A stretch of 64,000 bases of DNA from Clostridiaceae bacterium (lineage in GTDB: Bacteria; Bacillota; Clostridia; Lachnospirales; Lachnospiraceae). The DNA lies in assembly GCA_910575585.1 (NCBI GenBank), contig CAJTGF010000025.1:1-64000 (forward strand). The letters are read 5' to 3'. Shown piece by piece: positions 1 through 64,000 of the stretch; the stretch's first letter is position 1, and the number at the start of each line of letters is the position of its first letter. The position numbers were made by a program, and so were the translations under genes. Below the pieces are notes generated by a model. That model saw only the letters and a program-made list of their open reading frames with translations. It had not been told where the DNA came from and did no database searches.

Positions 1-182
1 AGCAGAAGAATCGTCTCCAGAATGGGACTCTGGTAGTAATTGTAGCAGCGGTAGCCGTTGACCGGGTTGACGGCTGCCGGTTTAAACAGCCCAATCTCAT
101 CGTACCACATCAGTGTTTTTTTGTTGATGCCGTGGAGCGCGGCGAATTGCCCGATTGTCAGCAGTTTGCTTTTTTCATCCAT
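1..182 (-). CDS. MerR-family transcriptional regulator (partial, N-terminal 60 residues)
   Basis: The start codon is inside the window and the rest runs off the left edge. The visible residues begin MDEKSKLLTIGQFAALHGI and continue through KKTLMWYDEIGLFKP, the winged helix-turn-helix of MerR proteins (recognition helix, then the W-Y-D-x-x-G-L-x-x-P wing). A ribosome binding site AGGAGAAGG lies just upstream of the ATG. The gene diverges from a MATE efflux pump, and a MerR-type promoter with a 19-bp spacer sits between them. The likely role is ligand-responsive control of the pump. The effector domain is outside the window, so the ligand class cannot be told. Confidence 0.85.
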   Translation of the reverse strand, partial: MDEKSKLLTIGQFAALHGINKKTLMWYDEIGLFKPAAVNPVNGYRCYNYYQSPILETILL

Positions 183-210
183 GTTTCCTTCTCCTGTTTT
201 GATTTTGGTA

Positions 211-241
211 TTGACTGTACTGTTACTGTACGGTTTATGAT
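211..241 (+). promoter_or_regulatory. MerR-type promoter/operator for the MATE gene
   Basis: A -35 box TTGACT (211-216) is followed by exactly 19 bp and a -10 box TATGAT (236-241). Stretched spacers of 19-20 bp are the hallmark of promoters untwisted by MerR proteins. The spacer carries an imperfect dyad, ACTGTACTGTT / ACTGTACGGT, in which most positions are symmetric. It lies between a MerR gene and the pump it probably controls. Confidence 0.75.
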
Positions 242-285
242 ACTATATGCAGACAGGAAATGCAACAGGAAAGGAGAACAAATCT

Positions 286-1617
286 ATGGAACAGGAACAT
301 GCATACTTAAAACCGGTGACATTGAAAAATATCTTGAAATTTGCCGTGCCCACCATTGCCATGACGGTATTTATGTCGTTTTACACAATGGTTGACGGCC
401 TGTTTGTGTCAAACCTTATGGGAACCGGCGCCCTTTCGGCGATTAATCTGACGGCGCCGGTAATCCAGCTTGTCACGGCCATCTCCACCATGCTGGCCAC
501 CGGAGGCAGCGCGGTTATTATGAGAAAAACAGGGGAACACAGGACGGAGGAGGCAAAGGAGGATTTTACGTCCCTGATTCTGGTAAATGTGCTGGTGGGT
601 ATCATTATGTGCGTCCTGGGATACGTGACTATGGACCGCGTCTTTTCGTCCATGAACCTTTCGCCGGAGGTGGAAGGGTACTGCGTGGAGTATTTAAGCC
701 GCTATCTGGTGTTTACGGTACCGATTCTTCTGATGAATAATTTTACCCTCTACATGATTGCCAGTGAGAAGGCTGCCCTTTCCCTGGTGTGCTCCGTGGC
801 AGGCGGTGTCCTGAATATGGTGCTTGACTATGTGTTTATCGCGGGATTGGACATGGGCATCGGGGGCGCGGCCATGGCCACAGGCATGGGATATTCCGTC
901 ACCGCCGTTGTTGGTCTGTTTGTTTTTGCCGACAGGAAGAATCTGCTCCATTTTAAGAAGCCGGTGTTCCGGCTCCGGGTCCTTGTAAACGCGGCTTCCA
1001 ACGGGTGTTCGGAGATGGCCACGGCCCTTGTGACGGGCATTGTCACCATGATGTTCAACTGGACCATGCTTCGGTATGTGGGGGAGGACGGCGTTGCCGC
1101 GGTTACCATCATCATGTATGTTCTGATGTTTGCAAGCTCCCTGTACACAGGGTACTCCTACGGGGTGGCTCCTATGGTGAGCTATTATTACGGGGAACAG
1201 AACCGTGAGAAGCTGAAAAAGCTGGTTGCAGTGAGCCTGAAGGTGATTGGGGTTATTTCTGTGGTTACCATGGCAGGTTCTCTGGCGTTTACTAAGCCGC
1301 TGGTCTCCGTCTTCACACGCCCGGATAACCCGGTGTTCGGCCTGGCGGTGACGGGAAACCGGATTTGTTCCGCGGCGCTGCTTTTTATCGGGTTCAATAT
1401 ATTTGCCAGCGGAATGTTTACGGCGCTGTCCAACGGGTTTGTGTCGGCGGTGCTGGCATTTTCCAGGTCCTTTGTCTTTATGGTGGCTGCGATGCTGATA
1501 CTGCCTGCGGTCCTGGGAGTCAGCGGGATTTGGCTGGCAACGCCTGTGGCTGAACTGATGGCGCTGGCGCTGAGCGGGGGGATGTTTGTAAAATACAGGA
1601 AGAGGTACGGGTATTAA
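286..1617 (+). CDS. MATE family multidrug/cation efflux transporter
   Basis: The protein has 443 residues when started at the ATG preceded by AAAGGAG; an in-frame ATG 39 bp upstream has no ribosome binding site. It is an inner-membrane antiporter of the MATE/NorM type with about 12 hydrophobic segments in two similar halves. The segment LMGTGALSAINLTAPV near residue 40 and the repeated LxxGxG-type loops fit the family, as does the length (MATE proteins are usually 440-460 residues). It is transcribed divergently from a MerR regulator through a 19-bp-spacer promoter, so expression is probably induced by a compound that the MerR protein binds. The substrate cannot be predicted from sequence. 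Confidence 0.9.
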   Translation: MEQEHAYLKPVTLKNILKFAVPTIAMTVFMSFYTMVDGLFVSNLMGTGALSAINLTAPVIQLVTAISTMLATGGSAVIMRKTGEHRTEEAKEDFTSLILVNVLVGIIMCVLGYVTMDRVFSSMNLSPEVEGYCVEYLSRYLVFTVPILLMNNFTLYMIASEKAALSLVCSVAGGVLNMVLDYVFIAGLDMGIGGAAMATGMGYSVTAVVGLFVFADRKNLLHFKKPVFRLRVLVNAASNGCSEMATALVTGIVTMMFNWTMLRYVGEDGVAAVTIIMYVLMFASSLYTGYSYGVAPMVSYYYGEQNREKLKKLVAVSLKVIGVISVVTMAGSLAFTKPLVSVFTRPDNPVFGLAVTGNRICSAALLFIGFNIFASGMFTALSNGFVSAVLAFSRSFVFMVAAMLILPAVLGVSGIWLATPVAELMALALSGGMFVKYRKRYGY

Positions 1618-1658
1618 ACGGCGTGTAACGGAGGCGGACGGGTGACGGGTAAAAAAGA

Positions 1659-1686
1659 TAGACAAAGGCCGCGGCTGTGGTATAAT
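1659..1686 (+). promoter_or_regulatory. Sigma-A-type promoter upstream of the GNAT gene
   Basis: TAGACA (1659-1664) and TATAAT (1681-1686) are separated by 16 bp, and the GNAT ATG follows about 40 bp later behind a GGAGG. The -10 box is perfect and the -35 box has one mismatch. Confidence 0.6.
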
Positions 1687-1726
1687 AAAAGCAATAGCAT
1701 GCCGACAGACGGAGGAAAATTTTAAA

Positions 1727-2236
1727 ATGATTGAAACGGAAAGCCTTATTCTGGATAAGGCAAAGTTTTCGGACTGGAAGGAAATGTGGGATAATGTCTG
1801 GTCGCATCCAGAAAGCGCAAGATATATGGCCTGGGATATTACTGAAAGTGAGGAGAAGGCCAGGATAAGAATCATGAAAACCATTGATTTTCAGAAAGAG
1901 CACGATACCTATTTGGTTTATGAAAAGGCAAGCGGTAAGGCCATCGGGTTTGCCGGTGTGGAACAGAGAGAGGCTTATGTATATCAGGAAGCAGGGATAT
2001 GTCTGGGGCCGGATTATGTGGGGAAAGGGTTGGGCAAGCAGATTCTTCAGGGATTGATTCGATATTGCAGGGAAGAATTTGGCGCGAAAGAGTTTATTTA
2101 TTTAACAAGAGAGGAAAATATAGCTTCCTGCCGATTGGCAGAGTCATCAGGTTTTACAAGGCTTTCTTCAGTGATTAAAACAGACAGTAAAGACGGGCAT
2201 AGTTATAATCTTTTAGAATACAGATTGAAATTATAA
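1727..2236 (+). CDS. GNAT family N-acetyltransferase
   Basis: 169 residues, started at an ATG behind GGAGG. The fold of a Gcn5-related acetyltransferase of the ribosomal-protein/RimJ-like group is visible: an N-terminal strand-helix (ETESLILDKAKFSDWKEMW), a central strand pair, and the acetyl-CoA loop GLGPDYVGKGLGKQILQGL near residues 85-105 (Q/R-x-x-G-x-G/A type). A C-terminal strand reads LAESSGFTRLSSV. It transfers an acetyl group from acetyl-CoA to an unknown amine. It has its own promoter and opens an AT-richer patch that also holds gene remnants, so recent acquisition is possible. Confidence 0.85.
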   Translation: MIETESLILDKAKFSDWKEMWDNVWSHPESARYMAWDITESEEKARIRIMKTIDFQKEHDTYLVYEKASGKAIGFAGVEQREAYVYQEAGICLGPDYVGKGLGKQILQGLIRYCREEFGAKEFIYLTREENIASCRLAESSGFTRLSSVIKTDSKDGHSYNLLEYRLKL

Positions 2237-2342
2237 ATGGAACAGAGGAACCTACAAAAAATCAAGCCAACTATTTACAAGAAAATGAAATCTTTCTAAA
2301 TTCTATTCCACCTGAAATGTTATTGTTGTATAATTAAATAAT

Positions 2343-2552
2343 GCTCCCATTCTGCCTGAACATATCAACTGCCTGGGCTGCCGTGAGGACGGGATTAAAA
2401 CGGTATTTTGCAATAATCTTTGCGGTATTCGTCAATGTGCGGTGAAAAAGGATGTAACGACATGCGGCGATTGTCCGGACCTGGAAACATGTCAGCTTGT
2501 TGAAACGATTATCTCCGATAATCCCGAAGCTCTGAAGAATTTAAAAGGATAA
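2343..2552 (+). pseudogene. 5'-truncated DUF3795-like cysteine-rich protein remnant
   Basis: An open frame of 69 codons without a usable ATG start, cut at its 5' end by an in-frame stop at 2331. It encodes a cysteine-rich stretch with HINCLGCREDG, FCNNLCGIRQCAV and TCGDCPDLETC, the spacing typical of the zinc-binding DUF3795 family. It ends ISDNPEALKNLKG and a stop. The intact family member at 3369 has the same type of cysteine pattern but is not a copy. I read this as the tail of a decayed gene; a non-ATG start giving a functional 65-residue protein is less likely. Confidence 0.55.
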
Positions 2553-2574
2553 ACGAAAGGCCAAGAGTGATAAA

Positions 2575-3255
2575 ATGAACAGACCTGTTACAACCTTGTT
2601 TATGCTGATGTCGGTGGACGGAAAAATAAGCACCGGCGCAGCGGACGATTTAGACGTAGACAAAGACTTTCCCCAAATTGCAGGGGTTAGAGAAGGCTTG
2701 CACCAATATTATGAAATAGAGCAGACGACCGATTTGTGGAGTCTCAATTCCGGCCGGGTTCAAGCCAAAATCGGTGTCAATACAAAGGAAATGCCAAACC
2801 GGGTGCCCGTATCCTTTGCCATAATTGATAACAGGCATTTGAATGAGAATGGTATACGGTATCTTTGCGCGTTATCAAAAACGTTTGTGCTGATTACGTC
2901 AAATGCAGACCACCCGGCATTTAACATAGAGGAAGATAATTTCCATATCATATATCAAAAAGAATTATCCCTGCCAAACGCGCTTACAAAGCTCAAATCA
3001 GAATATGGATGTGAGAGAATAACCATACAAAGCGGCGGAACTTTAAATGGCTTATTTCTCCGTGAAAAACTATTTGATTATGTCGATATTGTGGTCGCTC
3101 CGGTTTTGATTGGCGGCAGAGATACATCTACGCTAATCGACGGCAAATCTTTGCTTTCACAGACCGAACTGTCGAAATTAGGCGTTCTGAAACTGCAGGA
3201 ATGTGTGGTTTTGGAGAACTCATATTTACGGCTGCGTTATAAGGTGATTCACTGA
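2575..3255 (+). CDS. RibD C-terminal / dihydrofolate-reductase-like family protein
   Basis: 226 residues. The N-terminus TLFMLMSVDGKISTG is the nucleotide-binding start of the RibD reductase domain. Near the C-terminus SGGTLNGLFLREKLFDYVD and VAPVLIGG match the conserved end of that domain. There is no deaminase half, so it is a stand-alone NADPH-dependent reductase, related to the step that reduces the ribosyl side chain in riboflavin synthesis but of unknown substrate. The ribosome binding site is weak (AAGG). Its codons are AT-richer than those of most genes in the window, and it sits between two DUF3795-type sequences in a patch that looks acquired. Confidence 0.8.
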   Translation: MNRPVTTLFMLMSVDGKISTGAADDLDVDKDFPQIAGVREGLHQYYEIEQTTDLWSLNSGRVQAKIGVNTKEMPNRVPVSFAIIDNRHLNENGIRYLCALSKTFVLITSNADHPAFNIEEDNFHIIYQKELSLPNALTKLKSEYGCERITIQSGGTLNGLFLREKLFDYVDIVVAPVLIGGRDTSTLIDGKSLLSQTELSKLGVLKLQECVVLENSYLRLRYKVIH

Positions 3256-3368
3256 TACATTTGGGTTTTTCTTTTGTGTGGTTCGGGGGATGCGTTAAAG
3301 GAGTGGTGATAGGAACGACGCAATAATTATAGCAGAAACGGAAAGGTAATTTTAAGGAGATACAAAAA

Positions 3369-3740
3369 ATGAAAAGAGAACTTGGAATTGCAAGATGCGG
3401 ATTAGCCTGTTGTTTATGTCATGAAAACAGTACATGTAATGGCTGTTACTCTGATGAGTGCATGGATAGTGAATGGTGTGAAAACCGAAAGTGTTCTATG
3501 GAAAAAGACATATCAAACTGTTTTTTATGTGAAAGTGACTGCCATAAAGGGCTGTTATCAAAAATGAAGCCCTATGGATTTACCGTATTTGCTAAAAGGT
3601 ATGGGCTGGAAGCATTGCTTGATTGTCTTGAAAGGAATGAAAAAAACGGGGTTATTTACCATCGGGAAGGGTTGATTGGAGATTACGATAATTTTGATGA
3701 TGTAGAAAAATTGATTGCGTTCATAAAAAATGGCGTGTGA
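3369..3740 (+). CDS. DUF3795 domain-containing cysteine-rich protein
   Basis: 123 residues behind AAGGAG. The N-terminal half is dense in cysteines: RCGLACCLCHENSTCNGC, then SEWCENRKCSM and CFLCESDCHKG. This is the zinc-binding core of DUF3795, a family of small cytoplasmic proteins of unknown function common in Clostridia. The C-terminal half is a helical tail (YGLEALLDCLERNEKNGV) ending in FDDVEKLIAFIKNGV. It stands alone in an AT-rich patch near a truncated relative at 2343. No function is established for the family. Confidence 0.8.
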   Translation: MKRELGIARCGLACCLCHENSTCNGCYSDECMDSEWCENRKCSMEKDISNCFLCESDCHKGLLSKMKPYGFTVFAKRYGLEALLDCLERNEKNGVIYHREGLIGDYDNFDDVEKLIAFIKNGV

Positions 3741-3791
3741 TAATCCGTATTTGCCTGACCGGAACATGGAAAATCAAGGGGATGCCATATT

Positions 3792-3955
3792 ATGCAGGAG
3801 TATATAAAGAACAGGGTACATGAATTGTATTGCCGGATATACAGCCGGAAATCCTGATTCGCATGGCAAATGCGTTCCGTCAGCTAAAGGAGGATGGGAA
3901 ACTCCATCATGGCAGCGGCACCTATCAGTATGGGGATTGGGGAGTGTGGCTGTAG
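3792..3955 (+). pseudogene. Frameshifted gene remnant of unknown family
   Basis: An ATG frame gives MQEYIKNRVHELYC and then goes out of register. The adjoining frame continues LPDIQPEILIRMANAFRQL, then KEDGKLHHGSGTYQYGDWGVWL and a stop at 3953-3955. The two pieces join with a shift of one base near 3828, and the second has a plausible protein-like composition. I do not recognise the family. The sequence has no ribosome binding site of note. It is best treated as the wreck of a small gene within the AT-richer patch. Confidence 0.4.
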
Positions 3956-4087
3956 AACGGATTTGCTGCGGTAATAACCATATTTCCGAAAATCTTCGTC
4001 CTTTTTACCTTTTGCGGCCTGCGCCTCTTGAAAAAATCAGACACCTCTGGCTGAATATCCGTAATCACCATTTCCGGCATTCTGGAT

Positions 4088-4133
4088 TTAAAATAAAAAG
4101 CAAGGCGCATGGACACACACTCCCCGCGCCTTG
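4088..4133 (-). terminator. Rho-independent terminator of the 5'-nucleotidase gene
   Basis: On the minus strand an 8-bp perfect stem (CAAGGCGC with GCGCCTTG, 4126-4133 and 4101-4108) with a 17-nt loop is followed by CTTTTTATTTT. It lies 27 bp past the stop codon of the gene ending at 4160. Between 3956 and 4087 I see nothing else that can be supported. Confidence 0.8.
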
Positions 4134-4159
4134 CCGTAAACTCTATGCCAAACAATCGC

Positions 4160-5794
4160 CTACTTTATAGTTATCCTTCCCTGCCCATGTGGATTGCTGT
4201 ACTCTTCCCCAACCACGCCGCCAAGATGATCCTGGATATAAGTGGTAATCGTATCCACATCTACCATAACATCATCTCTGACAACGGGGCAATCAACAAA
4301 CATACTCATTCCGTCGCCGCCGGATTTGAGCCAGTAATTGTGGCTTGCCACTGTGTAAGTCTTTTCCAGATCAATGGGTTCTCCGTTTACAGAAATATCT
4401 TTCACGCGGTATTCCCCGTCCACCCCTGTAAAATTGCGTCTCTCATCAGTCCTGACGCTGGAAGGAACAGAACTGTCTATGGTGTATGTAAGGCCGGAAG
4501 CATGGATAAATCCGCCGCTCTCCTCCGGATACAGGCTGGCGCCCATCTCCAGGGCATCCTTAATCTGCTGCCCCGTAGCCTCAACCGCGCAGATCATATT
4601 GCCGAAGGGGTAAACGTTCAGCGCGTCCTCATACGTAATATCGCCTGCGTCGATGCTGCCGCGGATCCCGCCGCCATTCATGATCCCAATGTCCGTTCCC
4701 AGCAAAACTCTAAAAGCGTCCGAACAGAAATCTCCCAGGTTAGTCTCGGAATTTCTCACCGCGCGCTGGTCTGTATCAGGGTTGGTGGATGTCAGCTTCA
4801 CATTTGTGCGGCCAAGCACGGTCTTTAAAGAAGCTTCATACTGAGATTTGATCTTTGCGATAAGGTCCTTCATGTCAGCATCTGACGCGGCACCGCCGTC
4901 CTGGGCAGTCACCGTGTCCACCAGCTCCATCCGGATCTCCTTTGACGGCGTGATGGTTATTTTGCCGATATTGGCAAATTTCGTGCCGGTCTGTGCCACA
5001 GGGATCAAAACTCCGTCCTTATTGGGAGCCTGCTCCGTAAAAGTCTCGTGTGAATGGCCGTCGATCACTGCGTTAATACCGTTGGTGTTGGCGATTATGC
5101 TCTTTGACGTCCACTTTTCCGTCACGCCCTCATTGCCAAGGTGGCCCACCAGGATGACAAAGTCTGCGCCCTCGGCCCTTGCGGCGTCAACGGCTTCCTG
5201 CACCTGCCTGTAGAGCATCTGACCGTCCGTATCCTCGCACAGGCTGTAGATATAGCCGCCTGTCGTATTTTGGAAATTCGTGGGATTGGATTTCGTGATG
5301 CTCTCCGGTGTGGTCACGCCCACGTAAGCTACGGCCACATCATCATAATTGATGATCTTGTATGGTTTAAATACCTGCTGCATTGACGGCCCTTTGACCA
5401 GATTGCAGGAATAGTAGCCACAGTCCAGCCCTGTGGAAAGCTTTAAAAAACGGCTCATCCCGTAGTCAAATTCATGGTTGCCCGGAATGGCAAAGTCATA
5501 GCCTGCCTGATTCATAAGGCTTATGATGTATCCGCCCTCTGACAAAGTCCCCACCGGCGCTCCCTGGATCGCGTCGCCTGCGTCCACTAAAGTCACGTAG
5601 GGAGTCAAAGCTTTCATTTGCTTCTCGTAAGCCGCCACACCCTCAAAGCCAAGATTCTCCTCAATCCCGCAGTGGGTATCGTTGGTGTGGATGATAACGA
5701 TATCGCTGTCAATGGCAAATACAGGCATCGTCATCATCACCGCCGCCGCTGTACCTAGGAACGCGGACATCATTGCGTTTCGGAATCTTCTCAT
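4160..5794 (-). CDS. Exported bifunctional 5'-nucleotidase / UDP-sugar hydrolase family protein
   Basis: 544 residues with a signal peptide (MRRFRNAMMSAFLGTAAAVM to PVFA). The metallophosphoesterase half carries the dimetal-site motifs in order: HTNDTH at about 36-41, DAGD at 71-74, GNHEFDYG at 105-112, then LVGHLGNEG and IDGHSHETF. The C-terminal half holds the substrate-binding domain with NGGGIRGSI and SGGDGM. Enzymes of this UshA/YfkN class strip phosphate from extracellular nucleotides or split UDP-sugars, so the host can salvage nucleosides outside the cell. I see no C-terminal sorting signal, so it is either secreted or held by the uncut signal. It is a single-gene unit with its own promoter and terminator. 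Confidence 0.9.
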   Translation of the reverse strand: MRRFRNAMMSAFLGTAAAVMMTMPVFAIDSDIVIIHTNDTHCGIEENLGFEGVAAYEKQMKALTPYVTLVDAGDAIQGAPVGTLSEGGYIISLMNQAGYDFAIPGNHEFDYGMSRFLKLSTGLDCGYYSCNLVKGPSMQQVFKPYKIINYDDVAVAYVGVTTPESITKSNPTNFQNTTGGYIYSLCEDTDGQMLYRQVQEAVDAARAEGADFVILVGHLGNEGVTEKWTSKSIIANTNGINAVIDGHSHETFTEQAPNKDGVLIPVAQTGTKFANIGKITITPSKEIRMELVDTVTAQDGGAASDADMKDLIAKIKSQYEASLKTVLGRTNVKLTSTNPDTDQRAVRNSETNLGDFCSDAFRVLLGTDIGIMNGGGIRGSIDAGDITYEDALNVYPFGNMICAVEATGQQIKDALEMGASLYPEESGGFIHASGLTYTIDSSVPSSVRTDERRNFTGVDGEYRVKDISVNGEPIDLEKTYTVASHNYWLKSGGDGMSMFVDCPVVRDDVMVDVDTITTYIQDHLGGVVGEEYSNPHGQGRITIK

Positions 5795-5839
5795 AGTTTC
5801 TCATTCCCCTTTCACATTCGTATTGGAATTGCTGTTTTC

Positions 5840-5868
5840 ATTATACCACTGTATGTAAAATTAAGAAA
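5840..5868 (-). promoter_or_regulatory. Probable promoter of the 5'-nucleotidase gene
   Basis: On the minus strand a perfect -10 box TATAAT (5840-5845) lies about 45 bp upstream of the start codon. The sequence 17 bp further upstream (TTTCTT) is a poor -35 match, so the call rests mainly on the -10 box. Confidence 0.4.
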
Positions 5869-5933
5869 GAAATATTTATTATATTTCCCGATCAAATAAA
5901 AATCCCATTACAGTTCACGGGGCGGGGGAAACC

Positions 5934-6036
5934 GGACGAAGGCAGATGTCAAGCTGGCTTGTAAGACTGTTTTCGTCCAGTTTTTCACATCGGGCGAACG
6001 CCCGATGCTTCTTGTCCGGCATAGTCGGGCAAGAAG
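5934..6036. repeat. Cluster of three intergenic hairpins
   Basis: Three inverted repeats lie side by side. GGACGAA (5934-5940) pairs with TTCGTCC (5972-5978), enclosing CAAGC/GCTTG (5950-5961). A perfect palindrome CATCGGGCG-AA-CGCCCGATG fills 5988-6007. CTTCTTGTCCG (6008-6018) pairs with CGGGCAAGAAG (6026-6036) with one G-U. No open frame or terminator T-run accounts for them. The rest of the 303-bp gap between 5794 and 6098 holds a promoter and a terminator. It could be a structured RNA or a REP-like element. Confidence 0.5.
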
Positions 6037-6059
6037 ATGCCCCCATGAACCCTGCAGGG

Positions 6060-6089
6060 TAACAAAAGAGCCACTCCCCGGAATGGCTC
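6060..6089 (-). terminator. Rho-independent terminator of spoIIID
   Basis: On the minus strand a GAGCCATT...AGTGGCTC stem is followed by TTTTGTTA, starting 9 bp beyond the spoIIID stop codon. Confidence 0.7.
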
Positions 6090-6097
6090 CTCAAATC

Positions 6098-6373
6098 TTA
6101 TTCGTCCTCCTTGCTGCAGATCGCCAGCCTGTGCTGATATTTCTCCCGGGTAGCAAGACCGCCCCGGATGTGGCGCTCGGATTTGTTCACGTCCAGCACG
6201 ATCCGGGCTCTGGCAGCCAGGGATGGGTTGATATCCTCCAGACGCTCCGTCACGTCTTTATGCACTGTGGACTTGGAAATCCCAAACTTTTTCGCCGTCT
6301 GCCGTACCGTGGCATTGTGGTCTATGATGTAATTGGCAATGGCCACCGCGCGTTCCTCGATATATTCCTTCAA
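6098..6373 (-). CDS. spoIIID: Sporulation transcriptional regulator SpoIIID
   Basis: 91 residues. The sequence follows SpoIIID almost throughout: MKEYIEERAVAIANYIIDH, TVRQTAKKFGISKSTVHKD (the helix-turn-helix), TERLEDINPSLA, then RHIRGGLATREKYQ. SpoIIID is a small DNA-binding protein of the mother cell that tunes SigE-dependent genes and helps switch on sigK during endospore formation. A SigE-like promoter lies upstream at 6401-6429, as known for spoIIID in Bacillus. The gene is monocistronic with its own terminator. Its presence is firm evidence for a spore-forming lineage. Confidence 0.96.
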   Translation of the reverse strand: MKEYIEERAVAIANYIIDHNATVRQTAKKFGISKSTVHKDVTERLEDINPSLAARARIVLDVNKSERHIRGGLATREKYQHRLAICSKEDE

Positions 6374-6400
6374 GGTTTTCCCCCTGAAAATGTTTTTTAC

Positions 6401-6429
6401 ATCTTATGCAGGGGGTTGATGGAATATGT
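6401..6429 (-). promoter_or_regulatory. SigE-like promoter of spoIIID
   Basis: On the minus strand ACATATT (6423-6429) is separated by 14 bp from CATAAGAT (6401-6408). The SigE consensus is about KMATATT, 14-15 bp, CATACAHT; the match is 6 of 7 and 6 of 8. The start codon is about 28 bp downstream. Confidence 0.6.
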
Positions 6430-6457
6430 TTGGATACCTGTTTTCCGCAAAATATCC

Positions 6458-7804
6458 CTATCCCATCTTTCTGGCTTTCAGATAATCATCAATCCTCCTC
6501 TTAATCTCCGTAGATTTCAGATATTTCAACAGATAGCCCTCGGGTTTCAAGGACAATATCTTGGTAACGATCTCCCCTTCGTCTTTGCTGGTCAGGAAAA
6601 TAATGGGGATATCCGCAAACTCCTCCTCGGACCGCAGCATCTCAAACACATGCTTCCCGTCGCACACCGGCATCTCATAGTCCAGCAACACCAGATCCGG
6701 CCTGTTTAACGTGATCGCCCGAATCGCCGATGTGCCGGAACTGGCCACAGAGACATCGTAGTTGACGCATAAAAGCTGCTTTATGCCCTGGCGGATGGTT
6801 ATGGAATCATCCACCACAAGCACCTTCTGTCTGGAATCCTCCCTCTTCTTAAGATACTTTTCAATCTCCGACAGTTCGTTGTGGACCTTTAAGGGAGTTC
6901 CCCCTTCCTCCAAAAGCCAGTGGGGCGCAATGACACAGAAAGCAAAATATCCCTGATCCGTGTTAAACAGCAGGCTGATTTCGGGATTCTCCTTTTCCAG
7001 CAATTTTTGGAACTGTTCATAAGTCAGGAAACTTTCCTCAGTCATCTCATAGGTACTTATAGCCGGAACATAATCCATTACATGGCCCACAAACTGGCTC
7101 GCCGTATACCGCACCGCGTTCATAAACAGCACATCCAGCTTGCCGGAGCGAAGGCCCATCAGTTTTCCCATCGTATTGATCAGCACCTTTTCCTCAAAGA
7201 CCAGGATGACCTCCCATTTCTCCTCATCCTGCGGTCTGCTGTACACCAACCGGTAGTAGATGCCTTTTCCGAATTTCTCTCCTCCGTAAGCCTGGCTGAT
7301 GACCTTGGCTTTCAGCTGGAACATATTGCGCAGAAGTTCCTGGATCACCTGCTCCATAGCCTCCAGCTCCTCCTCCGGCAGAAGATTTCCCCACTTGCTG
7401 ACCGTCTGCCCTGTAATGGCCCTGTCCTCCGTCAGGGTATGCCCGATGAGCCACCCGGCGCAGACCGCCAGAAAGTGGCTGATTGCCTCTGGGGAATAAT
7501 CCGTCCGCCGCAGCTCCTGTTCCAGGGCCGGAAGCGTATTTTCCCGAAATCCTTTGTGAACCCGCCTGTGCGTTTCAAGCTCCTTGCAGCCGATCAGCTC
7601 CATGTATTTTTCTTCGTCCTCAAAGTGCTTTAAGGCGTGTTCCTTAAAATACTTTATCCCCTCCTGGCATGCCCGCATGCTTCTTTTCTCCTGGCCCCCA
7701 AGAGAAAAAAGCTTATTAATGATCCTAAAAAGTTTCTCATGGGCCTCGTCGATGATCTTTACTCCAATCTTAAACTCCTCTTTCCATATCAGCTGACTGT
7801 CCAT
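6458..7804 (-). CDS. Bacteriohemerythrin / CheX-like / receiver-domain fusion protein
   Basis: 448 residues with three parts. Residues 1-135 are a bacteriohemerythrin with the full di-iron ligand set: H22, H60 and E64 (KHFEDEE), H79, H83, H122 and D127. Residues about 140-300 look like the CheX/CheC-like phosphatase-type domain (a repeated strand-helix with a VLIN-MGKLMG segment); this is the least certain part. Residues 326-445 are a response-regulator receiver with VVDDS, phospho-acceptor D375 (LLDYEMP) and the LTSK threonine/lysine region. It probably senses oxygen and passes the signal through phosphorylation or dephosphorylation. No kinase is adjacent. A TATAAT at 7866-7871 (minus strand) is a likely -10 box. 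Confidence 0.8.
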   Translation of the reverse strand: MDSQLIWKEEFKIGVKIIDEAHEKLFRIINKLFSLGGQEKRSMRACQEGIKYFKEHALKHFEDEEKYMELIGCKELETHRRVHKGFRENTLPALEQELRRTDYSPEAISHFLAVCAGWLIGHTLTEDRAITGQTVSKWGNLLPEEELEAMEQVIQELLRNMFQLKAKVISQAYGGEKFGKGIYYRLVYSRPQDEEKWEVILVFEEKVLINTMGKLMGLRSGKLDVLFMNAVRYTASQFVGHVMDYVPAISTYEMTEESFLTYEQFQKLLEKENPEISLLFNTDQGYFAFCVIAPHWLLEEGGTPLKVHNELSEIEKYLKKREDSRQKVLVVDDSITIRQGIKQLLCVNYDVSVASSGTSAIRAITLNRPDLVLLDYEMPVCDGKHVFEMLRSEEEFADIPIIFLTSKDEGEIVTKILSLKPEGYLLKYLKSTEIKRRIDDYLKARKMG

Positions 7805-7913
7805 AGATAGTCCCCCTTTGCTCTAACCTCGCCCGTACCTCCGTATAGTCGAAATCTTTTATTCCATTATACGCAAAGGATGTCCTCTATGTGATAGGAG
7901 TCGGAACCTGCCC

Positions 7914-8699
7914 TTATGGCCGCAGGCCCATGCCGCCCTCAAGAGTAAGGGTCTCGCCGGACATATACTTAAAATCCGGAGAGCCTAAATGTACGCATAC
8001 CCGTCCGATATCCGTCTCCGGATCCCCGAACCGCCCCATGGGCACGGCCTTTAAATTCTTCTCATACGCTTCCGGGTAGGAAGCCTTAAAATTCTCCAGC
8101 TGGGACGTCATAGCCAGAGGACAGACTACATTGACATTGATGTTGTCCTTGCCCCACTCCGTAGCCGCCACCCTGGAAAGCCCACGGATGCCCTCCTTAG
8201 CCGCCGCATAGGAACACTGTCCCGCATTGCCGAACAGCCCGGCTCCGGAAGCGAAATTGATCACGGATCCCTGGGTCTCTTTCAGATAAGGATAGCACTC
8301 CCTCATATAATAAAATGTGGCGTACAGGCCGGAATAGATCCCCAGATCAAAATGATCCTTGGTCTGTATGGACAGCGGGATACCCGATGCCGATGCCTGA
8401 GCGTTGTTGATCAGCACGTCGATGCGTCCAAACGTCTCTACGGTCTTTTTCACCACTTCCTTTACCTTGTCCTCCGCCTCGTCGTCCGGAGTCACCTCTG
8501 CCTGCATCACCAGCACCTTTACGCCGTAAAGCCGCTCCAGCTCCTCCTTGGCATCCAGAAGCTTCTGCTCATTGCGCCCGGTCAGCACCAGATTGGCGCC
8601 CTCCTTGGCATAGGCTGTGGCAATGCCGTAGCCTATGGATTTGGCCTTCCCTCCTCCGGTGATGATCGCCACCTTACCGTCAAAAATTCCCATATCCAT
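7914..8699 (-). CDS. Short-chain dehydrogenase/reductase (SDR), enoyl-ACP-reductase-like or alcohol dehydrogenase type
   Basis: 261 residues. The nucleotide loop TGGGKAKSIGYGIA (14-27) is the divergent glycine loop seen in some SDRs. NNAQ sits near residue 98, and the catalytic set is S151, Y164 and K168 (CSYAAAKEG). It ends with the substrate and C-terminal segment GETLTLEGGMGLRP. It would oxidise or reduce a hydroxyl/keto group with NAD(P)(H). The substrate is unknown; gut Clostridia use such enzymes on steroids, sugars and fatty acids. Two starts are possible: ATG at 8699 (AGGAG 4 bp away) or ATG at 8693 (10 bp away). It lies 68 bp downstream of the YesN-type regulator with no terminator between, so the two may be co-transcribed. 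Confidence 0.85.
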   Translation of the reverse strand: MDMGIFDGKVAIITGGGKAKSIGYGIATAYAKEGANLVLTGRNEQKLLDAKEELERLYGVKVLVMQAEVTPDDEAEDKVKEVVKKTVETFGRIDVLINNAQASASGIPLSIQTKDHFDLGIYSGLYATFYYMRECYPYLKETQGSVINFASGAGLFGNAGQCSYAAAKEGIRGLSRVAATEWGKDNINVNVVCPLAMTSQLENFKASYPEAYEKNLKAVPMGRFGDPETDIGRVCVHLGSPDFKYMSGETLTLEGGMGLRP

Positions 8700-8767
8700 T
8701 CATCTCCTTATATTGATAATATTTTAACATGACCTTACCCACAGCATAGCAGTATGACGCCTGTTTG

Positions 8768-9529
8768 TCAAGGATCTTCCTCCTTTTGCGCGCTCTTTCG
8801 AATATACTGCCGATAATCAGCCGGGGAAAAACCTACCTTCTCCTTAAACACCCTGGAAAAATAATGCTGGCTGGCAAAGCCTGTCCTCTCCGCGATCTCC
8901 ACCAGCTTCATGTCCGGGCTCTGGACCAGCAAAGACACGGCCCTGTCGATCCGCATCCTGGTCAGAAGCTCCGAAAAAGAACTTCCTGTCTCCTGTTTAA
9001 TAAGCCTTGTAACATACGACTGGGACAGATGAAACGCATCTGCCAGCTCGCCCAGAGAAAACTGCTGCTTTGTAAAATTCTCCTGGATATACCCCAAGAT
9101 CTTCTCCTTGGTGGTGTCCTCTTTCTCCACAAAAACCTTCTGGGTCAGCTGCTCTTTGCGGATCTGCTCCAGCACCTTTTTCAGCAGTTCCATCAGCTCC
9201 CCCCGGTCAATGGGTTTCAGCAGATAATCCACCACATTGAGGTGGCAGGCCCTTCTGGCATACTGGAACTCGTCATGGCCGGAAATAATGATGAAACGGG
9301 TCCCGATCCCCCTCTTTTGAACCTCCTCGATCACATCCAACCCTGGCATTCCCGGCATATTGATGTCCATAAGAGCGATAAAAGGTTTCTGCTGGGCGAT
9401 CAGCTCCAAAGCCTGGAGACCGTTGCCCGCCGTCCCGCTGACATGGAGCGGAAGCCCTGATCTCTCCACCCAGGACTTAAGTCCGTTTCGCAGTATTACC
9501 TCGTCATCACAGATCACAATATCAACCAT
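8768..9529 (-). CDS. YesN-type response regulator with AraC output domain
   Basis: 253 residues. The receiver domain spans 1-120 with acidic pocket CDDE, phospho-acceptor D55 (LMDINMPG), IISGHDE and the LKPID lysine. An AraC-type double helix-turn-helix fills about 150-245 (SQSYVTRLIKQETGSSF and FASQHYFSRVFKEKVGFSP). It pairs with the LytS/YesM-type kinase whose gene overlaps its start by 8 bp. It probably activates nearby transport or redox genes, most plausibly the divergent urocanate-reductase-like gene at 11393. Confidence 0.92.
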   Translation of the reverse strand: MVDIVICDDEVILRNGLKSWVERSGLPLHVSGTAGNGLQALELIAQQKPFIALMDINMPGMPGLDVIEEVQKRGIGTRFIIISGHDEFQYARRACHLNVVDYLLKPIDRGELMELLKKVLEQIRKEQLTQKVFVEKEDTTKEKILGYIQENFTKQQFSLGELADAFHLSQSYVTRLIKQETGSSFSELLTRMRIDRAVSLLVQSPDMKLVEIAERTGFASQHYFSRVFKEKVGFSPADYRQYIRKSAQKEEDP

Positions 9530-11258
9530 AAAGCTCCTCCTCGTTCTCCTGGGGCAGTTCTGTGAGAACGACCCTTACACAGGTGCCTTTTCCCGCCTGG
9601 GATCTTACTGTCACCCCCGCGCCCTCTCCATAGAGAAGCCGGATACGGTTATTTACGTTAATAAGGCCGTAACTCTTTCCGGTCGTTCCCTCCCGCAGCT
9701 CTTTTTTCAGTTCCTCCAGCCGTTTTGTCTCTATCCCTACGCCGTCATCTTCCACCTCAATTACCAGCCGTCTCTCATTTTTCCCGCCTCCGGCTCCTTC
9801 CTGCCTGGTCCCCTCCTGCTGCGTCACCCGTATATAGATGGCGCCCGGCGCCATTTTCGGCTTGATCCCGTGTTGGATGGCATTTTCCACCAAAGGCTGC
9901 AAAATCAGCTTAAGTACCGGTAACGGCTCCCTGACTTCCACCTGAAACTCGTAGGCAAGCACGTCCTGAAACCGGATCTTCTGGATCTTCAGATAGCTTT
10001 TTACATGTTCCAGCTCCTTCTCCAGAGGGATGATCTCCCTGCCCCTGCTTAACGAAATCCGGAAAAATGTAGACAAGGCGCTTATCATAGTCACCATCTC
10101 CTCATCTTCCGTATCGTAGGCTTTGTACTGCAAGGTGTCCAGCGTATTATAGAGAAAATGAGGATTGATCTGGGCCTGGAGGACCCGCAGTTCCGCGTTC
10201 CGCTTCTCCCTTTCATTTTCCGCCGTCCGCAGCACCAGGCTGTGGACCCGCCTTACCATCTGGTCAAACGAGCGGGACAGCCGGGCGATCTCGTCCTGTC
10301 CTTTCATCTGCAGGCTTACCTGCCAGTCCCCTGTCTCCACCCTTTTCATAGCCTCGGTCAGCCTGCCGATGGGATTGGTGACGCTTCGGGCCACCAGAAC
10401 GCTGCATAAAAATAAGAGGATCATCACGATCAGAAGGACCATGGAAAGCTTCCATTTAAGCTGCCTGGTATCCTCCATAAGCCGGGAATTTTCAATAGAA
10501 GTGCAGAGATACCATTGCTCCGTGTAAGGGATCCGGGTGTAAAATACAGTGGCCGCCCCGTTTTCCATGTCCAAAAAGCCCTTTTCCTCCTTGCTAAGGT
10601 GGGGCAAAAGCGTTTCCACGGCCTTTTCGTCCGCTCCGGACCTGGTATAAATATTTCCCTTAGGGTCCATGATCCAGGACTGACCGTTGTAGAAATCCAG
10701 CTCCGCCACAATATCATGAAGCTTTTTTAAGGAAATAGCCGCATTGAGAAAGCCGTACACCTTGCCATCCCGGTTCCTCAAAGGGTAGCAGATCAGGGAG
10801 ATTTCCGCCTGATCTGTCCTGGAGATCACCGGAGCCGACAGCACATACTCCCGCTCCCCTTTCATGGCTTCATGAAAATACTCCCGCTCCGAAATGTCAA
10901 TATACCGCTCCGGGCTGACCCAGCCAATGCCGTCTTTGTACCCCACGGCAAACGTCCCCCACTCATTGCCGTACTGAGTCCCCAGGTTCTCGTTAAGGCG
11001 GCCGATATATGAGACCGCCTCCTGGATCATTCCCTCCTCCAAGGCACTGTTCATGGCAATGACCCGCAGCTCCGTCAGACGCTGCCCCAGCCACTGGCCC
11101 ACCTCCTGGGATTTAAATTCAAAAGACTGGGTGGAAAAGGAATCTACCATGTTGCTGTTGGTCCTCTCAACGGCATTGGCGGAGAAAAACATCAAAAACA
11201 GAAATCCCCCTGTAAACAGCAGGGAAAACAATATCAGAATCTTGTTTTGCAGTCTCAT
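9522..11258 (-). CDS. LytS/YesM-type sensor histidine kinase with extracellular Cache-like sensor
   Basis: 578 residues when started at the ATG behind GAGG; a GTG two codons earlier sits too close to the ribosome binding site. Order: membrane helix (about 8-27), extracellular dCache-like sensor (30-265; YIDISEREYFHEAMKGE and SLICYPLRNRDGKVYGFLNAAISL are typical), membrane helix (about 270-290), HAMP (295-345), His_kinase domain with phospho-acceptor H367 in NPHFLYN, and a HATPase with LVENAIQHGIKP and VEDDGVG. It senses a small ligand outside the cell and phosphorylates the YesN-type partner encoded immediately downstream. It diverges from an exported flavoprotein lipoprotein, which suggests a shared ligand or substrate. 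Confidence 0.93.
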   Translation of the reverse strand: MRLQNKILILFSLLFTGGFLFLMFFSANAVERTNSNMVDSFSTQSFEFKSQEVGQWLGQRLTELRVIAMNSALEEGMIQEAVSYIGRLNENLGTQYGNEWGTFAVGYKDGIGWVSPERYIDISEREYFHEAMKGEREYVLSAPVISRTDQAEISLICYPLRNRDGKVYGFLNAAISLKKLHDIVAELDFYNGQSWIMDPKGNIYTRSGADEKAVETLLPHLSKEEKGFLDMENGAATVFYTRIPYTEQWYLCTSIENSRLMEDTRQLKWKLSMVLLIVMILLFLCSVLVARSVTNPIGRLTEAMKRVETGDWQVSLQMKGQDEIARLSRSFDQMVRRVHSLVLRTAENEREKRNAELRVLQAQINPHFLYNTLDTLQYKAYDTEDEEMVTMISALSTFFRISLSRGREIIPLEKELEHVKSYLKIQKIRFQDVLAYEFQVEVREPLPVLKLILQPLVENAIQHGIKPKMAPGAIYIRVTQQEGTRQEGAGGGKNERRLVIEVEDDGVGIETKRLEELKKELREGTTGKSYGLINVNNRIRLLYGEGAGVTVRSQAGKGTCVRVVLTELPQENEEELYG

Positions 11259-11392
11259 GATCACACCTCAAATAGGGTTCGGTTCGTAAAAGTGCAAATT
11301 CCCGAAAAATACTCCAAATACATTTTTCCAATATTATACTATACTATTTGTGTTAAATGAATCACAATCTCAAAAAAAATGGAGGGAACATT

Positions 11393-13228
11393 ATGAAAAG
11401 ATTGACAGGCATCCTTTTAAGCTCTGCTCTGGTCCTTTCTCTGACCGCATGCTCCGGTTCCGCCCCCAGCGAAACCACTGCTCCGGCTCCTGAAACGACC
11501 ACTGCCGCCCAGACCGAAGCGCCGGAGACGGAAACGGAAGCCGCAGGTATTCCAGACGGCACCTATGAGGGCGAAGGAACCGGTAAAGGCGGGGCCATCA
11601 AGGTTGAGCTGACTATGAAGGATTCCCAGATCGCGGATATCAAAGTGGTGGAGCACCAGGAAACTCCCGGATACGCCGACGCCATGGACAAGCTTCGCGA
11701 GACCATGATACTTACCAACCAGATCGATGTGGATATGGTTTCCGGAGCCACCCTTTCTTCTACAGGCTTTCTTGAGGCTGTAAATAACGCCTTCGAGAAG
11801 ACAGGGGCGGCTTCTGATCTGCTGGTGGCAAAGGCTGCGGCGGCTTCTGTGGAAAAAGCCGACCACTATGACGCGGACGTTATTATCGTAGGCGCAGGCG
11901 GAGCCGGACTTTCCGCTGCCATCACGGCTGCCGAGGACGGAGCCAGCGTTATTGTAGTTGAGAAGATGAACAACACAGGCGGAAACACCCTGATCTCCGG
12001 CGGCGAGATGGCTGCTCCCGGCAACTGGCTCCAGGAGGGCGAGGGCATCGACGACAGCGCCGACCAGTTTTATCAGGATATTTTAACAGGCGGCGACAAT
12101 GAGAACGACCCGGAGCTGGTCCGCGTTCTTGCTGACAACGCAATGGATGCCGCTATCTGGCTGAGGGACGACGTAAAAGTCCAGTTTGAGGATTATATGC
12201 TGTTCTTCGGCGGCCATTCCGTAAAGCGCTCCCTTGTTCCCTTAAATGCCAGCGGCGTGGAGCTGATCGAGAAGCTTCAGGCAAAGGCCGAGTCCCTGGG
12301 CGTGGAGATCCACACCAACACCGCGGCTGTGGAGCTGGTACAGACAGACGGAAAAGTGACTGCCGTAAAAGCCCAGTCCGACGGACAGGATATTACTTAC
12401 AACGCGGCCAAAGGCGTGATCCTGGCTACCGGCGGTTTCGGCTCCAACCTGGAGATGCGCATTGCCAACAACCCGGATATGGATGAAAAGATCCTGTCCA
12501 CCAACTCCGTAGGAAGCACCGGCGACGGCATTGTCATGGCAGAGGCATTGGGCGCTCAGACCGTTGACATGCAGTATATCCAGACCTATCCTACCTGCGA
12601 CCCGGAGACGGGAACTCTTCTCTATGTAGGCGATGTCCGTCTGGAGGGACGCGCCATCCTGGTAAATCTGGAAGGAAAACGTTTTGTGGAGGAACTGGAG
12701 CGGCGCGATGTGATCTCCATGGCTGTGAAGGCTCAGACCGGCGGCGTATCCTACATGTTCTGGGATGAGGCCAGCATGCAGGCGTCCGGCGTAAATGCCA
12801 GCCACAAGAAAGAGTATGATAATCTGATCGAAAGAGGGATCCTTGTGAAAGCGGACACAGTGGAAGAAGCTGCCGCTCATTTCGGAATCGACGCCAAAGA
12901 ACTGCAGGCTACCATTGACCGGTATAATCAGTACTGCGCCGACGGGAAAGATCTGGAATTTAATAAGAGAGGCGAACTGACCGCGTTTACCGACGGGCCT
13001 TACTACATCATGAAGACCACGCCTGCCATCCACCACACCATGGGCGGATTGAAGATTAACACCAAGGCGCAGGTTCTCACTAAGGAAAATGAAGTGATCC
13101 CCGGCCTTTATGCTGCCGGAGAGGTAACGGGAGATATCCACGGAACCAACCGCCTGGGCTCTGACGCCATTGCCGATATAACCGTATTTGGCCGGATTGC
13201 CGGACATAACGCGGCGGCTGGAGAATAA
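11393..13228 (+). CDS. urdA: Exported flavoprotein reductase, probable urocanate reductase (FMN-binding plus FAD-binding)
   Basis: 611 residues from the ATG behind GGAGGG. A lipoprotein signal ends LSLTAC with Cys20, followed by a Ser/Thr/Glu/Pro linker. An FMN-binding domain (52-140) carries SGATLS, where S122 would hold the covalent FMN. The FAD-binding fumarate-reductase fold starts with VIIVGAGGAGLSAA at 163. Active-site residues read Y399, D414, R437, H547 and R587. In Shewanella UrdA the set is Y373, D388, R411, H520 and R560, with spacings +15, +38 and 40 between the last two; this protein matches them all. Fumarate reductases have His in place of the Tyr. It would reduce urocanate to imidazole propionate on the outer face of the membrane. 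The residue comparison is from memory; related acrylate-type substrates remain possible. Confidence 0.75.
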   Translation: MKRLTGILLSSALVLSLTACSGSAPSETTAPAPETTTAAQTEAPETETEAAGIPDGTYEGEGTGKGGAIKVELTMKDSQIADIKVVEHQETPGYADAMDKLRETMILTNQIDVDMVSGATLSSTGFLEAVNNAFEKTGAASDLLVAKAAAASVEKADHYDADVIIVGAGGAGLSAAITAAEDGASVIVVEKMNNTGGNTLISGGEMAAPGNWLQEGEGIDDSADQFYQDILTGGDNENDPELVRVLADNAMDAAIWLRDDVKVQFEDYMLFFGGHSVKRSLVPLNASGVELIEKLQAKAESLGVEIHTNTAAVELVQTDGKVTAVKAQSDGQDITYNAAKGVILATGGFGSNLEMRIANNPDMDEKILSTNSVGSTGDGIVMAEALGAQTVDMQYIQTYPTCDPETGTLLYVGDVRLEGRAILVNLEGKRFVEELERRDVISMAVKAQTGGVSYMFWDEASMQASGVNASHKKEYDNLIERGILVKADTVEEAAAHFGIDAKELQATIDRYNQYCADGKDLEFNKRGELTAFTDGPYYIMKTTPAIHHTMGGLKINTKAQVLTKENEVIPGLYAAGEVTGDIHGTNRLGSDAIADITVFGRIAGHNAAAGE

Positions 13229-13257
13229 TGTCAAGACACCATTGATCAAATTGATCC

Positions 13258-13291
13258 AAGGGGATGCTGTTATGTTACACAGCATCCCCTT
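13258..13291. terminator. Intergenic hairpin between convergent genes, probable bidirectional terminator
   Basis: A 13-bp perfect stem, AAGGGGATGCTGT (13258-13270) with ACAGCATCCCCTT (13279-13291), and an 8-nt loop. It sits between the flavoprotein gene (ends 13228) and the mobA-mobB gene (ends 13308). Only a weak T-rich tail (TTGCATTTGC) follows on the plus strand. Confidence 0.6.
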
Positions 13292-13307
13292 GCATTTGCA
13301 CAACGAT

Positions 13308-14333
13308 TTATTGGTTTCGGCCATAAGCCTCCATAATTTGATCCGCCAGCTCCCTGGCAGATATGAGTTCCCGGTTTGGATAACCGCAGATATATTTGGG
13401 GTAACCGCTGTTTTTCAGCCCTTCTATAAGGATAATATCCGCCTCCCCAAATGCCTCTATCAGCATTTTTTCATCCGGTTCCTCATATTCTTTTGTGATC
13501 ATCAGCCGTTTGGAAGAGTAAACGGCTGTCCCGTAAGCCCCTGCCTTCTGAAAACGGTAACTGTCGGTCCCCGGAACATCGCTTTCAAAATCGTGGCCGT
13601 CGTGTTTAATAACCGCCACCTTGAACCCTCTGCTTTTTAATTCCGGGATCAGTTTGGTAAGCAATGTGGTCTTTCCTGAATTTTTATACCCGCTGATGGC
13701 AAATACCAATGGCTTTGGCTTCTTTCCCAACAACTGACAATATTCCTCAGGGGTATTAATGTTGATGCTGCTTCTGCTGTCCCTTTCCAGTCCAACCGTT
13801 CGGCAGCCTGCTTTTTCTATGGCTTCCATCATCTTCCATCTTCCTTCCAAAAGCCGCTCCAAAAATACAGGCAGAACCTCTTTCGGGTAAATACCGGGAA
13901 ACGGAAAACACCTACCGTCTTTCTCTGTTATGACGATCTCCCCGTATTTCCGGTATTCTTCTGTAAGCCGTTCCACCAGCTTTCCGTCTAAAAACGGCAT
14001 ATCGCAGGCAGCCGCCAAAAGGGCTTCCTGCGGGCAAAGCTCCAGTCCCGTGCAAATTGCCCCTAATGGCCCCGTCCTGGGATACTTGTCCGCAATGAGA
14101 GGCAGCCCCGCCCCTATGTACGGCTCCGGGATGTCCACGGAAAGATATACCGCGGTCAGAGCAGACATGCCTGTAAGGATACGGCGGTAAAACGGCGCCC
14201 CTTCGTATTCCAAAAACAGTTTCTTTTTGCCTCCCATTCTCCGGTTTTCGCCGCCGGACAGAAGGTAGCCTGCTATCACCGGATGCGGGAGTCGGTTTTC
14301 TTTCTGTTCCATATCCGTTACCTGTTCTGTCAT
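13308..14333 (-). CDS. MobA-MobB fusion: molybdenum cofactor guanylyltransferase / GTP-binding accessory protein
   Basis: 341 residues. The first about 205 are MobA: LLSGGENRRMGGKKKLFLEY (GTP/cofactor loop) and ACDMPFLDG, then TPEEY at the end. The last about 130 are MobB with a P-loop SGYKNSGKTTLLTK and VIKHDGHDFE. MobA attaches GMP to molybdopterin to make the MGD form used by the DMSO-reductase family; MobB assists by binding GTP. The start overlaps the stop of the upstream molybdoenzyme gene (ATGA), so the two are translationally coupled. This supports a dedicated cofactor-delivery role. Fused MobA-MobB proteins are known in other bacteria. Confidence 0.9.
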   Translation of the reverse strand: MTEQVTDMEQKENRLPHPVIAGYLLSGGENRRMGGKKKLFLEYEGAPFYRRILTGMSALTAVYLSVDIPEPYIGAGLPLIADKYPRTGPLGAICTGLELCPQEALLAAACDMPFLDGKLVERLTEEYRKYGEIVITEKDGRCFPFPGIYPKEVLPVFLERLLEGRWKMMEAIEKAGCRTVGLERDSRSSININTPEEYCQLLGKKPKPLVFAISGYKNSGKTTLLTKLIPELKSRGFKVAVIKHDGHDFESDVPGTDSYRFQKAGAYGTAVYSSKRLMITKEYEEPDEKMLIEAFGEADIILIEGLKNSGYPKYICGYPNRELISARELADQIMEAYGRNQ

Positions 14334-16621
14334 AAATCTTTATCTAATTCATCTGCCTTCTCCACCTGAACCAGATTCGTATGCTGGGGATTCCCTCTTG
14401 CGTACGGGGTAGGTCTCAAAGACGTGAGCACATTGATAGAACCGCCGGTATCCGTTCCATCTTTATCCGGGCGATACCAAGCTCCCTGGGACAGAGCCGT
14501 CACCCCTGCCATGATCCTGTCCGTCACTTTCACGGGAATCTTCATGCGCCCCCTGTCATTCCAGACCAATGCCCTATCCCCGTCTTTCAGTCCTCTCTCC
14601 CCGGCATCCTTCGGATGCATCCAAAGCATCTGAGGATCCAGCTTTTCCATGGCCCGGTTGTTGTCGTGGATGCTGTGACATCTGCGCTTTGTGTGCCATC
14701 CGATAAGCTGCAGCGGATATTTTTCCGCCAGCCCGTCGCCCGCTCCCTCCGGCGGTTCTACATACCTGGGGATAGCCGGAAAAAAGTCTCTGTATTGGGT
14801 TCGGTACACTTTCTCGGAAAAAATCTCAATCTTGCCGCTTTTCGTAGGAAAGGGATAGCGGTCCGGGTCGCTGCGCTCCTTCTCAAAGGCGATAACTGCA
14901 GGGTTATTTTTATAACGATAGATCCCTGCCTCCTTAAACTCCCCATATTCCGGAAGTTCCCGTTCCCTGGTCCGCAGTTCATTATAGATAAATTCCAGCC
15001 ACTGTTCCTTGGTCCTGCCCTGGGAAAATTCCCGGCCAAGCCCAATCTTTTCCGCCACCTCACACAGCCAGTCATACTCAAACCGGCACTCGTATAAAGG
15101 CTGGATCACCTGATTGCCGAATCCGAGAAAATCTCCGTACTGCCAGGGCATCGTAATATTTTCGCACTCAAACATGGACACCCCCGGAAGAAGGATATCC
15201 GCGTATTTAGCGCTGGCAGTCATAAAAATGTCGCTGCACACAATAAACTCGCATTTGGATGTGTCTTTTAGGATCTGGGACGTGCGGTTTATGTGGCTGT
15301 GCTGATTTATGAGGCAGTTGCCCGCCAGGTTCAGGATCATCTTAATATCGCTGGCCAGGCAAAGGGGCCGGTTTTCCCGGTCCCCGCCGCTTCCGCTGCC
15401 ATCTGCCCTCACCCCGTCCAGCTCTGTCATCTCATGGCCCCGCACCACCGCCTCGGTCCACAGGAACACCGGGATCTTCATGCCGTAAGGATTGACCGGC
15501 TGGGGAAAAGATGGGTTCTGGTGCCTGTTACAATCCGCGGCTCCGCTGGCCCAGCCGCCGCTAAGCCCCACATTTCCCGTAAGGCACGCCAGCATAATAC
15601 CGCCTCTGGCAATCTGCTCTCCGCAGGCGTGACGCTGGGGGCCGTAGCCCTGGATCAGCGCCCCCGGCTTTGCCCTGCCGTATTGCACCGCCAAACGGCA
15701 GATCTGCTCTGCGCTTACTCCTGTGATCCTTTCCGCCCACTGGGGAGTCTTGGGGATCTGGTCCTTCTCCCCCAGAAGATAAGACAGATAGCACTCCGAA
15801 CCGTCAATCCCCTCTGGCATGTGTTCCCTGTCAAACCCAAGACAGCACCGGTCCGTAAACGCTTTGTCCCACAGACCTTCTTTTACGATCACATAGGCCA
15901 TGGCATCCATCATGGCGCTGTCCGAAGCCGGGCGTATGGGGATCCACTCCGCTTCCAGCTGAAGGACCGTGTCGTTTTTTCTGGGGTCCACCACAACAAT
16001 GGGGATACCTTTTTCCTTGGCCTTCTTCAGATAATACATGGTGCCGCAGTCAAATTTCGTCTCTGCCGGATTGTGTCCCCACAAAATGATCAGGTTGGCG
16101 TTAAGCCAGTCCTCCAGGCTGTTTCCCGTCTCGCAGGTCCCGTACATCAGCTGGGTGGCCTGGCGGATACAGGCGGTGCTGTAGGAATTATAGTAATCCA
16201 GAAAACCCCCGTCCAAACTTAAAAGCCGCTTAGCCAGGCTGTTTCCCCTCATAAGGGCGCTGACTCCCGTGGCATAATTAACAAACCGGGAACCTGGACC
16301 GTAAGCGTCCCGAATCCGTGTCCATTCCGATGCGATGGTATCCACAGCCTCCTCCCAGGTGATCCGCTGAAATTTCCCCTGTCCCCTTTCGCCTGCCCGC
16401 TTCATAGGCCAGCGAAGCCTGTCCTCGCCCAGAAACGTTTTGTGATAATTAAGCCCGCGGGCACAGGCAGTCAGCGGGATGCTTCCCCCTGCCTCCGCCC
16501 ACGTGTCGGTTGTCAACTTTTCTATCTTGCCGTTCCGCACATGGGCGAGGATGACGCAGCGGCCTCCGCAGTTATTGCGGCCTGTAGTGCGGATGATCTT
16601 CACTTCTTCCTGACAATCCAT
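14330..16621 (-). CDS. Molybdopterin-dependent oxidoreductase of the DMSO reductase family
   Basis: 763 residues with no Tat signal, so cytoplasmic. The N-terminal cluster motif is RTTGRNNCGGRCVILAHVRN with C18, C22 and, later, C53; the position of the usual first cysteine is Gly14, so the cluster may be atypical. The active site LDYYNSYSTACIRQ puts Ser148 as the likely molybdenum ligand, as in DMSO/TMAO reductases. WGHNPAET, QGYGPQRHACGEQ and the C-terminal GGSINVLTSLRPTPYARGNP match MGD-binding segments. It would reduce an S- or N-oxide or remove a hydroxyl from an aromatic, with two electrons. No iron-sulfur or membrane-anchor subunit is nearby, so the electron donor is unknown. It is coupled to mobA-mobB and lies downstream of a MerR-type promoter. 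Confidence 0.85.
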   Translation of the reverse strand: MDCQEEVKIIRTTGRNNCGGRCVILAHVRNGKIEKLTTDTWAEAGGSIPLTACARGLNYHKTFLGEDRLRWPMKRAGERGQGKFQRITWEEAVDTIASEWTRIRDAYGPGSRFVNYATGVSALMRGNSLAKRLLSLDGGFLDYYNSYSTACIRQATQLMYGTCETGNSLEDWLNANLIILWGHNPAETKFDCGTMYYLKKAKEKGIPIVVVDPRKNDTVLQLEAEWIPIRPASDSAMMDAMAYVIVKEGLWDKAFTDRCCLGFDREHMPEGIDGSECYLSYLLGEKDQIPKTPQWAERITGVSAEQICRLAVQYGRAKPGALIQGYGPQRHACGEQIARGGIMLACLTGNVGLSGGWASGAADCNRHQNPSFPQPVNPYGMKIPVFLWTEAVVRGHEMTELDGVRADGSGSGGDRENRPLCLASDIKMILNLAGNCLINQHSHINRTSQILKDTSKCEFIVCSDIFMTASAKYADILLPGVSMFECENITMPWQYGDFLGFGNQVIQPLYECRFEYDWLCEVAEKIGLGREFSQGRTKEQWLEFIYNELRTRERELPEYGEFKEAGIYRYKNNPAVIAFEKERSDPDRYPFPTKSGKIEIFSEKVYRTQYRDFFPAIPRYVEPPEGAGDGLAEKYPLQLIGWHTKRRCHSIHDNNRAMEKLDPQMLWMHPKDAGERGLKDGDRALVWNDRGRMKIPVKVTDRIMAGVTALSQGAWYRPDKDGTDTGGSINVLTSLRPTPYARGNPQHTNLVQVEKADELDKDL

Positions 16622-16655
16622 GTTCTGCCTCCTGACTGATCTGTCCCCGTTTTCT

Positions 16656-17423
16656 TTATAGTGTCTTTCTGGCAGCCAGCAAAAACCGGTGTATGCTCCC
16701 CTCTATCACTCCCTTCTCCTCCAGAATCTCCTGGGCATGATAGAGATTTTCCAAACAATCACTGACGCTGAATCCAGGAAATTCCCACTCAATGATCCGC
16801 GCGAACCACACAAGAGCTCCCACATCCCAAAATTTTATGGGTCTAAACGCCTCCTGGGCCTCCTCTGCCTCAAACCCCGCATCCTCAAACGCCGCCTGGG
16901 CGATCTTTAAATACTGGTCCGGAAACGGAAGCTTAGGCACATCATTCAGCAATAACTCCACTAACTCCCTGTCATTTTCAGCTCCGACCTGTTCCGTAAT
17001 AAAGACACCGCCTGTCTTTAATACCCGCCCCGCTTCGCCGGGATGAAAGTTCCCATGGCGGTTTATCACAAGATCAAAGCTGCGGTCAGGAAAAGGCAGC
17101 GCGCCTCCTCCGTCCGCCGCCCGAAAATCGATTCCCATAGGGAGCAGCCTCTCCTCACACAGCCGGACATTGGGCGGGTAATTTTCCGTTGCCGCCAGAA
17201 GACCGCAGGGATGGCCAAGGGAAAGGAGAAATTCCCCTCCCCCGGTGTCAATGTCCAGAACCCTCATATCCGGACGCAGATAACGCCTGACAATCTCCTC
17301 ATAGTTCCACGGCAGGTCCCGCTCCTCGTCGTATTTTCCGCGGATATGGGAAAAATCCCATCCCCGGATGTGGGCGATCTCCTCTTCATGGAGCCATACC
17401 CTGGCCAGTTTTTTTCGATCCAT
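16656..17423 (-). CDS. Class I SAM-dependent methyltransferase
   Basis: 255 residues. Motif I of the Rossmann fold reads MRVLDIDTGGGEFLLSLGHP (about 53-72). An acidic residue follows at the end of strand 2, with FRAADGGGALPFPDRSFDLV (motifs II/III) further on. The N-terminal segment HEEEIAHIRGWDFSHIRGKY is typical of a small group of clostridial methyltransferases. The target is not known. It sits 14 bp downstream of the cell-wall-binding gene and 34 bp upstream of the molybdoenzyme, so it is probably part of the operon driven by the promoter at 18901. A role in modifying a small toxic compound would fit the MerR control, but that is inference. Confidence 0.85.
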   Translation of the reverse strand: MDRKKLARVWLHEEEIAHIRGWDFSHIRGKYDEERDLPWNYEEIVRRYLRPDMRVLDIDTGGGEFLLSLGHPCGLLAATENYPPNVRLCEERLLPMGIDFRAADGGGALPFPDRSFDLVINRHGNFHPGEAGRVLKTGGVFITEQVGAENDRELVELLLNDVPKLPFPDQYLKIAQAAFEDAGFEAEEAQEAFRPIKFWDVGALVWFARIIEWEFPGFSVSDCLENLYHAQEILEEKGVIEGSIHRFLLAARKTL

Positions 17424-17437
17424 ATGTTCACATCCTT

Positions 17438-18856
17438 TTATTTTTTATCTCCCACAGAAGTTACAACCCCATCCTTATCCGTAGAATAGTACACCCCGTC
17501 AGCATCTTTTACATTCTTTTTATTCTTCTGGATCTTTCCCGACTGATTTACCAGGTAATCCTTGCCCTGATACTGAATAATTCCATACCTCATCCCATAG
17601 TCAAGGGTCTTAAGCCGCCCTTGTTCGTAGATGCCGCCGTCATAGATGCCATCAACTCCCGCTCCTCTGTCACTGCCTGATGTCCTGAAACTATACATAA
17701 ATTTCTCTCCATCCAAATCAACGGTACACCTTCCGGTTTTCATAACCCCTTCCTTAGGCGTATCCCCAAAATAGTAAACTTTTTCCGTATCTCCTGCCGA
17801 CGGCAGCTGGGATTCATTTTCAATCTTCTCATAGGAGAGGATCTTTTTATCCTGCACCTTCATTTTATAAAGGCCGTGGAGCATCATGCCGCCTTCATTA
17901 AATCCGTAGGTATATCCATTGATGGTCTTTAGCTGGCTCGTCACCACGCCTCCGCCGGAAAGACCGTAGAACCAGTATTCCTCCTCGTCTTCATGGGCCT
18001 GGACGTCTATCTCTTCACTTGGCACTGTCTTAAACCATCCTACGGCCAGCCAGCACTGATCGGGACGTTTATAATAAGAGCTGGCCGAAGACGGCGTAGC
18101 TGTGCTGCCGGTAGCGACCGGTGTTGACTGCCACTGATATTTCGCGTTTCCGTCTTCCCCAAACAGGTATTTATAGCCGTTTATGGTTTTTTTCGTACCA
18201 GCCGCTTTCTTTCCGTTGGCATTAAAATAAAACCAGTACTCATCATTATAAAAGCTGTCTTCATTCCCGTCATCCAGCGCCTCCAGCTGTTTCCACATCC
18301 CCTGTACCATGGCCCCGTCATCTTCATCCCCGCAGTAGTAAGTCCCCTCTCTCCAGGCGTCATCCCCGGTTACCCGCTGGGAATCTTCATCCACCCATCC
18401 GAAAAGCATACGGCCGCTGCTGTCAAACGCGTACTTTTTCTTCTCCCCGCTGGCCGTCACGATGGTCTTAAACGAAGTCCTTCCGGAATCGGGGGCTTTG
18501 TATGCCTTTCCGTTAGACTGAAAGTAATACCACACATTATCCGGCTCGTCGCCGCCGGTTTCCGGATTGGGAAGTTTTCGCCATTCATTGGCTACCCTGG
18601 CTCCGGTTGAGTTTACATAATAATAATCATCTCCGTACTCCACCAGTTGGCTGCGGACCATGCGTCCGTCGCCGCCCAGATAAAACCAATGACTCCCCGA
18701 TCTCTTCCAGGTATCCGTCACCGTCTCATTGTTGCTCTGAACATACCGCCACTCATTGCCGTCCCACTGCCATCCGGCAGCCGCGTATGATGGAAAGCTG
18801 ATCCCAAAAGCCAATATAAGCCCTGCTCCCACAGTATAAACGGTTTTTTGTCTCAT
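17438..18856 (-). CDS. Exported cell-wall-binding repeat protein (choline-binding type)
   Basis: 472 residues, started at the ATG behind GGAGG. The N-terminus MRQKTVYTVGAGLILAFGIS to SYAAA is a signal peptide. The rest consists of repeated 20-residue aromatic units such as GWQWDGNEWRYVQSN, HWFYLGGDGRM and YYYVNSTGARVANEW, the CW_binding_1 (choline-binding) pattern, with spacers rich in Asp and Glu. No catalytic domain is apparent, so it is a wall-attached structural or binding protein that would dock on choline or related wall polymers. A LicD-type gene in the distant glycan locus (33376) could supply such a decoration. It is the first gene of an operon with a 19-bp-spacer MerR promoter. Confidence 0.85.
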   Translation of the reverse strand: MRQKTVYTVGAGLILAFGISFPSYAAAGWQWDGNEWRYVQSNNETVTDTWKRSGSHWFYLGGDGRMVRSQLVEYGDDYYYVNSTGARVANEWRKLPNPETGGDEPDNVWYYFQSNGKAYKAPDSGRTSFKTIVTASGEKKKYAFDSSGRMLFGWVDEDSQRVTGDDAWREGTYYCGDEDDGAMVQGMWKQLEALDDGNEDSFYNDEYWFYFNANGKKAAGTKKTINGYKYLFGEDGNAKYQWQSTPVATGSTATPSSASSYYKRPDQCWLAVGWFKTVPSEEIDVQAHEDEEEYWFYGLSGGGVVTSQLKTINGYTYGFNEGGMMLHGLYKMKVQDKKILSYEKIENESQLPSAGDTEKVYYFGDTPKEGVMKTGRCTVDLDGEKFMYSFRTSGSDRGAGVDGIYDGGIYEQGRLKTLDYGMRYGIIQYQGKDYLVNQSGKIQKNKKNVKDADGVYYSTDKDGVVTSVGDKK

Positions 18857-18900
18857 ATTTTCGTCCTCCAAAGTCATAGTCTGCCACTGCTTATGCGGCA

Positions 18901-18931
18901 ACTATACGCCTTGGAGTTACTCCAGGGTCAA
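18901..18931 (-). promoter_or_regulatory. MerR-type promoter/operator upstream of the cell-wall protein operon
   Basis: Read on the minus strand: -35 TTGACC (18926-18931), a 19-bp spacer holding the perfect dyad TGGAGT-A-ACTCCA, then -10 TATAGT (18901-18906). The layout is that of a MerR-activated promoter. It lies 45 bp upstream of the cell-wall protein start and about 70 bp downstream of a MerR gene in the same direction, the obvious candidate regulator. Confidence 0.8.
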
Positions 18932-18999
18932 TGAAGGGATTCTTTCGGTTTTTTTACTAATATTTCCGGCTTTCCGCTGCTGCTGTCTCCTTATGCCCT

Positions 19000-19836
19000 T
19001 TATGAAGAGATTACAGGGATATAAATTTCCTGATAATAGGAGTATCCCTTGTCCGAAACCCCGGCAAAATTGGATGTGACAAAAACCTCCGGCGAAGCCA
19101 CAAGTCCCTGCTTTGCCGCCCACTGACGCATGGCGCCGATGACCGAAAGCGACGGCTTTGCCTCCGGGCCGTCTGCTACAGTGCAGATACAGGGAGCGGA
19201 TTCCTCCAAAATCTCGCATCCAAAAAAGTCATACTCCGGCTCCATACACTGCACCACATCCTCATAGATCAGAAGCTGGGAACATTCATAAGTAAGCTGC
19301 GCATCCTGCAGCGAAAATCCTGACTGATACTGGTAGCAGTCATACACATACACCATATCCAGCCCGGAATACTTCTGCGACAATGAAAACCACTGTTTCA
19401 AACCGTCAACCGCCGAATCCATCCTATACAGAATACGGCATGGAGGAAATGATCGCAGACTGAAACAATCCCGCCGCTCTTCCAGTTCCTCATAAATCTT
19501 TTTTATGGAGATCAGACGCGACAAGGTCTGCTGGTGAAAACGGATGGCCTTTATCTCCGCTTCCATCTGCCGCGAAAGCGCATTTTTGTGTTCACCGTCC
19601 AGCGGCGCGGAGACCATCAGATCTTCGATGGCATCCAATCCCAGATTCAGTTTTTTGGAAAATAAAATCCGCACCAAAAGATAAAGGTCATCCTCTGTAA
19701 AATACCGGTATCCGTTAGACTTTTTTCTTGCTGTGAGAATCCCTTTTTTTTCGTAAAAACGAAGTGTGTCCCGGCTAAGACCGGTGATGGAAGCGATGTC
19801 TCCGATCAAATATTCCTGTTTTTCCAATGTATTCAC
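19000..19836 (-). CDS. MerR-family regulator with C-terminal GyrI-like effector domain
   Basis: 278 residues. The winged helix is LIGDIASITGLSRDTLRFYEKKGIL (about 10-34), followed by NGYRYFTEDDLYLLVRILF. A long coiled dimer helix spans 60-125, and a C-terminal GyrI/BmrR-like ligand fold ends VSDKGYSYYQEIYIPV. Such regulators bind bulky or cationic compounds and activate promoters with stretched spacers. The start is GTG at 19836; TTG starts one to two helices in cannot be excluded because the ribosome binding site is poor. A perfect 19-bp palindrome lies just upstream. The nearest MerR-type promoter is at 18901, in front of the cell-wall/methyltransferase/molybdoenzyme operon. Confidence 0.88.
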   Translation of the reverse strand: MNTLEKQEYLIGDIASITGLSRDTLRFYEKKGILTARKKSNGYRYFTEDDLYLLVRILFSKKLNLGLDAIEDLMVSAPLDGEHKNALSRQMEAEIKAIRFHQQTLSRLISIKKIYEELEERRDCFSLRSFPPCRILYRMDSAVDGLKQWFSLSQKYSGLDMVYVYDCYQYQSGFSLQDAQLTYECSQLLIYEDVVQCMEPEYDFFGCEILEESAPCICTVADGPEAKPSLSVIGAMRQWAAKQGLVASPEVFVTSNFAGVSDKGYSYYQEIYIPVISS

Positions 19837-19843
19837 ACCCTTA

Positions 19844-19862
19844 CTGTTTAAACTTTAAACAG
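19844..19862. promoter_or_regulatory. Perfect palindrome upstream of the MerR gene, probable operator
   Basis: CTGTTTAAA-C-TTTAAACAG forms a perfect 19-bp palindrome 8 bp upstream of the MerR start codon. AT-rich dyads of this kind are typical MerR-family binding sites. It is unlike the 18901 dyad (TGGAGT/ACTCCA), so it may serve a different regulator or autoregulation. Confidence 0.55.
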
Positions 19863-19894
19863 AGTGTAACGTAAGCGGGTTTGGGAATCAATGG

Positions 19895-19914
19895 TTCTTC
19901 CAAAATTGGAAGAA
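19895..19914. promoter_or_regulatory. Perfect 20-bp palindrome, possible operator
   Basis: TTCTTCCAA-AA-TTGGAAGAA is a perfect inverted repeat between the MerR gene and the alpha-galactosidase gene. No T-run follows, so it is more likely a protein-binding site than a terminator. Apart from this palindrome, the one at 19844 and the promoter at 20135, I see nothing in the 359-bp gap. Confidence 0.45.
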
Positions 19915-20134
19915 TTTGAAATAAAATGGTAATAACTGTCAGAAAAAAGTCAGGAACTTACGCCCTTTTTATTGAAGGACCCCCACCTTGCAAAACTGTA
20001 TATACTGCTATTGTAACATAAGCATTTTCCGTAAGCAACCCGTTACTACACGGCCACCTGACGGATCAACCCGCTGATTTCGCTGATTTTTTCACATATG
20101 TTACATTTCCTCCCACACATCTGACAAAAATCTA

Positions 20135-20163
20135 TTTACAACCCACCTTTCCTATTATATGAT
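20135..20163 (+). promoter_or_regulatory. Promoter of the alpha-galactosidase gene
   Basis: TTTACA (20135-20140), 17 bp, TATGAT (20158-20163). The start codon follows 33 bp later behind AAGGAGG. Confidence 0.65.
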
Positions 20164-20195
20164 TGCCTCAAAACACGGAGCAAGGAGGACGCTTT

Positions 20196-21377
20196 ATGAT
20201 AGCAGCAAGACCGCCTATGGGGTGGAATTCATGGAACACCTTTGGCAAAGACATTGACGAGGAACTGATCTTCCAGATTGCGGATGTTATGGTTCAGGAG
20301 GGATACAAAGAGGCAGGGTATGAATATCTGGTCATCGACGACTGCTGGTCATTAAAAGAGCGGGACCAGGACGGCAACCTTGTTCCGGACCCGGCAAAAT
20401 TCCCCCACGGAATGAAGGCAGTAGCCGACTACGTTCACAACGCAGGGCTGAAATTCGGCATGTACTCCTGCGCCGGGATCCGCACCTGTGCCGGATACCC
20501 TTCCAGTTATGACCACGAATTTCAGGACGCCCGGCTGTTTGCCCAATGGGGTGTAGACTATCTCAAATACGACTACTGCAATTTCCCGGAAAATGCCGAC
20601 GGCATCAACCGCTACCACATCATGAGCATGGCCTTAAAAGCCACCGGACGGGAAATCTGCTTTGCGGCCTGCAACTGGGGACACCACGATGCCTGGAACT
20701 GGATGCGCTCCATCGGCGCCCACATGTACCGCTCTACAGGAGATATCTTCGACAACTTCCGCTCCTTTATGGCAATTTTCCAATCCCAGCTGGAACACTT
20801 ATGCCAATCCGGCCCTTACTGCTTCAACGACATGGACATGCTGACCGTAGGCATGTACAACCAGGGCAATGTAGCCATCGGAAAGCCCTGCACAGACGGA
20901 GAATACCGGATGCAGTTTTCTTTGTGGTGTCTTTCCGGCGTTCCGCTTATGCTCGGCGCGGACATCCGGAAACTAAATCCCCAGATGAAGGAACTTCTCC
21001 TGAATAAGCAGCTGATCCGCATTGACCAGGACACAGAGTGCCGTCCCCCCTATCTGGTTGGAAAGAAACACATCATGGTTTTGGAAGAAGACCGTGAAAA
21101 CGCGGTGGAACCCTTGAGAGCCGTAAAGGACCAGCTGTACACGTTCATCAAACATTTGTCAGACAATGAATTTGTCATTGCCTATTATAATTTGTTTGAT
21201 GAGGAGCGGGAAGTCAGCTGCATTTTCGCGGACGCCGGAGTCCCCTACACCTCCGGGTACGGATTTGCCATGAAGGATATCTTTACCGGGGAAGATCTGG
21301 GAGTCAAGAAAGACTATTATATCGTCTCCGTTCCCGGACATGACTGCAAATTGTTCCTGTGCCGCCTGGCAAAATAA
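20196..21377 (+). CDS. Alpha-galactosidase, glycoside hydrolase family 27
   Basis: 393 residues, started at the ATG behind AAGGAGG; no signal peptide, so it acts in the cytoplasm. The family GH27 core is clear: MGWNSWNTFG at 8-17, VIDDCW, FGMYSCAG, YLKYDYCNF with nucleophile D126, and YRSTGDIFD with acid/base D183. It removes terminal alpha-1,6- or alpha-1,3-linked galactose from oligosaccharides such as melibiose or raffinose, or from glycan fragments that have been imported. Length is close to the bacterial GH27 norm. It has its own promoter and no adjacent sugar transporter on the same strand; the PTS genes nearby are transcribed in the opposite direction. Confidence 0.93.
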   Translation: MIAARPPMGWNSWNTFGKDIDEELIFQIADVMVQEGYKEAGYEYLVIDDCWSLKERDQDGNLVPDPAKFPHGMKAVADYVHNAGLKFGMYSCAGIRTCAGYPSSYDHEFQDARLFAQWGVDYLKYDYCNFPENADGINRYHIMSMALKATGREICFAACNWGHHDAWNWMRSIGAHMYRSTGDIFDNFRSFMAIFQSQLEHLCQSGPYCFNDMDMLTVGMYNQGNVAIGKPCTDGEYRMQFSLWCLSGVPLMLGADIRKLNPQMKELLLNKQLIRIDQDTECRPPYLVGKKHIMVLEEDRENAVEPLRAVKDQLYTFIKHLSDNEFVIAYYNLFDEEREVSCIFADAGVPYTSGYGFAMKDIFTGEDLGVKKDYYIVSVPGHDCKLFLCRLAK

Positions 21378-21422
21378 CAGCCCCTGCATAAAATGTGTCT
21401 GCCTGATCGCTTTGAATCTGAC

Positions 21423-21632
21423 ATGGAACATATGAAAAAACAAGAATACTGTAAAAAATGCCAAAAACCATTGACCTCTGACGAGATCGGAGCCACAAAA
21501 AAACTGATAAACCGGGGCAGCCAGGTGTTTTTCTGCCTGGACTGCCTGGCCCAAGCATTTGACATTACCAGAGAAGATATCGAGAAAAAGATTGTGTATT
21601 TTAAAGAAACGGGATGTACGCTGTTTCAATAA
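21423..21632 (+). CDS. Small protein with paired CxxC zinc-binding motifs
   Basis: 69 residues from ATG 21423, or 66 from ATG 21432. Neither has a good ribosome binding site, so the start is uncertain. YCKKCQKPLTSDEIGATKKL and FFCLDCLAQAF give two CxxC pairs spaced like a treble-clef zinc ribbon. A C-terminal helix reads FDITREDIEKKIVYFKETGC. It follows the alpha-galactosidase by 45 bp on the same strand and precedes a terminator, so it is probably co-transcribed. Function is unknown. Confidence 0.65.
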   Translation: MEHMKKQEYCKKCQKPLTSDEIGATKKLINRGSQVFFCLDCLAQAFDITREDIEKKIVYFKETGCTLFQ

Positions 21633-21654
21633 ATGTTTAAAACCCGGGGAAACC

Positions 21655-21701
21655 AAAAAGGGGAGCCGCAGCATGACAAGATCCTGCGACATCCCCTTTT
21701 T
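21655..21701. terminator. Bidirectional rho-independent terminator
   Basis: AAAAAGGGGA (21655-21664) pairs with TCCCCTTTTT (21692-21701), and inside it CGCAG pairs with CTGCG. The T-runs on both strands suit both the CxxC-protein gene (plus) and the RpiB-like gene (minus, ends 21732). Confidence 0.85.
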
Positions 21702-21731
21702 ATGCGCCCAAAGGATAATCCGTCATCCGCC

Positions 21732-22406
21732 TTAGCGTCTGCCCGCTGCCTGGTCCACAAAGGTTTTCAGCTGCGTATCCCTGCACCCTGCATAGAAACA
21801 ATCCAAAAATCTAGGAATCATGCAGCCCTTCACCAGTTCCGGGTCAACAGCTTTAAGCGCCTCGGTCAGAGGTTTTGCCACCTGCTTTTTCACTTCAAAT
21901 AAAAGGTCCGCATTGCGGTTCTGGGCCTCCTTGCGACCATCCGGATATCCCATGCCTTTTGGCGAGCCAAAGGCCCTTGTAAAAATATTGTTCAGGTTCA
22001 GTTCCGCTCCCCATCCGAACCCTTTGGCGTATGGAATGGACAGCGCATTGCCGTTGTTGATCTGCAAAAACAGATACGCGTCTGTAGGTTCAATACAGTA
22101 TCCGCAGACAACGCCGGGATACATGTTTAAAGACATCAGAGCTCCTTGTCCTGTACCGCAGCCAGTGACCACAAAATCCACGGCTTTGGAATTAAGGAGG
22201 AGGGCTGCCTGAATGCCTAAGTGCAGGTAGGTAAGCCTTGGATTGTCTTTCGTATAAGCCTCTGGAACATCCTCTTCTTTAAGAGGCGCCTCCATGGCCG
22301 CGTTGAACACCTGATGCCCCATAGGTTCCACAACTGCTTTTAACTCTCTCACAATAATCCCGTTTTTCGGCGCTTGGCTGAATTCATTCAATACCGCTAT
22401 TTTCAT
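21732..22406 (-). CDS. RpiB/LacA/LacB-family sugar-phosphate isomerase
   Basis: 224 residues from the ATG behind AAGGAG. The fold is that of ribose-5-phosphate isomerase B / galactose-6-phosphate isomerase: MKIAVLNEFSQAPKNG at the start, VTGCGTGQGALMSLN (the conserved GCGTGxG cysteine loop) near 85, and GWGAELNLNNIFTRAFG. It is longer than typical RpiB (about 150 residues) and carries an extra C-terminal region. It would interconvert an aldose- and a ketose-phosphate. It is transcribed after PTS IIB and IIC genes, so its substrate is probably the phosphorylated sugar that the PTS imports. Confidence 0.8.
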   Translation of the reverse strand: MKIAVLNEFSQAPKNGIIVRELKAVVEPMGHQVFNAAMEAPLKEEDVPEAYTKDNPRLTYLHLGIQAALLLNSKAVDFVVTGCGTGQGALMSLNMYPGVVCGYCIEPTDAYLFLQINNGNALSIPYAKGFGWGAELNLNNIFTRAFGSPKGMGYPDGRKEAQNRNADLLFEVKKQVAKPLTEALKAVDPELVKGCMIPRFLDCFYAGCRDTQLKTFVDQAAGRR

Positions 22407-22441
22407 TGGCGTTCTCTCCTTTTCCTTTGACTGCCATGTCC

Positions 22442-23209
22442 TCAAACTGTTCCTTCTCTTTTCTCTTTTTTCAGCATAGTTGCGATAAAAAGGCCAATGG
22501 GAGGAGTCATGCCGCCGATGATCTTGGCGCACATAGGTCCGTTGATGCCGTCCGCCCCCAGGGCATTGGCTGCCATGGACGCCGTCTTGTTTACCGGACC
22601 GCCCATATCAAATCCCATGCAGGCTCCGATCACACCGCCGATCACCGCCTTCGCGCCTCCGTTTAAGGAGATGATCCACTGCTGGAACACATCCATGATC
22701 CAGGCCAGGGGGATGGAGAATATGCACAAGAAGATCATGCCGCACAAAAATGTGGAACACACGGGGATGATCATAACCGGTTTCAATCCCTCGCACCACT
22801 TAGGCAGTTTCCAGCCTTTCATCCAGTTCACCACCGCGCCGATGATAAACGCCATCAAAAGGCCCCCTAAAAACCCTGCCTTTGACTGGGCGGAACAGTA
22901 GCCGATGACCATACCAGGAACGATTCCAGGCCGTCCGGCGATGGAGTACGCGGCGCCTGCCGTCATGACCGCCACCGCGAAATCCATGGCATAGGAGCTT
23001 AACTTATTAACGCCCCACCAGAATCCGACCCATGTAAACGGGTTCAGATTGGAAAACGGCGTCGCCCCTGCCTCAATGGCGCTGCCGATATTCCAGCCGC
23101 CAAATGCCTTTGCAAGCGCTCCCAGGATACCTCCGGCTACAACAATGGGTATCATGTAGGAAATACCGGTCATAATGTGTTTCATAAAATTTTTCTGTTG
23201 TTTTGCCAT
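22442..23209 (-). CDS. Short fructose-type PTS sugar transporter subunit IIC (apparently lacking its C-terminal part)
   Basis: 255 residues. The N-terminus MKHIMTGISYMIPIVVAGGI (from residue 9) and GFDMGGPVNKTASMAANAL are typical of fructose-family EIIC. The usual EIIC of this family has about 340-360 residues and a C-terminal ITEGAIPFA motif, which is absent here. The protein ends IGLFIATMLKKEKREGTV, and the isomerase ribosome binding site starts 20 bp later, so there is no remaining coding frame for the missing part. It may be a truncated or specialised permease. It is co-transcribed with IIB; no IIA domain or separate IIA is in the window. Confidence 0.75.
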   Translation of the reverse strand: MAKQQKNFMKHIMTGISYMIPIVVAGGILGALAKAFGGWNIGSAIEAGATPFSNLNPFTWVGFWWGVNKLSSYAMDFAVAVMTAGAAYSIAGRPGIVPGMVIGYCSAQSKAGFLGGLLMAFIIGAVVNWMKGWKLPKWCEGLKPVMIIPVCSTFLCGMIFLCIFSIPLAWIMDVFQQWIISLNGGAKAVIGGVIGACMGFDMGGPVNKTASMAANALGADGINGPMCAKIIGGMTPPIGLFIATMLKKEKREGTV

Positions 23210-23254
23210 ACCTGTTTCCCCTCTTTTCTAAAAAATTTCCCGCGCTGGTTTCTC

Positions 23255-23563
23255 TTACTTGCCCAGTTTCTCATGGATCTTGTTAATGACCCCTTTCGGT
23301 GACTTCATCACCATGCCGATGGGGATATCCACCACCGGTTTTCCTTTAAAACGGTCCTTGTTCACCCTGATGTCCGCTGAGATGAGAATGACATCTGCCT
23401 CCTTGATCTCTTCCGGTGTAAATTCGTTTTCCACACCGATGGAACCCTGGGTTTCCACTTTAATGGCATCCCCCAGCTCCTTTGCCGCGTTTTCCAGTTT
23501 CTCCTTTGCGATGTAGGTATGGGCAAGGCCCGCTGTACATGCTGTAATAGCTAAAATCTTCAT
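23255..23563 (-). CDS. Fructose-type PTS subunit IIB
   Basis: 102 residues from the ATG behind GAGGAGG. The phospho-acceptor is Cys9 in ITACTAGLAHTYIAKEKLE. VETQGSIGVENEFTPEEIKE and ADVILISADI are typical of the fructose EIIB family. It takes phosphate from EIIA and passes it to the sugar bound by EIIC. It opens the operon IIB-IIC-isomerase (45-bp and 35-bp gaps). An inverted repeat lies upstream at 23594-23628. Confidence 0.9.
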   Translation of the reverse strand: MKILAITACTAGLAHTYIAKEKLENAAKELGDAIKVETQGSIGVENEFTPEEIKEADVILISADIRVNKDRFKGKPVVDIPIGMVMKSPKGVINKIHEKLGK

Positions 23564-23593
23564 GCGCAGCCTCCTCTCTTTTTTATTTACATA

Positions 23594-23628
23594 AAATTTA
23601 CCATACGCGCCGGGAACATGGTAAATTT
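23594..23628. promoter_or_regulatory. Inverted repeat upstream of the PTS operon, probable operator
   Basis: AAATTTACCAT (23594-23604) and ATGGTAAATTT (23618-23628) form a perfect 11-bp inverted repeat with a 13-bp spacer, 31 bp upstream of the IIB start. A further half-site-like ACGGTAATTTTT occurs at about 23645. No matching regulator gene is adjacent. Confidence 0.55.
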
Positions 23629-23677
23629 GTTCAGGCATATCGTTACGGTAATTTTTCTATTATTTAACCATTAAGTG

Positions 23678-23707
23678 TTGCAGTCTCTCCCACTTATCTG
23701 GTACAAT
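23678..23707 (+). promoter_or_regulatory. Possible promoter of the DUF4261 gene
   Basis: TTGCAG (23678-23683), 18 bp, TACAAT (23702-23707), about 135 bp upstream of the start codon. Confidence 0.4.
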
Positions 23708-23843
23708 AGCAATGATAATCCACTCTAAGATAAATCCTGTATCCCATGGCCTCTGCCATGAGGGTCTTAAAGATCATATTTCCATACACTCCCGAAAAAA
23801 ATACATAGTGATCGATCGAATATGAGAGGAGACAAGACATGTT

Positions 23844-25043
23844 ATGACTCTGGCGAAACAAATTGATAAGTGGTATCGGGCCGGAGCGCACGAAGAAACG
23901 GTCAAGGCCATTCTCAATCTGGCGCAAGCCGATGTGACCGACGCCCTGACCGAGGATCTGGCTGTTGCCTACAATAATCTGGGCCAATATCAAAAAGCTA
24001 TGGGGGCGCTGAAACATATGGACTTTCAAAACCGCAGCTCCCCTCACTGGCACTACTGCATGGGGTACGCCCTTTACTATGCCGCTGCTGATTCCCCCAC
24101 CCGCGAAAAACAAAGGGCGCTGCTTGAAGGAGCGTTTCATTCCTTCTTTCGCGCCTTAAAACTGAAACCGGAAAAAGGGCTGGAATCAGAATGCAAGGAG
24201 TTCCTGGCATGGATCACCGAAGACCTAAACAGCACGGAGCTTTCCGATCCTTCTCCCCGCAAAGAGCGGGAGGGGGCTTTTTGCTGCTCCATACTGCTGT
24301 CCGGCGCCTGGTTTGACAAAGAAAAATTTATCCGGGATTTTTATACGGACTGGTCCGTGCATATCACTTTGTCTGATGATGATGACAATGTCCTGACGCC
24401 CCACAGCCCCTGTCTGATATTTACGGCGGATAACATTACGGCTGCCATTACCATGATCCCCTCCCCGGCGCCTGAAAAAGAGGCCCTCAAGGCTGCTGCC
24501 TGCAATTACCTGTGGCCCAATGCGGTGAAAGTAACGCAAAAGCACAAAGCCCATCTTCTGATCACGGTGCTGGATGCCAAGGCGCCGCTTATGGAACAGG
24601 GGCTGCTTCTTGTAAAAATAGCCTCCACCTGCTGTCTCCAGCTTTCCGCCACAGGCGTTTTTACCGGCGCAGCGGTCTATCAGCTGGGACTTTACCGCAA
24701 TCTGTCCTCTGTCATAAGAGATGGACGGCTTCCTGTCTTCAACTGGATCTGGTTTGGTCTTTACCGGACGCCCCGGGGGGTCAGCGGTTATACCTATGGG
24801 CTGGAAGTGTTTGGAAAAGATGAGATAGAAATATCCGATACGGATATGGAACCTGACAGACTGCGCGGCATCCTTGTGGATCTGGCCTCCTGTGTGCTGG
24901 AAGACTGCGCTGTTTTTCAGGACGGGGACACGGTGGAAGTGGCCGGGTACAAAAAACTTCCCGTTGCCCGCAGTAAGGGGATCGCTCTTCCGGGCGCAAC
25001 ATTGAAGATATCGTTTTTAAGCCCCCGTCTTACCGTCCTATAA
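23844..25043 (+). CDS. TPR-like / DUF4261 domain protein
   Basis: 399 residues. The first about 125 are helical and TPR-like (VAYNNLGQYQKAMGAL, then YALYYAAADSPTREKQRALL). From about residue 145 the DUF4261 domain follows: CSILLSGAWFDKEKFIRDFY, AAITMIPSPAPEKEA, NYLWPNA and SGYTYGLEVFGKDEIEISD. DUF4261 has no known function. The start is the ATG about 12 bp after GAGGAG; a preceding ATG is closed after two codons. It has no signal or membrane segment and stands alone. A role in protein interaction or immunity to a toxin would be guesswork. Confidence 0.75.
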   Translation: MTLAKQIDKWYRAGAHEETVKAILNLAQADVTDALTEDLAVAYNNLGQYQKAMGALKHMDFQNRSSPHWHYCMGYALYYAAADSPTREKQRALLEGAFHSFFRALKLKPEKGLESECKEFLAWITEDLNSTELSDPSPRKEREGAFCCSILLSGAWFDKEKFIRDFYTDWSVHITLSDDDDNVLTPHSPCLIFTADNITAAITMIPSPAPEKEALKAAACNYLWPNAVKVTQKHKAHLLITVLDAKAPLMEQGLLLVKIASTCCLQLSATGVFTGAAVYQLGLYRNLSSVIRDGRLPVFNWIWFGLYRTPRGVSGYTYGLEVFGKDEIEISDTDMEPDRLRGILVDLASCVLEDCAVFQDGDTVEVAGYKKLPVARSKGIALPGATLKISFLSPRLTVL

Positions 25044-25049
25044 CGAAAA

Positions 25050-25101
25050 ATCACCTTTCCTTTCCTGCCGGCATGGGGCCAATCAGAAAAAGAAAGGTGA
25101 T
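25050..25101. terminator. Possible terminator between convergent genes
   Basis: ATCACCTTTC (25050-25059) pairs with GAAAGGTGAT (25092-25101) across a 32-nt loop. It lies between the DUF4261 gene (ends 25043) and the lipoprotein gene (minus strand, ends 25116). The long loop weakens the call. Confidence 0.45.
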
Positions 25102-25115
25102 ATCTTGTGCTGCTT

Positions 25116-25625
25116 CTACTCTACGGACCAGGCATTCCCCCCTACCGGGCGGTACTCTCCCTGGGGAATCATATCCTCTATGATCCAGGTCTCCGGATCA
25201 TCCTTGGTGGCGTCCGGTCCCACCATCACATAGATCCCGTACTGCGCCAGATAGCCGCCGTAGGATTCCGTGTCAGATTGGGCATAGGCGCTGTTCTGCA
25301 AGGCGATCAGGTCATTAAAGCCTTTCACCACCTTGGTAGCGTAATCGGACGCCTCCTTGCCGGAGATCTCTTCATTTACCAGGAGATAAAACTTTACTAC
25401 ATTCTCCTCCGGATACACCCCTGCGTTGACCGATGCGGCAAACGGATACATGTCCGTGTCCGCGTAAATGGAAGAGAAATCCTCCCAAACCTGCTCCCAC
25501 ACAATGCCGTTCACCGGCTGATACTGATCGTCATACTTCTGTTTGTTTCCATATACAATGTTGCTTTTCGTACATCCGCATAATAACAGGCAGACGCTTG
25601 CCATCAATACGATCCAGCGTTTCAT
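25116..25625 (-). CDS. Lipoprotein of unknown function
   Basis: 169 residues. The N-terminus MKRWIVLMASVCLLLCGCTK is a lipoprotein signal with LCGC as the lipobox (Cys18). The mature part is a mixed alpha/beta domain with VVKFYLLVNEEISGKEASDY and YGGYLAQYGIYVMVGP. I do not recognise the family. It is anchored to the outer face of the membrane. No co-transcribed partner is present on the same strand; the next gene upstream runs the other way. Confidence 0.75.
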   Translation of the reverse strand: MKRWIVLMASVCLLLCGCTKSNIVYGNKQKYDDQYQPVNGIVWEQVWEDFSSIYADTDMYPFAASVNAGVYPEENVVKFYLLVNEEISGKEASDYATKVVKGFNDLIALQNSAYAQSDTESYGGYLAQYGIYVMVGPDATKDDPETWIIEDMIPQGEYRPVGGNAWSVE

Positions 25626-25729
25626 GATTTTGCGTTCCTCCTTCTTTCGATCGTTTGTATTATAAAGGATAACTCCGCATTTTTACAGGGGTTTTCACAA
25701 AAAGTCAGAAAAACTTCATATTTTTCTCC

Positions 25730-25758
25730 TTGCCATTTCCTGGTATCGGTGGTATTAT
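25730..25758 (+). promoter_or_regulatory. Promoter of the BCCT transporter gene
   Basis: TTGCCA (25730-25735), 17 bp, TATTAT (25753-25758). Just downstream TGTTCAA (25758-25764) and TTGAACA (25787-25793) form a 7-bp inverted repeat that ends next to the ribosome binding site, a possible operator or translational control hairpin. Confidence 0.65.
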
Positions 25759-25808
25759 GTTCAATATGATTTATTTTTTCTTATTTTTGAACACAAGGAG
25801 GACTTACC

Positions 25809-27350
25809 ATGAAACGCAAACCTCTCGCTCCTGTCTCCAAGGCTCCTGCCGGGCTGGACTGGATCACCACTTTGATCCCTTTTGTCTCCATCCTGCTTTT
25901 GTGCGCCGTATTTTTCACCGTTCCCCAAGAATCCGGGCGCGTGGTGGCATCCATCCGCTATTTTTTAGGGGATGAACTGGGAAGCTGCTATCTTCTCATG
26001 GGACTTGGGATCTTCCTGTGTTCCCTGTATATAGCCTTTTCCCCTTATGGGACTATCCGCTTAGGCGCTGACCAAAAGCCCCGGTACTCTTCCTTCCAGT
26101 GGGGCTCCATGATGTTTACCGCCGGGCTGGCGGCTGATATCCTGTTCTATTCGCTGTGCGAGTGGATCTTGTACGCAGGGGAACCCCGTATCTTACAGAT
26201 GGGGCAGATGCAGGACTGGGCTTCCACATATCCCCTGTTCCACTGGGGGCCTATCCCATGGAGTTTCTATATGGTGCTGGCTGTGTCGTTTGGCTTTATG
26301 CTCCATGTGCGAAAACGCAGCAAGCAGAAATACTCCGAAGCCTGCCGTCCTCTCCTGGGCTCCCATGTAGACCGGCTCCCTGGCAGGCTGATTGATCTGA
26401 CCGCCGTATTTGCTCTCCTTGCCGGAACCGCCACCACCTTCTCTCTGGCCACGCCTCTTCTGTCAGCCGCCGTCAGCCGCCTGTTTGGTCTGCCCCAGAA
26501 TCACCTGCTGACCATCGCCATCCTGGTGATCATCTGCATTACCTACACCGTTACCGTATATTTCGGCATGAAAGGCATCGCGAAACTGGCCGCTTCCTGT
26601 TCCTATTTGTTCTTTGCCCTTTTGGCCTATGTGCTCATAGGCGGGGGGAAGCCCCGGTACATTATCGAGACCGGCATTACGGCCCTTGGCAGCCTGACCC
26701 AGAACTTTATCACCCTGTCCACCTGGACCGATTCCTTGCGGACCTCCTCCTTTCCCCAGAACTGGACCATCTTCTACTGGGCTTACTGGATGGTATGGTG
26801 CGTGGCCACGCCGTTTTTCATAGGCTCCATCAGCAGAGGACGGACCATCCGCCAGACCATACTGGGAGGCTACTTATACGGGTTGTCCGGAACCTTTACC
26901 TCCTTCATTATCCTGGGCAATTACGGCCTGGGGCTGCAGGTGACCGGAACCCTGGATCTGATGGATCTGTACGCCAGGACCGGCGATCTCTACCAAGTGA
27001 TCCTCTCCCTCATGGAAACGCTCCCTCTCCCAAAGGCGGGCCTGGGGCTTCTGGCAGTATCCATGATCGCCTTTTACGCTACCTCCTTTGACGCCCTGAC
27101 CATGGTTGCCTCCACCTATTCCTACAAGGAACTTCCCGAAGGGGCCGAGCCTGACAAACAAGTGCGGCTGTTCTGGGCAGCGCTCCTTATGCTGCTGCCC
27201 ATTACCCTTATTTTCTCCGACAGCTCCATGGCCAGCCTGCAGTCCGTGTCCATTATCGCGGCTTTTCCCATTGGCATTATCATCCTGCTGATTGTGGCCA
27301 GCTTCTTTAAAGATGCCAAATCTTACCTGAAAGAGCAGGAAAAAGGCTGA
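25809..27350 (+). CDS. BCCT family (betaine/carnitine/choline) transporter
   Basis: 513 residues with 12 predicted membrane segments. The signature of the family is present: NWTIFYWAYWMVWCVATPFF followed by GSISRGRTIRQ. These sodium- or proton-coupled symporters import quaternary ammonium compounds such as glycine betaine, carnitine or choline. Import of choline or carnitine would fit an anaerobe that uses them as carbon, nitrogen or electron sources or for osmoprotection. It would also fit wall decoration with phosphocholine, since LicD-type and choline-binding-type genes are in the window. The gene is alone with its own promoter. Confidence 0.93.
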   Translation: MKRKPLAPVSKAPAGLDWITTLIPFVSILLLCAVFFTVPQESGRVVASIRYFLGDELGSCYLLMGLGIFLCSLYIAFSPYGTIRLGADQKPRYSSFQWGSMMFTAGLAADILFYSLCEWILYAGEPRILQMGQMQDWASTYPLFHWGPIPWSFYMVLAVSFGFMLHVRKRSKQKYSEACRPLLGSHVDRLPGRLIDLTAVFALLAGTATTFSLATPLLSAAVSRLFGLPQNHLLTIAILVIICITYTVTVYFGMKGIAKLAASCSYLFFALLAYVLIGGGKPRYIIETGITALGSLTQNFITLSTWTDSLRTSSFPQNWTIFYWAYWMVWCVATPFFIGSISRGRTIRQTILGGYLYGLSGTFTSFIILGNYGLGLQVTGTLDLMDLYARTGDLYQVILSLMETLPLPKAGLGLLAVSMIAFYATSFDALTMVASTYSYKELPEGAEPDKQVRLFWAALLMLLPITLIFSDSSMASLQSVSIIAAFPIGIIILLIVASFFKDAKSYLKEQEKG

Positions 27351-27374
27351 AACATAGACTCCATCAGATACACA

Positions 27375-27416
27375 TCAGGCGGCGCGGACCATAATTTTTT
27401 GGTCCGTGCCGCCTGA
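27375..27416. terminator. Hairpin between convergent BCCT and ABC-F genes
   Basis: A 17-bp stem (27375-27391 with 27400-27416, one G-U) formed around TCAGGCGGC and GCCGCCTGA, loop TAATTTTT. It lies 25 bp past one stop codon and 9 bp past the other. It lacks a flanking T-run, so termination may depend on the strength of the stem. Confidence 0.6.
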
Positions 27417-27425
27417 AAGCGCCAT

Positions 27426-29069
27426 CTATTCTTCTGAAAACTCGTCTTCTTTCTCCGTGATCGTAAATACCTGTCTCTTGCGGGCCATCTCATCATTTTC
27501 CAGATACTCGTCATAGGTAGTGATCTTGTCAATCAGCTGGCCGCCTACGATCTCCATAATGCGGTTTGCCGTGGTCTGCACGATCTGATGGTCACGGGAG
27601 GAGAAGATCAACACTCCCGAAAACTTCATCAATCCGTTGTTCAGCGCCGTGATAGCCTCCATATCCAGATGGTCCGTAGGCTCATCCAACATAAGGACAT
27701 TGGCCCCGGAGATCATCAGTTTAGACAGCATGCACCTCACTTTCTCCCCTCCGGAAAGGACTTTCACTTTCTTTACTCCGTCCTCCCCCGCAAACAGCAT
27801 ACGCCCCAAAAAGCCGCGGACATAGGTAGCGTCCTTCTCCGGGGAATACTGGGTCAGCCAGTCCACAATGGTATCGTCATTGGCAAACTCCGCCGAATTG
27901 TCCTTGGGGAAATAGGACTGGGTGGTCGTAAGGCCCCATTTGTAGCTTCCCTCGTCCGGCTCCATCTCCCCGGCAAGGATCTTAAACAGCACGGTCTTGG
28001 CCTGCTCGTTAGGCCCCACCAGGGCAACCTTGTCCTCCCTGTTAAGGATAAAGGAAATATTGTCCAGAACCTTGACCCCGTCAATGGTCTTGGATAAATT
28101 CTCCACCGTCAGCACCTCGTTGCCGATCTCCCGAAACGGCCGGAAATCAATATACGGATACTTTCTGCTGGAGGGCTTGATATCATCCAGCTCAATCTTC
28201 TCCAGCGCCCTCTTCCTGGACGTGGCCTGTTTGGATTTGGAGGCATTGGCGGAGAATCTTTGGATAAATTCCTGGAGTTCTTTGATCTTCTCCTCCTTCT
28301 TCCGGTTGGCCTCCTTCATTTGGCGGACCATCAGCTGGCTGGACTCATACCAGAAATCATAATTTCCCGCGTACAGCTGGATCTTGCCATAGTCAATATC
28401 CGCCGTGTGGGTACATACTTTATTAAGGAAATAACGGTCATGGGACACCACAATAACGGTGTTTCCAAAGCCGATCAAAAACTCCTCCAGCCACGCGATG
28501 GCGTCCAGATCCAGATGGTTGGTAGGCTCGTCCAAAAGCAGGATATCCGGGTTGCCGAAAAGGGCCTGGGCCAGCAGCACCTTAACCTTTAAAGAACCTA
28601 CCAGATCCTTCATCAGCGTGTAGTGGTGCTCCGTCTCCACTCCAAGGCCGTTAAGGAGATTGGCTGCGTCCGACTCTGCTTCCCAGCCGTTCATCTCCGC
28701 AAATTCCGCTTCCAGATCCGCCGCGCGGATCCCGTCCTCGTCGCTGAAATCTTCCTTCATGTAGATGGCGTCTTTTTCTTTCATCACTTCATACAGGCGG
28801 GGATTGCCCATAATCACCGTATCCAGCACCGGATACTGATCATATTTAAAATGGTCCTGCTGCAGGAAGGAAAGACGCTGTCCGGGAGTAATAACCACGT
28901 CCCCGGTGGTGGACTCCAGCTGTCCCGACAAAATTTTTAAAAACGTAGATTTTCCGGCTCCGTTGGCGCCGATAAGGCCATAACAGTTGCCCTCTGTAAA
29001 TTTGATATTTACATCCTCAAATAACGCTTTCTTGCCAACCCGCAGGGTTACATTGTTTGCACTGATCAT
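27426..29069 (-). CDS. ABC-F family ATPase (ribosome-associated, YbiT/YkpA-like)
   Basis: 547 residues, from the ATG behind AAGGTG; a GTG three codons earlier overlaps the HIT stop. Two ATP-binding cassettes lie in one chain without membrane segments: Walker A GANGAGKST at about 36-44, Walker B ILLLDEPTNHLD, an ABC-F linker rich in Lys/Glu (AKEANRKKEEKIKELQEFIQ type), and the second cassette with GPNEQAKTVLFK and LSGGEKVR. The first signature is LVGSLKVK instead of LSGGQ, and the second Walker A has Ala for Gly. ABC-F proteins act on the ribosome in translation. It is the last gene of the xre-thrE-pyrC-hit operon. Confidence 0.9.
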   Translation of the reverse strand: MISANNVTLRVGKKALFEDVNIKFTEGNCYGLIGANGAGKSTFLKILSGQLESTTGDVVITPGQRLSFLQQDHFKYDQYPVLDTVIMGNPRLYEVMKEKDAIYMKEDFSDEDGIRAADLEAEFAEMNGWEAESDAANLLNGLGVETEHHYTLMKDLVGSLKVKVLLAQALFGNPDILLLDEPTNHLDLDAIAWLEEFLIGFGNTVIVVSHDRYFLNKVCTHTADIDYGKIQLYAGNYDFWYESSQLMVRQMKEANRKKEEKIKELQEFIQRFSANASKSKQATSRKRALEKIELDDIKPSSRKYPYIDFRPFREIGNEVLTVENLSKTIDGVKVLDNISFILNREDKVALVGPNEQAKTVLFKILAGEMEPDEGSYKWGLTTTQSYFPKDNSAEFANDDTIVDWLTQYSPEKDATYVRGFLGRMLFAGEDGVKKVKVLSGGEKVRCMLSKLMISGANVLMLDEPTDHLDMEAITALNNGLMKFSGVLIFSSRDHQIVQTTANRIMEIVGGQLIDKITTYDEYLENDEMARKRQVFTITEKEDEFSEE

Positions 29070-29074
29070 CTCAT

Positions 29075-29503
29075 TCACCTTTCTGACAATTCTTTGCGAA
29101 GTTTCTCCGCCATAGCTTCATATTCCTCATCGGTCAGATAGACCTTGTCCGGATTCATCTGGAAGGTGCCGCCCCACTCGTCGCCCCCCTTATACTTGGG
29201 CACAATATGCATGTGAAGATGGCATCCCGTATCCCCATAAGCCCCGTAATTCACCTTATCGGGATGGAACAGTTTATGGACAGCCCTTGCTACCTTGGCC
29301 ACGTCGGCAAAAAACGCGCTGCGCTCCTCATCGCTGATATCGATCATCTCGCTTACATGGTCCTTATAGGCCAGGATCACCCGTCCCGGCTTGCTCTGCT
29401 CTTTGAAAATATAGACATACCCGGTATCCATGGCGCAGACCGGATACCCAAACTTGGCCACCAGTTCCCCTTGCATACAATATGCGCAATTCTGATCTTT
29501 CAT
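29075..29503 (-). CDS. HIT family nucleotide-binding hydrolase
   Basis: 142 residues. The histidine triad reads HLHMHIVPKY near residue 95, preceded by DTGCH. The N-terminal CAYCMQG gives a CxxC pair, often zinc-binding in HIT proteins. HIT proteins split nucleotide phosphoramidates or dinucleotide polyphosphates. The gene lies 21 bp downstream of pyrC and directly in front of the ABC-F gene in the same operon. Confidence 0.9.
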   Translation of the reverse strand: MKDQNCAYCMQGELVAKFGYPVCAMDTGYVYIFKEQSKPGRVILAYKDHVSEMIDISDEERSAFFADVAKVARAVHKLFHPDKVNYGAYGDTGCHLHMHIVPKYKGGDEWGGTFQMNPDKVYLTDEEYEAMAEKLRKELSER

Positions 29504-29524
29504 GATGATTCTCCTTCTATTAGA

Positions 29525-30790
29525 TTAATTTTGGAATACAACTTTTCCCTCACAGAGAGTATAATAGACCTTTCCCTTCAGCGTCCACCCCTGGAACGGG
29601 GAATTGTCTGCTTTTGAGCAAAACCGGTCCACCGTAAAACATTGGCAGGGATCAAAAATAACCAGATCCGCCGGCGCCCCCACTGCCATGCGCCCGCACT
29701 CCAGACCATAAAGCCGCGCCGGGTTCAGGCTCATCTTGGCCATCAGTTCCGCCATGGTCAGATATCCCTTGTCCACCAGCTCCGTGATGCCAAGCGCCAG
29801 GGCAGTCTCCAGCCCTATGATACCGCTTGGCGCCTGGGTAAAGGCTTGCCCTTTTTCCTGCCTGCTGTGGGGAGCGTGGTCCGTGGCTATGATGTCAATG
29901 GTCCCGTCCTGCAGGCCCCCGATCAGCGCCCGGCGGTCTTTCTCGGTCCTTAAAGGAGGGTTCATCTTTGCCAGGGTTCCGTATTTTAATACGGCCTCTT
30001 CGGTCAGCGTAAAATGATGGGGTGTTACTTCCGCCGTTACCTTTGCCCCCATCTTCTTTGCGGCCCGCACCATCTCCAATCCGCCTGCAGAGCTGATATG
30101 CTGAATATTGACTTTTGCTTTGGTGTGTAAGGCGATCATGCAGTCCCGGGCTATGAGGCTGTCCTCAGCCACGGCCGGGGAGCCGTAAATCCCCATCTGC
30201 CGGGACGCCTCCCCGTGATTGACGCCGTTTTCTTTTATGAATCCCGGGTCCTCCTCATGAAGGCTCACCGGCGCGTCCAGCGCTGCCGCCTGCTTCAGGG
30301 CCTGCCGTAGCAATTCTCCGTCCATCAGAGGGATACCATCATCGGTAAAGCCGCAGGCCCCTGCCTTTTTCAGCTCTTCCATATCCGTAAGCTCTTTTCC
30401 TTTCAACCCTACGGATACCGCCGCCGCCGCCAGCACATGGATCTTTGTCTTTTTTCCCTCTTCTATAACATACTCCAAAATTTCCCTGCTGTCCACCACA
30501 GGTTTTGTGTTAGCCATACACACTACGGTGGTAAATCCGCCTGCCGCCGCCGCCGCCGCTCCGGTACGGATATTCTCCTTGTGTGTAAATCCCGGATCCC
30601 TGAAATGAACATGGATATCCACCAGCCCGGGCGCCACCATAAGCCCCGCAGCGTTGATCACCTGCTCATAGCTTCCGTCGTCGGCAAAATCACCGATCCC
30701 TGCGATCCTGCCGTCTTTTATGATCACGTCCGCCTGCTTCTCTTCTCCCTTTTCCGGGTCAACGACCCTTCCGCCCCGAATCAACACCAT
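29525..30790 (-). CDS. pyrC: Dihydroorotase (class I), pyrimidine biosynthesis
   Basis: 421 residues. It cyclises carbamoyl-aspartate to dihydroorotate. Zinc-binding motifs are intact: VDIHVHFRDPG (about 59-69), HISSAGG, EVTPHHF and IATDHAPHS. An in-frame ATG at 30811 overlaps the upstream stop (ATGA), but the ATG at 30790 has GGAGGG at the right distance and gives the usual N-terminus MVLIRGGRVVDP. It is unusual for pyrC to sit between thrE-type and HIT genes rather than with other pyr genes; no other pyr gene is in the window. Confidence 0.95.
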   Translation of the reverse strand: MVLIRGGRVVDPEKGEEKQADVIIKDGRIAGIGDFADDGSYEQVINAAGLMVAPGLVDIHVHFRDPGFTHKENIRTGAAAAAAGGFTTVVCMANTKPVVDSREILEYVIEEGKKTKIHVLAAAAVSVGLKGKELTDMEELKKAGACGFTDDGIPLMDGELLRQALKQAAALDAPVSLHEEDPGFIKENGVNHGEASRQMGIYGSPAVAEDSLIARDCMIALHTKAKVNIQHISSAGGLEMVRAAKKMGAKVTAEVTPHHFTLTEEAVLKYGTLAKMNPPLRTEKDRRALIGGLQDGTIDIIATDHAPHSRQEKGQAFTQAPSGIIGLETALALGITELVDKGYLTMAELMAKMSLNPARLYGLECGRMAVGAPADLVIFDPCQCFTVDRFCSKADNSPFQGWTLKGKVYYTLCEGKVVFQN

Positions 30791-30807
30791 ACCATTTATC
30801 CCTCCTG

Positions 30808-31251
30808 TCATTTCCCGTTTCCTGCCTTTTTCCACCTGACCCGGAACAGCCTTTGTGGAAGCTGGAATACAAACACAATAGCCAGTACAATGGCCACAGC
30901 CACCTTGACAGCCGTAAAGCCTTTTTGCGCCGCCATCTCCATCTCCCCGGTCACGATGTAGTAGGCAGTCCAGTATATCCCGCCTCCTGGTACAAGAGGA
31001 AAGATGCCGCTGATCAGAAAGATGGTCACCGGACACCGCTCCTTCACCGCAAACAGCCTTGACAGCAGCACAACCAGGATCGCCGCGAAAAGCGTGGCCT
31101 CCGGCGGCGAACAGCCCGGCAGCAGCAGACAATACAAAAGCCACCCCGCGCCTCCGATAAACCCGCAGTACGGATAATACGCCCTGGGTACGCTGTACAG
31201 CACGGAAAATCCGATGGTCCCCGTCACAGCCGCCAACACCTGCCCTATCAT
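30808..31251 (-). CDS. Threonine/serine exporter family, C-terminal half (DUF3815-type)
   Basis: 147 residues from the ATG behind GGAGG; an ATG 21 bp upstream has a less suitable ribosome binding site. Four to five membrane segments are visible, including IFPLVPGGGIYWTAYYIVTG, a conserved element of the ThrE C-terminal half. The N-terminal half is encoded by the gene just upstream. The two together would form a complete ThrE-type amino-acid exporter. The stop overlaps a possible pyrC start (ATGA), so the operon is tightly packed. Confidence 0.85.
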   Translation of the reverse strand: MIGQVLAAVTGTIGFSVLYSVPRAYYPYCGFIGGAGWLLYCLLLPGCSPPEATLFAAILVVLLSRLFAVKERCPVTIFLISGIFPLVPGGGIYWTAYYIVTGEMEMAAQKGFTAVKVAVAIVLAIVFVFQLPQRLFRVRWKKAGNGK

Positions 31252-31279
31252 CTTCCTCCCACCTCCATACACACCTTTG

Positions 31280-32050
31280 TTACAGCACCATCAGTCTTTG
31301 TCTGACTGTGTACACCAGCCCTACCCCCATGGCGATACAGAAAAACACCAGCAAAGCATCGATCAGACGCACGGTTCCAGCAATATAATTTTCGTCGGCA
31401 ATATCCCGGATCGCATTGGTAAACGCCACCCCGGGTACCAGAGGGATGATGGATCCGATGACGATCTGATCCAGATTCTGCCCGATTCCCAGTTTATAAA
31501 ACACCATTGAGGCTACTGTGGCCACGGCTCCTCCGGCAATGTTGGACACCATTTTGTTAAGGTAAGGGCTGCTTATGTACAGCACAAATATATATAGAAA
31601 GAACCCGGCCAAAAATGCCGCCAGACAGTCTCTTACGGTCCCGCCGTAAAGATAGCAGAACGCCCCGCTTCCGATGCCGGAGCTTAAAATCTGCATGTGT
31701 TTTGATTTTCCCGGCATGCGCCGTATCTCCTCCAGGCGCTGCCGAACCTCCTCGATGGTATAGCGGCCCTCCTCCACCTCTCTGGACAGCTGGTTCACTG
31801 CCGCCACCCGGTTTAGATGGGAACCGCTTACAGGGATATGCTGCACCTTTGCGAACGCCTCCTCCTCCCGGTTTCCTGACGTCACAAAGATCCCGTTACT
31901 TAAAATAAAGGCACTACCGGACTTGATCCCGTAATGCCTGCAAATTCGGTTTATGGTTTCCTCCACCCGAAATATTTCGGCGCCATTTTCCAGCAGAATA
32001 TGTCCTGCCTCTATGGCAACCTCCATGATTTCCCTTTCCTCCTCTACCAT
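31280..32050 (-). CDS. Threonine/serine exporter family, N-terminal half (DUF1212-type)
   Basis: 256 residues behind AAAGGAG. A cytoplasmic N-terminal domain (IMEVAIEAGHILLENGAEIF, then FILSNGIFVTS) is followed by about five membrane segments from residue 120. The segment IGSIIPLVPGVAFTNAIRDI is the conserved ThrE element. It would export threonine/serine, or a similar solute, together with the product of the next gene. It follows an XRE regulator by 17 bp. Confidence 0.88.
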   Translation of the reverse strand: MVEEEREIMEVAIEAGHILLENGAEIFRVEETINRICRHYGIKSGSAFILSNGIFVTSGNREEEAFAKVQHIPVSGSHLNRVAAVNQLSREVEEGRYTIEEVRQRLEEIRRMPGKSKHMQILSSGIGSGAFCYLYGGTVRDCLAAFLAGFFLYIFVLYISSPYLNKMVSNIAGGAVATVASMVFYKLGIGQNLDQIVIGSIIPLVPGVAFTNAIRDIADENYIAGTVRLIDALLVFFCIAMGVGLVYTVRQRLMVL

Positions 32051-32067
32051 GCCCGACTCCTTTATCT

Positions 32068-32307
32068 TTAATCCTCCGGCTCCAGTTCGTCGAAGATGTC
32101 TGAGTCATAAAATTCTCTCATAGTTACTCCGAGACCTTCCGCGATTTTTTTAATATTCACAATGCCGGGATTTTGACTTTTTCCGTGCAGGATACTCTTT
32201 ACGGTTGACGGCGGCATACCGGTCTGATAGATCAGCGCGTATTCTGTCAGCCGTCTCTGTTTTCGAAGCTCATTGATCCTTAAATTAGTAGCTTCACAAA
32301 TTCTCAT
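32068..32307 (-). CDS. Small XRE-family helix-turn-helix regulator
   Basis: 79 residues. The helix-turn-helix is RRLTEYALIYQTGMPPSTVKS, ending KKIAEGLGVTMREFYDSDIF, then an acidic tail. It is almost only a DNA-binding domain. It is the first gene of the operon xre-thrE-thrE-pyrC-hit-abcF, so it may autoregulate it. A short dyad GGATA-GTG-TATCC lies 22 bp upstream (32330-32342) and could be its operator. Confidence 0.85.
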   Translation of the reverse strand: MRICEATNLRINELRKQRRLTEYALIYQTGMPPSTVKSILHGKSQNPGIVNIKKIAEGLGVTMREFYDSDIFDELEPED

Positions 32308-32329
32308 GACACACCCTCCTGTTTTTTTA

Positions 32330-32342
32330 GGATAGTGTATCC
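32330..32342. promoter_or_regulatory. Short dyad upstream of the XRE gene, possible operator
   Basis: GGATA-GTG-TATCC is a perfect 5-bp inverted repeat with a 3-bp spacer, just upstream of the XRE ribosome binding site. It is short, so chance is possible. Confidence 0.3.
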
Positions 32343-32390
32343 GAAATTTGTAGGGAAATAGGTCACCTTGTCGACTTTTGGGTTTCCTCT

Positions 32391-33347
32391 TTACTTGATT
32401 TGCTCTAATTTCTCTGAATCTTCAGCCATATTTTGCGTCTTTGCCACAATATAAATGGGCCTGTCTTTCAATTCCGCAAATAAGATCGACATGTACTCGC
32501 CCATAATTCCCACGATCAAAAATAAGATGGCAAACATAAAACAGTTCAGTATTACAATGGTTGCGTACCCGCTGGGCGCTCCTCCTCTGGTAAACAGCGT
32601 ATAAACCATCACCACCACTCCCAAAAACGCCGCCATGATCCCGGCGTAGATCCCCAACTTCAAAGGCAGGTTGGAAAAGCACACAATGGTGTTGACTGAA
32701 AACTGAAACAATTTGCGGATGCTGTATTTGCTCTCCCCCGCCGCCCGGACGCCCGCCTCGTAGGAGATGGTGGTCTTGGCAAACCCTACGTTCTGCACAT
32801 ACCCCCTTAAAAACCGCACCTTTTCCCGGTAATTGTCCTTTAAGACCTCTGCCACCTTTCTGCTGACCGCAAAAAAGTCAGATGCGTTATTCTCAAATTT
32901 CACGTCGGACAGCACGTTGATCAGCTTATAAAACGCCGACGACGCCAGATTCTTAAACCAACCGGCAGACTCGTTTTTTGTCCTGACCATATTGATCACA
33001 TCATAGTCCTGCTGAAACTTTTCAAGAATCAGGGGAATGCACTGGGGGGGATGCTGCAGATCCGCGTCCATGCAGATGATGCCGTCGCCTCTGCTGTAGT
33101 CGATCCCTGCGATCATGGCAGCCTCATGGCCGAAATTTCTGGAAAAGCTGACTACTTTTACATGGGGATCCCGGTCTGCCAGGCTTGTAAGGATCTCTAA
33201 ACTTCGGTCGCGGCTTCCGTCATTGACAAATAATAGTTCGTAATCCCAGGCAGCATCTTTTAAAACCTGCGCCGCCGCTTTGTAAAACTGTTCCAGCACC
33301 GCCTCCTCATTGTAGACTGACACCACAACCGACAATAACCTTCTCAT
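32391..33347 (-). CDS. GT2 glycosyltransferase, polyprenyl-phosphate sugar synthase type (GtrB/DPM1-like)
   Basis: 318 residues. The GT-A domain shows VVVSVYNEE, LFVNDGSRDRS, DADLQHPP and SAFYKLINVLSD. At the C-terminus two membrane helices (about 235-258 and 268-292) precede a short tail. The family makes polyprenyl-phosphate-linked sugars (GtrB, dolichol-phosphate mannosyltransferase) that serve as donors for membrane glycosyltransferases. It is the last gene of the glycan locus and would feed the two large multi-pass proteins encoded upstream. Confidence 0.88.
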   Translation of the reverse strand: MRRLLSVVVSVYNEEAVLEQFYKAAAQVLKDAAWDYELLFVNDGSRDRSLEILTSLADRDPHVKVVSFSRNFGHEAAMIAGIDYSRGDGIICMDADLQHPPQCIPLILEKFQQDYDVINMVRTKNESAGWFKNLASSAFYKLINVLSDVKFENNASDFFAVSRKVAEVLKDNYREKVRFLRGYVQNVGFAKTTISYEAGVRAAGESKYSIRKLFQFSVNTIVCFSNLPLKLGIYAGIMAAFLGVVVMVYTLFTRGGAPSGYATIVILNCFMFAILFLIVGIMGEYMSILFAELKDRPIYIVAKTQNMAEDSEKLEQIK

Positions 33348-33375
33348 GTATCTGATTCCTTTCCATGGCCTTATC

Positions 33376-34242
33376 CTATCCCGTCACCTGGATCTTGATG
33401 GCGGAATGGGTGGGAACCCGCTCCTTTTCGGGAGGGAGCTGCATATAATCCCCGTAAATCTGTTTCAGCACCTGATCCCAATTTTCCGGAGCCATTAAAA
33501 CCGTGTCCTCAAAAGGCAGATCCACGGTCCTGTCATTCCACTGCTTTTCAATGGTCACATGCAGATAATCGGGCTGATAATTGCTGTAATACCTAAGCCT
33601 GCTGTTTTTGCCGTTACCGCACACCGCAAGCCTGCGCTGCAGCCTGCGGATGGTCTTCATGGGAATCCGCTTTCCCGCCCCGGCCAGTATTTTTACGGCG
33701 ATCTTAGCCAGAGGGCCGTATTTGGAGTGATCCAGCTCATACCGGTGGCCCATGGCCAGTCCGTAGATCAGGGTGTGAACGGCTCGGATGCCGGCAGCCT
33801 TAACCTTGCATTGGGGCAGATCATCCTGTATGAACAGATCCACCCACAGATGGTTCAGACGCCCTTCATAGTACTGCATCTCGGGACTATCCTCATGGGT
33901 CTTGCTGTTCAGATACAGGATCCTTGGGGTGAAATCGTAAAATGCCTCTCCCCCTGCCAGCTGGTGAGGTTCCAGAAGCTTCATGTCTTTTGGCAGTTCC
34001 TTCCTGACCACTTTCGCGAATCTTTCATAGTTCTCCCTGGTAAAGGCCACATCCGCGTCGTCATCCCAGGGAATAAACCCCTGATGCCGCACCGCCCCCA
34101 GGAGAGTCCCGGAATCTATCATGTAGGCGATCTCGTATTTTCTGCATATCCTGTCGATCTCTTTGAGGATCTTCAGATTAGCCCCATGGACCGGAGCAAG
34201 GTCGTAGGGAGCCAAGGGAGTCTTTAAGGCGTCACTTTCCAT
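33376..34242 (-). CDS. LicD family phosphotransferase
   Basis: 288 residues. The LicD core reads YMIDSGTLLGAVRHQGFIPW followed by DDDADV, a nucleotidyltransferase-fold metal site. LicD proteins move phosphocholine or a similar phospho-group from a CDP-linked donor onto a surface glycan. No licA/licB/licC kinase or cytidylyltransferase is in the window, so the donor may come from elsewhere. The start overlaps the rfbH stop by 11 bp, so it is firmly part of the glycan operon. Confidence 0.9.
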   Translation of the reverse strand: MESDALKTPLAPYDLAPVHGANLKILKEIDRICRKYEIAYMIDSGTLLGAVRHQGFIPWDDDADVAFTRENYERFAKVVRKELPKDMKLLEPHQLAGGEAFYDFTPRILYLNSKTHEDSPEMQYYEGRLNHLWVDLFIQDDLPQCKVKAAGIRAVHTLIYGLAMGHRYELDHSKYGPLAKIAVKILAGAGKRIPMKTIRRLQRRLAVCGNGKNSRLRYYSNYQPDYLHVTIEKQWNDRTVDLPFEDTVLMAPENWDQVLKQIYGDYMQLPPEKERVPTHSAIKIQVTG

Positions 34243-35596
34243 CTTTCCTGTCCTCCCTGCCTGCTTCTGCCGCTTCCCTGATCACCTTTGCCATCTGGTC
34301 GATCATGGCATCCGTCATGCCGGGATACAGGCCCACCCAGAAAGTATCCCTCATGATCCTGTCCGTTACCGACAGATCGCCTACGATCCGGAATCCCTCA
34401 CCGCTTTGCCGCATCTGGTCAAAACACGGGTGTTTTGTCAGATTGCCCGCAAACAGCATCCTGGTCTGAATGCCTTTGCTCTCAATATACGATACCACAC
34501 GACTGCGCTCTGTGCCTTCCTGGCAGGTTATGAGAAATCCGAACCAGCTGGGTCTGGAATTGGGGGCAGCCTGGGGAAGGATCAGGGTATCTTCGGTCCC
34601 CTTAAGTCTTTCATAAAGCCTGTCAAAATTGTGCCGCCTTCTCTCCACAAATGACGGGAACTTTTCCAGCTGCGCGCACCCGATGGCCGCCTGCATATCC
34701 GTGGCCTTTAGGTTGTACCCGAAATGGGAGTACACATATTTATGATCGTATCCCAACGGCAGCTCCCCATACTGGCGGTCAAATCTGCGGCCGCACATAT
34801 TGTCCCGGCCTGACGGACATATGCAGTCGCGGCCCCAGTCGCGGAAGGAGCGGACGATCTTGTGCAGCAGAGGATCATTGGTGTACACCGCGCCTCCCTC
34901 ACCCATGGTCATATGGTGGGGAGGATAGAAGCTGGAAGTTCCGATATCCCCTATGGTCCCGGAAAATCTCTCCTCACCGCCTATGGTGTACCGGGTCCCC
35001 AGGGCGTCGCAGTTATCCTCCACCAGCCACAGTTGATGCTTCTGGCAGAACCCTTTCACAGCTTCCAGATCAAACGGATTGCCCAAGGTGTGAGCCAGCA
35101 TCACGGCCTTGGTCTTTTCGGAATAAGCCTGCTCCAGCATGGCGGTATCAATATTGTACTGAGGTATGGTCACATCCACAAACACCGGGACAGCCCCGTA
35201 TTGGATCATGGGGGTCACCGTTGTGGGGAAGCCAGCCGCCACAGTGATCACCTCGTCCCCCCGTTTGATCTGACGGTCTCCCAAAAGAGGGGACGTCAGC
35301 GCCATAAACGCCGCCAGGTTGGCCGAAGAACCGGAGTTTACCACAGAACAGTATTTCACATTCAGGTACTCGGCCAGCTTTTTTTCAAACGCGTCCGTGT
35401 ACCTGCCGGAAGTGAGCCAAAATTCCAGAGAACTGTCCACCAGGTTCATCATCTCATGCCTGTCATAGACTCTGGAGGCATAGGGGATCCGGTCCCCCTC
35501 CTTGTACTGCTTCTTTTGATGGAACCGGTCACAGTATTCTCCCACCAGCTCCAGGATCTCCTGGCGCGACTGTACCTCTGTCTTATTTTCAAACAT
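34232..35596 (-). CDS. rfbH: CDP-6-deoxy-D-xylo-4-hexulose-3-dehydrase (E1), RfbH type
   Basis: 454 residues from ATG 35596; an upstream in-frame start has no ribosome binding site. The DegT/DnrJ/aminotransferase fold is clear, but the usual PLP lysine is replaced: SSFYPPHHMTMGEGG has His, the mark of E1 enzymes that use PMP and a [2Fe-2S] cluster. It removes the 3-hydroxyl of CDP-4-keto-6-deoxyglucose on the way to 3,6-dideoxyhexoses. Electron transfer needs an E3 reductase (RfbI/DdhD), which is not in the window. It lies next to rfbG and rfbF, the two preceding enzymes. Confidence 0.93.
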   Translation of the reverse strand: MFENKTEVQSRQEILELVGEYCDRFHQKKQYKEGDRIPYASRVYDRHEMMNLVDSSLEFWLTSGRYTDAFEKKLAEYLNVKYCSVVNSGSSANLAAFMALTSPLLGDRQIKRGDEVITVAAGFPTTVTPMIQYGAVPVFVDVTIPQYNIDTAMLEQAYSEKTKAVMLAHTLGNPFDLEAVKGFCQKHQLWLVEDNCDALGTRYTIGGEERFSGTIGDIGTSSFYPPHHMTMGEGGAVYTNDPLLHKIVRSFRDWGRDCICPSGRDNMCGRRFDRQYGELPLGYDHKYVYSHFGYNLKATDMQAAIGCAQLEKFPSFVERRRHNFDRLYERLKGTEDTLILPQAAPNSRPSWFGFLITCQEGTERSRVVSYIESKGIQTRMLFAGNLTKHPCFDQMRQSGEGFRIVGDLSVTDRIMRDTFWVGLYPGMTDAMIDQMAKVIREAAEAGREDRKDGK

Positions 35597-35625
35597 AGCA
35601 ACATGTCCTTTCTTATTTCTATGGA

Positions 35626-36702
35626 TCAAGCTTTGTCACAGTGAAAAAACCTGTATATCTGGGAGTCGGTCACCGTTAAGATGTCCTCCCCGGCAAGATA
35701 GGCTTTTGTCCACTCCACGGTCCATTCCACTGCCTTTTGGATGTTCATGCGGGGCTGCCAGCCAAATACCTGCTTGATCTTGGAGCAGTCCAGTTTCAGG
35801 AAATTAGCTTCATGGGGACCTCCGTCATATTGATCGATCCACGCGGCATCCTTCCCCCATGCCTGACAGAACAAATCCGCCAGCGCTCCCGTGGTCACGC
35901 AGTCCCTGTCATCCGGCCCTACATTATAATATCCCGCAAAAGCCTGATCCTCATACTGCTTCATGGCGATCGTCAGATAGATAAACAGCGGTTCCAGCAC
36001 GTGCTGATACGGCCTGATGGAATGCGGGTTGCGGACAATGATCTCTCTCCCCGCCGATACTGCCCGGATACAGTCCGGAATAATGCGGTCGTTGGCAAAA
36101 TCTCCGCCTCCGATCACATTGCCGGCCCTGGACGTGGACACCCTGCATCGGTTGTCCCCGAAAAACGATCTGATGTAGCTGTGGGTCACCAGCTCGGAAC
36201 AGGACTTGCTGTTGGAGTAGGGATCATACCCGTCCAGATTATCACATTCCCGATACCCGTATTCCCACTCTCTGTTTTCATAGACCTTGTCCGTGGTCAC
36301 ATTGACGCAGGATATCACCGACGGAGTCAGCCGGACGCACTCCAGCATATTGACCGTCCCCATAACATTGGTCTCATAGGTGTAAACCGGATCTTTGTAG
36401 GAATCCCGCACAATGGGCTGGGCTGCCAGATGAAACACGATCTGGGGGCATACCCGGTCAAACACCTGTTTCAGATGAGCCAGATCCCGGATATCGCCTA
36501 TAACGCTGTCCATGTTATGGGCCAGTCCGGCCCCGTCAAACAGGCTGGGACTTGTAGGCGGCTCCTTGGCATACCCGGTCACCTGCGCCCCCATATCCGT
36601 CAAAATCCGGCACAGCCAGGAACCTTTAAATCCCGTATGGCCTGTGACCAGCACTTTCTTTCCTTTATAAAAACCGCAAAACTCGCTCCAGATATCCCTC
36701 AT
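35626..36702 (-). CDS. rfbG: CDP-glucose 4,6-dehydratase
   Basis: 358 residues. An SDR-type NAD site GKKVLVTGHTGFKGSWL (about 14-30), NVTTDKVYENREWEYGYREC (TDK) and YDPYSNSKSCSEL with the YxxxK pair, then SRAGNVIGGGDFANDRIIPD, are all typical of RfbG. It makes CDP-4-keto-6-deoxyglucose from CDP-glucose. The partner enzymes rfbF (upstream) and rfbH (downstream) flank it. Confidence 0.95.
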   Translation of the reverse strand: MRDIWSEFCGFYKGKKVLVTGHTGFKGSWLCRILTDMGAQVTGYAKEPPTSPSLFDGAGLAHNMDSVIGDIRDLAHLKQVFDRVCPQIVFHLAAQPIVRDSYKDPVYTYETNVMGTVNMLECVRLTPSVISCVNVTTDKVYENREWEYGYRECDNLDGYDPYSNSKSCSELVTHSYIRSFFGDNRCRVSTSRAGNVIGGGDFANDRIIPDCIRAVSAGREIIVRNPHSIRPYQHVLEPLFIYLTIAMKQYEDQAFAGYYNVGPDDRDCVTTGALADLFCQAWGKDAAWIDQYDGGPHEANFLKLDCSKIKQVFGWQPRMNIQKAVEWTVEWTKAYLAGEDILTVTDSQIYRFFHCDKA

Positions 36703-36736
36703 GCTTCTATCCTTTCCATCCTCTCTGCCATTGGTA

Positions 36737-37513
36737 TTAATTCTTCCATATTTTCCAGGGCGCTTTCCCGCTCTGCCACAGATCTTCCAGCCTCTTCATC
36801 TCCCGCTGCGTATCCATACACTGCCAAAAACCGTCGTGGTGATAGCCCATCAGCTGGCCTTCTGCCGCCAGTTTCTGAAGGGGCTCCTGCTCAAACACTG
36901 TAGAATCATCTATGAGATAAGTAAACACCTCCGGATTCAGGACCATAAACCCTCCGTTAATAAGACTGGCATCCGCCTCCTTCTTCTCCCTGAAAGACCG
37001 CACCACTTGGTCTGCCCCGATATCCAGGACGCCTTTCATCTGGGCGATGCTTACTGTGGTTATGGTGGCTGTCTTTTTGTGCTCCTTATGGAACTTTAAC
37101 AGCGCCTTTAGATCCACGTTGCACACTCCGTCCCCGTAGGTGAGCATAAAGGGTTCTCTGCCCACAAAAGGCTGGATCCTTTTCACTCTTCCTCCGGTCA
37201 TGGTGTTAAGACCGGTATCCACCAGCGTTACCTTCCAGGGCTCCGCGTAATTGTTGTGGACCTCCATCTTATTGTTGGCCAGATCAAAGGTCACATCCGA
37301 CGTGTGGAGAAAATAGTCCGCGAAAAACTCCTTCACCACATACTGTTTATACCCCAGACAGATCACAAACTCGTGAAACCCAAACTCCGAGTAATACTTC
37401 ATAATGTGCCAAAGAATGGGCTTTTCCCCGATCTCGATCATAGGCTTAGGTTTCAGATGGCTCTCTTCGCTGATTCTGGTGCCGAATCCTCCGGCTAAGA
37501 TAACTACTTTCAT
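36737..37513 (-). CDS. rfbF: Glucose-1-phosphate cytidylyltransferase
   Basis: 258 residues from the ATG behind AAAGGAG, matching the usual RfbF length. The nucleotidyltransferase motif is MKVVILAGGFGTRISEESHL, with KPKPMIEIGEKPILWHIM and the metal/nucleotide residues LTYGDGVCNVD. It makes CDP-glucose, the first step to 3,6-dideoxyhexoses. With rfbG and rfbH it completes the CDP branch seen here. Confidence 0.95.
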   Translation of the reverse strand: MKVVILAGGFGTRISEESHLKPKPMIEIGEKPILWHIMKYYSEFGFHEFVICLGYKQYVVKEFFADYFLHTSDVTFDLANNKMEVHNNYAEPWKVTLVDTGLNTMTGGRVKRIQPFVGREPFMLTYGDGVCNVDLKALLKFHKEHKKTATITTVSIAQMKGVLDIGADQVVRSFREKKEADASLINGGFMVLNPEVFTYLIDDSTVFEQEPLQKLAAEGQLMGYHHDGFWQCMDTQREMKRLEDLWQSGKAPWKIWKN

Positions 37514-37527
37514 TGGTCTTTTCTCCT

Positions 37528-38925
37528 TTAGTTTGGCTGCCTGAAAATATTCCACTGCTGTTTCTTTAAGATCTCCAGAGCTTCCCGAACTTCCGCCCCT
37601 CCCTCAGGTCTGCTCATATGGTACTCAAAATTAGCCTTAAGCTCCTCGTCCGTCCTGTTTTCAAAATCCAGGGCCAGCCGGGCCCGCGCCGCGCAGTACT
37701 CTTTCCGGATAGGCGCTTTTTTTACTTCCTGCGCTGTAGTATACCCATTTCCCGCCAGCAGCAAAACCGTGACAGCAGCCATAAAGCACCGGCTCAGTCC
37801 CTTTGCCCAAGTCCCTCTTTTTTCCGCCGCCATCTTCCGCCCCGCCAGCCCGAATGTCAGAAGCATCCCCAGGATGCCCACCTGAAACTGCAGCGCGTAC
37901 CTGGAAGACATGCCGTAATCCTCTCTTAAAAATACCCATCGCGACACCATGATCAATATATGGTTCAACCCCCCGGAACACAAAAGCATCAGAGGAAAGA
38001 CGGTCTCCTTATACAGGCCGTACCGCCACTGCTGCCACAGCGCCAGCCCATAGCCTCCCATGACCGCGATCCCCAAAACAAAGTAAGGCGTATTGGTGGC
38101 AAACACGGCCTGGGCGCATTCCACCCCCATGACCATGGAGGAAAATGATTTGATAAAAAACCGAAGGAAAAATCCTGGCGTATCCAGAAACTGGGTCATA
38201 AGGGAAACCTCTGCCACCCCCAGCTTCTCCGGCTCCGCCAAAGAACTGCTCCACATATACAGAAGAAGGGGGACCATCGCCGAGGCGGCGTACAGCAGAT
38301 ACCGTTTTTCCCACTGTCCCCCGCCGGCCTTTTTAAGACCCATGGCAAGACCATAAGCCAGCACAAGGGTCACCGTATAAACAGCGCAGTAGGGGCCTGC
38401 CATGCCAATGGTCACGATCCACGGCAAAGTCAGAAGCCAGAGACGGTCGTTTTTCTTCTCCCCGCCCTGCCACACCCGCTCCAGCACCAGATAGTGGCAG
38501 TAAAACCCCGCAAAAGCCAGAAAATGGATCCATCCGCTGCCGTTTATCATCATCTCCCATTTGTTCAGGCTGAAGATCACTGCCATAAGGCTTATGATCC
38601 ACACCGCGCCGATGTTTTGTCTCACACCGTACGCCGTGATCTGCAATGCCGATACGCCTAAAAAAATAATCCCCAAAGTCTGGTCAAACCGTATGCTGTA
38701 GCCGAAAAATGTTACATTGACGATCCTGGCCGCGTAATTCAGCGGTATGCGGGTCAGGATGTCCCCCACAAAAAACTTGCTGGGATCCCACACATCCGGC
38801 AGATAACTGTTCACCAGGCGGATATAGTCGGAATAGACCACATCCACAAATGCCGATCGCACATACCACAGGCCGAATACTACGCCTATGACCGGCAGCA
38901 AATAGCACCACTTTCCAGTCTTCAT
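37528..38925 (-). CDS. Multi-pass membrane protein of the glycan locus (unknown family)
   Basis: 465 residues with about ten hydrophobic segments and a soluble C-terminal tail (RKEYCAARARLALDFENRTD). The N-terminal SAFVDVVYSDYIRLVNSYLP resembles the first extracellular loop of GT-C-type glycosyltransferases, but no DxD- or DE-type catalytic motif is secure. Possible roles are polymerase or polyprenyl-sugar glycosyltransferase. It lies 14 bp upstream of rfbF in the operon. Confidence 0.6.
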   Translation of the reverse strand: MKTGKWCYLLPVIGVVFGLWYVRSAFVDVVYSDYIRLVNSYLPDVWDPSKFFVGDILTRIPLNYAARIVNVTFFGYSIRFDQTLGIIFLGVSALQITAYGVRQNIGAVWIISLMAVIFSLNKWEMMINGSGWIHFLAFAGFYCHYLVLERVWQGGEKKNDRLWLLTLPWIVTIGMAGPYCAVYTVTLVLAYGLAMGLKKAGGGQWEKRYLLYAASAMVPLLLYMWSSSLAEPEKLGVAEVSLMTQFLDTPGFFLRFFIKSFSSMVMGVECAQAVFATNTPYFVLGIAVMGGYGLALWQQWRYGLYKETVFPLMLLCSGGLNHILIMVSRWVFLREDYGMSSRYALQFQVGILGMLLTFGLAGRKMAAEKRGTWAKGLSRCFMAAVTVLLLAGNGYTTAQEVKKAPIRKEYCAARARLALDFENRTDEELKANFEYHMSRPEGGAEVREALEILKKQQWNIFRQPN

Positions 38926-38953
38926 AAAACTCCTCTTTGCTTAAACCACAATG

Positions 38954-40807
38954 TTAGTCTGCCGTAATCTCCACCATCATGGAAAATCGCTTTTCCCCCC
39001 GCTGTTCCTGGGCATCCTCCAGATAAAAGTTGTTCTCGAATTCCAGCTCCACAATATCATAAGGTCTGGCCTTTAATTCCACCTGAGTAATGTTCTGCTT
39101 AATTTCCACCTGGGCCGCCGGCTGGCCGTTTTGATAGATCACGGCCTTTTCATGGCCGTCCATGGCTCCCGGATACATCAGCTGCAGCTGGATAACGCCG
39201 CTGCTGCCTGCCATCACTCGAAGCTTGGCGCTTTCGTCCATCCATCCGTCCCGGTAATAGCCGTAGATGGGTTCGCATTTTAAGATCCTCACCGCCTCCG
39301 TAATATCCTGGTAAGCATGGAAAGACGGATCCTCCCGAATGACCAGCATGTTGTTGTTCACCTGGCCGAAATCCCGGATATTGTCAACAAATATCACCTC
39401 TGTCCCCTCCGCCTTCCTGTCCTTGTCAAAAACCTTAAAGAAGGTGTCGGCATAGAACTTGCTGACGTCATAAGTATTTTTCAAAATATAGATCTTTTTT
39501 CCAAAAACAGCTTCGCCGTATTTTTCATAAGTCTGTTCCGCCAGGGAATTGTACTGCTGCTGGCTGTTCCAGTAATACAGATTAGAATAACGGTTCCGGT
39601 AATACGTCTCCGCAGGGATCATAAGCCCTGTATACATAACTGCCAGCCCGGTGCAGATAAGCGCCCACCGGTAATCCGGCACCCGCCGCGCCGCCTCCGG
39701 CTTCTGGGCCAACGGCCTTGCGATCACGCCGCACATGTACGCCAGCCACAGCCAGGCCGCGGCCATGGACACATAGACCCACCGCACCTCCACCCGGATC
39801 GTCACGCTGGAACAGGCGATGCAGGCTCCGATAAACAAAAAAAACAGCAGACAGTTCCGGCAAATAGCCATCCTCTCCCATTTGCTTCGGACAACCTTTA
39901 TGATAAAGATGATCATGACGGCCAGGATCATCATATCAGCCAGGATCACAAGCACCTTTATCCACCGGGAGGACTCGCGCCAGCTTAAGGCGCAGAGATA
40001 ACTTCCCCCCGTATTGATCCCGAAAAGATACAAAACCTGCTGAACGGCAAACAGGATCACCTGTTTGATATTCAGGGTATCCGCCACATCCGTGCCTCCG
40101 GTCCCCGCAGGCATCACCGTTCCGATGGCTGCCAGACGGATCAGCTGCACCAGGGCAAACACTGCCAGGGGAATGGCCCACTCCCTCCACTTTTTGTTGC
40201 GCTTCATCAAAAGCACAAGAAAGAGCAGCGGCAGAAAGACCATGTAGCGCTCATGGATAAAGCATACCGCAAAATACAGGCCATTGGCCATCCGAAACCA
40301 TATCAGCTCCTGCCCGGGCTCATTGATATACCGGTACAGGCAGTACAAGATCCCTATGGAAGCCCACAGGGCAAGGGACTCCATAAGCCCGTACACCTGG
40401 GATATCTGATAGTAAGACATCCTGGATAACAGATATAAAAATCCCGTTAGGAACCCGATTATAGTATTGCCGGAAAGTGTTCTGGCAAACCGGCATATGG
40501 TATAGGCGATGGCGCTGTTAAGGATTATATTAATAGGGACAAACCAAGTCACATGGCTCCCTACAAGCCCCAACTGCACGTAAGCTGCCAGATTATAAAG
40601 AAACCGGAACCGTGTACTGCCCAAGGGAAACACAAACTCCCGAAACGTCTGCTCGCCATAGCAGGACCACAGATACAGATCGTCCATAAACAAGCCGCGA
40701 ATCTGGATCCCCGCGTTAATGATAAACCCAAAGGCCAGCAGCAGGCCGGCTATAATCACCTCTTCCTTCCATCGGTACTGCCACACACCGGCGCGTTTTT
40801 TCTCCAT
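38954..40807 (-). CDS. Large multi-pass membrane protein, possible GT-C glycosyltransferase
   Basis: 617 residues from the ATG behind GGAGGAA; a longer in-frame extension has no ribosome binding site. About 11-12 membrane segments fill residues 15-440 (EEVIIAGLLLAFGFIINAGI is the first). A soluble C-terminal domain of about 180 residues ends in a beta-rich part, VIQLQLMYPGAMDG to SMMVEITAD. The first loop GLFMDDLYLWSCYGE carries DD, which fits a GT-C active site. It would use polyprenyl-phosphate sugar donors on the outer face of the membrane. Family unknown to me. Confidence 0.6.
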   Translation of the reverse strand: MEKKRAGVWQYRWKEEVIIAGLLLAFGFIINAGIQIRGLFMDDLYLWSCYGEQTFREFVFPLGSTRFRFLYNLAAYVQLGLVGSHVTWFVPINIILNSAIAYTICRFARTLSGNTIIGFLTGFLYLLSRMSYYQISQVYGLMESLALWASIGILYCLYRYINEPGQELIWFRMANGLYFAVCFIHERYMVFLPLLFLVLLMKRNKKWREWAIPLAVFALVQLIRLAAIGTVMPAGTGGTDVADTLNIKQVILFAVQQVLYLFGINTGGSYLCALSWRESSRWIKVLVILADMMILAVMIIFIIKVVRSKWERMAICRNCLLFFLFIGACIACSSVTIRVEVRWVYVSMAAAWLWLAYMCGVIARPLAQKPEAARRVPDYRWALICTGLAVMYTGLMIPAETYYRNRYSNLYYWNSQQQYNSLAEQTYEKYGEAVFGKKIYILKNTYDVSKFYADTFFKVFDKDRKAEGTEVIFVDNIRDFGQVNNNMLVIREDPSFHAYQDITEAVRILKCEPIYGYYRDGWMDESAKLRVMAGSSGVIQLQLMYPGAMDGHEKAVIYQNGQPAAQVEIKQNITQVELKARPYDIVELEFENNFYLEDAQEQRGEKRFSMMVEITAD

Positions 40808-40862
40808 GCAGTCATTTCCTCCAACATCTTTTACGGAGCGCTCCGATGTATCCGCGCTTCCT

Positions 40863-41645
40863 TCACTGGTAATTTCTGTAAGCCAGACGGTACAAGACCA
40901 TGATCGCCTTCGCCGCCCATCCAGGCCATATTTTCTCAAACATCTGCCGCTCTTCCCGCTCTCTTCGGTGGTCCTCAATACAGGCTTTGGTGGTAGCCCC
41001 GTCATGGACCCGATAGCAGAGAAGCGGTTTCTCCACGCAGATAAACCGACCTGGTTCTTTGGCCAGCTTTCTCATACATTCCCAGTCCAGAACAAAATCA
41101 TATGTTCCCGAAAACAGGGGCATGGAAAGCTTCCTTTTTCGGTAGCTTACGGAAGGACACATAACGGGATTGCCCAACATAAGCCCGCTAACCTTCACGG
41201 CAGTGATATGGCAGAGAAAGCTCAGCCGCCAGGGCAGCCGCAGCGCCTTCTTAACCGCCTCCACAGCTCCGCCCCATGTCAGCTTCCCCTGCTTTATCAA
41301 CACAGCGTCGCTCATGAACACGGTCATGTCCGGCCAACGCTTACAGGCTTTTTGCAGTTCTTCCACATAATGCCTGCTGTAAAGATCATCCTGATGGGCA
41401 ATGGTCACAAACTGCCCGCCGGCTTTTTCCACAGCAAAATTCCAGTCGTCCCGAATATTGCTCTTTCCCTCTCTCACATAGAGAGGGATCCGGTACTTTC
41501 CCACCATGGCCTCAAGCCACGGACTGGGGGTGGAAGTGGCGCAGATGATCTGGGTGGGAACGGTCTGGGCCTTTACAGAGCGGATACATGCCTCCAGATA
41601 AGGCGACCGCCCGTAAGCACAAATAACAAATGTATGAAACGCCAT
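40863..41645 (-). CDS. GT2 family glycosyltransferase
   Basis: 260 residues, soluble. FVICAYGRSPYLEACIRSVK (start of the GT-A fold), SNIRDDWNFAVEKAGGQFV and TIAHQDDLYSRHYVEEL (the metal-binding QDD) are plain. It transfers one sugar from an NDP donor, possibly GDP-heptose or a CDP-sugar made by the same operon. The gaps on both sides (55 and 86 bp) are larger than elsewhere in the locus. Confidence 0.85.
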   Translation of the reverse strand: MAFHTFVICAYGRSPYLEACIRSVKAQTVPTQIICATSTPSPWLEAMVGKYRIPLYVREGKSNIRDDWNFAVEKAGGQFVTIAHQDDLYSRHYVEELQKACKRWPDMTVFMSDAVLIKQGKLTWGGAVEAVKKALRLPWRLSFLCHITAVKVSGLMLGNPVMCPSVSYRKRKLSMPLFSGTYDFVLDWECMRKLAKEPGRFICVEKPLLCYRVHDGATTKACIEDHRREREERQMFEKIWPGWAAKAIMVLYRLAYRNYQ

Positions 41646-41731
41646 AGGATATCCTCATCTCTGTCTGCGGTAACATTTACAGATGCCAAACCTGCCTCTG
41701 GGGCAGCGTTTCCCGCCGGATGCGGGAATTG

Positions 41732-42367
41732 TCAGAAAAAGCAGTCTTCCAGCATCAAACACAGGGTATGATACACCGGCAGATGCAGTTCCTGGATCTT
41801 ATACGTCTCCTGCTCCGGGACAATGATCGCCGTATCCGCGTATTTGCCCAGTTTGCCGCCGTCTTTTCCCGTCAGTCCTATGACCTTCATGCCTTTTGCT
41901 CTGGCTGCCACCAGGGCATAGTGGATATTGGCCGCATTGCCGGAGGTGGAGATCCCCAGGAACACATCCCCCTCCTGCCCATAGCCATAGACCTGCTGGG
42001 CATACGTCATCAGACCGTCTACATCGTTTAAAAATGCCGTGGACAGGCCCGGATGTCCCGTAAGGGCAATGGCCGGAAGACCTGCCTGGAGTTTTTCCGC
42101 CAGTTCTTTTCCTGCCTGCCGGTCAACGGCTTCCATCCTGCGGGCCATATCCTGCGAAATCCGGCGGCGCTTTACAAAGCCCTTCATCAGCTCCCCCACG
42201 ATATGTTCCGAGTCCGCCGCGCTGCCTCCATTGCCTGCCACCAAAAGCTTATGACCGGATGAAAAACATTCTTTTAAGATCTCGTATCCTTCTATGATGG
42301 CGCCTTTAACCGGTTCCAGTTTCGGATATCGGTTTACCAGCTCTTCCATATAAGCCATATTATCCAT
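41732..42367 (-). CDS. gmhA: D-sedoheptulose 7-phosphate isomerase
   Basis: 211 residues. The SIS-domain motif VAGNGGSAADSEHIVGELMK, EAVDRQAGKELAEKL and ISTSGNAANIHYAL are typical of GmhA. It turns sedoheptulose 7-phosphate into D-glycero-D-manno-heptose 7-phosphate, the entry to heptose biosynthesis. The ATG at 42367 overlaps the gmhB stop by 8 bp; ATGs three and six codons further in are alternatives. Confidence 0.93.
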   Translation of the reverse strand: MDNMAYMEELVNRYPKLEPVKGAIIEGYEILKECFSSGHKLLVAGNGGSAADSEHIVGELMKGFVKRRRISQDMARRMEAVDRQAGKELAEKLQAGLPAIALTGHPGLSTAFLNDVDGLMTYAQQVYGYGQEGDVFLGISTSGNAANIHYALVAARAKGMKVIGLTGKDGGKLGKYADTAIIVPEQETYKIQELHLPVYHTLCLMLEDCFF

Positions 42368-42947
42368 GCCTTTTACGTTCCTTTCCAATAATAAATTCTG
42401 CTGCGCCCATAAGAGTTTCCGCGTAAAAATCATAAAATGGCTCCTCCCCTAAGCTTTCGCCTGCCTGCCTCTCTTCCCTGCCGTATCCTGTGCCTACCAG
42501 AATACCCTGGATCCCGTAATTATGTCCTGCCTGGACATCAATGCGCTTGTCTCCCACCATGTAAGAGCGGCTTTTGTCAATGTCGTACTCTTTCTGTGCC
42601 ATCTCGAACATGCCGATATCCGGTTTTCTGCAATGACACGCCTTTTTGTACGCCCCGATCCCATGATCCGGGTGGTGGGGACAGTAATAAAACCGGTCGA
42701 TCCACGCGCCGTCTTTCTTTAACTGCCGGTTGAGATGCTGATGGAGCACGTGCATCTGTTCCTCCGTATAATACCCCCTTGCGATGCCGGCCTGATTGGT
42801 CACCACCAGAATGAGAAATCCGTGATCCCGGAGTTTTTTTATGGCCTGGGCCGCTCCCGGAAGAATGACCAGATCCTCCGGCCGGAATAAATATGTCACT
42901 TCCTCATTGATGGTTCCGTCCCGGTCTAAAAACACTGCTTTTTCCAT
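42360..42947 (-). CDS. gmhB: D-glycero-D-manno-heptose 1,7-bisphosphate 7-phosphatase
   Basis: 195 residues from MEKAVFLDRDG, with the HAD nucleophile in DRDGT, a VVTNQAGIARG motif and the zinc loop CPHHPDHG...CHCRKP typical of GmhB (HAD-IIIA). It removes the 7-phosphate after HddA has added phosphate at C1. In-frame upstream Met codons lack a good ribosome binding site. Confidence 0.93.
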   Translation of the reverse strand: MEKAVFLDRDGTINEEVTYLFRPEDLVILPGAAQAIKKLRDHGFLILVVTNQAGIARGYYTEEQMHVLHQHLNRQLKKDGAWIDRFYYCPHHPDHGIGAYKKACHCRKPDIGMFEMAQKEYDIDKSRSYMVGDKRIDVQAGHNYGIQGILVGTGYGREERQAGESLGEEPFYDFYAETLMGAAEFIIGKERKRHG

Positions 42948-43003
42948 GTTCCAAAACCTTTCTGTCCGAATCTGCAAATCCTGCCCTATGGGGTCCTGGC
43001 ATA

Positions 43004-44074
43004 TTATACATGAAACTCATAATTTCCGTTGGGCATCTGGACCTGGACCTGCTTGTATGCCCACCGGCTCTCATCCGCAGTCCATGCCTGGGCTCCCCGA
43101 AGCTCAAAATTCCAGTCTGCCAGCTGGCCGCCTGCAGCCTCCATCCGGGCCGCCACTTTATGCCTTACATTGTAGGGGCAGTATACTAACAGGTATCCGC
43201 CGCCGCCTGCGCCCAAAAGCTTTCCGCCTAACGCCCCTGCCTTTTTTGCTTCTTCATAGAGTTCATCGATCTGCGGATTGGTGATCTTGCTGCTCATGCG
43301 CTTCTTGCTCTGCCATCCGTAATCCAGAAGCCTCCCAAAGCTGTGGAGATTCCCTTTCAGCAGTTCATCCTTCATGGCATAGGCCAAAGCTTTTACCTCG
43401 CACATGGCCTCAAAGGGGTCTTTCTTTTTGTAATTGCTGACCTGATCCTTGATAATATTGGCCGAAACATGGATCTTTCCTGTGTAGCACAGCAAAAGAT
43501 TGTACTGCAGTTCGTGGATAATATCCTTTTTTATCCGCAGCGGATTCACCACCACATTGTTCCGTCCGTGGAACTCAATAAAATTAAACCCTCCGAAGGT
43601 GGACGCGTACTGGTCCTGATAACCGCCGTCAATCTTTAAGTCCTCCCGCTCCACCTTATAAGCCAGATCCGCCATGGCATACCCGTCCAGTTCCACTCCC
43701 TTCCAGCGGGCCATAGCCGTAAGAAGAGCCACCATCACCGTGGATGATGTGCCAAGTCCTGACCCCGGCGGCGCGTCGCACTGTAAGTATACCTCGCATC
43801 CTTTTTTTATCTCCATGGCGTTTAACGCCGCCGTCACCAGGTCCAGCCTGCCGTCATAGACATAGTTTTCCCTGACATTGTATTTGACAGTCATGTCAAA
43901 ATCCAGGGAATGGACGATGATCTGATCATCCTCCCTGGGTACAATGGAACAATAGGCGTATTTGTTGATGGTACTCCCTATGATGGCGCCGCCCTGTTCC
44001 TGACAAAACGGAGCCACGTCCGTTCCGCCGCCGCCGAAGCTGACCCGCAAAGGCGCTCTTCCTCTTATGACCAT
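43004..44074 (-). CDS. hddA: D-glycero-alpha-D-manno-heptose 7-phosphate kinase (GHMP family)
   Basis: 356 residues. VIRGRAPLRVSFGGGGTDVA is the N-terminal substrate loop, DAPPGSGLGTSSTVMVALL the GHMP ATP loop, and KLLGAGGGGYLLVYC the third motif. It phosphorylates C1 of heptose 7-phosphate with the alpha configuration that leads to GDP-heptose. It overlaps hddC by 10 bp. Confidence 0.92.
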   Translation of the reverse strand: MVIRGRAPLRVSFGGGGTDVAPFCQEQGGAIIGSTINKYAYCSIVPREDDQIIVHSLDFDMTVKYNVRENYVYDGRLDLVTAALNAMEIKKGCEVYLQCDAPPGSGLGTSSTVMVALLTAMARWKGVELDGYAMADLAYKVEREDLKIDGGYQDQYASTFGGFNFIEFHGRNNVVVNPLRIKKDIIHELQYNLLLCYTGKIHVSANIIKDQVSNYKKKDPFEAMCEVKALAYAMKDELLKGNLHSFGRLLDYGWQSKKRMSSKITNPQIDELYEEAKKAGALGGKLLGAGGGGYLLVYCPYNVRHKVAARMEAAGGQLADWNFELRGAQAWTADESRWAYKQVQVQMPNGNYEFHV

Positions 44075-44775
44075 GTCAGCACCCCTTTCTCCACATCCTC
44101 CATAAACCGGTAGTAATCCTGGGGAATGCCGATATCGATAAAGTATCCGTCATTGACAAAACCTCCAAGACGCCTGCCCTCTGCCAGCCACCGGGGGATC
44201 ATATCCTGCTCCAAAGATACTTTTCCCTCCGGAATCCCATCAATCAGATCCCGCGACAAAAGATATACGCCGCCGTTGATGGTCCCCCTGACCGGTTGGT
44301 CTGCTTTCTCGTTAAAGCCTGTCAGCCTGTTGTTGGTAAGCACTGCCTGGCCGTACCGGGACACATCCTCCACTTCCCTTAATACCAGCGTCATATCCAG
44401 ATCCATGGCTTTCTTTAGCTCTGTAAGGCGGTGATAGTCGATTTTGTAGAAGGTATCGGCGTTAAGCACGAAGACCTCCTGGTCTGTCATCAATTTGGCG
44501 GCGTTCTTTATGGCCCCGGCAGTGCCTAAAAGCGATTCCTCATACGCATAGGAAGCATGCACCCCAAAAGCTTGTCCGTCTCCAAAATATTCTTCCACCA
44601 TGGAGCCTTTATATCCTACGGCAAAAATAATATGATCAATGCCCTGAGCCGCCAGTTCCCGTATGACGTATTCCATAAACGGCTGTTCCCGGATCAGCGC
44701 CATAGGCTTGGGACGGTCATTTACCACGCTGCGGAGCCTGGTGCCAAGGCCGCCCGCCAGTAATATTGCCTGCAT
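44065..44775 (-). CDS. hddC: D-glycero-alpha-D-manno-heptose 1-phosphate guanylyltransferase type nucleotidyltransferase
   Basis: 236 residues. LLAGGLGTRLRSVVNDRPKP is the nucleotidyltransferase signature, with ESLLGTAGAIKNA and VLNADTFYKID further on. The pairing with hddA, gmhA and gmhB points to GMP transfer giving GDP-D-glycero-alpha-D-manno-heptose; a different NDP cannot be ruled out from sequence. It is the first gene of the 12-gene glycan operon and starts behind GAGGACAAG. Confidence 0.85.
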   Translation of the reverse strand: MQAILLAGGLGTRLRSVVNDRPKPMALIREQPFMEYVIRELAAQGIDHIIFAVGYKGSMVEEYFGDGQAFGVHASYAYEESLLGTAGAIKNAAKLMTDQEVFVLNADTFYKIDYHRLTELKKAMDLDMTLVLREVEDVSRYGQAVLTNNRLTGFNEKADQPVRGTINGGVYLLSRDLIDGIPEGKVSLEQDMIPRWLAEGRRLGGFVNDGYFIDIGIPQDYYRFMEDVEKGVLTWS

Positions 44776-44806
44776 AGTCTTGTCCTCATTTTTTCAGTTT
44801 TGCATA

Positions 44807-44812
44807 AGTATA
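44807..44812 (-). promoter_or_regulatory. Probable -10 box of the glycan operon promoter
   Basis: On the minus strand TATACT (44807-44812) lies about 32 bp upstream of the hddC start. The -35 region is weak (TGGTAA at 17 bp), so the call is tentative. Confidence 0.35.
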
Positions 44813-44846
44813 CCATGTTTTATGGGATTTTACCAGATGATTGGCA

Positions 44847-44878
44847 AGAAAAACGCCCCTGTCAGCTTTCTCCTGACA
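44847..44878 (-). terminator. Terminator after the TPM-protein gene
   Basis: On the minus strand TGTCAG (44873-44878) pairs with CTGACA (44860-44865), and the sequence GGGGCGTTTTTC follows. It lies 34 bp past the stop codon at 44912 and marks the end of the SPFH/TPM block. Confidence 0.6.
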
Positions 44879-44911
44879 AAGAGCGCAATCCGTTCGTGCT
44901 TTATAAACTTT

Positions 44912-45802
44912 TTAAAACTTCCTGCTCCCGCCCCCATGGCTCCTTCCACTGGACGACATATGGGTGGAACTGCGCCCTGACGAGGAATGTCCGCCGCCGG
45001 TTCCTCCCCCTGTATTTCTGGGGATCACCCTGCTGGTGACAAATTTATTGACAAGCCGGTCGCTTTCCTGATCATAGGCAAACCGGGACGAGCCCCGATA
45101 GGCCATGGTCAGATTCTGGATCTGCCTTTCATCATCCTCCATGGCGTACTGCTTTTTTACTGTCAGGCAGGCCGTTCCCGCCACAAAAGCGGAGACCGCT
45201 ATAGCAAGCAGGGCTTCATACCACCGGATGCTTCTGTATACGCTGATCTCTCCGGTCTCTGTATCATAATTATATTGGCCCCCCGGAATCCCGGCTTTGC
45301 AGTACTTCTCCACATCCCGCAAAAACGACTCCACGCTGGCATTATAATCTTCCCGGGAAGCGCCTTCATATACCCCGTCCAGCATATCCTCAATCCTTTG
45401 ATCCGTAAAGATCCGAATAGCCGCGCCCTCTGTGGAAAATACCAGTTCCCGGTTATCCATGTCTATGAGAAAAAGGATCCCGTTCTTTCCCTTTCCCTGC
45501 CCGAAACCGCCTTCCTCATAAAAATCATCCCCATAGGCTGTGGCCGTCTTCCCCTGGGCGTCATCGGTGGTGACCACCACAATATCCAGGTGGTAGCGAT
45601 CCTGGCACTCCCTGATTTGCTCCCTGGCTTCCTGTACACAGGCGCTGTCTAAAAGACCTGCCATATCGAAGATCCGTTTTCCGTCCGAAGCCTCTATGGC
45701 TATATCGCTGCTTCCATAGACGGTCTGGATAAAGGCCAGGCACCATGCCATGGTCAAAAGCCAGGCCAGAAGTCTTTTTCTCATCCTCATCCCTGTTCTC
45801 AT
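44912..45802 (-). CDS. TPM-domain membrane protein (YgcG/YdjH-like)
   Basis: 296 residues from the ATG that overlaps the previous stop (ATGA). A signal or first membrane segment (RLLAWLLTMAWCLAFIQTVY) is followed by the TPM domain (about 40-170): DIVVVTTDDAQGKTA, GKGKNGILFLIDMDNRELVF and ASVESFLRDVEKY. A second membrane helix at about 190-210 comes next, and a Gly/Ser-rich tail ends GRSHGGGSRKF. TPM proteins pair with SPFH or stress proteins in other bacteria. It is the last gene of the block that starts at 55277. Confidence 0.85.
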   Translation of the reverse strand: MRTGMRMRKRLLAWLLTMAWCLAFIQTVYGSSDIAIEASDGKRIFDMAGLLDSACVQEAREQIRECQDRYHLDIVVVTTDDAQGKTATAYGDDFYEEGGFGQGKGKNGILFLIDMDNRELVFSTEGAAIRIFTDQRIEDMLDGVYEGASREDYNASVESFLRDVEKYCKAGIPGGQYNYDTETGEISVYRSIRWYEALLAIAVSAFVAGTACLTVKKQYAMEDDERQIQNLTMAYRGSSRFAYDQESDRLVNKFVTSRVIPRNTGGGTGGGHSSSGRSSTHMSSSGRSHGGGSRKF

Positions 45803-46908
45803 ATCAAATACCCCACTGCCAGAAGCGCAGCCAAAAGCGGTACAAATATCTGGGCAAAAAATATCCACAGCTTCTTTGTGTCCACCGGAAGTTTCCCGCA
45901 GACCTTTCCGCTCTGTCCGTTGCAGGCAAAATAGTAGATGGTTCCCGTCTTTGCCTCTTTGTAAGTCAGGGTCCACACGGGAAGCAGGGCATACTCCCAC
46001 TTAGGCCCCCGGATCTTTGCCTCCTGGCTCCTGATGTTCATGGTGTTGTAGCTGCCGATACTGCTTTTTAAGCTGTCTGCCGCAAAGCCTCTGACTTCCT
46101 GCTCCACCTCCGCCTGAAACTGTTCCCGCTCCATATCCCGCTTTTCCGCAAAAAATCCCGACAGAAATCCCATGGAAAAGGGCTTCATGGTCCTGGTGTC
46201 AAAGGGCATGACCCGTTCCACCAGCTTTTTATCCGCCTTTTTCAGGGCATTGCGGGGTACATGGTCGATATCCATGGTCCCTGACCGGGACACGTCATAT
46301 TTCTGCGTCTCCGTGTACTGCATGTTTCCCGCCTGCCACACCCGAAGCCTGGTCCCTTCCCCGTCAAGCCTGCCGTCCACCTGGCAGCTGTAAAGCCAGT
46401 AGGGAAAATACACGCCTGTCATCTTCTCAATCTGCTCCGGCCCGTAAAAATCCGAGGGTACAAACCGTTTCTTTTTCAGCCATCCGAAAAAGATCTCCGT
46501 CGCCTGTTCCCTGTCTATGGCAAAGGGCAGCACATAGTCGGGGTGATACTTGCCTTCAAGCCGCCCCTGAAGAATCACCGGATTATGGCAGTAGAAGCAA
46601 AAGGAGGCCGCCGTAGTGTCATCCGTAACGATCTCCGCCCCACAGCTGGGGCAGGTGTAAACCTTGGCCTGCTCTGTATCTGACGACTCTCCATCTTCCT
46701 GGAAAGACTCCTGCTGCTGTGCCGTTTTGCCGGCCTGGGCATCCGCTCCATTTGATTCTGCCGGCTCTGCCCCCGCTTTTGGAGCGATCCGCTCTAACTC
46801 TTCCTGGGTAAACCGGGAAAGACAGTACTCACATTCGTAGTCCTGCCCGGCGGGGTCAAACTGGAGCCCGCCGCCGCAGTTGGGACATTTTATACTTACT
46901 GTTGCCAT
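45799..46908 (-). CDS. TFIIB-type zinc-ribbon membrane protein (YdjG-like)
   Basis: 369 residues. Two zinc ribbons, CPNCGG...CEYCLS at the N-terminus and CPSCGAEI...CFYCHNPV near 85-110, flank an acidic linker. A large soluble domain (115-340; YVLPFAIDREQATEIFFGWL) comes next, and the protein ends with a membrane anchor (LWIFFAQIFVPLLAALLAVG). This build resembles proteins that recruit SPFH and PspA-like partners in Bacillus. It overlaps the TPM gene by 4 bp. Confidence 0.8.
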   Translation of the reverse strand: MATVSIKCPNCGGGLQFDPAGQDYECEYCLSRFTQEELERIAPKAGAEPAESNGADAQAGKTAQQQESFQEDGESSDTEQAKVYTCPSCGAEIVTDDTTAASFCFYCHNPVILQGRLEGKYHPDYVLPFAIDREQATEIFFGWLKKKRFVPSDFYGPEQIEKMTGVYFPYWLYSCQVDGRLDGEGTRLRVWQAGNMQYTETQKYDVSRSGTMDIDHVPRNALKKADKKLVERVMPFDTRTMKPFSMGFLSGFFAEKRDMEREQFQAEVEQEVRGFAADSLKSSIGSYNTMNIRSQEAKIRGPKWEYALLPVWTLTYKEAKTGTIYYFACNGQSGKVCGKLPVDTKKLWIFFAQIFVPLLAALLAVGYLI

Positions 46909-46929
46909 TGATCCGGCCTCCGTTTCCCT

Positions 46930-47049
46930 ATTATGTACGCTCGGAATCTCTCTTGCGCCTGCCTTTGCGGATGATTCTCCGTCATATGCACATCTGACAA
47001 AAAATCATCTCACAAAATCAGGCACAAAGAGACTCCAAACGTACATTAT
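46930..47049. repeat. Nested inverted repeat filling an intergenic gap
   Basis: Three nested arms: ATTATGTACG (46930-46939) with CGTACATTAT (47040-47049); GGAATCTCTC and onward (46943-46961) with CAGGCACAAAGAGACTCC (47019-47036), imperfect; GATGATT (46970-46976) with AATCATC (47003-47009). The outer arm overlaps the stop codon of the SPFH gene. It would fold in mRNA as one long structure between the SPFH and the zinc-ribbon genes. Confidence 0.6.
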
Positions 47050-48362
47050 TGTCTCGGTTTCCCGCATTCGCTGCAGAACTTCCCTGTGTTCACGGCCCCG
47101 CAGCTGCAGGTCCACGGTCCGCTTACAGGTCTGGGGCTTCCGCACTCGCTGCAGAATTTTCCCGTGTTTACGCTGCCGCAGCTGCAGGTCCATGCCCCCG
47201 GCCTGGCCTGTTCCTGTCCTGCCGGGCCTGCCTGCTGGCCATAGCCGCCTCCTGCCCCTGCCGGCTGCTGGCCGTAACCGCCTCCCGCCTGGCCCGGCTG
47301 CTGACCGTACCCCGGCCCTGCCTGGGGCTGTCCCTGATTCATCTGTTGGCCGTACCCCATGGCGCCCTGGTTCATCTGCATCTGCTGGAAATTCATATTG
47401 GACGCCCCTGCCATGTAACTGCCTGCCGTGTTCATGCCCACTCCCATGCCCATAAACCCTGCCATGGCTCCGTTGGCGTTGGATCCTGCCGCTTCCATTC
47501 CTCTGGCGATAGCGCCCTGCACATACCCTTCCCTGACAGAAGGATCGCTTAACATGGCGCCCTGGTTGCGCATGTTTATAAGCTTCTGGGATTCCTCGTC
47601 ATAGGAAATACTGGCGATGCCCACAGACTGGATCTCCATGCCGCGCATCTGTTTCCAGTCCTCATCCAGCACATTGGACATGTATCTTCCCAGTTCTCTT
47701 CCCTTGGAAGCCACATAGGAGATACGGATGCCGTCTGCGGACATCTGGTTAATGGAAGACTGAAGCGCCTCCAAAAACTCGCTTAAATACTGTTCATTAA
47801 TACTCTGGATGTCCACCTTGCCCCGGTTTTTGGGAATGGCTTCCGCATAGAACTTCAGCGGGTCCGTTACCTTTATGGAGTAAGTGCCGTGGGCTCTCAA
47901 AAAAAGCTCCGCGTTATAAAACAAGTCAAAGTAATTGATCGGATTGCGGGTGCCGAATTTGATCCCCTTGATCTCCTGAAGATTAATAAAGAATACCTTC
48001 TGTACCGTAGGAGTGCTCCCCCCGTATTTTACACGCTGATAAGACTCTTTCAGCGTCTCTCCGAACTGTCCGTTAAACAGAGACGGCAGTGAAGAATTAT
48101 TGACCGTATAATAGCCTTCTTCCGCCGTGTAATCCACCACTTTGCCGCCGTCTACCAGCATCATGAACTGATTGGGGTACACATGGATCACGGAACCGTT
48201 GGACACCGTGTCCACAGTCCCTTTTGTATTGGAGCCTTTCCGGATCTTAACTCCGTTTGTAAAGACTGTCTGGTCCCCCATCTCCCCGGCTTCGATGACC
48301 TCCAGCCACTGATCCGCCAATGAACCGCTGATCGCCGCGCCTATGGCCTTAATGATTCCCAT
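47046..48362 (-). CDS. SPFH-domain protein with two C-terminal zinc ribbons (YdjI-like)
   Basis: 438 residues. The SPFH/band-7-like domain (about 30-290) has YPNQFMMLVDGGKVVDY, GTYSIKVTDPLKFYAEAIPK and RGMEIQSVGIASISYDEESQ. A low-complexity Gln/Gly/Ala linker follows (about 315-390), and two zinc ribbons read WTCSCGSVNTGKFCSECG and WTCSCGAVNTGKFCSECG. It has no membrane helix, so it would dock on a membrane protein. Bacillus YdjI is the nearest known relative I recall; it works with membrane partners in envelope stress. Confidence 0.85.
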   Translation of the reverse strand: MGIIKAIGAAISGSLADQWLEVIEAGEMGDQTVFTNGVKIRKGSNTKGTVDTVSNGSVIHVYPNQFMMLVDGGKVVDYTAEEGYYTVNNSSLPSLFNGQFGETLKESYQRVKYGGSTPTVQKVFFINLQEIKGIKFGTRNPINYFDLFYNAELFLRAHGTYSIKVTDPLKFYAEAIPKNRGKVDIQSINEQYLSEFLEALQSSINQMSADGIRISYVASKGRELGRYMSNVLDEDWKQMRGMEIQSVGIASISYDEESQKLINMRNQGAMLSDPSVREGYVQGAIARGMEAAGSNANGAMAGFMGMGVGMNTAGSYMAGASNMNFQQMQMNQGAMGYGQQMNQGQPQAGPGYGQQPGQAGGGYGQQPAGAGGGYGQQAGPAGQEQARPGAWTCSCGSVNTGKFCSECGSPRPVSGPWTCSCGAVNTGKFCSECGKPRQ

Positions 48363-48424
48363 ATAAAAATCCCTCCTCCACTTTGTCTTCTTTTCTTAAA
48401 GTATACCTTTTTAAGAATGCGAAA

Positions 48425-49204
48425 TCAATGATTTTCGCCCTGAACACGATGCAGTTTCCACACTCTCACATCAACCGGCGTAATGCCTGTGCCGCAGTAC
48501 TCGCAAAACTTGCTTCCCAAGCGGGTAATCGGCGCTCCGCAGTTGGGGCAGGTAACGCCTACGGCAGTTGCCAGGTCCTTAACTTTTGTAAGATCCTGTA
48601 TGTACACAAGCTCCATATCATATCTGGTCTGAGTTTTGCGGTTATCCGGCTGGGATTGGCCGGTATCCTCATAATAATACTCCACCGCGGACTGCAGTTT
48701 TATGATACACATGCCGGCTTCCTTCTGATACCTGGAGATCTCCGTCTGGTGGATCTTTACCTGCCGGTAGTTCTCCCGGATACCCCTGCGCCTCTGATCC
48801 TCAATCCGAAGCTCCACCTGTTTTTTTAATTCCTCTGATACTGCCCTTTCATTGCCCCCGCCTGCCCCGGTCAATACTTCTATATCCTGGCAGCTGAACG
48901 CCGCCAGGTAGGCTTTCAGCATATTCTCGCACATCTGCCGCCACTGAGGCCAGTGAAATTCCGGAAAATCCGCCTCAATCTGCGGCAGACACAGTTTCGT
49001 CATTCCTGACACGGATTTGGGCGTCTCTGCCAGGATATCGGCCTGACGCTCCAGCCCCTCGGAAAGGGAAGGCGTCCCAAACATGGCCTTTGAGATCATC
49101 CGCACTTGTCTGCGGATCCGAAACCAGGCATAGGTTCCCCCTGCCAAAACCACGATAAATGCCACCAGACCCGGCGACGCGGCAAGCATGCTTAATATCT
49201 CCAT
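48425..49204 (-). CDS. Membrane-anchored protein with C-terminal zinc ribbon
   Basis: 259 residues from the ATG behind AGGAGGAAACG; a longer in-frame extension is spurious. One membrane helix (SPGLVAFIVVLAGGTYAWF) is followed by a helical soluble domain of about 190 residues whose family I do not recognise. A zinc ribbon closes it (TCPNCGAPITRLGSKFCEYC). It lies between the ABC permease (overlap 13 bp) and the SPFH gene, so it may couple the two. Confidence 0.7.
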   Translation of the reverse strand: MEILSMLAASPGLVAFIVVLAGGTYAWFRIRRQVRMISKAMFGTPSLSEGLERQADILAETPKSVSGMTKLCLPQIEADFPEFHWPQWRQMCENMLKAYLAAFSCQDIEVLTGAGGGNERAVSEELKKQVELRIEDQRRRGIRENYRQVKIHQTEISRYQKEAGMCIIKLQSAVEYYYEDTGQSQPDNRKTQTRYDMELVYIQDLTKVKDLATAVGVTCPNCGAPITRLGSKFCEYCGTGITPVDVRVWKLHRVQGENH

Positions 49205-50040
49205 CTTCGTTTCCTCCTGGGATTCACCCGGCGGATGGCCATATGCAGACAAAAAACGGCAAACAAAAGCTGCGCCATAAGACTGATCCACAGCCAGTCC
49301 CCGGCCGTAAATCTTCGAAACGAACTTCCCGCCCAGCTCTCCAGCACAGTGATCCGCCACACATTGCCCAGCTGCTCCTCCATGGCCGCGCTGAATGGCA
49401 CTGCCGGATTCATCAGCAGCGGCCACGCCAAAAAGGAGGAACCGGAGGCGCCGGAAGCTTTTCCCAAAGCCATAGTCCCCAACACCAGAGCCACCATAAC
49501 ACAGTAGCTGACCACCGTGGCAATGGTGGATTTTTTGAACACCGAGGAACAGCAGATGCCTACGCTTCCTGACAGCACTGCCGTTGACACAAACGCGATC
49601 AGCAAAAGCACAATATCCTTCACTGTAACTCCGCCGTAGATAAACACCAGCGCCAGCACGGGAAAGCTGGACACAATAAGCAGGATCATGGTGGAAAGGC
49701 TTGCCATCAGCTTTCCGATGACAATGTCCGCAGGTGTCATGCGGGTGGTCAAAAGCAGGTTCAGAGTCTGCCTTTCCCGTTCCCCGCTGATGCTGCCCGA
49801 CGTAAGCGCCGGCACGATCACCAGGATCATCACAAATTCGATGCACGCCACCAAAACATACAGATTAAGGAAACTGGAATACTGGATCTCCGCAGTGGCT
49901 TTTGCCTGGGTGACCATGGAGTACATATTCAGGAGAGCCGCCAGGGCCAGGATCGTATTGCACAGAAAGATAATAAGAGGGAGCCTGAACGATCTGGAGC
50001 TTACTCTCGTCTCCTGCCAGTAGATCGGATTAACTTTCAC
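49192..50040 (-). CDS. ABC-2 type transporter permease
   Basis: 282 residues with about six membrane segments. SFRLPLIIFLCNTILALAAL is the first, then SGSISGERERQTLNLLLTT (typical cytoplasmic loop of ABC-2 permeases). It would form the channel for the ATPase encoded 11 bp upstream by overlap. The substrate is unknown; ABC-2 permeases often move lipids, antibiotics or glycans outward. Confidence 0.85.
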   Translation of the reverse strand: MKVNPIYWQETRVSSRSFRLPLIIFLCNTILALAALLNMYSMVTQAKATAEIQYSSFLNLYVLVACIEFVMILVIVPALTSGSISGERERQTLNLLLTTRMTPADIVIGKLMASLSTMILLIVSSFPVLALVFIYGGVTVKDIVLLLIAFVSTAVLSGSVGICCSSVFKKSTIATVVSYCVMVALVLGTMALGKASGASGSSFLAWPLLMNPAVPFSAAMEEQLGNVWRITVLESWAGSSFRRFTAGDWLWISLMAQLLFAVFCLHMAIRRVNPRRKRRWRY

Positions 50041-50977
50041 TGATCAGCACCATCCCTTCCTCGTGATTGATGATCTGTAAGAATACGGATTCCAGGTTGC
50101 CCCGTTCCCGCACAAAGCCGCCTACCATGACCCCTGCGTCGATCAGCTGTTTCAGCAGCATAGCCTCATCCTCCTGTTCCCCCGTAAATCCCACCATGAT
50201 ATCATTCTGCCGTATGGTGATCGTCTCCACATAAGGGTGGCTGCGAAGAAGGTTTAACGCCTGTTCCTTGTTGCGGCACACCGTTATCAGCAGAGGGCTC
50301 CTGACATTGATCTGGTCCAAAATATCATCTATGGAGCCTTCCACCACCATTTTCCCCTGTTCCACGATCCCGATATCCGTGCAGACCTCCGCCAGCTCCG
50401 ACAAAATGTGGGAACTGATGACCACGGTTTTTCCCTGCTCCCGAAGCTCCTTTAAGATCTCTTTAAACTCGTAGCGGGTCCCCGGGTCCAGACCGGATGT
50501 GGGCTCATCCATCACAAGGATCGGCGGATTGTGGATAAGAGCCCTTGCAAGGCAAAGCCGCTGCTTCATGCCCCGGGACAATCCGTCCACATAGTACTGG
50601 GCCTTTTCCCCAAGCCCCACCTGTTCAAGCAGATCCCCGGACCTTCTCCTGGCCTTTAACCCATAAAGACCGCCGCAGGCAGAGAACAGTTCCATATATT
50701 CCCACACCTTAAGATTGTCATAGACGCCGAAAAAATCCGGCACATACCCTATTTTTTCCATGACCTTTCCAGGCTCCTTCATAGCATCCATGCCGTCTAC
50801 GGTCACGGTACCCTCATCAGGCAGCAGCAGCCCTGTCAGGATCTTAATGGTGGTGGTCTTTCCCGCTCCGTTGGGTCCCACAAATCCGTAAAGGGCTCCC
50901 TCCCTTACATGCATGCACAACCCGTCAAGAGCCGCCATGCGTCCGTACATTTTTTTCAGACCTTCAACCTTCAGCAT
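50030..50977 (-). CDS. ABC transporter ATP-binding protein
   Basis: 315 residues. Walker A GPNGAGKTT, signature LSRGMKQRLCLARAL, Walker B ILVMDEPTSGLD and H-loop ISSHILSE are all intact. The C-terminal extension after about 225 resembles DrrA/BcrA-type drug or lipid exporters. The start overlaps the preceding stop by one base (TGATG). Confidence 0.92.
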   Translation of the reverse strand: MLKVEGLKKMYGRMAALDGLCMHVREGALYGFVGPNGAGKTTTIKILTGLLLPDEGTVTVDGMDAMKEPGKVMEKIGYVPDFFGVYDNLKVWEYMELFSACGGLYGLKARRRSGDLLEQVGLGEKAQYYVDGLSRGMKQRLCLARALIHNPPILVMDEPTSGLDPGTRYEFKEILKELREQGKTVVISSHILSELAEVCTDIGIVEQGKMVVEGSIDDILDQINVRSPLLITVCRNKEQALNLLRSHPYVETITIRQNDIMVGFTGEQEDEAMLLKQLIDAGVMVGGFVRERGNLESVFLQIINHEEGMVLISES

Positions 50978-53439
50978 CAGTATTCCCTCCCCACAATCTC
51001 CACCATAGGAAGCAGCACATTTAAATTATAGTCCGTCATATTCTCATACACGTATTTCACCGTAATGGCATTGACCGGGGACAAATAGGGCGTCAGTTCA
51101 TATCCCTCGTACACGATCTTCGTGGAATCCATCAGATCAAATTTGCCTGTGCTGTGGTTGTAAAAATAAATGTCTCCCTTAAACAGGTTCAGGTTGTGGA
51201 CCGAGTCGTCCTTTACAAACACCGGGGACACCTGCCGAAACATCACTTTCTCTATACGCGCGTCATTGCCCAGGAAGTACTCTAACGTCACCGGTTCTCC
51301 GCCGTAAAGCATATTGCTGGCAAAATCATAGCTTCCTCCCAACACCTGCGGCTTCTTTATGAGCCCGGAACGGTACAGCGCCTCATCCTCGCTGGAGTAA
51401 ACGCTGATATCAGCGGCCGCCACCGTCTTTCCCACTGCTGTCTCGTTTTTTAAAAGGTAGGTTTCGCTCTCCCCCTTATGGCTGAATACGCCTATGATCT
51501 TGGCGTTGGGAGAGTAGTCCGGCATAAAATTCTCCAGATAAAAGGTCAGTACATTGGTTTTGGCCACGGCTTCCAGGTAGGCGTCGTCGTTGATGTCCGC
51601 TTTCTCAAACCCGTCCTGGCCGGACAGATAAGCCGCCACCTGATAGGAATGATTCAGGGGATAGGTCAAGACTTCCCGGCCTTCTAAGGAACAGGGAACT
51701 CCCGGCTCCATGTCTCCCAGATAGATCAGCTTCCCATACAAAAGCACGGCGCAGTTTTCCAGCGTTTCCTTAAAATGGCTGGTGATGGTGCCTGTATAGT
51801 TTCCCTGGTCAACCTCGATATCGCCCTCAAACCCTATGCCGTCTGTGTTGACACTTACTTTATTCATCTGAAAATACCGGGCGTCAAAGGCCGGAACTTC
51901 CTGGATCTCCACCACGGTCTCCTCCGGAAAGTAACCGGCTCGTATGGTGTAACCCTCCATTCCCGTAAACTTCCGCCTGGCGCCCTCCTCCCCGGAACCG
52001 TAATAATTCTGGGTCACCGGTTTTATCCAGTATCCCGAAGCCAGATGGGACTGGTGGGATCTGTTGTAAGGAGCCTGGATATTCATGTAAGCCGTATCGC
52101 TGACGGTATCGCTGGTAACCTCCAAAAACCGGGCATAAGAGTAAAAGGTATCCTTAAACCGGGTCCTGCTGCCCATAAGCCAGATGATCACTGTAAATAA
52201 GACGGACAGCCCTATGACCCCGCCCATATAATACTCGGTCAGATCCCTCTGTTTCAAAAAAACATATAAGCCAACCCCTGCAAGGAACACGTAAATAACG
52301 ATCTCCATAGTGTAAAGCCCCATATTGGGAAGCCACTTTACATTGCCTGTGTTCAGCATGTCTCTTACAGACCAGTACTGGCCGGAATTGCCGCTGTAGA
52401 CGGACTCTGCTAAAGACGCGATCCTCTTTTCCCCCAACACTCCTGTAAGGAGTTTGTCAAGATAAGAGGGATTCTCCTGACAAAAGGTTCCCACATCCAC
52501 AAAATCGTAGGCAGCCACAGCCACGATCCCCCTTCGATAAGTCACTGCCGCCAAAAGGGTCCGGAATTCGTCCTCCAATATGATATTGCCTCCGGACAGA
52601 GAAAATTCCACACAGGGGATTTCAAAAACCGTAGGCCCCGGCGCTTCCTGGGTGTAATGCCCTCTCATATCAATGCGGCAAAGCTGCGGCTCTTCATACA
52701 TCTCCTCCAAAAGCTCCGGAGCGAATCGGCCCAAGGTATCATCTGCCCTGGCTCCGGTCCCCAGGATCATCACGCCTCCGCTGCGCACCCACTCGATCAG
52801 CACCTGGCTCTGCTCCTCGGACAGATCCCGGATTCGGAAATCCGTAATGAGCATCACGTCTATCATGTCAAGCCCCAGCTTATCCTCCGGAAAATCCAGC
52901 GCGTCAAAGAACATGGTCCTGGTGCGCAGCATACCGTAATTGACGCCTACCCGGTCCCAGCCGGAAAGAGCTTCCGGCGCGTCGCTTAAAATCCCCACAA
53001 ACAGTTCCGGCACATCCAGGCTGAAATCCAGCTGCAGCCGCTTTTGGGCTACCTGCTGCCCCTGGCCGTTGGCAACGGTGACAAACATCTGATCCGACCG
53101 GTTTCCCATAGGGATGTAAAGGTGCGTCTCCTGCTGGCCGCCTGCCTCCACAATAAGGGGATAATCATAGCGATACACCTCATAGTCCGACTCCATCACC
53201 AGAATCTGAAGGCTGCCATTCAGCGTGTTTTTTTCCAGGTTCTGCACACTGACATCCAGAGGCACGTACCGTCCGCCCTTGGCCGCCCCCTGATATCCGT
53301 ATTGCGCCTCCAGGATCACACCCGTTCCCTCCTGGTTTGCTGTCTCGCCGTAGCCGTCTTCCGCCCACGACGCCACAACGGCCAAAAGGGCCAGCAAAAT
53401 TACCAGCGGCCCAATAAGCAATCTCTTTTTACTATTCAT
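50977..53439 (-). CDS. Large exported membrane protein with GATase-like domain (unknown function)
   Basis: 820 residues from ATG 53439, behind GGGGG, overlapping the kinase stop by 8 bp. A signal peptide (1-25) leads to an Ig-like region. A Rossmann/GATase-like segment at about 190-315 reads DVMLITDFRIRDLSEEQSQV and IEWVRSGGVMILGTGA. Two membrane helices (about 376-395 and 404-423) and a large second extracellular part follow. It resembles accessory proteins of ABC systems such as the GldG group. The gene is wedged between kinase and ABC genes, so it is probably the sensor input or the periplasm-facing partner of the transporter. Confidence 0.65.
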   Translation of the reverse strand: MNSKKRLLIGPLVILLALLAVVASWAEDGYGETANQEGTGVILEAQYGYQGAAKGGRYVPLDVSVQNLEKNTLNGSLQILVMESDYEVYRYDYPLIVEAGGQQETHLYIPMGNRSDQMFVTVANGQGQQVAQKRLQLDFSLDVPELFVGILSDAPEALSGWDRVGVNYGMLRTRTMFFDALDFPEDKLGLDMIDVMLITDFRIRDLSEEQSQVLIEWVRSGGVMILGTGARADDTLGRFAPELLEEMYEEPQLCRIDMRGHYTQEAPGPTVFEIPCVEFSLSGGNIILEDEFRTLLAAVTYRRGIVAVAAYDFVDVGTFCQENPSYLDKLLTGVLGEKRIASLAESVYSGNSGQYWSVRDMLNTGNVKWLPNMGLYTMEIVIYVFLAGVGLYVFLKQRDLTEYYMGGVIGLSVLFTVIIWLMGSRTRFKDTFYSYARFLEVTSDTVSDTAYMNIQAPYNRSHQSHLASGYWIKPVTQNYYGSGEEGARRKFTGMEGYTIRAGYFPEETVVEIQEVPAFDARYFQMNKVSVNTDGIGFEGDIEVDQGNYTGTITSHFKETLENCAVLLYGKLIYLGDMEPGVPCSLEGREVLTYPLNHSYQVAAYLSGQDGFEKADINDDAYLEAVAKTNVLTFYLENFMPDYSPNAKIIGVFSHKGESETYLLKNETAVGKTVAAADISVYSSEDEALYRSGLIKKPQVLGGSYDFASNMLYGGEPVTLEYFLGNDARIEKVMFRQVSPVFVKDDSVHNLNLFKGDIYFYNHSTGKFDLMDSTKIVYEGYELTPYLSPVNAITVKYVYENMTDYNLNVLLPMVEIVGREY

Positions 53440-54583
53440 GTCTGTCCCCCGGGTTTCCGAAATTTTCTTTGTTAATATCAAAATCCACCTGAAGCCTGAC
53501 AGTAAACACGGTCCCGTTGAGATCACTGGTGACCCCTATGGTCCCCCCGTGCATCTCTACGATGTTCCGGGCAATGGCCAGTCCCAATCCGGTCCCTCCT
53601 GTGTTGGAGGAGCGGGACTGCTCCACCCTGTAAAATTTCTCAAACAAAAGAGGCAGCTCTTCTTTGGGTATCACATACCCGTAGTTTGTCACCGAAACCG
53701 TCACCGTACTCTCCGCGGCATGGATCTTGACTACGATGCGCTTTCCCTCCGCCCCGTATTTGATCGCGTTATTGATCAGATTGTCAAATAATCTGGCAAG
53801 CAGATTCCCGTCAGCATTAATAATCTTTGCCGGAACATTGCTCTGCAATTCATAAGCCAGATCTTTATCCATAAAATTGGGGTAAAATTCTTCCAAAAGC
53901 TGGCTTAGCAGCTTTACGATATCCACTTTTGTCACCTTCATGGACACCTTGCCGTAGTTCAGCTTGGTAAATCCAAACAGATCCTCGATGAGCTTTTCCA
54001 GCCTCTTTGCCTTTGTGTAGGTGATATTGATATACTTTTTTTCCATCTCCGCCGACATATTGCTGTTGGGGCCGGACAGCAGCTCCAGGTATCCGATGAT
54101 GGATGTCAGAGGCGTCCGCAGATCATGGGCGATGTTGGTGATCAGCTCATTCTTGGTCCGCTCCGACTCCCGCTCTTTATCCATCAGTCTGCGGATATCT
54201 TCCACCATCTTGTTTAAGTTGGCGGCCATGGCGGAAAACTCGTCGTCCCCCACCACATCCACCGTGGTATTAAGATCTCCCTCGGAAATATTCTGAATGG
54301 CTGTGGAAAGTCTGGTAATGTAATCCATAGATTTCTTCTGCAGTACGAGAAATGCCACGGAAAACGTGGCGATCCCGGCCAGCACATACAGAAGCGTTAT
54401 GACAGGACCCGGCTGATAGAAAACCGCCTCAAGAGATCCCTCTTTCCCCTGTCTCACGGCGTATTCCCCCAGCATGGTAAGGTTGGTCACCAGAAACAGA
54501 TCCACCAGACAGGCGAACATGGCGCTGAATATGATATTGGTAATCACTCTTGTATGAAACCGGCGGCTCATATCATTTTTCAA
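53432..54583 (-). CDS. Sensor histidine kinase
   Basis: 383 residues. Two membrane segments (about 15-35 and 60-82) with a short 25-residue external loop, HAMP (85-135), phospho-acceptor H153 in ELITNIAHDLRTPLTS, and an ATPase domain with N-box NLINNAIKYG and GTGLGLAIARNI. The short loop is typical of kinases that sense within the membrane or through a partner such as an ABC transporter. It overlaps its response regulator by 11 bp and the exported protein by 8 bp. Confidence 0.92.
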   Translation of the reverse strand: MKNDMSRRFHTRVITNIIFSAMFACLVDLFLVTNLTMLGEYAVRQGKEGSLEAVFYQPGPVITLLYVLAGIATFSVAFLVLQKKSMDYITRLSTAIQNISEGDLNTTVDVVGDDEFSAMAANLNKMVEDIRRLMDKERESERTKNELITNIAHDLRTPLTSIIGYLELLSGPNSNMSAEMEKKYINITYTKAKRLEKLIEDLFGFTKLNYGKVSMKVTKVDIVKLLSQLLEEFYPNFMDKDLAYELQSNVPAKIINADGNLLARLFDNLINNAIKYGAEGKRIVVKIHAAESTVTVSVTNYGYVIPKEELPLLFEKFYRVEQSRSSNTGGTGLGLAIARNIVEMHGGTIGVTSDLNGTVFTVRLQVDFDINKENFGNPGDRHE

Positions 54584-55277
54584 TTTTGTATCCTACCCCC
54601 CAGACTGTGGTGATGATCTTGTTCTGCCTGGTATCTTCTTTCATCTTTCCCCTAAGACGCCGGATATGTACCATGACCGTATTGTTAGCCTCGTAGACCT
54701 TCTCATTCCACACTTTCTCAAAGATCTCGTCCGTGCTGAACACCTTGCCCGGATTGGAGGCCAGAAGATACAGGATGTCAAACTCAATGGGGGTCAGCTT
54801 TATCTCCTCGCCGTAGACCATCACTTTATGGTTGTCCTTGTTGATCACCAGCCCCTTGATGGAGATCTCGTTTTTGTCCTCCTCTTTTGCGGCGCTGTTG
54901 GGATTAAGCTGGGTATAGCGGCGCAGCTGGGACTTTACCCTGGCCGTCAGTTCCAGCGGGTTAAAAGGTTTTACCACGTAATCGTCGGCTCCTGTCCCCA
55001 GTCCCAGGATCTTATCCAGGTCTGTGGAGCGGGCGCTTAACATGATAATGGGGATGTTGTTGGTCTCCCTGATCTTCCTGCACATCTCCAGGCCGTCCAT
55101 GCCCGGCATCATGATATCAAGAAGGACCAGATGAATCTCCTCTTTTTCCAGGATCCCTAACCCGTCCTGGGCGTTCCCCGCTTTAAATACTCTATATCCG
55201 TCGCTGACCAGATAGATCTCTACCAGATCCGCGATCTCGTTCTCGTCGTCCACTACCAAAATGCTGATTTGTGACAT
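54573..55277 (-). CDS. OmpR-family response regulator
   Basis: 234 residues. Receiver with VVDDENE, phospho-acceptor D54 (LLDIMMPGMDG) and VVKPFNP, then a winged helix (about 135-232) with LTPIEFDILYLLASNPGKVF and VMVHIRRLRGKM. It heads the nine-gene block. It probably activates its own operon. Confidence 0.94.
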   Translation of the reverse strand: MSQISILVVDDENEIADLVEIYLVSDGYRVFKAGNAQDGLGILEKEEIHLVLLDIMMPGMDGLEMCRKIRETNNIPIIMLSARSTDLDKILGLGTGADDYVVKPFNPLELTARVKSQLRRYTQLNPNSAAKEEDKNEISIKGLVINKDNHKVMVYGEEIKLTPIEFDILYLLASNPGKVFSTDEIFEKVWNEKVYEANNTVMVHIRRLRGKMKEDTRQNKIITTVWGVGYKIEK

Positions 55278-55325
55278 GGGGGTTCTCCTCCTTGTATTGC
55301 GTTATGTAGTATCCATCATACCACA

Positions 55326-55349
55326 AAAGTAAGGATTTTGCCTTACTTT
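55326..55349. repeat. Short hairpin upstream of the response regulator
   Basis: AAAGTAAGG (55326-55334) and CCTTACTTT (55341-55349) form a perfect 9-bp inverted repeat with a 6-nt loop, 48 bp upstream of the response-regulator start. It may be an operator or the second part of a tandem terminator for the upstream operon. Confidence 0.45.
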
Positions 55350-55355
55350 TTCATT

Positions 55356-55398
55356 AAAAAAACACAAGGGAATCTCTGTCAAATTAACAGAGATCCCC
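55356..55398 (-). terminator. Rho-independent terminator of the plsC-pheA-ppx-ppk operon
   Basis: On the minus strand GGGGATCTCTGT (55387-55398) pairs with ACAGAGATTCCC (55368-55379) with one mismatch, followed by TTGTGTTTTTTT. It starts 33 bp after the ppk stop. Confidence 0.85.
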
Positions 55399-55431
55399 TC
55401 GAAACGTCAGTCTGTGGAGCCATGGGGCTTT

Positions 55432-57573
55432 TTACTGCTCCGCTTCCCCTTCTACCGGAATAAACACTCTTTTATCCGCCGGCTCTTCCATGGCGCGCCG
55501 CCTTCTCACAGCCTCCATGGCTTCCTCGCAGAATTGCTCCTGGGCACATACGGGAGATTTGCCCCTTCGGTCGATCTTGGCGTAGCTGCCGTCAGGCTGC
55601 AGCACATGGGCCTTTACATTGTCGTCCAGCTGAACCTGAAGGATATGGATCGCCTTCTCCTTAAGCCTGTCATCCAGGACAGGGAATACGATCTCCACCC
55701 GGCGGTCCAGGTTTCTGGGCATCCAGTCCGCGCTGCCCATGTACACTTCCGGGGCCTCGTCATTTTCAAAGTAGAAGATCCGAATATGCTCCAGGAAGTT
55801 TCCTACAAGAGAGCGGACCGCAATATGTTCGCTCAGCCCCGGGATCCCCGCTTTAAGACAGCAGATGCCTCTGACGATGAGATCGATCTTTACCCCTGCG
55901 CAGGACGCTTCATAAAGCGCCGCGATAATGTCCCTGTCGCACAGGGAATTGACCTTGGCGATGATCCTGGCGCTTCTTCCGGCCTTGGCGTGCTCTGTCT
56001 CCCGCCTGATCATCCGCAGAAAACGCTTCCGCAGCCAGATAGGCGCCACTGCCAGCTGATTCCAGTGCAGAGGCTCCGAGTAGCCGGACATCATGTTGAA
56101 CACCGCCGTGGCGTCCTCCCCGATCTGGGGATGGCAGGTAAGGATCCCGCAGTCCGTGTACAGCTTTGCCGTGGAATCGTTGTAATTGCCTGTTCCCAGG
56201 TGGACGTAGCGGCGGATCCCGTCTTCCTCCCGGCGCACCACCAGGGTGATCTTGGAGTGGGTCTTTAAGCCCAGCAGGCCGTAGATCACATGACATCCCG
56301 CCTTTTCCAACGTCTTTGCCCAGTTTATATTGTTCTCCTCGTCAAACCTGGCCTTCAATTCCACTAAAACAAACACCTGCTTGCCCTTGTCGGCCGCCTC
56401 CGCCAGGGCCGCCACAATCGGCGAATTGCCGCTGACCCGGTACAAAGTCTGCTTGATCGCCAGAACCTGGGGATCCCTGGCGGCAGTCTTTACAAAGTCC
56501 ACCACCGGATCAAAGGACTCATATGGGTGGTGCAGGAGAATATCCCCTTTCCGGATATTGGTAAAAATATCGTCCTCATTCATAAAGGCAGGGTTGGGCT
56601 GAGGGGTGTATCTGGGAGCTTTCAGATGATCGAAACCATCTATGCCGTACATTTTCATAAGAAATGTCAGATCCAGGGGGCCGTTGATGGCGAAAATATC
56701 CCCGGAATGGATATCCAGTTCTTTTTTCAGGCGCTTAAGCAGCCGTTTGTCCGCGTTCTCCTCGATTTCCAGGCGGATCGCCTCGCCCCAGCGGCGTTTC
56801 TTTAACTGCTTCTCTATCTCTTTTAGTAAATCCTCTGCCTCCTCCTCGTCGATGGTCAGATCCGCGTTTCGCATGATCCGAAACGGATGGGCATCCAGCA
56901 CTTCATGTTTTACAAACAAGGTGGCGATATTCCGCTCGATAATCTCCTCCAGAAGGATCACTACCCGCTCTGCCTGGGAAGGGATCTCCACGATCCTTGG
57001 AAGAACGCTGGGAACCTGAACCATGGCAAAATCCAGCTGATCCGGCTTTTCTTTCTCTTTTATAAGGGCCGCGATGTTCAGAGATTTATTGTAAATAAGG
57101 GGGAACGGCCTGGATGAGTCCACCGCCATAGGGGTCAGTACCGGGTACACGTTGGATCTGAAATACTCGTCTGCAAACTTTGCCTCTTCCTCCGTCAGAT
57201 CTTCATGCCTTGCCACGATCCGAAGACCGTTTTGACGCAGGGCAGGAAGGAGCGAGCGGTTGTAGGTGGAGTACTGCAGCGCCACCAGGTCATGGGTCTT
57301 TTCTTCTATCCGGCGAAGCTGTTCCTCCGGCTTTAACCCTGCCAAATCCGGCTTGGAATAGCCTGCATGAACCATATCTTTTAAGGAGGCCACCCGGACC
57401 ATAAAAAATTCGTCAAGGTTAGAGGCCGTGATGCTTAAAAATTTCAGCCGTTCAAAAAGCGGCAGCGTTTTGTCCCTTGCCTCCTCCAAGATCCGGTAAT
57501 CAAACTCCAGCCAGCTTAACTCCCGATTTACATAATTTTCATACTTGATATATCGTGAATCGATCTCCGCCAC
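55432..57573 (-). CDS. ppk1: Polyphosphate kinase 1
   Basis: 713 residues. The PPK1 domains follow in order: N-terminal (YVNRELSWLEFDYRILEEA), head (YSKPDLAGL, EEYFRSNVYPVLTPMAVDSS), and the two PLD-like catalytic halves with GLKTHSKITLV (the phospho-histidine region, about residue 430) and HLGTGNYND, plus ADWMPRNLDRRVE. It makes polyphosphate from ATP, or the reverse. It follows the ppx-like gene by 3 bp and is the last gene of its operon. Confidence 0.95.
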   Translation of the reverse strand: MAEIDSRYIKYENYVNRELSWLEFDYRILEEARDKTLPLFERLKFLSITASNLDEFFMVRVASLKDMVHAGYSKPDLAGLKPEEQLRRIEEKTHDLVALQYSTYNRSLLPALRQNGLRIVARHEDLTEEEAKFADEYFRSNVYPVLTPMAVDSSRPFPLIYNKSLNIAALIKEKEKPDQLDFAMVQVPSVLPRIVEIPSQAERVVILLEEIIERNIATLFVKHEVLDAHPFRIMRNADLTIDEEEAEDLLKEIEKQLKKRRWGEAIRLEIEENADKRLLKRLKKELDIHSGDIFAINGPLDLTFLMKMYGIDGFDHLKAPRYTPQPNPAFMNEDDIFTNIRKGDILLHHPYESFDPVVDFVKTAARDPQVLAIKQTLYRVSGNSPIVAALAEAADKGKQVFVLVELKARFDEENNINWAKTLEKAGCHVIYGLLGLKTHSKITLVVRREEDGIRRYVHLGTGNYNDSTAKLYTDCGILTCHPQIGEDATAVFNMMSGYSEPLHWNQLAVAPIWLRKRFLRMIRRETEHAKAGRSARIIAKVNSLCDRDIIAALYEASCAGVKIDLIVRGICCLKAGIPGLSEHIAVRSLVGNFLEHIRIFYFENDEAPEVYMGSADWMPRNLDRRVEIVFPVLDDRLKEKAIHILQVQLDDNVKAHVLQPDGSYAKIDRRGKSPVCAQEQFCEEAMEAVRRRRAMEEPADKRVFIPVEGEAEQ

Positions 57574-57576
57574 GAC

Positions 57577-59163
57577 TTAACCCCTCCTTTTCTTTTTCAG
57601 CACCGGTTTTATACCAAAGATCTCTTCAAAAAAATCACCGCAGAAACTTACCGTCAGCAGTTCCAGGCTGATATCCCCGTCATAACCTGCAGTTACCGCC
57701 AATTCCCCATTCTTGACGCTCATGCGACAGTCTTCCATCTTCTGCTTATGGCTTCTGTCAAGGGCGTTGGCCATGCGCAAAAGGGCTGTCAGCTTGGCGG
57801 CTCTGGTGTCATTGTCAATATAATCAAATTCCTGGCCGTAATAGCGGACCACATTGGCCACCAGCTTCCTCTCCTCATGGGACAGACCGATGATCTCCGT
57901 GGCCATAATAATATTGTAGGCGCTGTCCCCCGTGTTCCTGGTGCTGATAAATTTGCCGCACCCGTGGAGGATGGCCGCGATCTGCAGCAGCAGACGCTCT
58001 CTGACGCCAAGCCCATGGTGCTTTTTCATCACGTCAAACAGCTGGAGCGCCAGCTTTTCCACGCACTGGGCATGGCCGCCGCCGCACCGGTATCTCTTTG
58101 CCATATTGCGGGCCGCAATAAGGATATCCTCGTCAAAATTGTGGACAAAGTTCAGTTTCTTGATCTCCTGGGCATACTCCGACGCGATGCCGTCGCACAT
58201 GCGGATCCCCGGGATCCAGATCATCTCCGCGCCGGTCATCTCCACCACCCTGCGGAAGATAATGGCCGCCGGCATAAGGAGCGTGGCATAACCTGCATTG
58301 ACCCCAAACCGCTCTTCGATCTGGTCCTGGGACATCTGGCACAGGCGGTCGGCATAGGCCATAAAGTCCTGGGCGCTGATGCGGTCTGTGGCCCCCATCC
58401 AAGTCTCCTGGGCCCCGCCGGCTGTCAAAGCATTGTTTTTCCCCCTGTAGGAAGCCACATAATCCACCTCATCCCTTGCCAGATACAGCACCAGCTCCCC
58501 AATAGCGATAAGATTCTTGATCCCCCGGTTTTTCATATCCCGGTCCCGCAGATACATCTTCTTGTAGGTCCCCAGCTCCTTGTCCACCACTTCCTCTACA
58601 ATGGACCGCTGCATCCGGCTGCTTGCCGGTATCTTTGACAGGATCGTGCCGATGGCCATAACTCCAAGGGGAAGATTCTGAGTGGACACTAAGCTGTCTT
58701 TATCAAACAGAGAGATCTGCATGCTGCCAAAGCTGACATCCACGATGGCCGTCCCCTTCTGGATGATCTTCTGGAACTCCGACTCCTTCATGGCAATGGC
58801 TTTGTAGGTCAGAAACCTTTGCTCGGAGTTGCTTAACACTTTCACACAGATCCCGGTCCTGACCCGGATCTGCTCCAAAATGATCTGATTGTTTTTTGCC
58901 AGGCGCATGGCTGTGGTGGCATAGGCCCGGTAATCAGACACATGGTAGCTGTCCATCACTTTCACAAACTCTTCCAGCACCCTGCACATCTCGTCAATAA
59001 GCTCATAACTGACCTTCCCCGTGCTGTATGTGTTTTTCCCCAATGCGATCACGTGCCGCAGATGGTCGATCTGCCGCAGGCCGTTTTTTGCCGTGATCTC
59101 GTAGATCCCCAGTTCCAGCTTAAAAGAACCTACGTCGATGGCCGCAAATAATTGTGCTGCCAT
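57577..59163 (-). CDS. Ppx/GppA family protein with degenerate phosphate-binding motifs plus HD-like domain
   Basis: 528 residues. The actin-like Ppx/GppA fold is evident but key motifs differ: AAIDVGSFKLELGIYE where the family has IDxGSNSxRL, LSNSEQRFLTYKAIA for the catalytic E-x-R region, and VDVSFGSMQISLF for DIGGGS. After about residue 320 the HD-like helical domain follows (LLLQIAAILHGCGKF). It lies 3 bp upstream of ppk1. It may hydrolyse polyphosphate poorly, act on another phosphate, or serve as regulator of ppk1. Confidence 0.8.
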   Translation of the reverse strand: MAAQLFAAIDVGSFKLELGIYEITAKNGLRQIDHLRHVIALGKNTYSTGKVSYELIDEMCRVLEEFVKVMDSYHVSDYRAYATTAMRLAKNNQIILEQIRVRTGICVKVLSNSEQRFLTYKAIAMKESEFQKIIQKGTAIVDVSFGSMQISLFDKDSLVSTQNLPLGVMAIGTILSKIPASSRMQRSIVEEVVDKELGTYKKMYLRDRDMKNRGIKNLIAIGELVLYLARDEVDYVASYRGKNNALTAGGAQETWMGATDRISAQDFMAYADRLCQMSQDQIEERFGVNAGYATLLMPAAIIFRRVVEMTGAEMIWIPGIRMCDGIASEYAQEIKKLNFVHNFDEDILIAARNMAKRYRCGGGHAQCVEKLALQLFDVMKKHHGLGVRERLLLQIAAILHGCGKFISTRNTGDSAYNIIMATEIIGLSHEERKLVANVVRYYGQEFDYIDNDTRAAKLTALLRMANALDRSHKQKMEDCRMSVKNGELAVTAGYDGDISLELLTVSFCGDFFEEIFGIKPVLKKKRRG

Positions 59164-59220
59164 GCCTTACTCCTCCCCTCTTTTTGCTAAATTCAAAAAC
59201 ACCCGCTTACCTTCTATCTG

Positions 59221-60504
59221 TCATCGCTTCCCCAGCAGATACGTAATAAACTGCGCGGCCGTTCTCCCTGACAGGCCCCCGTGGGCCAGTTCCCACTTGT
59301 TGGCCTCCTGGTACAGTTCCTCCAGATCCATATGGATCCCGTGCCTCTGGGCCAAAACCTTTACAATATTCTGAAATTCCCTTTTATCCGGAGATCCGAA
59401 ATAGATGGTCACTCCAAACCTGGCCACCAGGGAAAGCTTTTCCTGCACCGTGTCATTCATATGAAGCTCATCATCCAGCGCTCTCTTATCGCTGAACTTT
59501 TCCCGAATCAGATGCCTGCGGTTGGACGTGGCGTAGATCAGCGCATTGCCCGGCTTGCGCCCAAGTCCGCCTTCAATAATGGCCTTCAGATATTTATATT
59601 CCAGCTCGCTCTCCTCAAATGACAGATCATCCATATACACGATAAACCGGTAATTCCTGTCCTGTATCTGTTCCAGTATGGAGGAAAGGGCGCGAAACTG
59701 GTGCTTGTAAACCTCAATGATCCGCAGCCCCCTGTCATAATACTCGTTTAAAACAGCCTTGATGCAGGAAGACTTGCCAGTACCCGCATCGCCGAACAGC
59801 AGCACATTGTTGGCGGCCTTTCCTTCAAGAAAGCTTTCCGTATTGTCGATCAGCTTTTTCTTCTGCAGTTCATACCCTACGATGTCATCCAGGTACACAT
59901 GCTCCACATTGACCACCGGCTCAATAGACGCCCTGTGGCGGTCCTCCTCAATGCGGAACGCCTTGTTGAGCCCATATTTTCCAACGCCGAATTCCCGGTA
60001 AAACTCCGCCACCTCATTCTGAAACGCCCCAATATCCTTTGCCGCTCCCAATGCCAGGGAAAGCTGCAGGATCCTGTCCCGGACTGTCTTGTTAAAAACG
60101 CCGCGCCCGCTATCCGCAGGCCTGTAATCCGCCAGTTCCCTCCACACCGGGGCCTGGTCCATCCATTCATCCAGACACCGGATATCCTTTCTGTACAGAT
60201 TCTGTATCACCGCCAGATCCTGTCTTGCAAGTCTGGACAAGGTCCCGCCCTGGTCCCCCCGGATCTCGCAGGAGACGCTGTAGGCGTTCTCATGACCGGC
60301 AAGGCACAACGCCAAAAAACAGTGCCACAAATTGCCCTCAAACCCGTAGTCTGCCGCAATCTTAATTAACTGATTGGCCAGAACACAGGGATCGGTTCCG
60401 GGGGCTTCTTTCTGCTCCCCGGTTTTACACAAAAGATCCGCCATCCCGTCAAACAACGCTTGATCCTTAAAATCACGGTATATGATCAGTTGTCTTGTAT
60501 CCAT
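59221..60504 (-). CDS. DUF815-type AAA ATPase
   Basis: 427 residues. A helical N-terminal half (1-195) and an ATPase core with Walker A FGDAGTGKSS (about 238-247), Walker B-like YMDDLSFE and ATSNRRHLIREKFSD. It matches DUF815, an AAA-like family of unknown function often found near PheA-type genes in Clostridia. It is soluble. It follows pheA by 17 bp. Confidence 0.85.
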   Translation of the reverse strand: MDTRQLIIYRDFKDQALFDGMADLLCKTGEQKEAPGTDPCVLANQLIKIAADYGFEGNLWHCFLALCLAGHENAYSVSCEIRGDQGGTLSRLARQDLAVIQNLYRKDIRCLDEWMDQAPVWRELADYRPADSGRGVFNKTVRDRILQLSLALGAAKDIGAFQNEVAEFYREFGVGKYGLNKAFRIEEDRHRASIEPVVNVEHVYLDDIVGYELQKKKLIDNTESFLEGKAANNVLLFGDAGTGKSSCIKAVLNEYYDRGLRIIEVYKHQFRALSSILEQIQDRNYRFIVYMDDLSFEESELEYKYLKAIIEGGLGRKPGNALIYATSNRRHLIREKFSDKRALDDELHMNDTVQEKLSLVARFGVTIYFGSPDKREFQNIVKVLAQRHGIHMDLEELYQEANKWELAHGGLSGRTAAQFITYLLGKR

Positions 60505-60521
60505 AAGTAAGTCTCCATCCT

Positions 60522-61649
60522 CTAATAATTGCCCAAGATCCGCATGTTAGCCGCCTCCTCCGAAACGCTGCGCAGCGCGTTCTGGATGGCGGTATCGCTA
60601 AGATTGCCTTCCACATCCACAAAAAACCGGTACTCCCAGTTTCTTCCGGCAATGGGACGTGATTCGATCATCCTCATATTAACGCCGTTGTAAATCAGGT
60701 TGCCCAGCATATTATACAGGGTCCCGCTTTTATGGGGAAGTTCAAAGCAGATCGTAACTTTTCCCGCGTCTTTCCGGTAAATATGGTCTTTTGCCAGGAT
60801 GATGAACCGGGTGGCATTATTTTTATTGTGGTTGATCCCTTCTGCCAGAACCTTCAGGCCATAGAGCCTGCCTGCCGCCCGGCTGGCCACCGCCGCCTGG
60901 CTCTTATTCTGATCGCTGATGACCTTTTGAGCCGCCACCGCCGTGTTCTCCACGCTGATCTGCCGCCAATGGGAACGGGCGTTCAGATATTCGCAGGACT
61001 GCATCAGAGCCTGGGGATGGGAATATACGGCGCCAATATCCGCAAGATTTGCCCCGGGCAGTCCCAGCAGCATATGGTCTACCGGGATGCAGATCTCCGC
61101 CACGATCACATTGTCATGGCGCAGCAGCAAATCAAAATTATCCCTGACTGCTCCGGCGGAGGAATTTTCAATGGGGATCACGGCATAGTCCGCATCCCGG
61201 GATTCCACGGCTTCCATGGCATCCTCCCATGTTCTTACATGGCCTATTTGGGCGTCCTCTCCAAAATAGGCCAGAGCCGCTTCATGGCTGTAAGCGCCCT
61301 CCACCCCCTGGTACACCACCTTCACGCCCTGGGTGGGGATGGCGTCAACCTGCCGAAAGCCCAGATCCTCCTTTCTCCCATTCTGCTCTAAAAGGCGGTA
61401 CTGGTAACGGCGGCTGATGGTCATGAGCTGAGTAAACAGCTCCTCCGCGGCCTGGGCATTAAACGCTCCATGGGCAAGCCCTCTCACCGCGGCGATCTTG
61501 GCCTGCTCCCGCTCCCTGTCAAAGACCTGCTTTCCTGTCTCGATCTTAAATTCCGCCACCTGGCCTACAAGCCTCATCCTCTCCTCAAACAGCCGGACAA
61601 ATTCCGCGTCAATTACATCCAGCCGGTCTCTGATCTTCTGCAAGTCCAT
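60522..61649 (-). CDS. pheA: Bifunctional chorismate mutase / prephenate dehydratase
   Basis: 375 residues. Chorismate mutase (1-85; IRDRLDVIDAEFVRLFEERM), prephenate dehydratase (about 108-285; GVEGAYSHEAALAYFG, NNATRFIILAKD) and a C-terminal ACT domain with the phenylalanine-binding ESRP (MIESRPIAGRNWEYRFFVDV). It makes phenylpyruvate for phenylalanine and is normally inhibited by phenylalanine. The start overlaps the plsC stop by 41 bp, an unusually long overlap. No T-box leader precedes it. Confidence 0.95.
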   Translation of the reverse strand: MDLQKIRDRLDVIDAEFVRLFEERMRLVGQVAEFKIETGKQVFDREREQAKIAAVRGLAHGAFNAQAAEELFTQLMTISRRYQYRLLEQNGRKEDLGFRQVDAIPTQGVKVVYQGVEGAYSHEAALAYFGEDAQIGHVRTWEDAMEAVESRDADYAVIPIENSSAGAVRDNFDLLLRHDNVIVAEICIPVDHMLLGLPGANLADIGAVYSHPQALMQSCEYLNARSHWRQISVENTAVAAQKVISDQNKSQAAVASRAAGRLYGLKVLAEGINHNKNNATRFIILAKDHIYRKDAGKVTICFELPHKSGTLYNMLGNLIYNGVNMRMIESRPIAGRNWEYRFFVDVEGNLSDTAIQNALRSVSEEAANMRILGNY

Positions 61650-62403
61650 CTTCTCTGGCTTCCTCCCTCAATCGTTTTTCCTCCACCAGCATGTCATGGA
61701 TCAACTCCCTGGTGTGAGCCCCCACAAACTTCTTCTTCTCCGGCTCCAGTCCTTTTATGATAAACGGCTTCCCAAACTCAATGGTCACATGGGAGGACGT
61801 TATCCTTGGAAAATGATCCTCGTACACCTCTGCCGTTCCGGTGATTGCCACAGGGACAACGGGACATCCGGTCTTTTCGGCGATCTTTAAACTGCCCTCC
61901 TTAAAAGGCATCAGTTCCAGGTAATTGTCGGAATCGTTTCTGGTGCCTTCGGGAAAGATCCAGATGGACACGCCGCTTTTTACCTTGGAAACGCCTTCCA
62001 GTATGGCCTTTAGGCCCTCTCTGATGTTTTCTCTGTCCAAAAACAGGCAGTTTACGTTCTTCATCCACTTGGACAGCAGCGGGATCTTCTCCATCTCCTT
62101 TTTAGCCATAAACCCCAAAGGCGTCGGCACGGTGGTGTAGCCTACCAGAATATCAAAGTAGCTTCTGTGGTTGCCCACATAAAGCACCGACTGATCCTTT
62201 GGGATATTTTCTATGCCCTTTACCGTTATATGTACTCCGGCCACCTTTAAGATGATCCGAAACATGAAACGGACAATGGCCAGGCAGTGTCTGCCTTTCT
62301 TTTCCGGGTCTTTTTTCCCAATCTGTTTCTCGATGATGAGAATGGGAATACTGAAGATCAAAAACAAGATCACTATGGATGCAACTAGAATAAATTTCAG
62401 CAT
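61609..62403 (-). CDS. plsC: 1-acyl-sn-glycerol-3-phosphate acyltransferase
   Basis: 264 residues. An N-terminal membrane anchor (ILVASIVILFLIFSIPILII) and the acyltransferase motifs NHRSYFD (HxxxxD) and FPEGTRND (EGTR), then VVPVAITGTAEV. It makes phosphatidic acid from lysophosphatidic acid and acyl-ACP at the membrane. It is the first gene of the operon and lies after a terminator. Confidence 0.92.
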   Translation of the reverse strand: MLKFILVASIVILFLIFSIPILIIEKQIGKKDPEKKGRHCLAIVRFMFRIILKVAGVHITVKGIENIPKDQSVLYVGNHRSYFDILVGYTTVPTPLGFMAKKEMEKIPLLSKWMKNVNCLFLDRENIREGLKAILEGVSKVKSGVSIWIFPEGTRNDSDNYLELMPFKEGSLKIAEKTGCPVVPVAITGTAEVYEDHFPRITSSHVTIEFGKPFIIKGLEPEKKKFVGAHTRELIHDMLVEEKRLREEAREDGLAEDQRPAGCN

Positions 62404-62435
62404 AATTTTCTCCCTCTTTTCGTCCTTTCATTATA

Positions 62436-62476
62436 TAAAAAGAAAGACGCAAATACAAGCCTATGCGCCTTTCTTT
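62436..62476 (-). terminator. Rho-independent terminator of the PF06541-type gene
   Basis: On the minus strand AAAGAAAGGCGCA (62464-62476) pairs with TGCGTCTTTCTTT (62439-62451) with one G-U, followed by a T-rich end. Its stem overlaps the stop codon at 62461. It separates the plsC operon from the upstream genes. Confidence 0.75.
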
Positions 62477-62916
62477 TTTGTAATTTGTTCAAATAAAAGA
62501 CCTGTCATAAACCACAGCGGAGCAAAGTCCAGACGGATCAGTCCATCGATGTTGGAGTGGAGACCGCTGTAGTCCCAGGGACAGACGCCGCCCGCCTTTA
62601 GCAGCGCGCCAAACAAATATTCCGCCACAAAAATAATGACCATATACAACATTCCGTGGCGCAGCGCCCGGTCCATGTCGGTCAATACTTCCCCGGGGCT
62701 TACCGCAAGCCATCGGTCCACCGCCTGACCGATGGGGGTAAGGAGAGCGCCCAGGCCGTAGATGGGAAACATCAGAAGGGAAGTACTGCCCATAAGCCGC
62801 CAGTCATGGGCCGCCATGGAGCCGACGGATGTAAAGATAACTTCCAGGCACCACCCGGCCACGCCGCATTTTAAAAAATTTTTACCCAGTTGGTTTATTC
62901 TGTTTGTCGTTTTCAT
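62461..62916 (-). CDS. Putative ABC-transporter type IV membrane protein (PF06541-like)
   Basis: 151 residues with about four membrane segments. The C-terminal CPWDYSGLHSNIDGLIRLDF followed by APLWFMTGLLFE matches the family signature (C-W-D-Y-S). Its function is unknown despite the name. The start is uncertain: MKTTNRINQ lacks a ribosome binding site, and a longer version (ATG 63003) would overlap the cardiolipin synthase gene. Confidence 0.7.
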   Translation of the reverse strand: MKTTNRINQLGKNFLKCGVAGWCLEVIFTSVGSMAAHDWRLMGSTSLLMFPIYGLGALLTPIGQAVDRWLAVSPGEVLTDMDRALRHGMLYMVIIFVAEYLFGALLKAGGVCPWDYSGLHSNIDGLIRLDFAPLWFMTGLLFEQITKKKGA

Positions 62917-62972
62917 GGAAACAGTATGCGCGGACCGGGAAAGATTTATACCCGCTTTTTTGCATACGTCAG

Positions 62973-64000
62973 CTACAACAGCGGGGACAAAAGCCTGCTG
63001 CACTGCTCTTTCACCCGAATCCCCATGCTCCGCTTCTCATACCGCTCCTTGGTCACTTCCTGGCAGTGGTCTTTTAAGTCAGTAAGAAACGCCTTCTCCA
63101 TCTGTCTGGTGGTCTCCCGGTCAAATATGGTGGCGTTCACCTCAAAATTCAGTTCAAAGCTTCGGATATCCATATTGGCTGTCCCGCAGCTGCACACCAG
63201 TCCGTCGGCCATCACTGCCTTGGCATGGAGAAACCCTTCCTTATAAACGTAACATCTGGCTCCCACGGCCAGAAGATCTCCCACATAGGAATAGGACGCC
63301 CAGTACACAAAGGGATGGTCCGGCTTGCAGGGGATCATCAGCCGCACGTCCACACCGGATTCCGCCGCCATCTTAAGCGCCGACAGCACCGCGTCATCCG
63401 GCACAAAATATGGGGTCTGGATGTATATATGATCCTTGGCCTCCTGGAACAGGTGCAGATAATTGTTGCGTATCTGCCGGTTGCTGGCGTCCGGTCCGCT
63501 GCTAATGATCTGCGCTTCTACTGTCTGCTTTTTCCCCTCTGTTTCTTTTTCCTGCTGGTCCAGGCCGAAATACCATCCGTCCTTAAACAGATTCTCCCCC
63601 GCCGCGTAATTCCAGTCCAGGGCAAACCTGATCTGCAGACTGTAAACCGCGCTCCCCCGGATCTTTAAATGGGTGTCCCGCCAGTACCCAAACTTGGGAT
63701 CTTGGGAAATATATTCCCGCCCGATATTAAATCCGCCTACATATCCCACTTTGCCGTCGATGACCACGATCTTCCTGTGATTGCGGTAATTGACCCTCAA
63801 TTGAAGCCGTCCTAAAAAGGCGGGGAAAAATTCCCGTACCTGGACGCCGCTTTTTATCAGGTCCTTCCACACCCGCTTTGGCATAAACCTGCCGCCCATG
63901 CCGTCGCACAGGATCCGCACCTCCACCCCCTGGGCTGCCTTTTCCTTTAACACAGGCATCATGTTCCTGAATACCTGGTCATTTTTAATGATATAATACT
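62973..64000 (-). CDS. Cardiolipin synthase (partial, N-terminus beyond window edge)
   Basis: The last about 342 residues are in the window. Reading starts YYIIKNDQVFRNMMPVLKEK, and both PLD motifs are present: HRKIVVIDG with VGGFNIG, and FLHAKAVMADG with SCGTANMDIRS (HKD type). C-terminally the family tail DRETTRQMEKAFLTDLKDH is seen. It joins two phosphatidylglycerol molecules into cardiolipin at the membrane. The N-terminal membrane segments are outside the window. Confidence 0.93.
   Translation of the reverse strand, partial: YYIIKNDQVFRNMMPVLKEKAAQGVEVRILCDGMGGRFMPKRVWKDLIKSGVQVREFFPAFLGRLQLRVNYRNHRKIVVIDGKVGYVGGFNIGREYISQDPKFGYWRDTHLKIRGSAVYSLQIRFALDWNYAAGENLFKDGWYFGLDQQEKETEGKKQTVEAQIISSGPDASNRQIRNNYLHLFQEAKDHIYIQTPYFVPDDAVLSALKMAAESGVDVRLMIPCKPDHPFVYWASYSYVGDLLAVGARCYVYKEGFLHAKAVMADGLVCSCGTANMDIRSFELNFEVNATIFDRETTRQMEKAFLTDLKDHCQEVTKERYEKRSMGIRVKEQCSRLLSPLL

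What the first reader, a model, noticed from the sequence alone, without database searches (positions are those of the whole stretch)
11393..13228. Flavoprotein lipoprotein with the complete urocanate-reductase residue set
Y399, D414, R437, H547 and R587 keep the spacing of UrdA Y373, D388, R411, H520 and R560 (+15, +38, and 40 between the last two). Fumarate reductases carry His at the first position. The protein is exported as a lipoprotein with a covalent-FMN motif. Urocanate reductase makes imidazole propionate, a gut metabolite linked with impaired insulin signalling, so a new carrier would matter.
Basis: partly seen in the sequence, partly recalled or inferred. Interest (0 to 1): 0.8.

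Follow-up and report, generated by a model that had tools for sequence, protein, structure and literature searches.

The report
Gut clostridial urocanate reductase with sensor
A gut bacterium of the Hungatella kind appears to carry an exported enzyme that turns urocanate into imidazole propionate, a metabolite linked with diabetes, beside its own sensor-regulator pair, although it seems unable to make urocanate itself.

Summary
The lipoprotein (11393-13228) has FMN_bind and FAD_binding_2 domains and is 51% identical to Shewanella UrdA, 40% to Fcc3. It keeps Tyr373, Asp388, Arg411, His520 and Arg560, and also Glu177 and Phe245, whose mutation slows UrdA (PMC10882135, passages). It groups with Shewanella UrdA and the hutH-linked Parasutterella gene; grouping it with fumarate reductases is rejected (AU p = 0.0023). 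Its model best matches UrdA 6T86. It is probably a urocanate reductase, but two of three lid Phe are Leu and activity is untested.
New here: a divergent dCache kinase and AraC-type regulator adjoin the gene in 7 of 8 genomes with its GDVR motif, in Hungatella-type, related and Sedimentibacter-type genomes. A shared 12-base motif lies between. The host has ApbE but no detectable histidine ammonia-lyase or urocanase, so it probably depends on urocanate made by others.

The parts
11393..13228 (+). urdA-like gene: exported lipoprotein, FMN_bind + FAD_binding_2, 611 aa
11393..11452 (+). signal peptide with lipobox LTAC, lipidated Cys20
   Evidence: read from the translation; lipobox rule recalled
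11381..11386 (+). ribosome-binding site GGAGGG
   Evidence: conserved in three relatives
11582..11794 (+). FMN_bind domain (residues 64-134)
   Evidence: Pfam PF04205, E 6.1e-18
11741..11761 (+). SGATLSS flavinylation motif (residues 117-123)
   Evidence: [S/T]GA[S/T] motif as described in PMC8238504 (passages)
11876..13162 (+). FAD_binding_2 reductase domain (residues 162-590)
   Evidence: Pfam PF00890, E 3.2e-83
12005..12007 (+). Glu205 = UrdA Glu177 (imidazole contact)
12206..12208 (+). Phe272 = UrdA Phe245 (lid)
12587..12589 (+). Tyr399 = UrdA Tyr373 (His in fumarate reductases)
12632..12634 (+). Asp414 = UrdA Asp388 (imidazole contact)
12704..12706 (+).
13031..13033 (+). His547 = UrdA His520
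13151..13153 (+). Arg587 = UrdA Arg560
11282..11298 (.). conserved operator-like motif GTTCGTAAAAGTGCAAA between kinase and reductase genes
9522..11258 (-). divergent YesM-type sensor histidine kinase with dCache_1 extracellular domain
   Evidence: Pfam; conserved partner
8768..9529 (-). response regulator with AraC-type DNA-binding domain (YesN type)
   Evidence: Pfam; conserved partner

Best explanation
The gene encodes a cell-surface, flavinylated urocanate reductase (UrdA) of a Firmicutes lineage. Inferred mechanism: ApbE attaches FMN to the SGATLSS motif; electrons pass from the membrane (possibly Rnf and a five-FMN-domain protein encoded elsewhere in the genome) to this FMN and on to FAD. 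Urocanate is held with its carboxylate on R587, H547 and R438 and its imidazole on E205 and D414 under a hydrophobic lid; hydride from FAD N5 and a proton from R438 give imidazole propionate outside the cytoplasm. A dCache sensor kinase and AraC-type regulator, transcribed divergently, probably sense extracellular urocanate or a related ligand and activate the gene through the GTTCGTWAAAGT site. Lacking detectable HutH and urocanase, the host uses urocanate made by others as an electron sink. Shown: domains, residues, phylogeny, fold, cassette conservation, and HutH/urocanase search results. Inferred: substrate, electron path, ligand of the sensor, and operator function.
Against: F243 and F391 of the lid are L270 and L417, and backbone-contact G563 is S590. 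Two UrdA-clade sequences (L131, L132) have Phe at 373 and Gly at 388, and the tree puts them nearer to Shewanella UrdA than P0001 is (90/97; the alternative has p-AU 0.048 and 0.059), so a shared substrate is not bracketed by the tree. Sedimentibacter saalensis has two such cassettes with different residues at 387, which suggests substrate divergence. HutH was found in 0 of the 10 distinct Hungatella-type, same-family and rumen genomes searched. The kinase pair is absent beside the genes in L039, L040 and L146, the last of which has the GDVR motif. 21 of 60 UrdA-diagnostic positions match neither group (calculated).
Confidence: 0.72

Rival explanations
1. It is a respiratory reductase of a different imidazole or aryl acrylate (for example a substituted urocanate such as thiourocanate, or an aromatic acrylate), with urocanate at best a poor substrate.
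For: Lid residues F243 and F391 are Leu. The UrdA clade and its sisters contain divergent pockets (L131, L132, L148) and two cassettes in one Sedimentibacter genome. No HutH in the host.
Against: Both imidazole-contacting acids (E205, D414) and Y399 are kept, unlike in L131/L132. The small residue at 387 resembles UrdA Ala387. Thiourocanate as a substrate rests on recall: one search for it returned no paper.
Confidence: 0.22
2. It is an extracellular fumarate reductase of the FMN-linked Gram-positive type.
For: Same domain layout as flavinylated fumarate reductases; the general model TIGR01813 flavocytochrome c matches above its cut-off.
Against: Tyr at the His365 column and Gly at the proton-relay Glu column; all 61 His373 sequences have Glu387. 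Tree placement with them is rejected, p-AU 0.0023. The same genome has a separate His/Glu-type protein (L003).
Confidence: 0.03
3. It is a urocanate reductase gene, but the neighbouring two-component system is unrelated to it and the pairing is incidental.
For: YesM/YesN pairs are common in Lachnospiraceae (recalled). L039, L040 and L146 carry the reductase without it. In G210 the kinase beside the reductases is not among the matches. The operator pattern read backwards gives 0-2 hits per genome, so single hits alone are not rare.
Against: The reductase-adjacent kinase is the best match in 8 of the 9 searched genomes that have such a pair divergent from a UrdA-family gene, and the second full-length match in S. 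saalensis also adjoins a UrdA-like gene. The motif is found in 8 of 8 genomes with this subtype's cassette, each time in the intergenic region, and in 0 of 5 others.
Confidence: 0.1

Closest known systems
Urocanate reductase UrdA of Shewanella oneidensis (PDB 6T85-6T88)
   Same: FAD and clamp domains plus an FMN domain (the FMN part from PMC7921117); Y373, D388, R411, H520, R560, E177 and F245 conserved; best sequence and fold match
   Different: 51% identical in the reductase domains; L270 and L417 replace lid Phe243 and Phe391; Gly at 387, Ser at 563; Gram-positive-type lipoprotein; in Shewanella L041 the nearby regulator is of OmpR type; host without detectable HutH
hutH-linked UrdA of Parasutterella excrementihominis (L134)
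   Same: same clade; E177, F245, Y373, D388, R411, H520 and R560 the same; aligns over 556 residues
   Different: 48.7% identical; Phe at 243 and 391, Ala at 387, Gly at 563; next to an ammonia-lyase gene; no kinase homologue in the 18-kb stretch and only a weak distant regulator match
Flavocytochrome c3 fumarate reductase (Fcc3)
   Same: fold, FAD site, catalytic Arg/His/Arg
   Different: His365 and Glu377/378 replaced by Tyr399 and Gly413; haem domain instead of FMN domain
Flavinylated extracellular fumarate reductase of Gram-positive bacteria (FrdA of Listeria; described in PMC8238504, passages; not compared here)
   Same: FMN-linked extracytosolic reductase logic
   Different: substrate; this protein falls outside the His/Glu-type fumarate reductases that were sampled

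Membership tests
Urocanate reductase (UrdA) | Tyr (or another non-His residue) at position 373 | tested here: met
   Y399; criterion from PMC7676231 (passages)
Urocanate reductase (UrdA) | Asp388 and Glu177 contacting the imidazole | tested here: met
   D414, E205
Urocanate reductase (UrdA) | Arg411, His520 and Arg560 for carboxylate binding and proton donation | tested here: met
   R438, H547, R587
Urocanate reductase (UrdA) | Hydrophobic lid Phe243, Phe245, Phe391 | tested here: inconclusive
   Phe245 kept (F272); Phe243 is L270 and Phe391 is L417; hydrophobic but not aromatic
Urocanate reductase (UrdA) | N-terminal FMN_bind domain with flavinylation motif, and ApbE in the genome | tested here: met
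Urocanate reductase (UrdA) | Monophyly with characterised UrdA to the exclusion of fumarate reductases | tested here: met
   but the clade also holds L131 and L132 with altered pockets
Urocanate reductase (UrdA) | Reduces urocanate to imidazole propionate | not testable with these tools
   no assay possible
Reductive histidine pathway (HutH + UrdA in one organism) | hutH in the same genome | tested here: not met
   PF00221: 0 matches in G000 (96.9% complete); so not filed as a full pathway
Fumarate reductase (Fcc3/FrdA type) | His365 and Glu377/378 | tested here: not met
   Y399 and G413

The most novel reading that the evidence does not exclude
A gut Firmicutes lineage carries a self-contained circuit for urocanate: an outward-facing dCache sensor dedicated to urocanate, a regulator with essentially one target site in the genome, and a surface UrdA, so that imidazole propionate is made on demand from urocanate released by other organisms. 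The sensor would be an extracellular urocanate receptor.
Probability: 0.42. Interest if true: 0.68.

Novelty: new variant of a known kind. Interest (0 to 1): 0.52.

Why it matters
Imidazole propionate is associated with type 2 diabetes, and its producers have been identified in metagenomes by the residue at position 373 (PMC7676231 and PMC11872695, passages). This lineage would add a Hungatella-like producer that apparently cannot make urocanate itself, which makes a two-species (cross-feeding) origin of the metabolite directly testable. The conserved sensor-regulator cassette offers a way to test how production is switched on. The comparison also shows that Tyr373 alone is an insufficient marker and that Asp388, usually with Glu177, is a better one.

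Tried and rejected
Considered and rejected: fumarate reductase (residues, tree and AU test). Considered and kept as a rival: another acrylate as substrate; a literature search for thiourocanate with ergothioneine and reductase returned nothing. The longer start at 11357 was rejected because GGAGGG precedes ATG 11393 and three relatives keep it. Reading the five residues at fixed spacing was rejected in favour of the alignment, which moves R437 to R438.

Corrected on re-check: the AU test had forced one fumarate-type sequence (L107_8031) out of its own group, which inflated the cost to 331 log units (p-AU 4.5e-42). The repeat with that sequence in its group gives 54 log units and p-AU 0.0023, and this is the value used. 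A first AU test used a fast search and one constraint that was compatible with the best tree, so it is not used; a full-size rerun timed out. The AU tests used have 44 of the 99 tree sequences. I first took the cassette to be general for the GDVR motif; G388 has the motif and lacks the cassette.

Led nowhere: a plasmid search gave no close relative but supplied L131-L133. The 2024 survey of gut respiratory reductases (PMC11055453) is not held, so whether it lists this lineage is unknown. Other published UrdA proteins (Eggerthella lenta, Streptococcus mutans and others, named in PMC11872695, passages) could not be fetched by name and were not compared. Among the 10 papers listed, only PMC6933298 holds both urocanate reductase and Hungatella, and there the urocanate reductase is listed for Telmatospirillum (passages). 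The listings (20 of 48 shown; 19 of 19; 16 of 16; 10 of 11; 20 of 51) showed, by title and start of abstract, no paper on a two-component system for urdA.

Rows dropped before counts: duplicate loci (L001, L031-L033, L015, L016, L018, L026-L028, L030) and one weak second ORF of L055; before the alignment and tree, 12 distant own-genome paralogues; L047 (truncated) from both trees.

Full report
The gene. The ORF at 11393-13228 (+) encodes 611 residues with a lipobox (LTAC, Cys20), an FMN_bind domain with SGATLSS (residues 117-123), and a FAD_binding_2 domain. GGAGGG precedes ATG 11393. Among the 25 best NCBIfam rows shown, only the general TIGR01813 flavocytochrome c model is above its cut-off. 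The window lies in a 6.13-Mb assembly of 253 contigs, 96.9% complete.

The residues. Against UrdA 6T85 the protein is 51% identical, against Fcc3 40%. Numbering the PDB chain so that its Tyr lies at 373 reproduces the UrdA residues named in PMC7921117 (section 6, first of two parts, and section 10 read). The mapping to this protein is E177->E205, F243->L270, F245->F272, Y373->Y399, A387->G413, D388->D414, R390->R416, F391->L417, R411->R438, H520->H547, R560->R587, G563->S590 (with a quicker alignment, set F243 one residue later). PMC10882135 (passages) reports losses in flavin oxidation rate of 9-fold for E177A, 600-fold for D388A and 700-fold for F245A (its table values imply more for F245A); all three residues are kept here. 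PMC7921117 lists three substitutions that set UrdA apart (Tyr373, Ala387, Phe391). Here they are Tyr, Gly and Leu, so the fumarate-type His, Glu and Gly are absent but two of the three are not identical to UrdA.

Is it chance? A scan of bacterial genomes with an alignment of P0001 and UrdA found 108 relatives and kept the best 80. In the final alignment of 100 sequences, 61 have His373 and all 61 have Glu387; 28 have Tyr373. Of the 28, 23 have D388, and 22 of those 23 have E177 (the exception is G388); no sequence without Tyr373 has D388. Two Tyr373 proteins (L094, L105) lack the catalytic residues and two (L148) have Tyr at 388. The combination therefore marks one lineage, while Tyr373 alone does not.

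Phylogeny. With 99 sequences, P0001, its Hungatella-type kin, a 71%-identical same-family gene (G086), Sedimentibacter-type genes, rumen MAGs, G388 and G432 group with Shewanella UrdA, the hutH-adjacent Parasutterella gene and two genes with altered pockets (L131, L132), support 93.2/98 (SH-aLRT/UFBoot). Within this, the join of G432 to the P0001 group is weak (5.9/57). In a 44-sequence subset, forcing the P0001 lineage into the fumarate reductases costs 54 log-likelihood units (p-AU 0.0023). Uniting it with proteobacterial UrdA to the exclusion of L131/L132 costs 9 and is borderline (p-AU 0.048, 0.059). Membership in the UrdA clade is supported; a substrate shared with Shewanella UrdA follows from the kept residues more than from the tree.

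Functional anchor. In P. excrementihominis a gene 61% identical to Shewanella UrdA and 48.7% to P0001 lies directly before a gene matching PF00221. PMC13320830 (passages) reports that this species converts labelled histidine to imidazole propionate and that hutH lies next to urdA in Burkholderiaceae. It also reports that all urdA-bearing strains it tested convert urocanate, while only those with hutH as well convert histidine; urdA without hutH is the situation here.

Surroundings. Upstream and divergent are a sensor kinase (dCache_1, HAMP, His_kinase, HATPase_c; 9522-11258) and a response regulator with AraC-type helix-turn-helix (8768-9529). The same divergent trio occurs in L034-L038 and the partial L047 and in G086 and G432. 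Of the 8 genomes whose copy reads GDVR at 387-390 (G000, G003, G010, G011, G086, G064, G065, G388), 7 have it; G388 does not, nor do the two rumen loci L039/L040 (ADVR). Gene neighbours beyond the trio differ between L034/L036, L035 and the Sedimentibacter-type loci, so the trio is the conserved unit. In a kinase search of 11 genomes, nine have a kinase-regulator pair divergent from a UrdA-family gene. In 8 of them the adjacent kinase is the best match (G000, G003, G010, G011, G086, G064, G065, G432). In the ninth, G210, where the pair lies between two divergent reductases and the kinase is read as two ORFs, it was not among the matches at this threshold. G388 and G066 gave none. The only other full-length match, in S. 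saalensis, adjoins a second UrdA-like gene of a DDAR type.

Operator-like motif. GTTCGTWAAAGT is perfectly kept between kinase and reductase genes in the window, L034-L038, L047 and L145. With GTTCGTWAAAGTKMAAA and up to one mismatch, each of 8 genomes with a cassette of this subtype has exactly one match, always in this intergenic region (G000, G003, G010, G011, G086, G064, G065, and G071, whose reductase gene is cut off by the contig end). G432, G210, G388, G066 and G067 have none. Caution: the pattern was derived from these same loci, and the backwards control gives 0-2 hits per genome, so it is the shared position and not the single count that is informative. In the window one match was found against 0.04 expected.

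Metabolic setting. The host genome has no match to PF00221 (HutH and relatives) or PF01175 (urocanase) and one ApbE. PF00221 was found in 0 of 10 distinct genomes (G000, G003, G010, G011, G066, G067, G086, G210, G388, G432). It was found in 3 of 3 Sedimentibacter-type genomes (two titled Sedimentibacter, one Firmicutes bacterium UBA6113), 4 of 4 Shewanella and 1 of 1 Parasutterella. G061-G063 are counted as the same assemblies as G011, G003 and G010 because sizes agree and, for G003, the contig length too. Some of these genomes are incomplete. Close relatives were found in 4 of 396 other genomes sampled from the family (E <= 1e-140, two divergent copies in G210 included) and in 3 of 25 other genus members (E <= 1e-150). 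The host also has an rnf cluster followed within about 4 kb by a protein with five FMN_bind domains. In G003/L035 the urdA trio lies between a block with apbE and a block with a three-FMN-domain homologue of that protein; no rnf homologue was matched in the stretch examined there. PMC8238504 (passages) describes multi-flavinylated proteins as possible multi-step electron routes, so Rnf to multi-FMN protein to UrdA is a reasonable but untested route.

Verdict. The additions are the pocket differences, the conserved sensor-regulator cassette with its motif, and the apparent lack of a histidine route to urocanate.

Noticed in passing
L131:3131-5668 and L132:3947-5665: UrdA-clade reductases in Cetobacterium and on a Paraclostridium plasmid with Phe at 373, Gly at 388, Gly at 177 and Phe at 391, which suggests a different, perhaps aromatic, acrylate substrate.
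   Followed up: partly
L148:6517-13049: In G210 a kinase-regulator pair lies between two related reductases with Tyr373 but Tyr at 388 and a changed lid (Ser243, Tyr245): a possible variant with another substrate. The kinase is read as two ORFs.
   Followed up: partly
L151:5384-9842: Sedimentibacter saalensis has a second reductase-kinase-regulator cassette (56% to P0001, DDAR type) without the GTTCGTWAAAGT site.
   Followed up: partly
L149:939-8995: Host rnf cluster followed by DUF5722 and a protein with five FMN_bind domains, a possible multi-flavin electron conduit.
   Followed up: partly
14330-16621 and 13308-14333: DMSO/selenate reductase-like catalytic subunit (TIGR02166, above cut-off) beside a MobA-MobB fusion protein; partner subunits were not searched for.
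   Followed up: no
6458-7804: Hemerythrin domain fused to a response-regulator receiver domain.
   Followed up: no
L042:5911-7659 and relatives: Shewanella UrdA precursors also start with a lipobox-like signal (IAGC or similar), so they may be lipoproteins too.
   Followed up: no
G000, whole genome: The P0001 search gave 39 matching segments in the same genome, so it has many reductase-like or FMN-binding relatives of unknown substrate.
   Followed up: no
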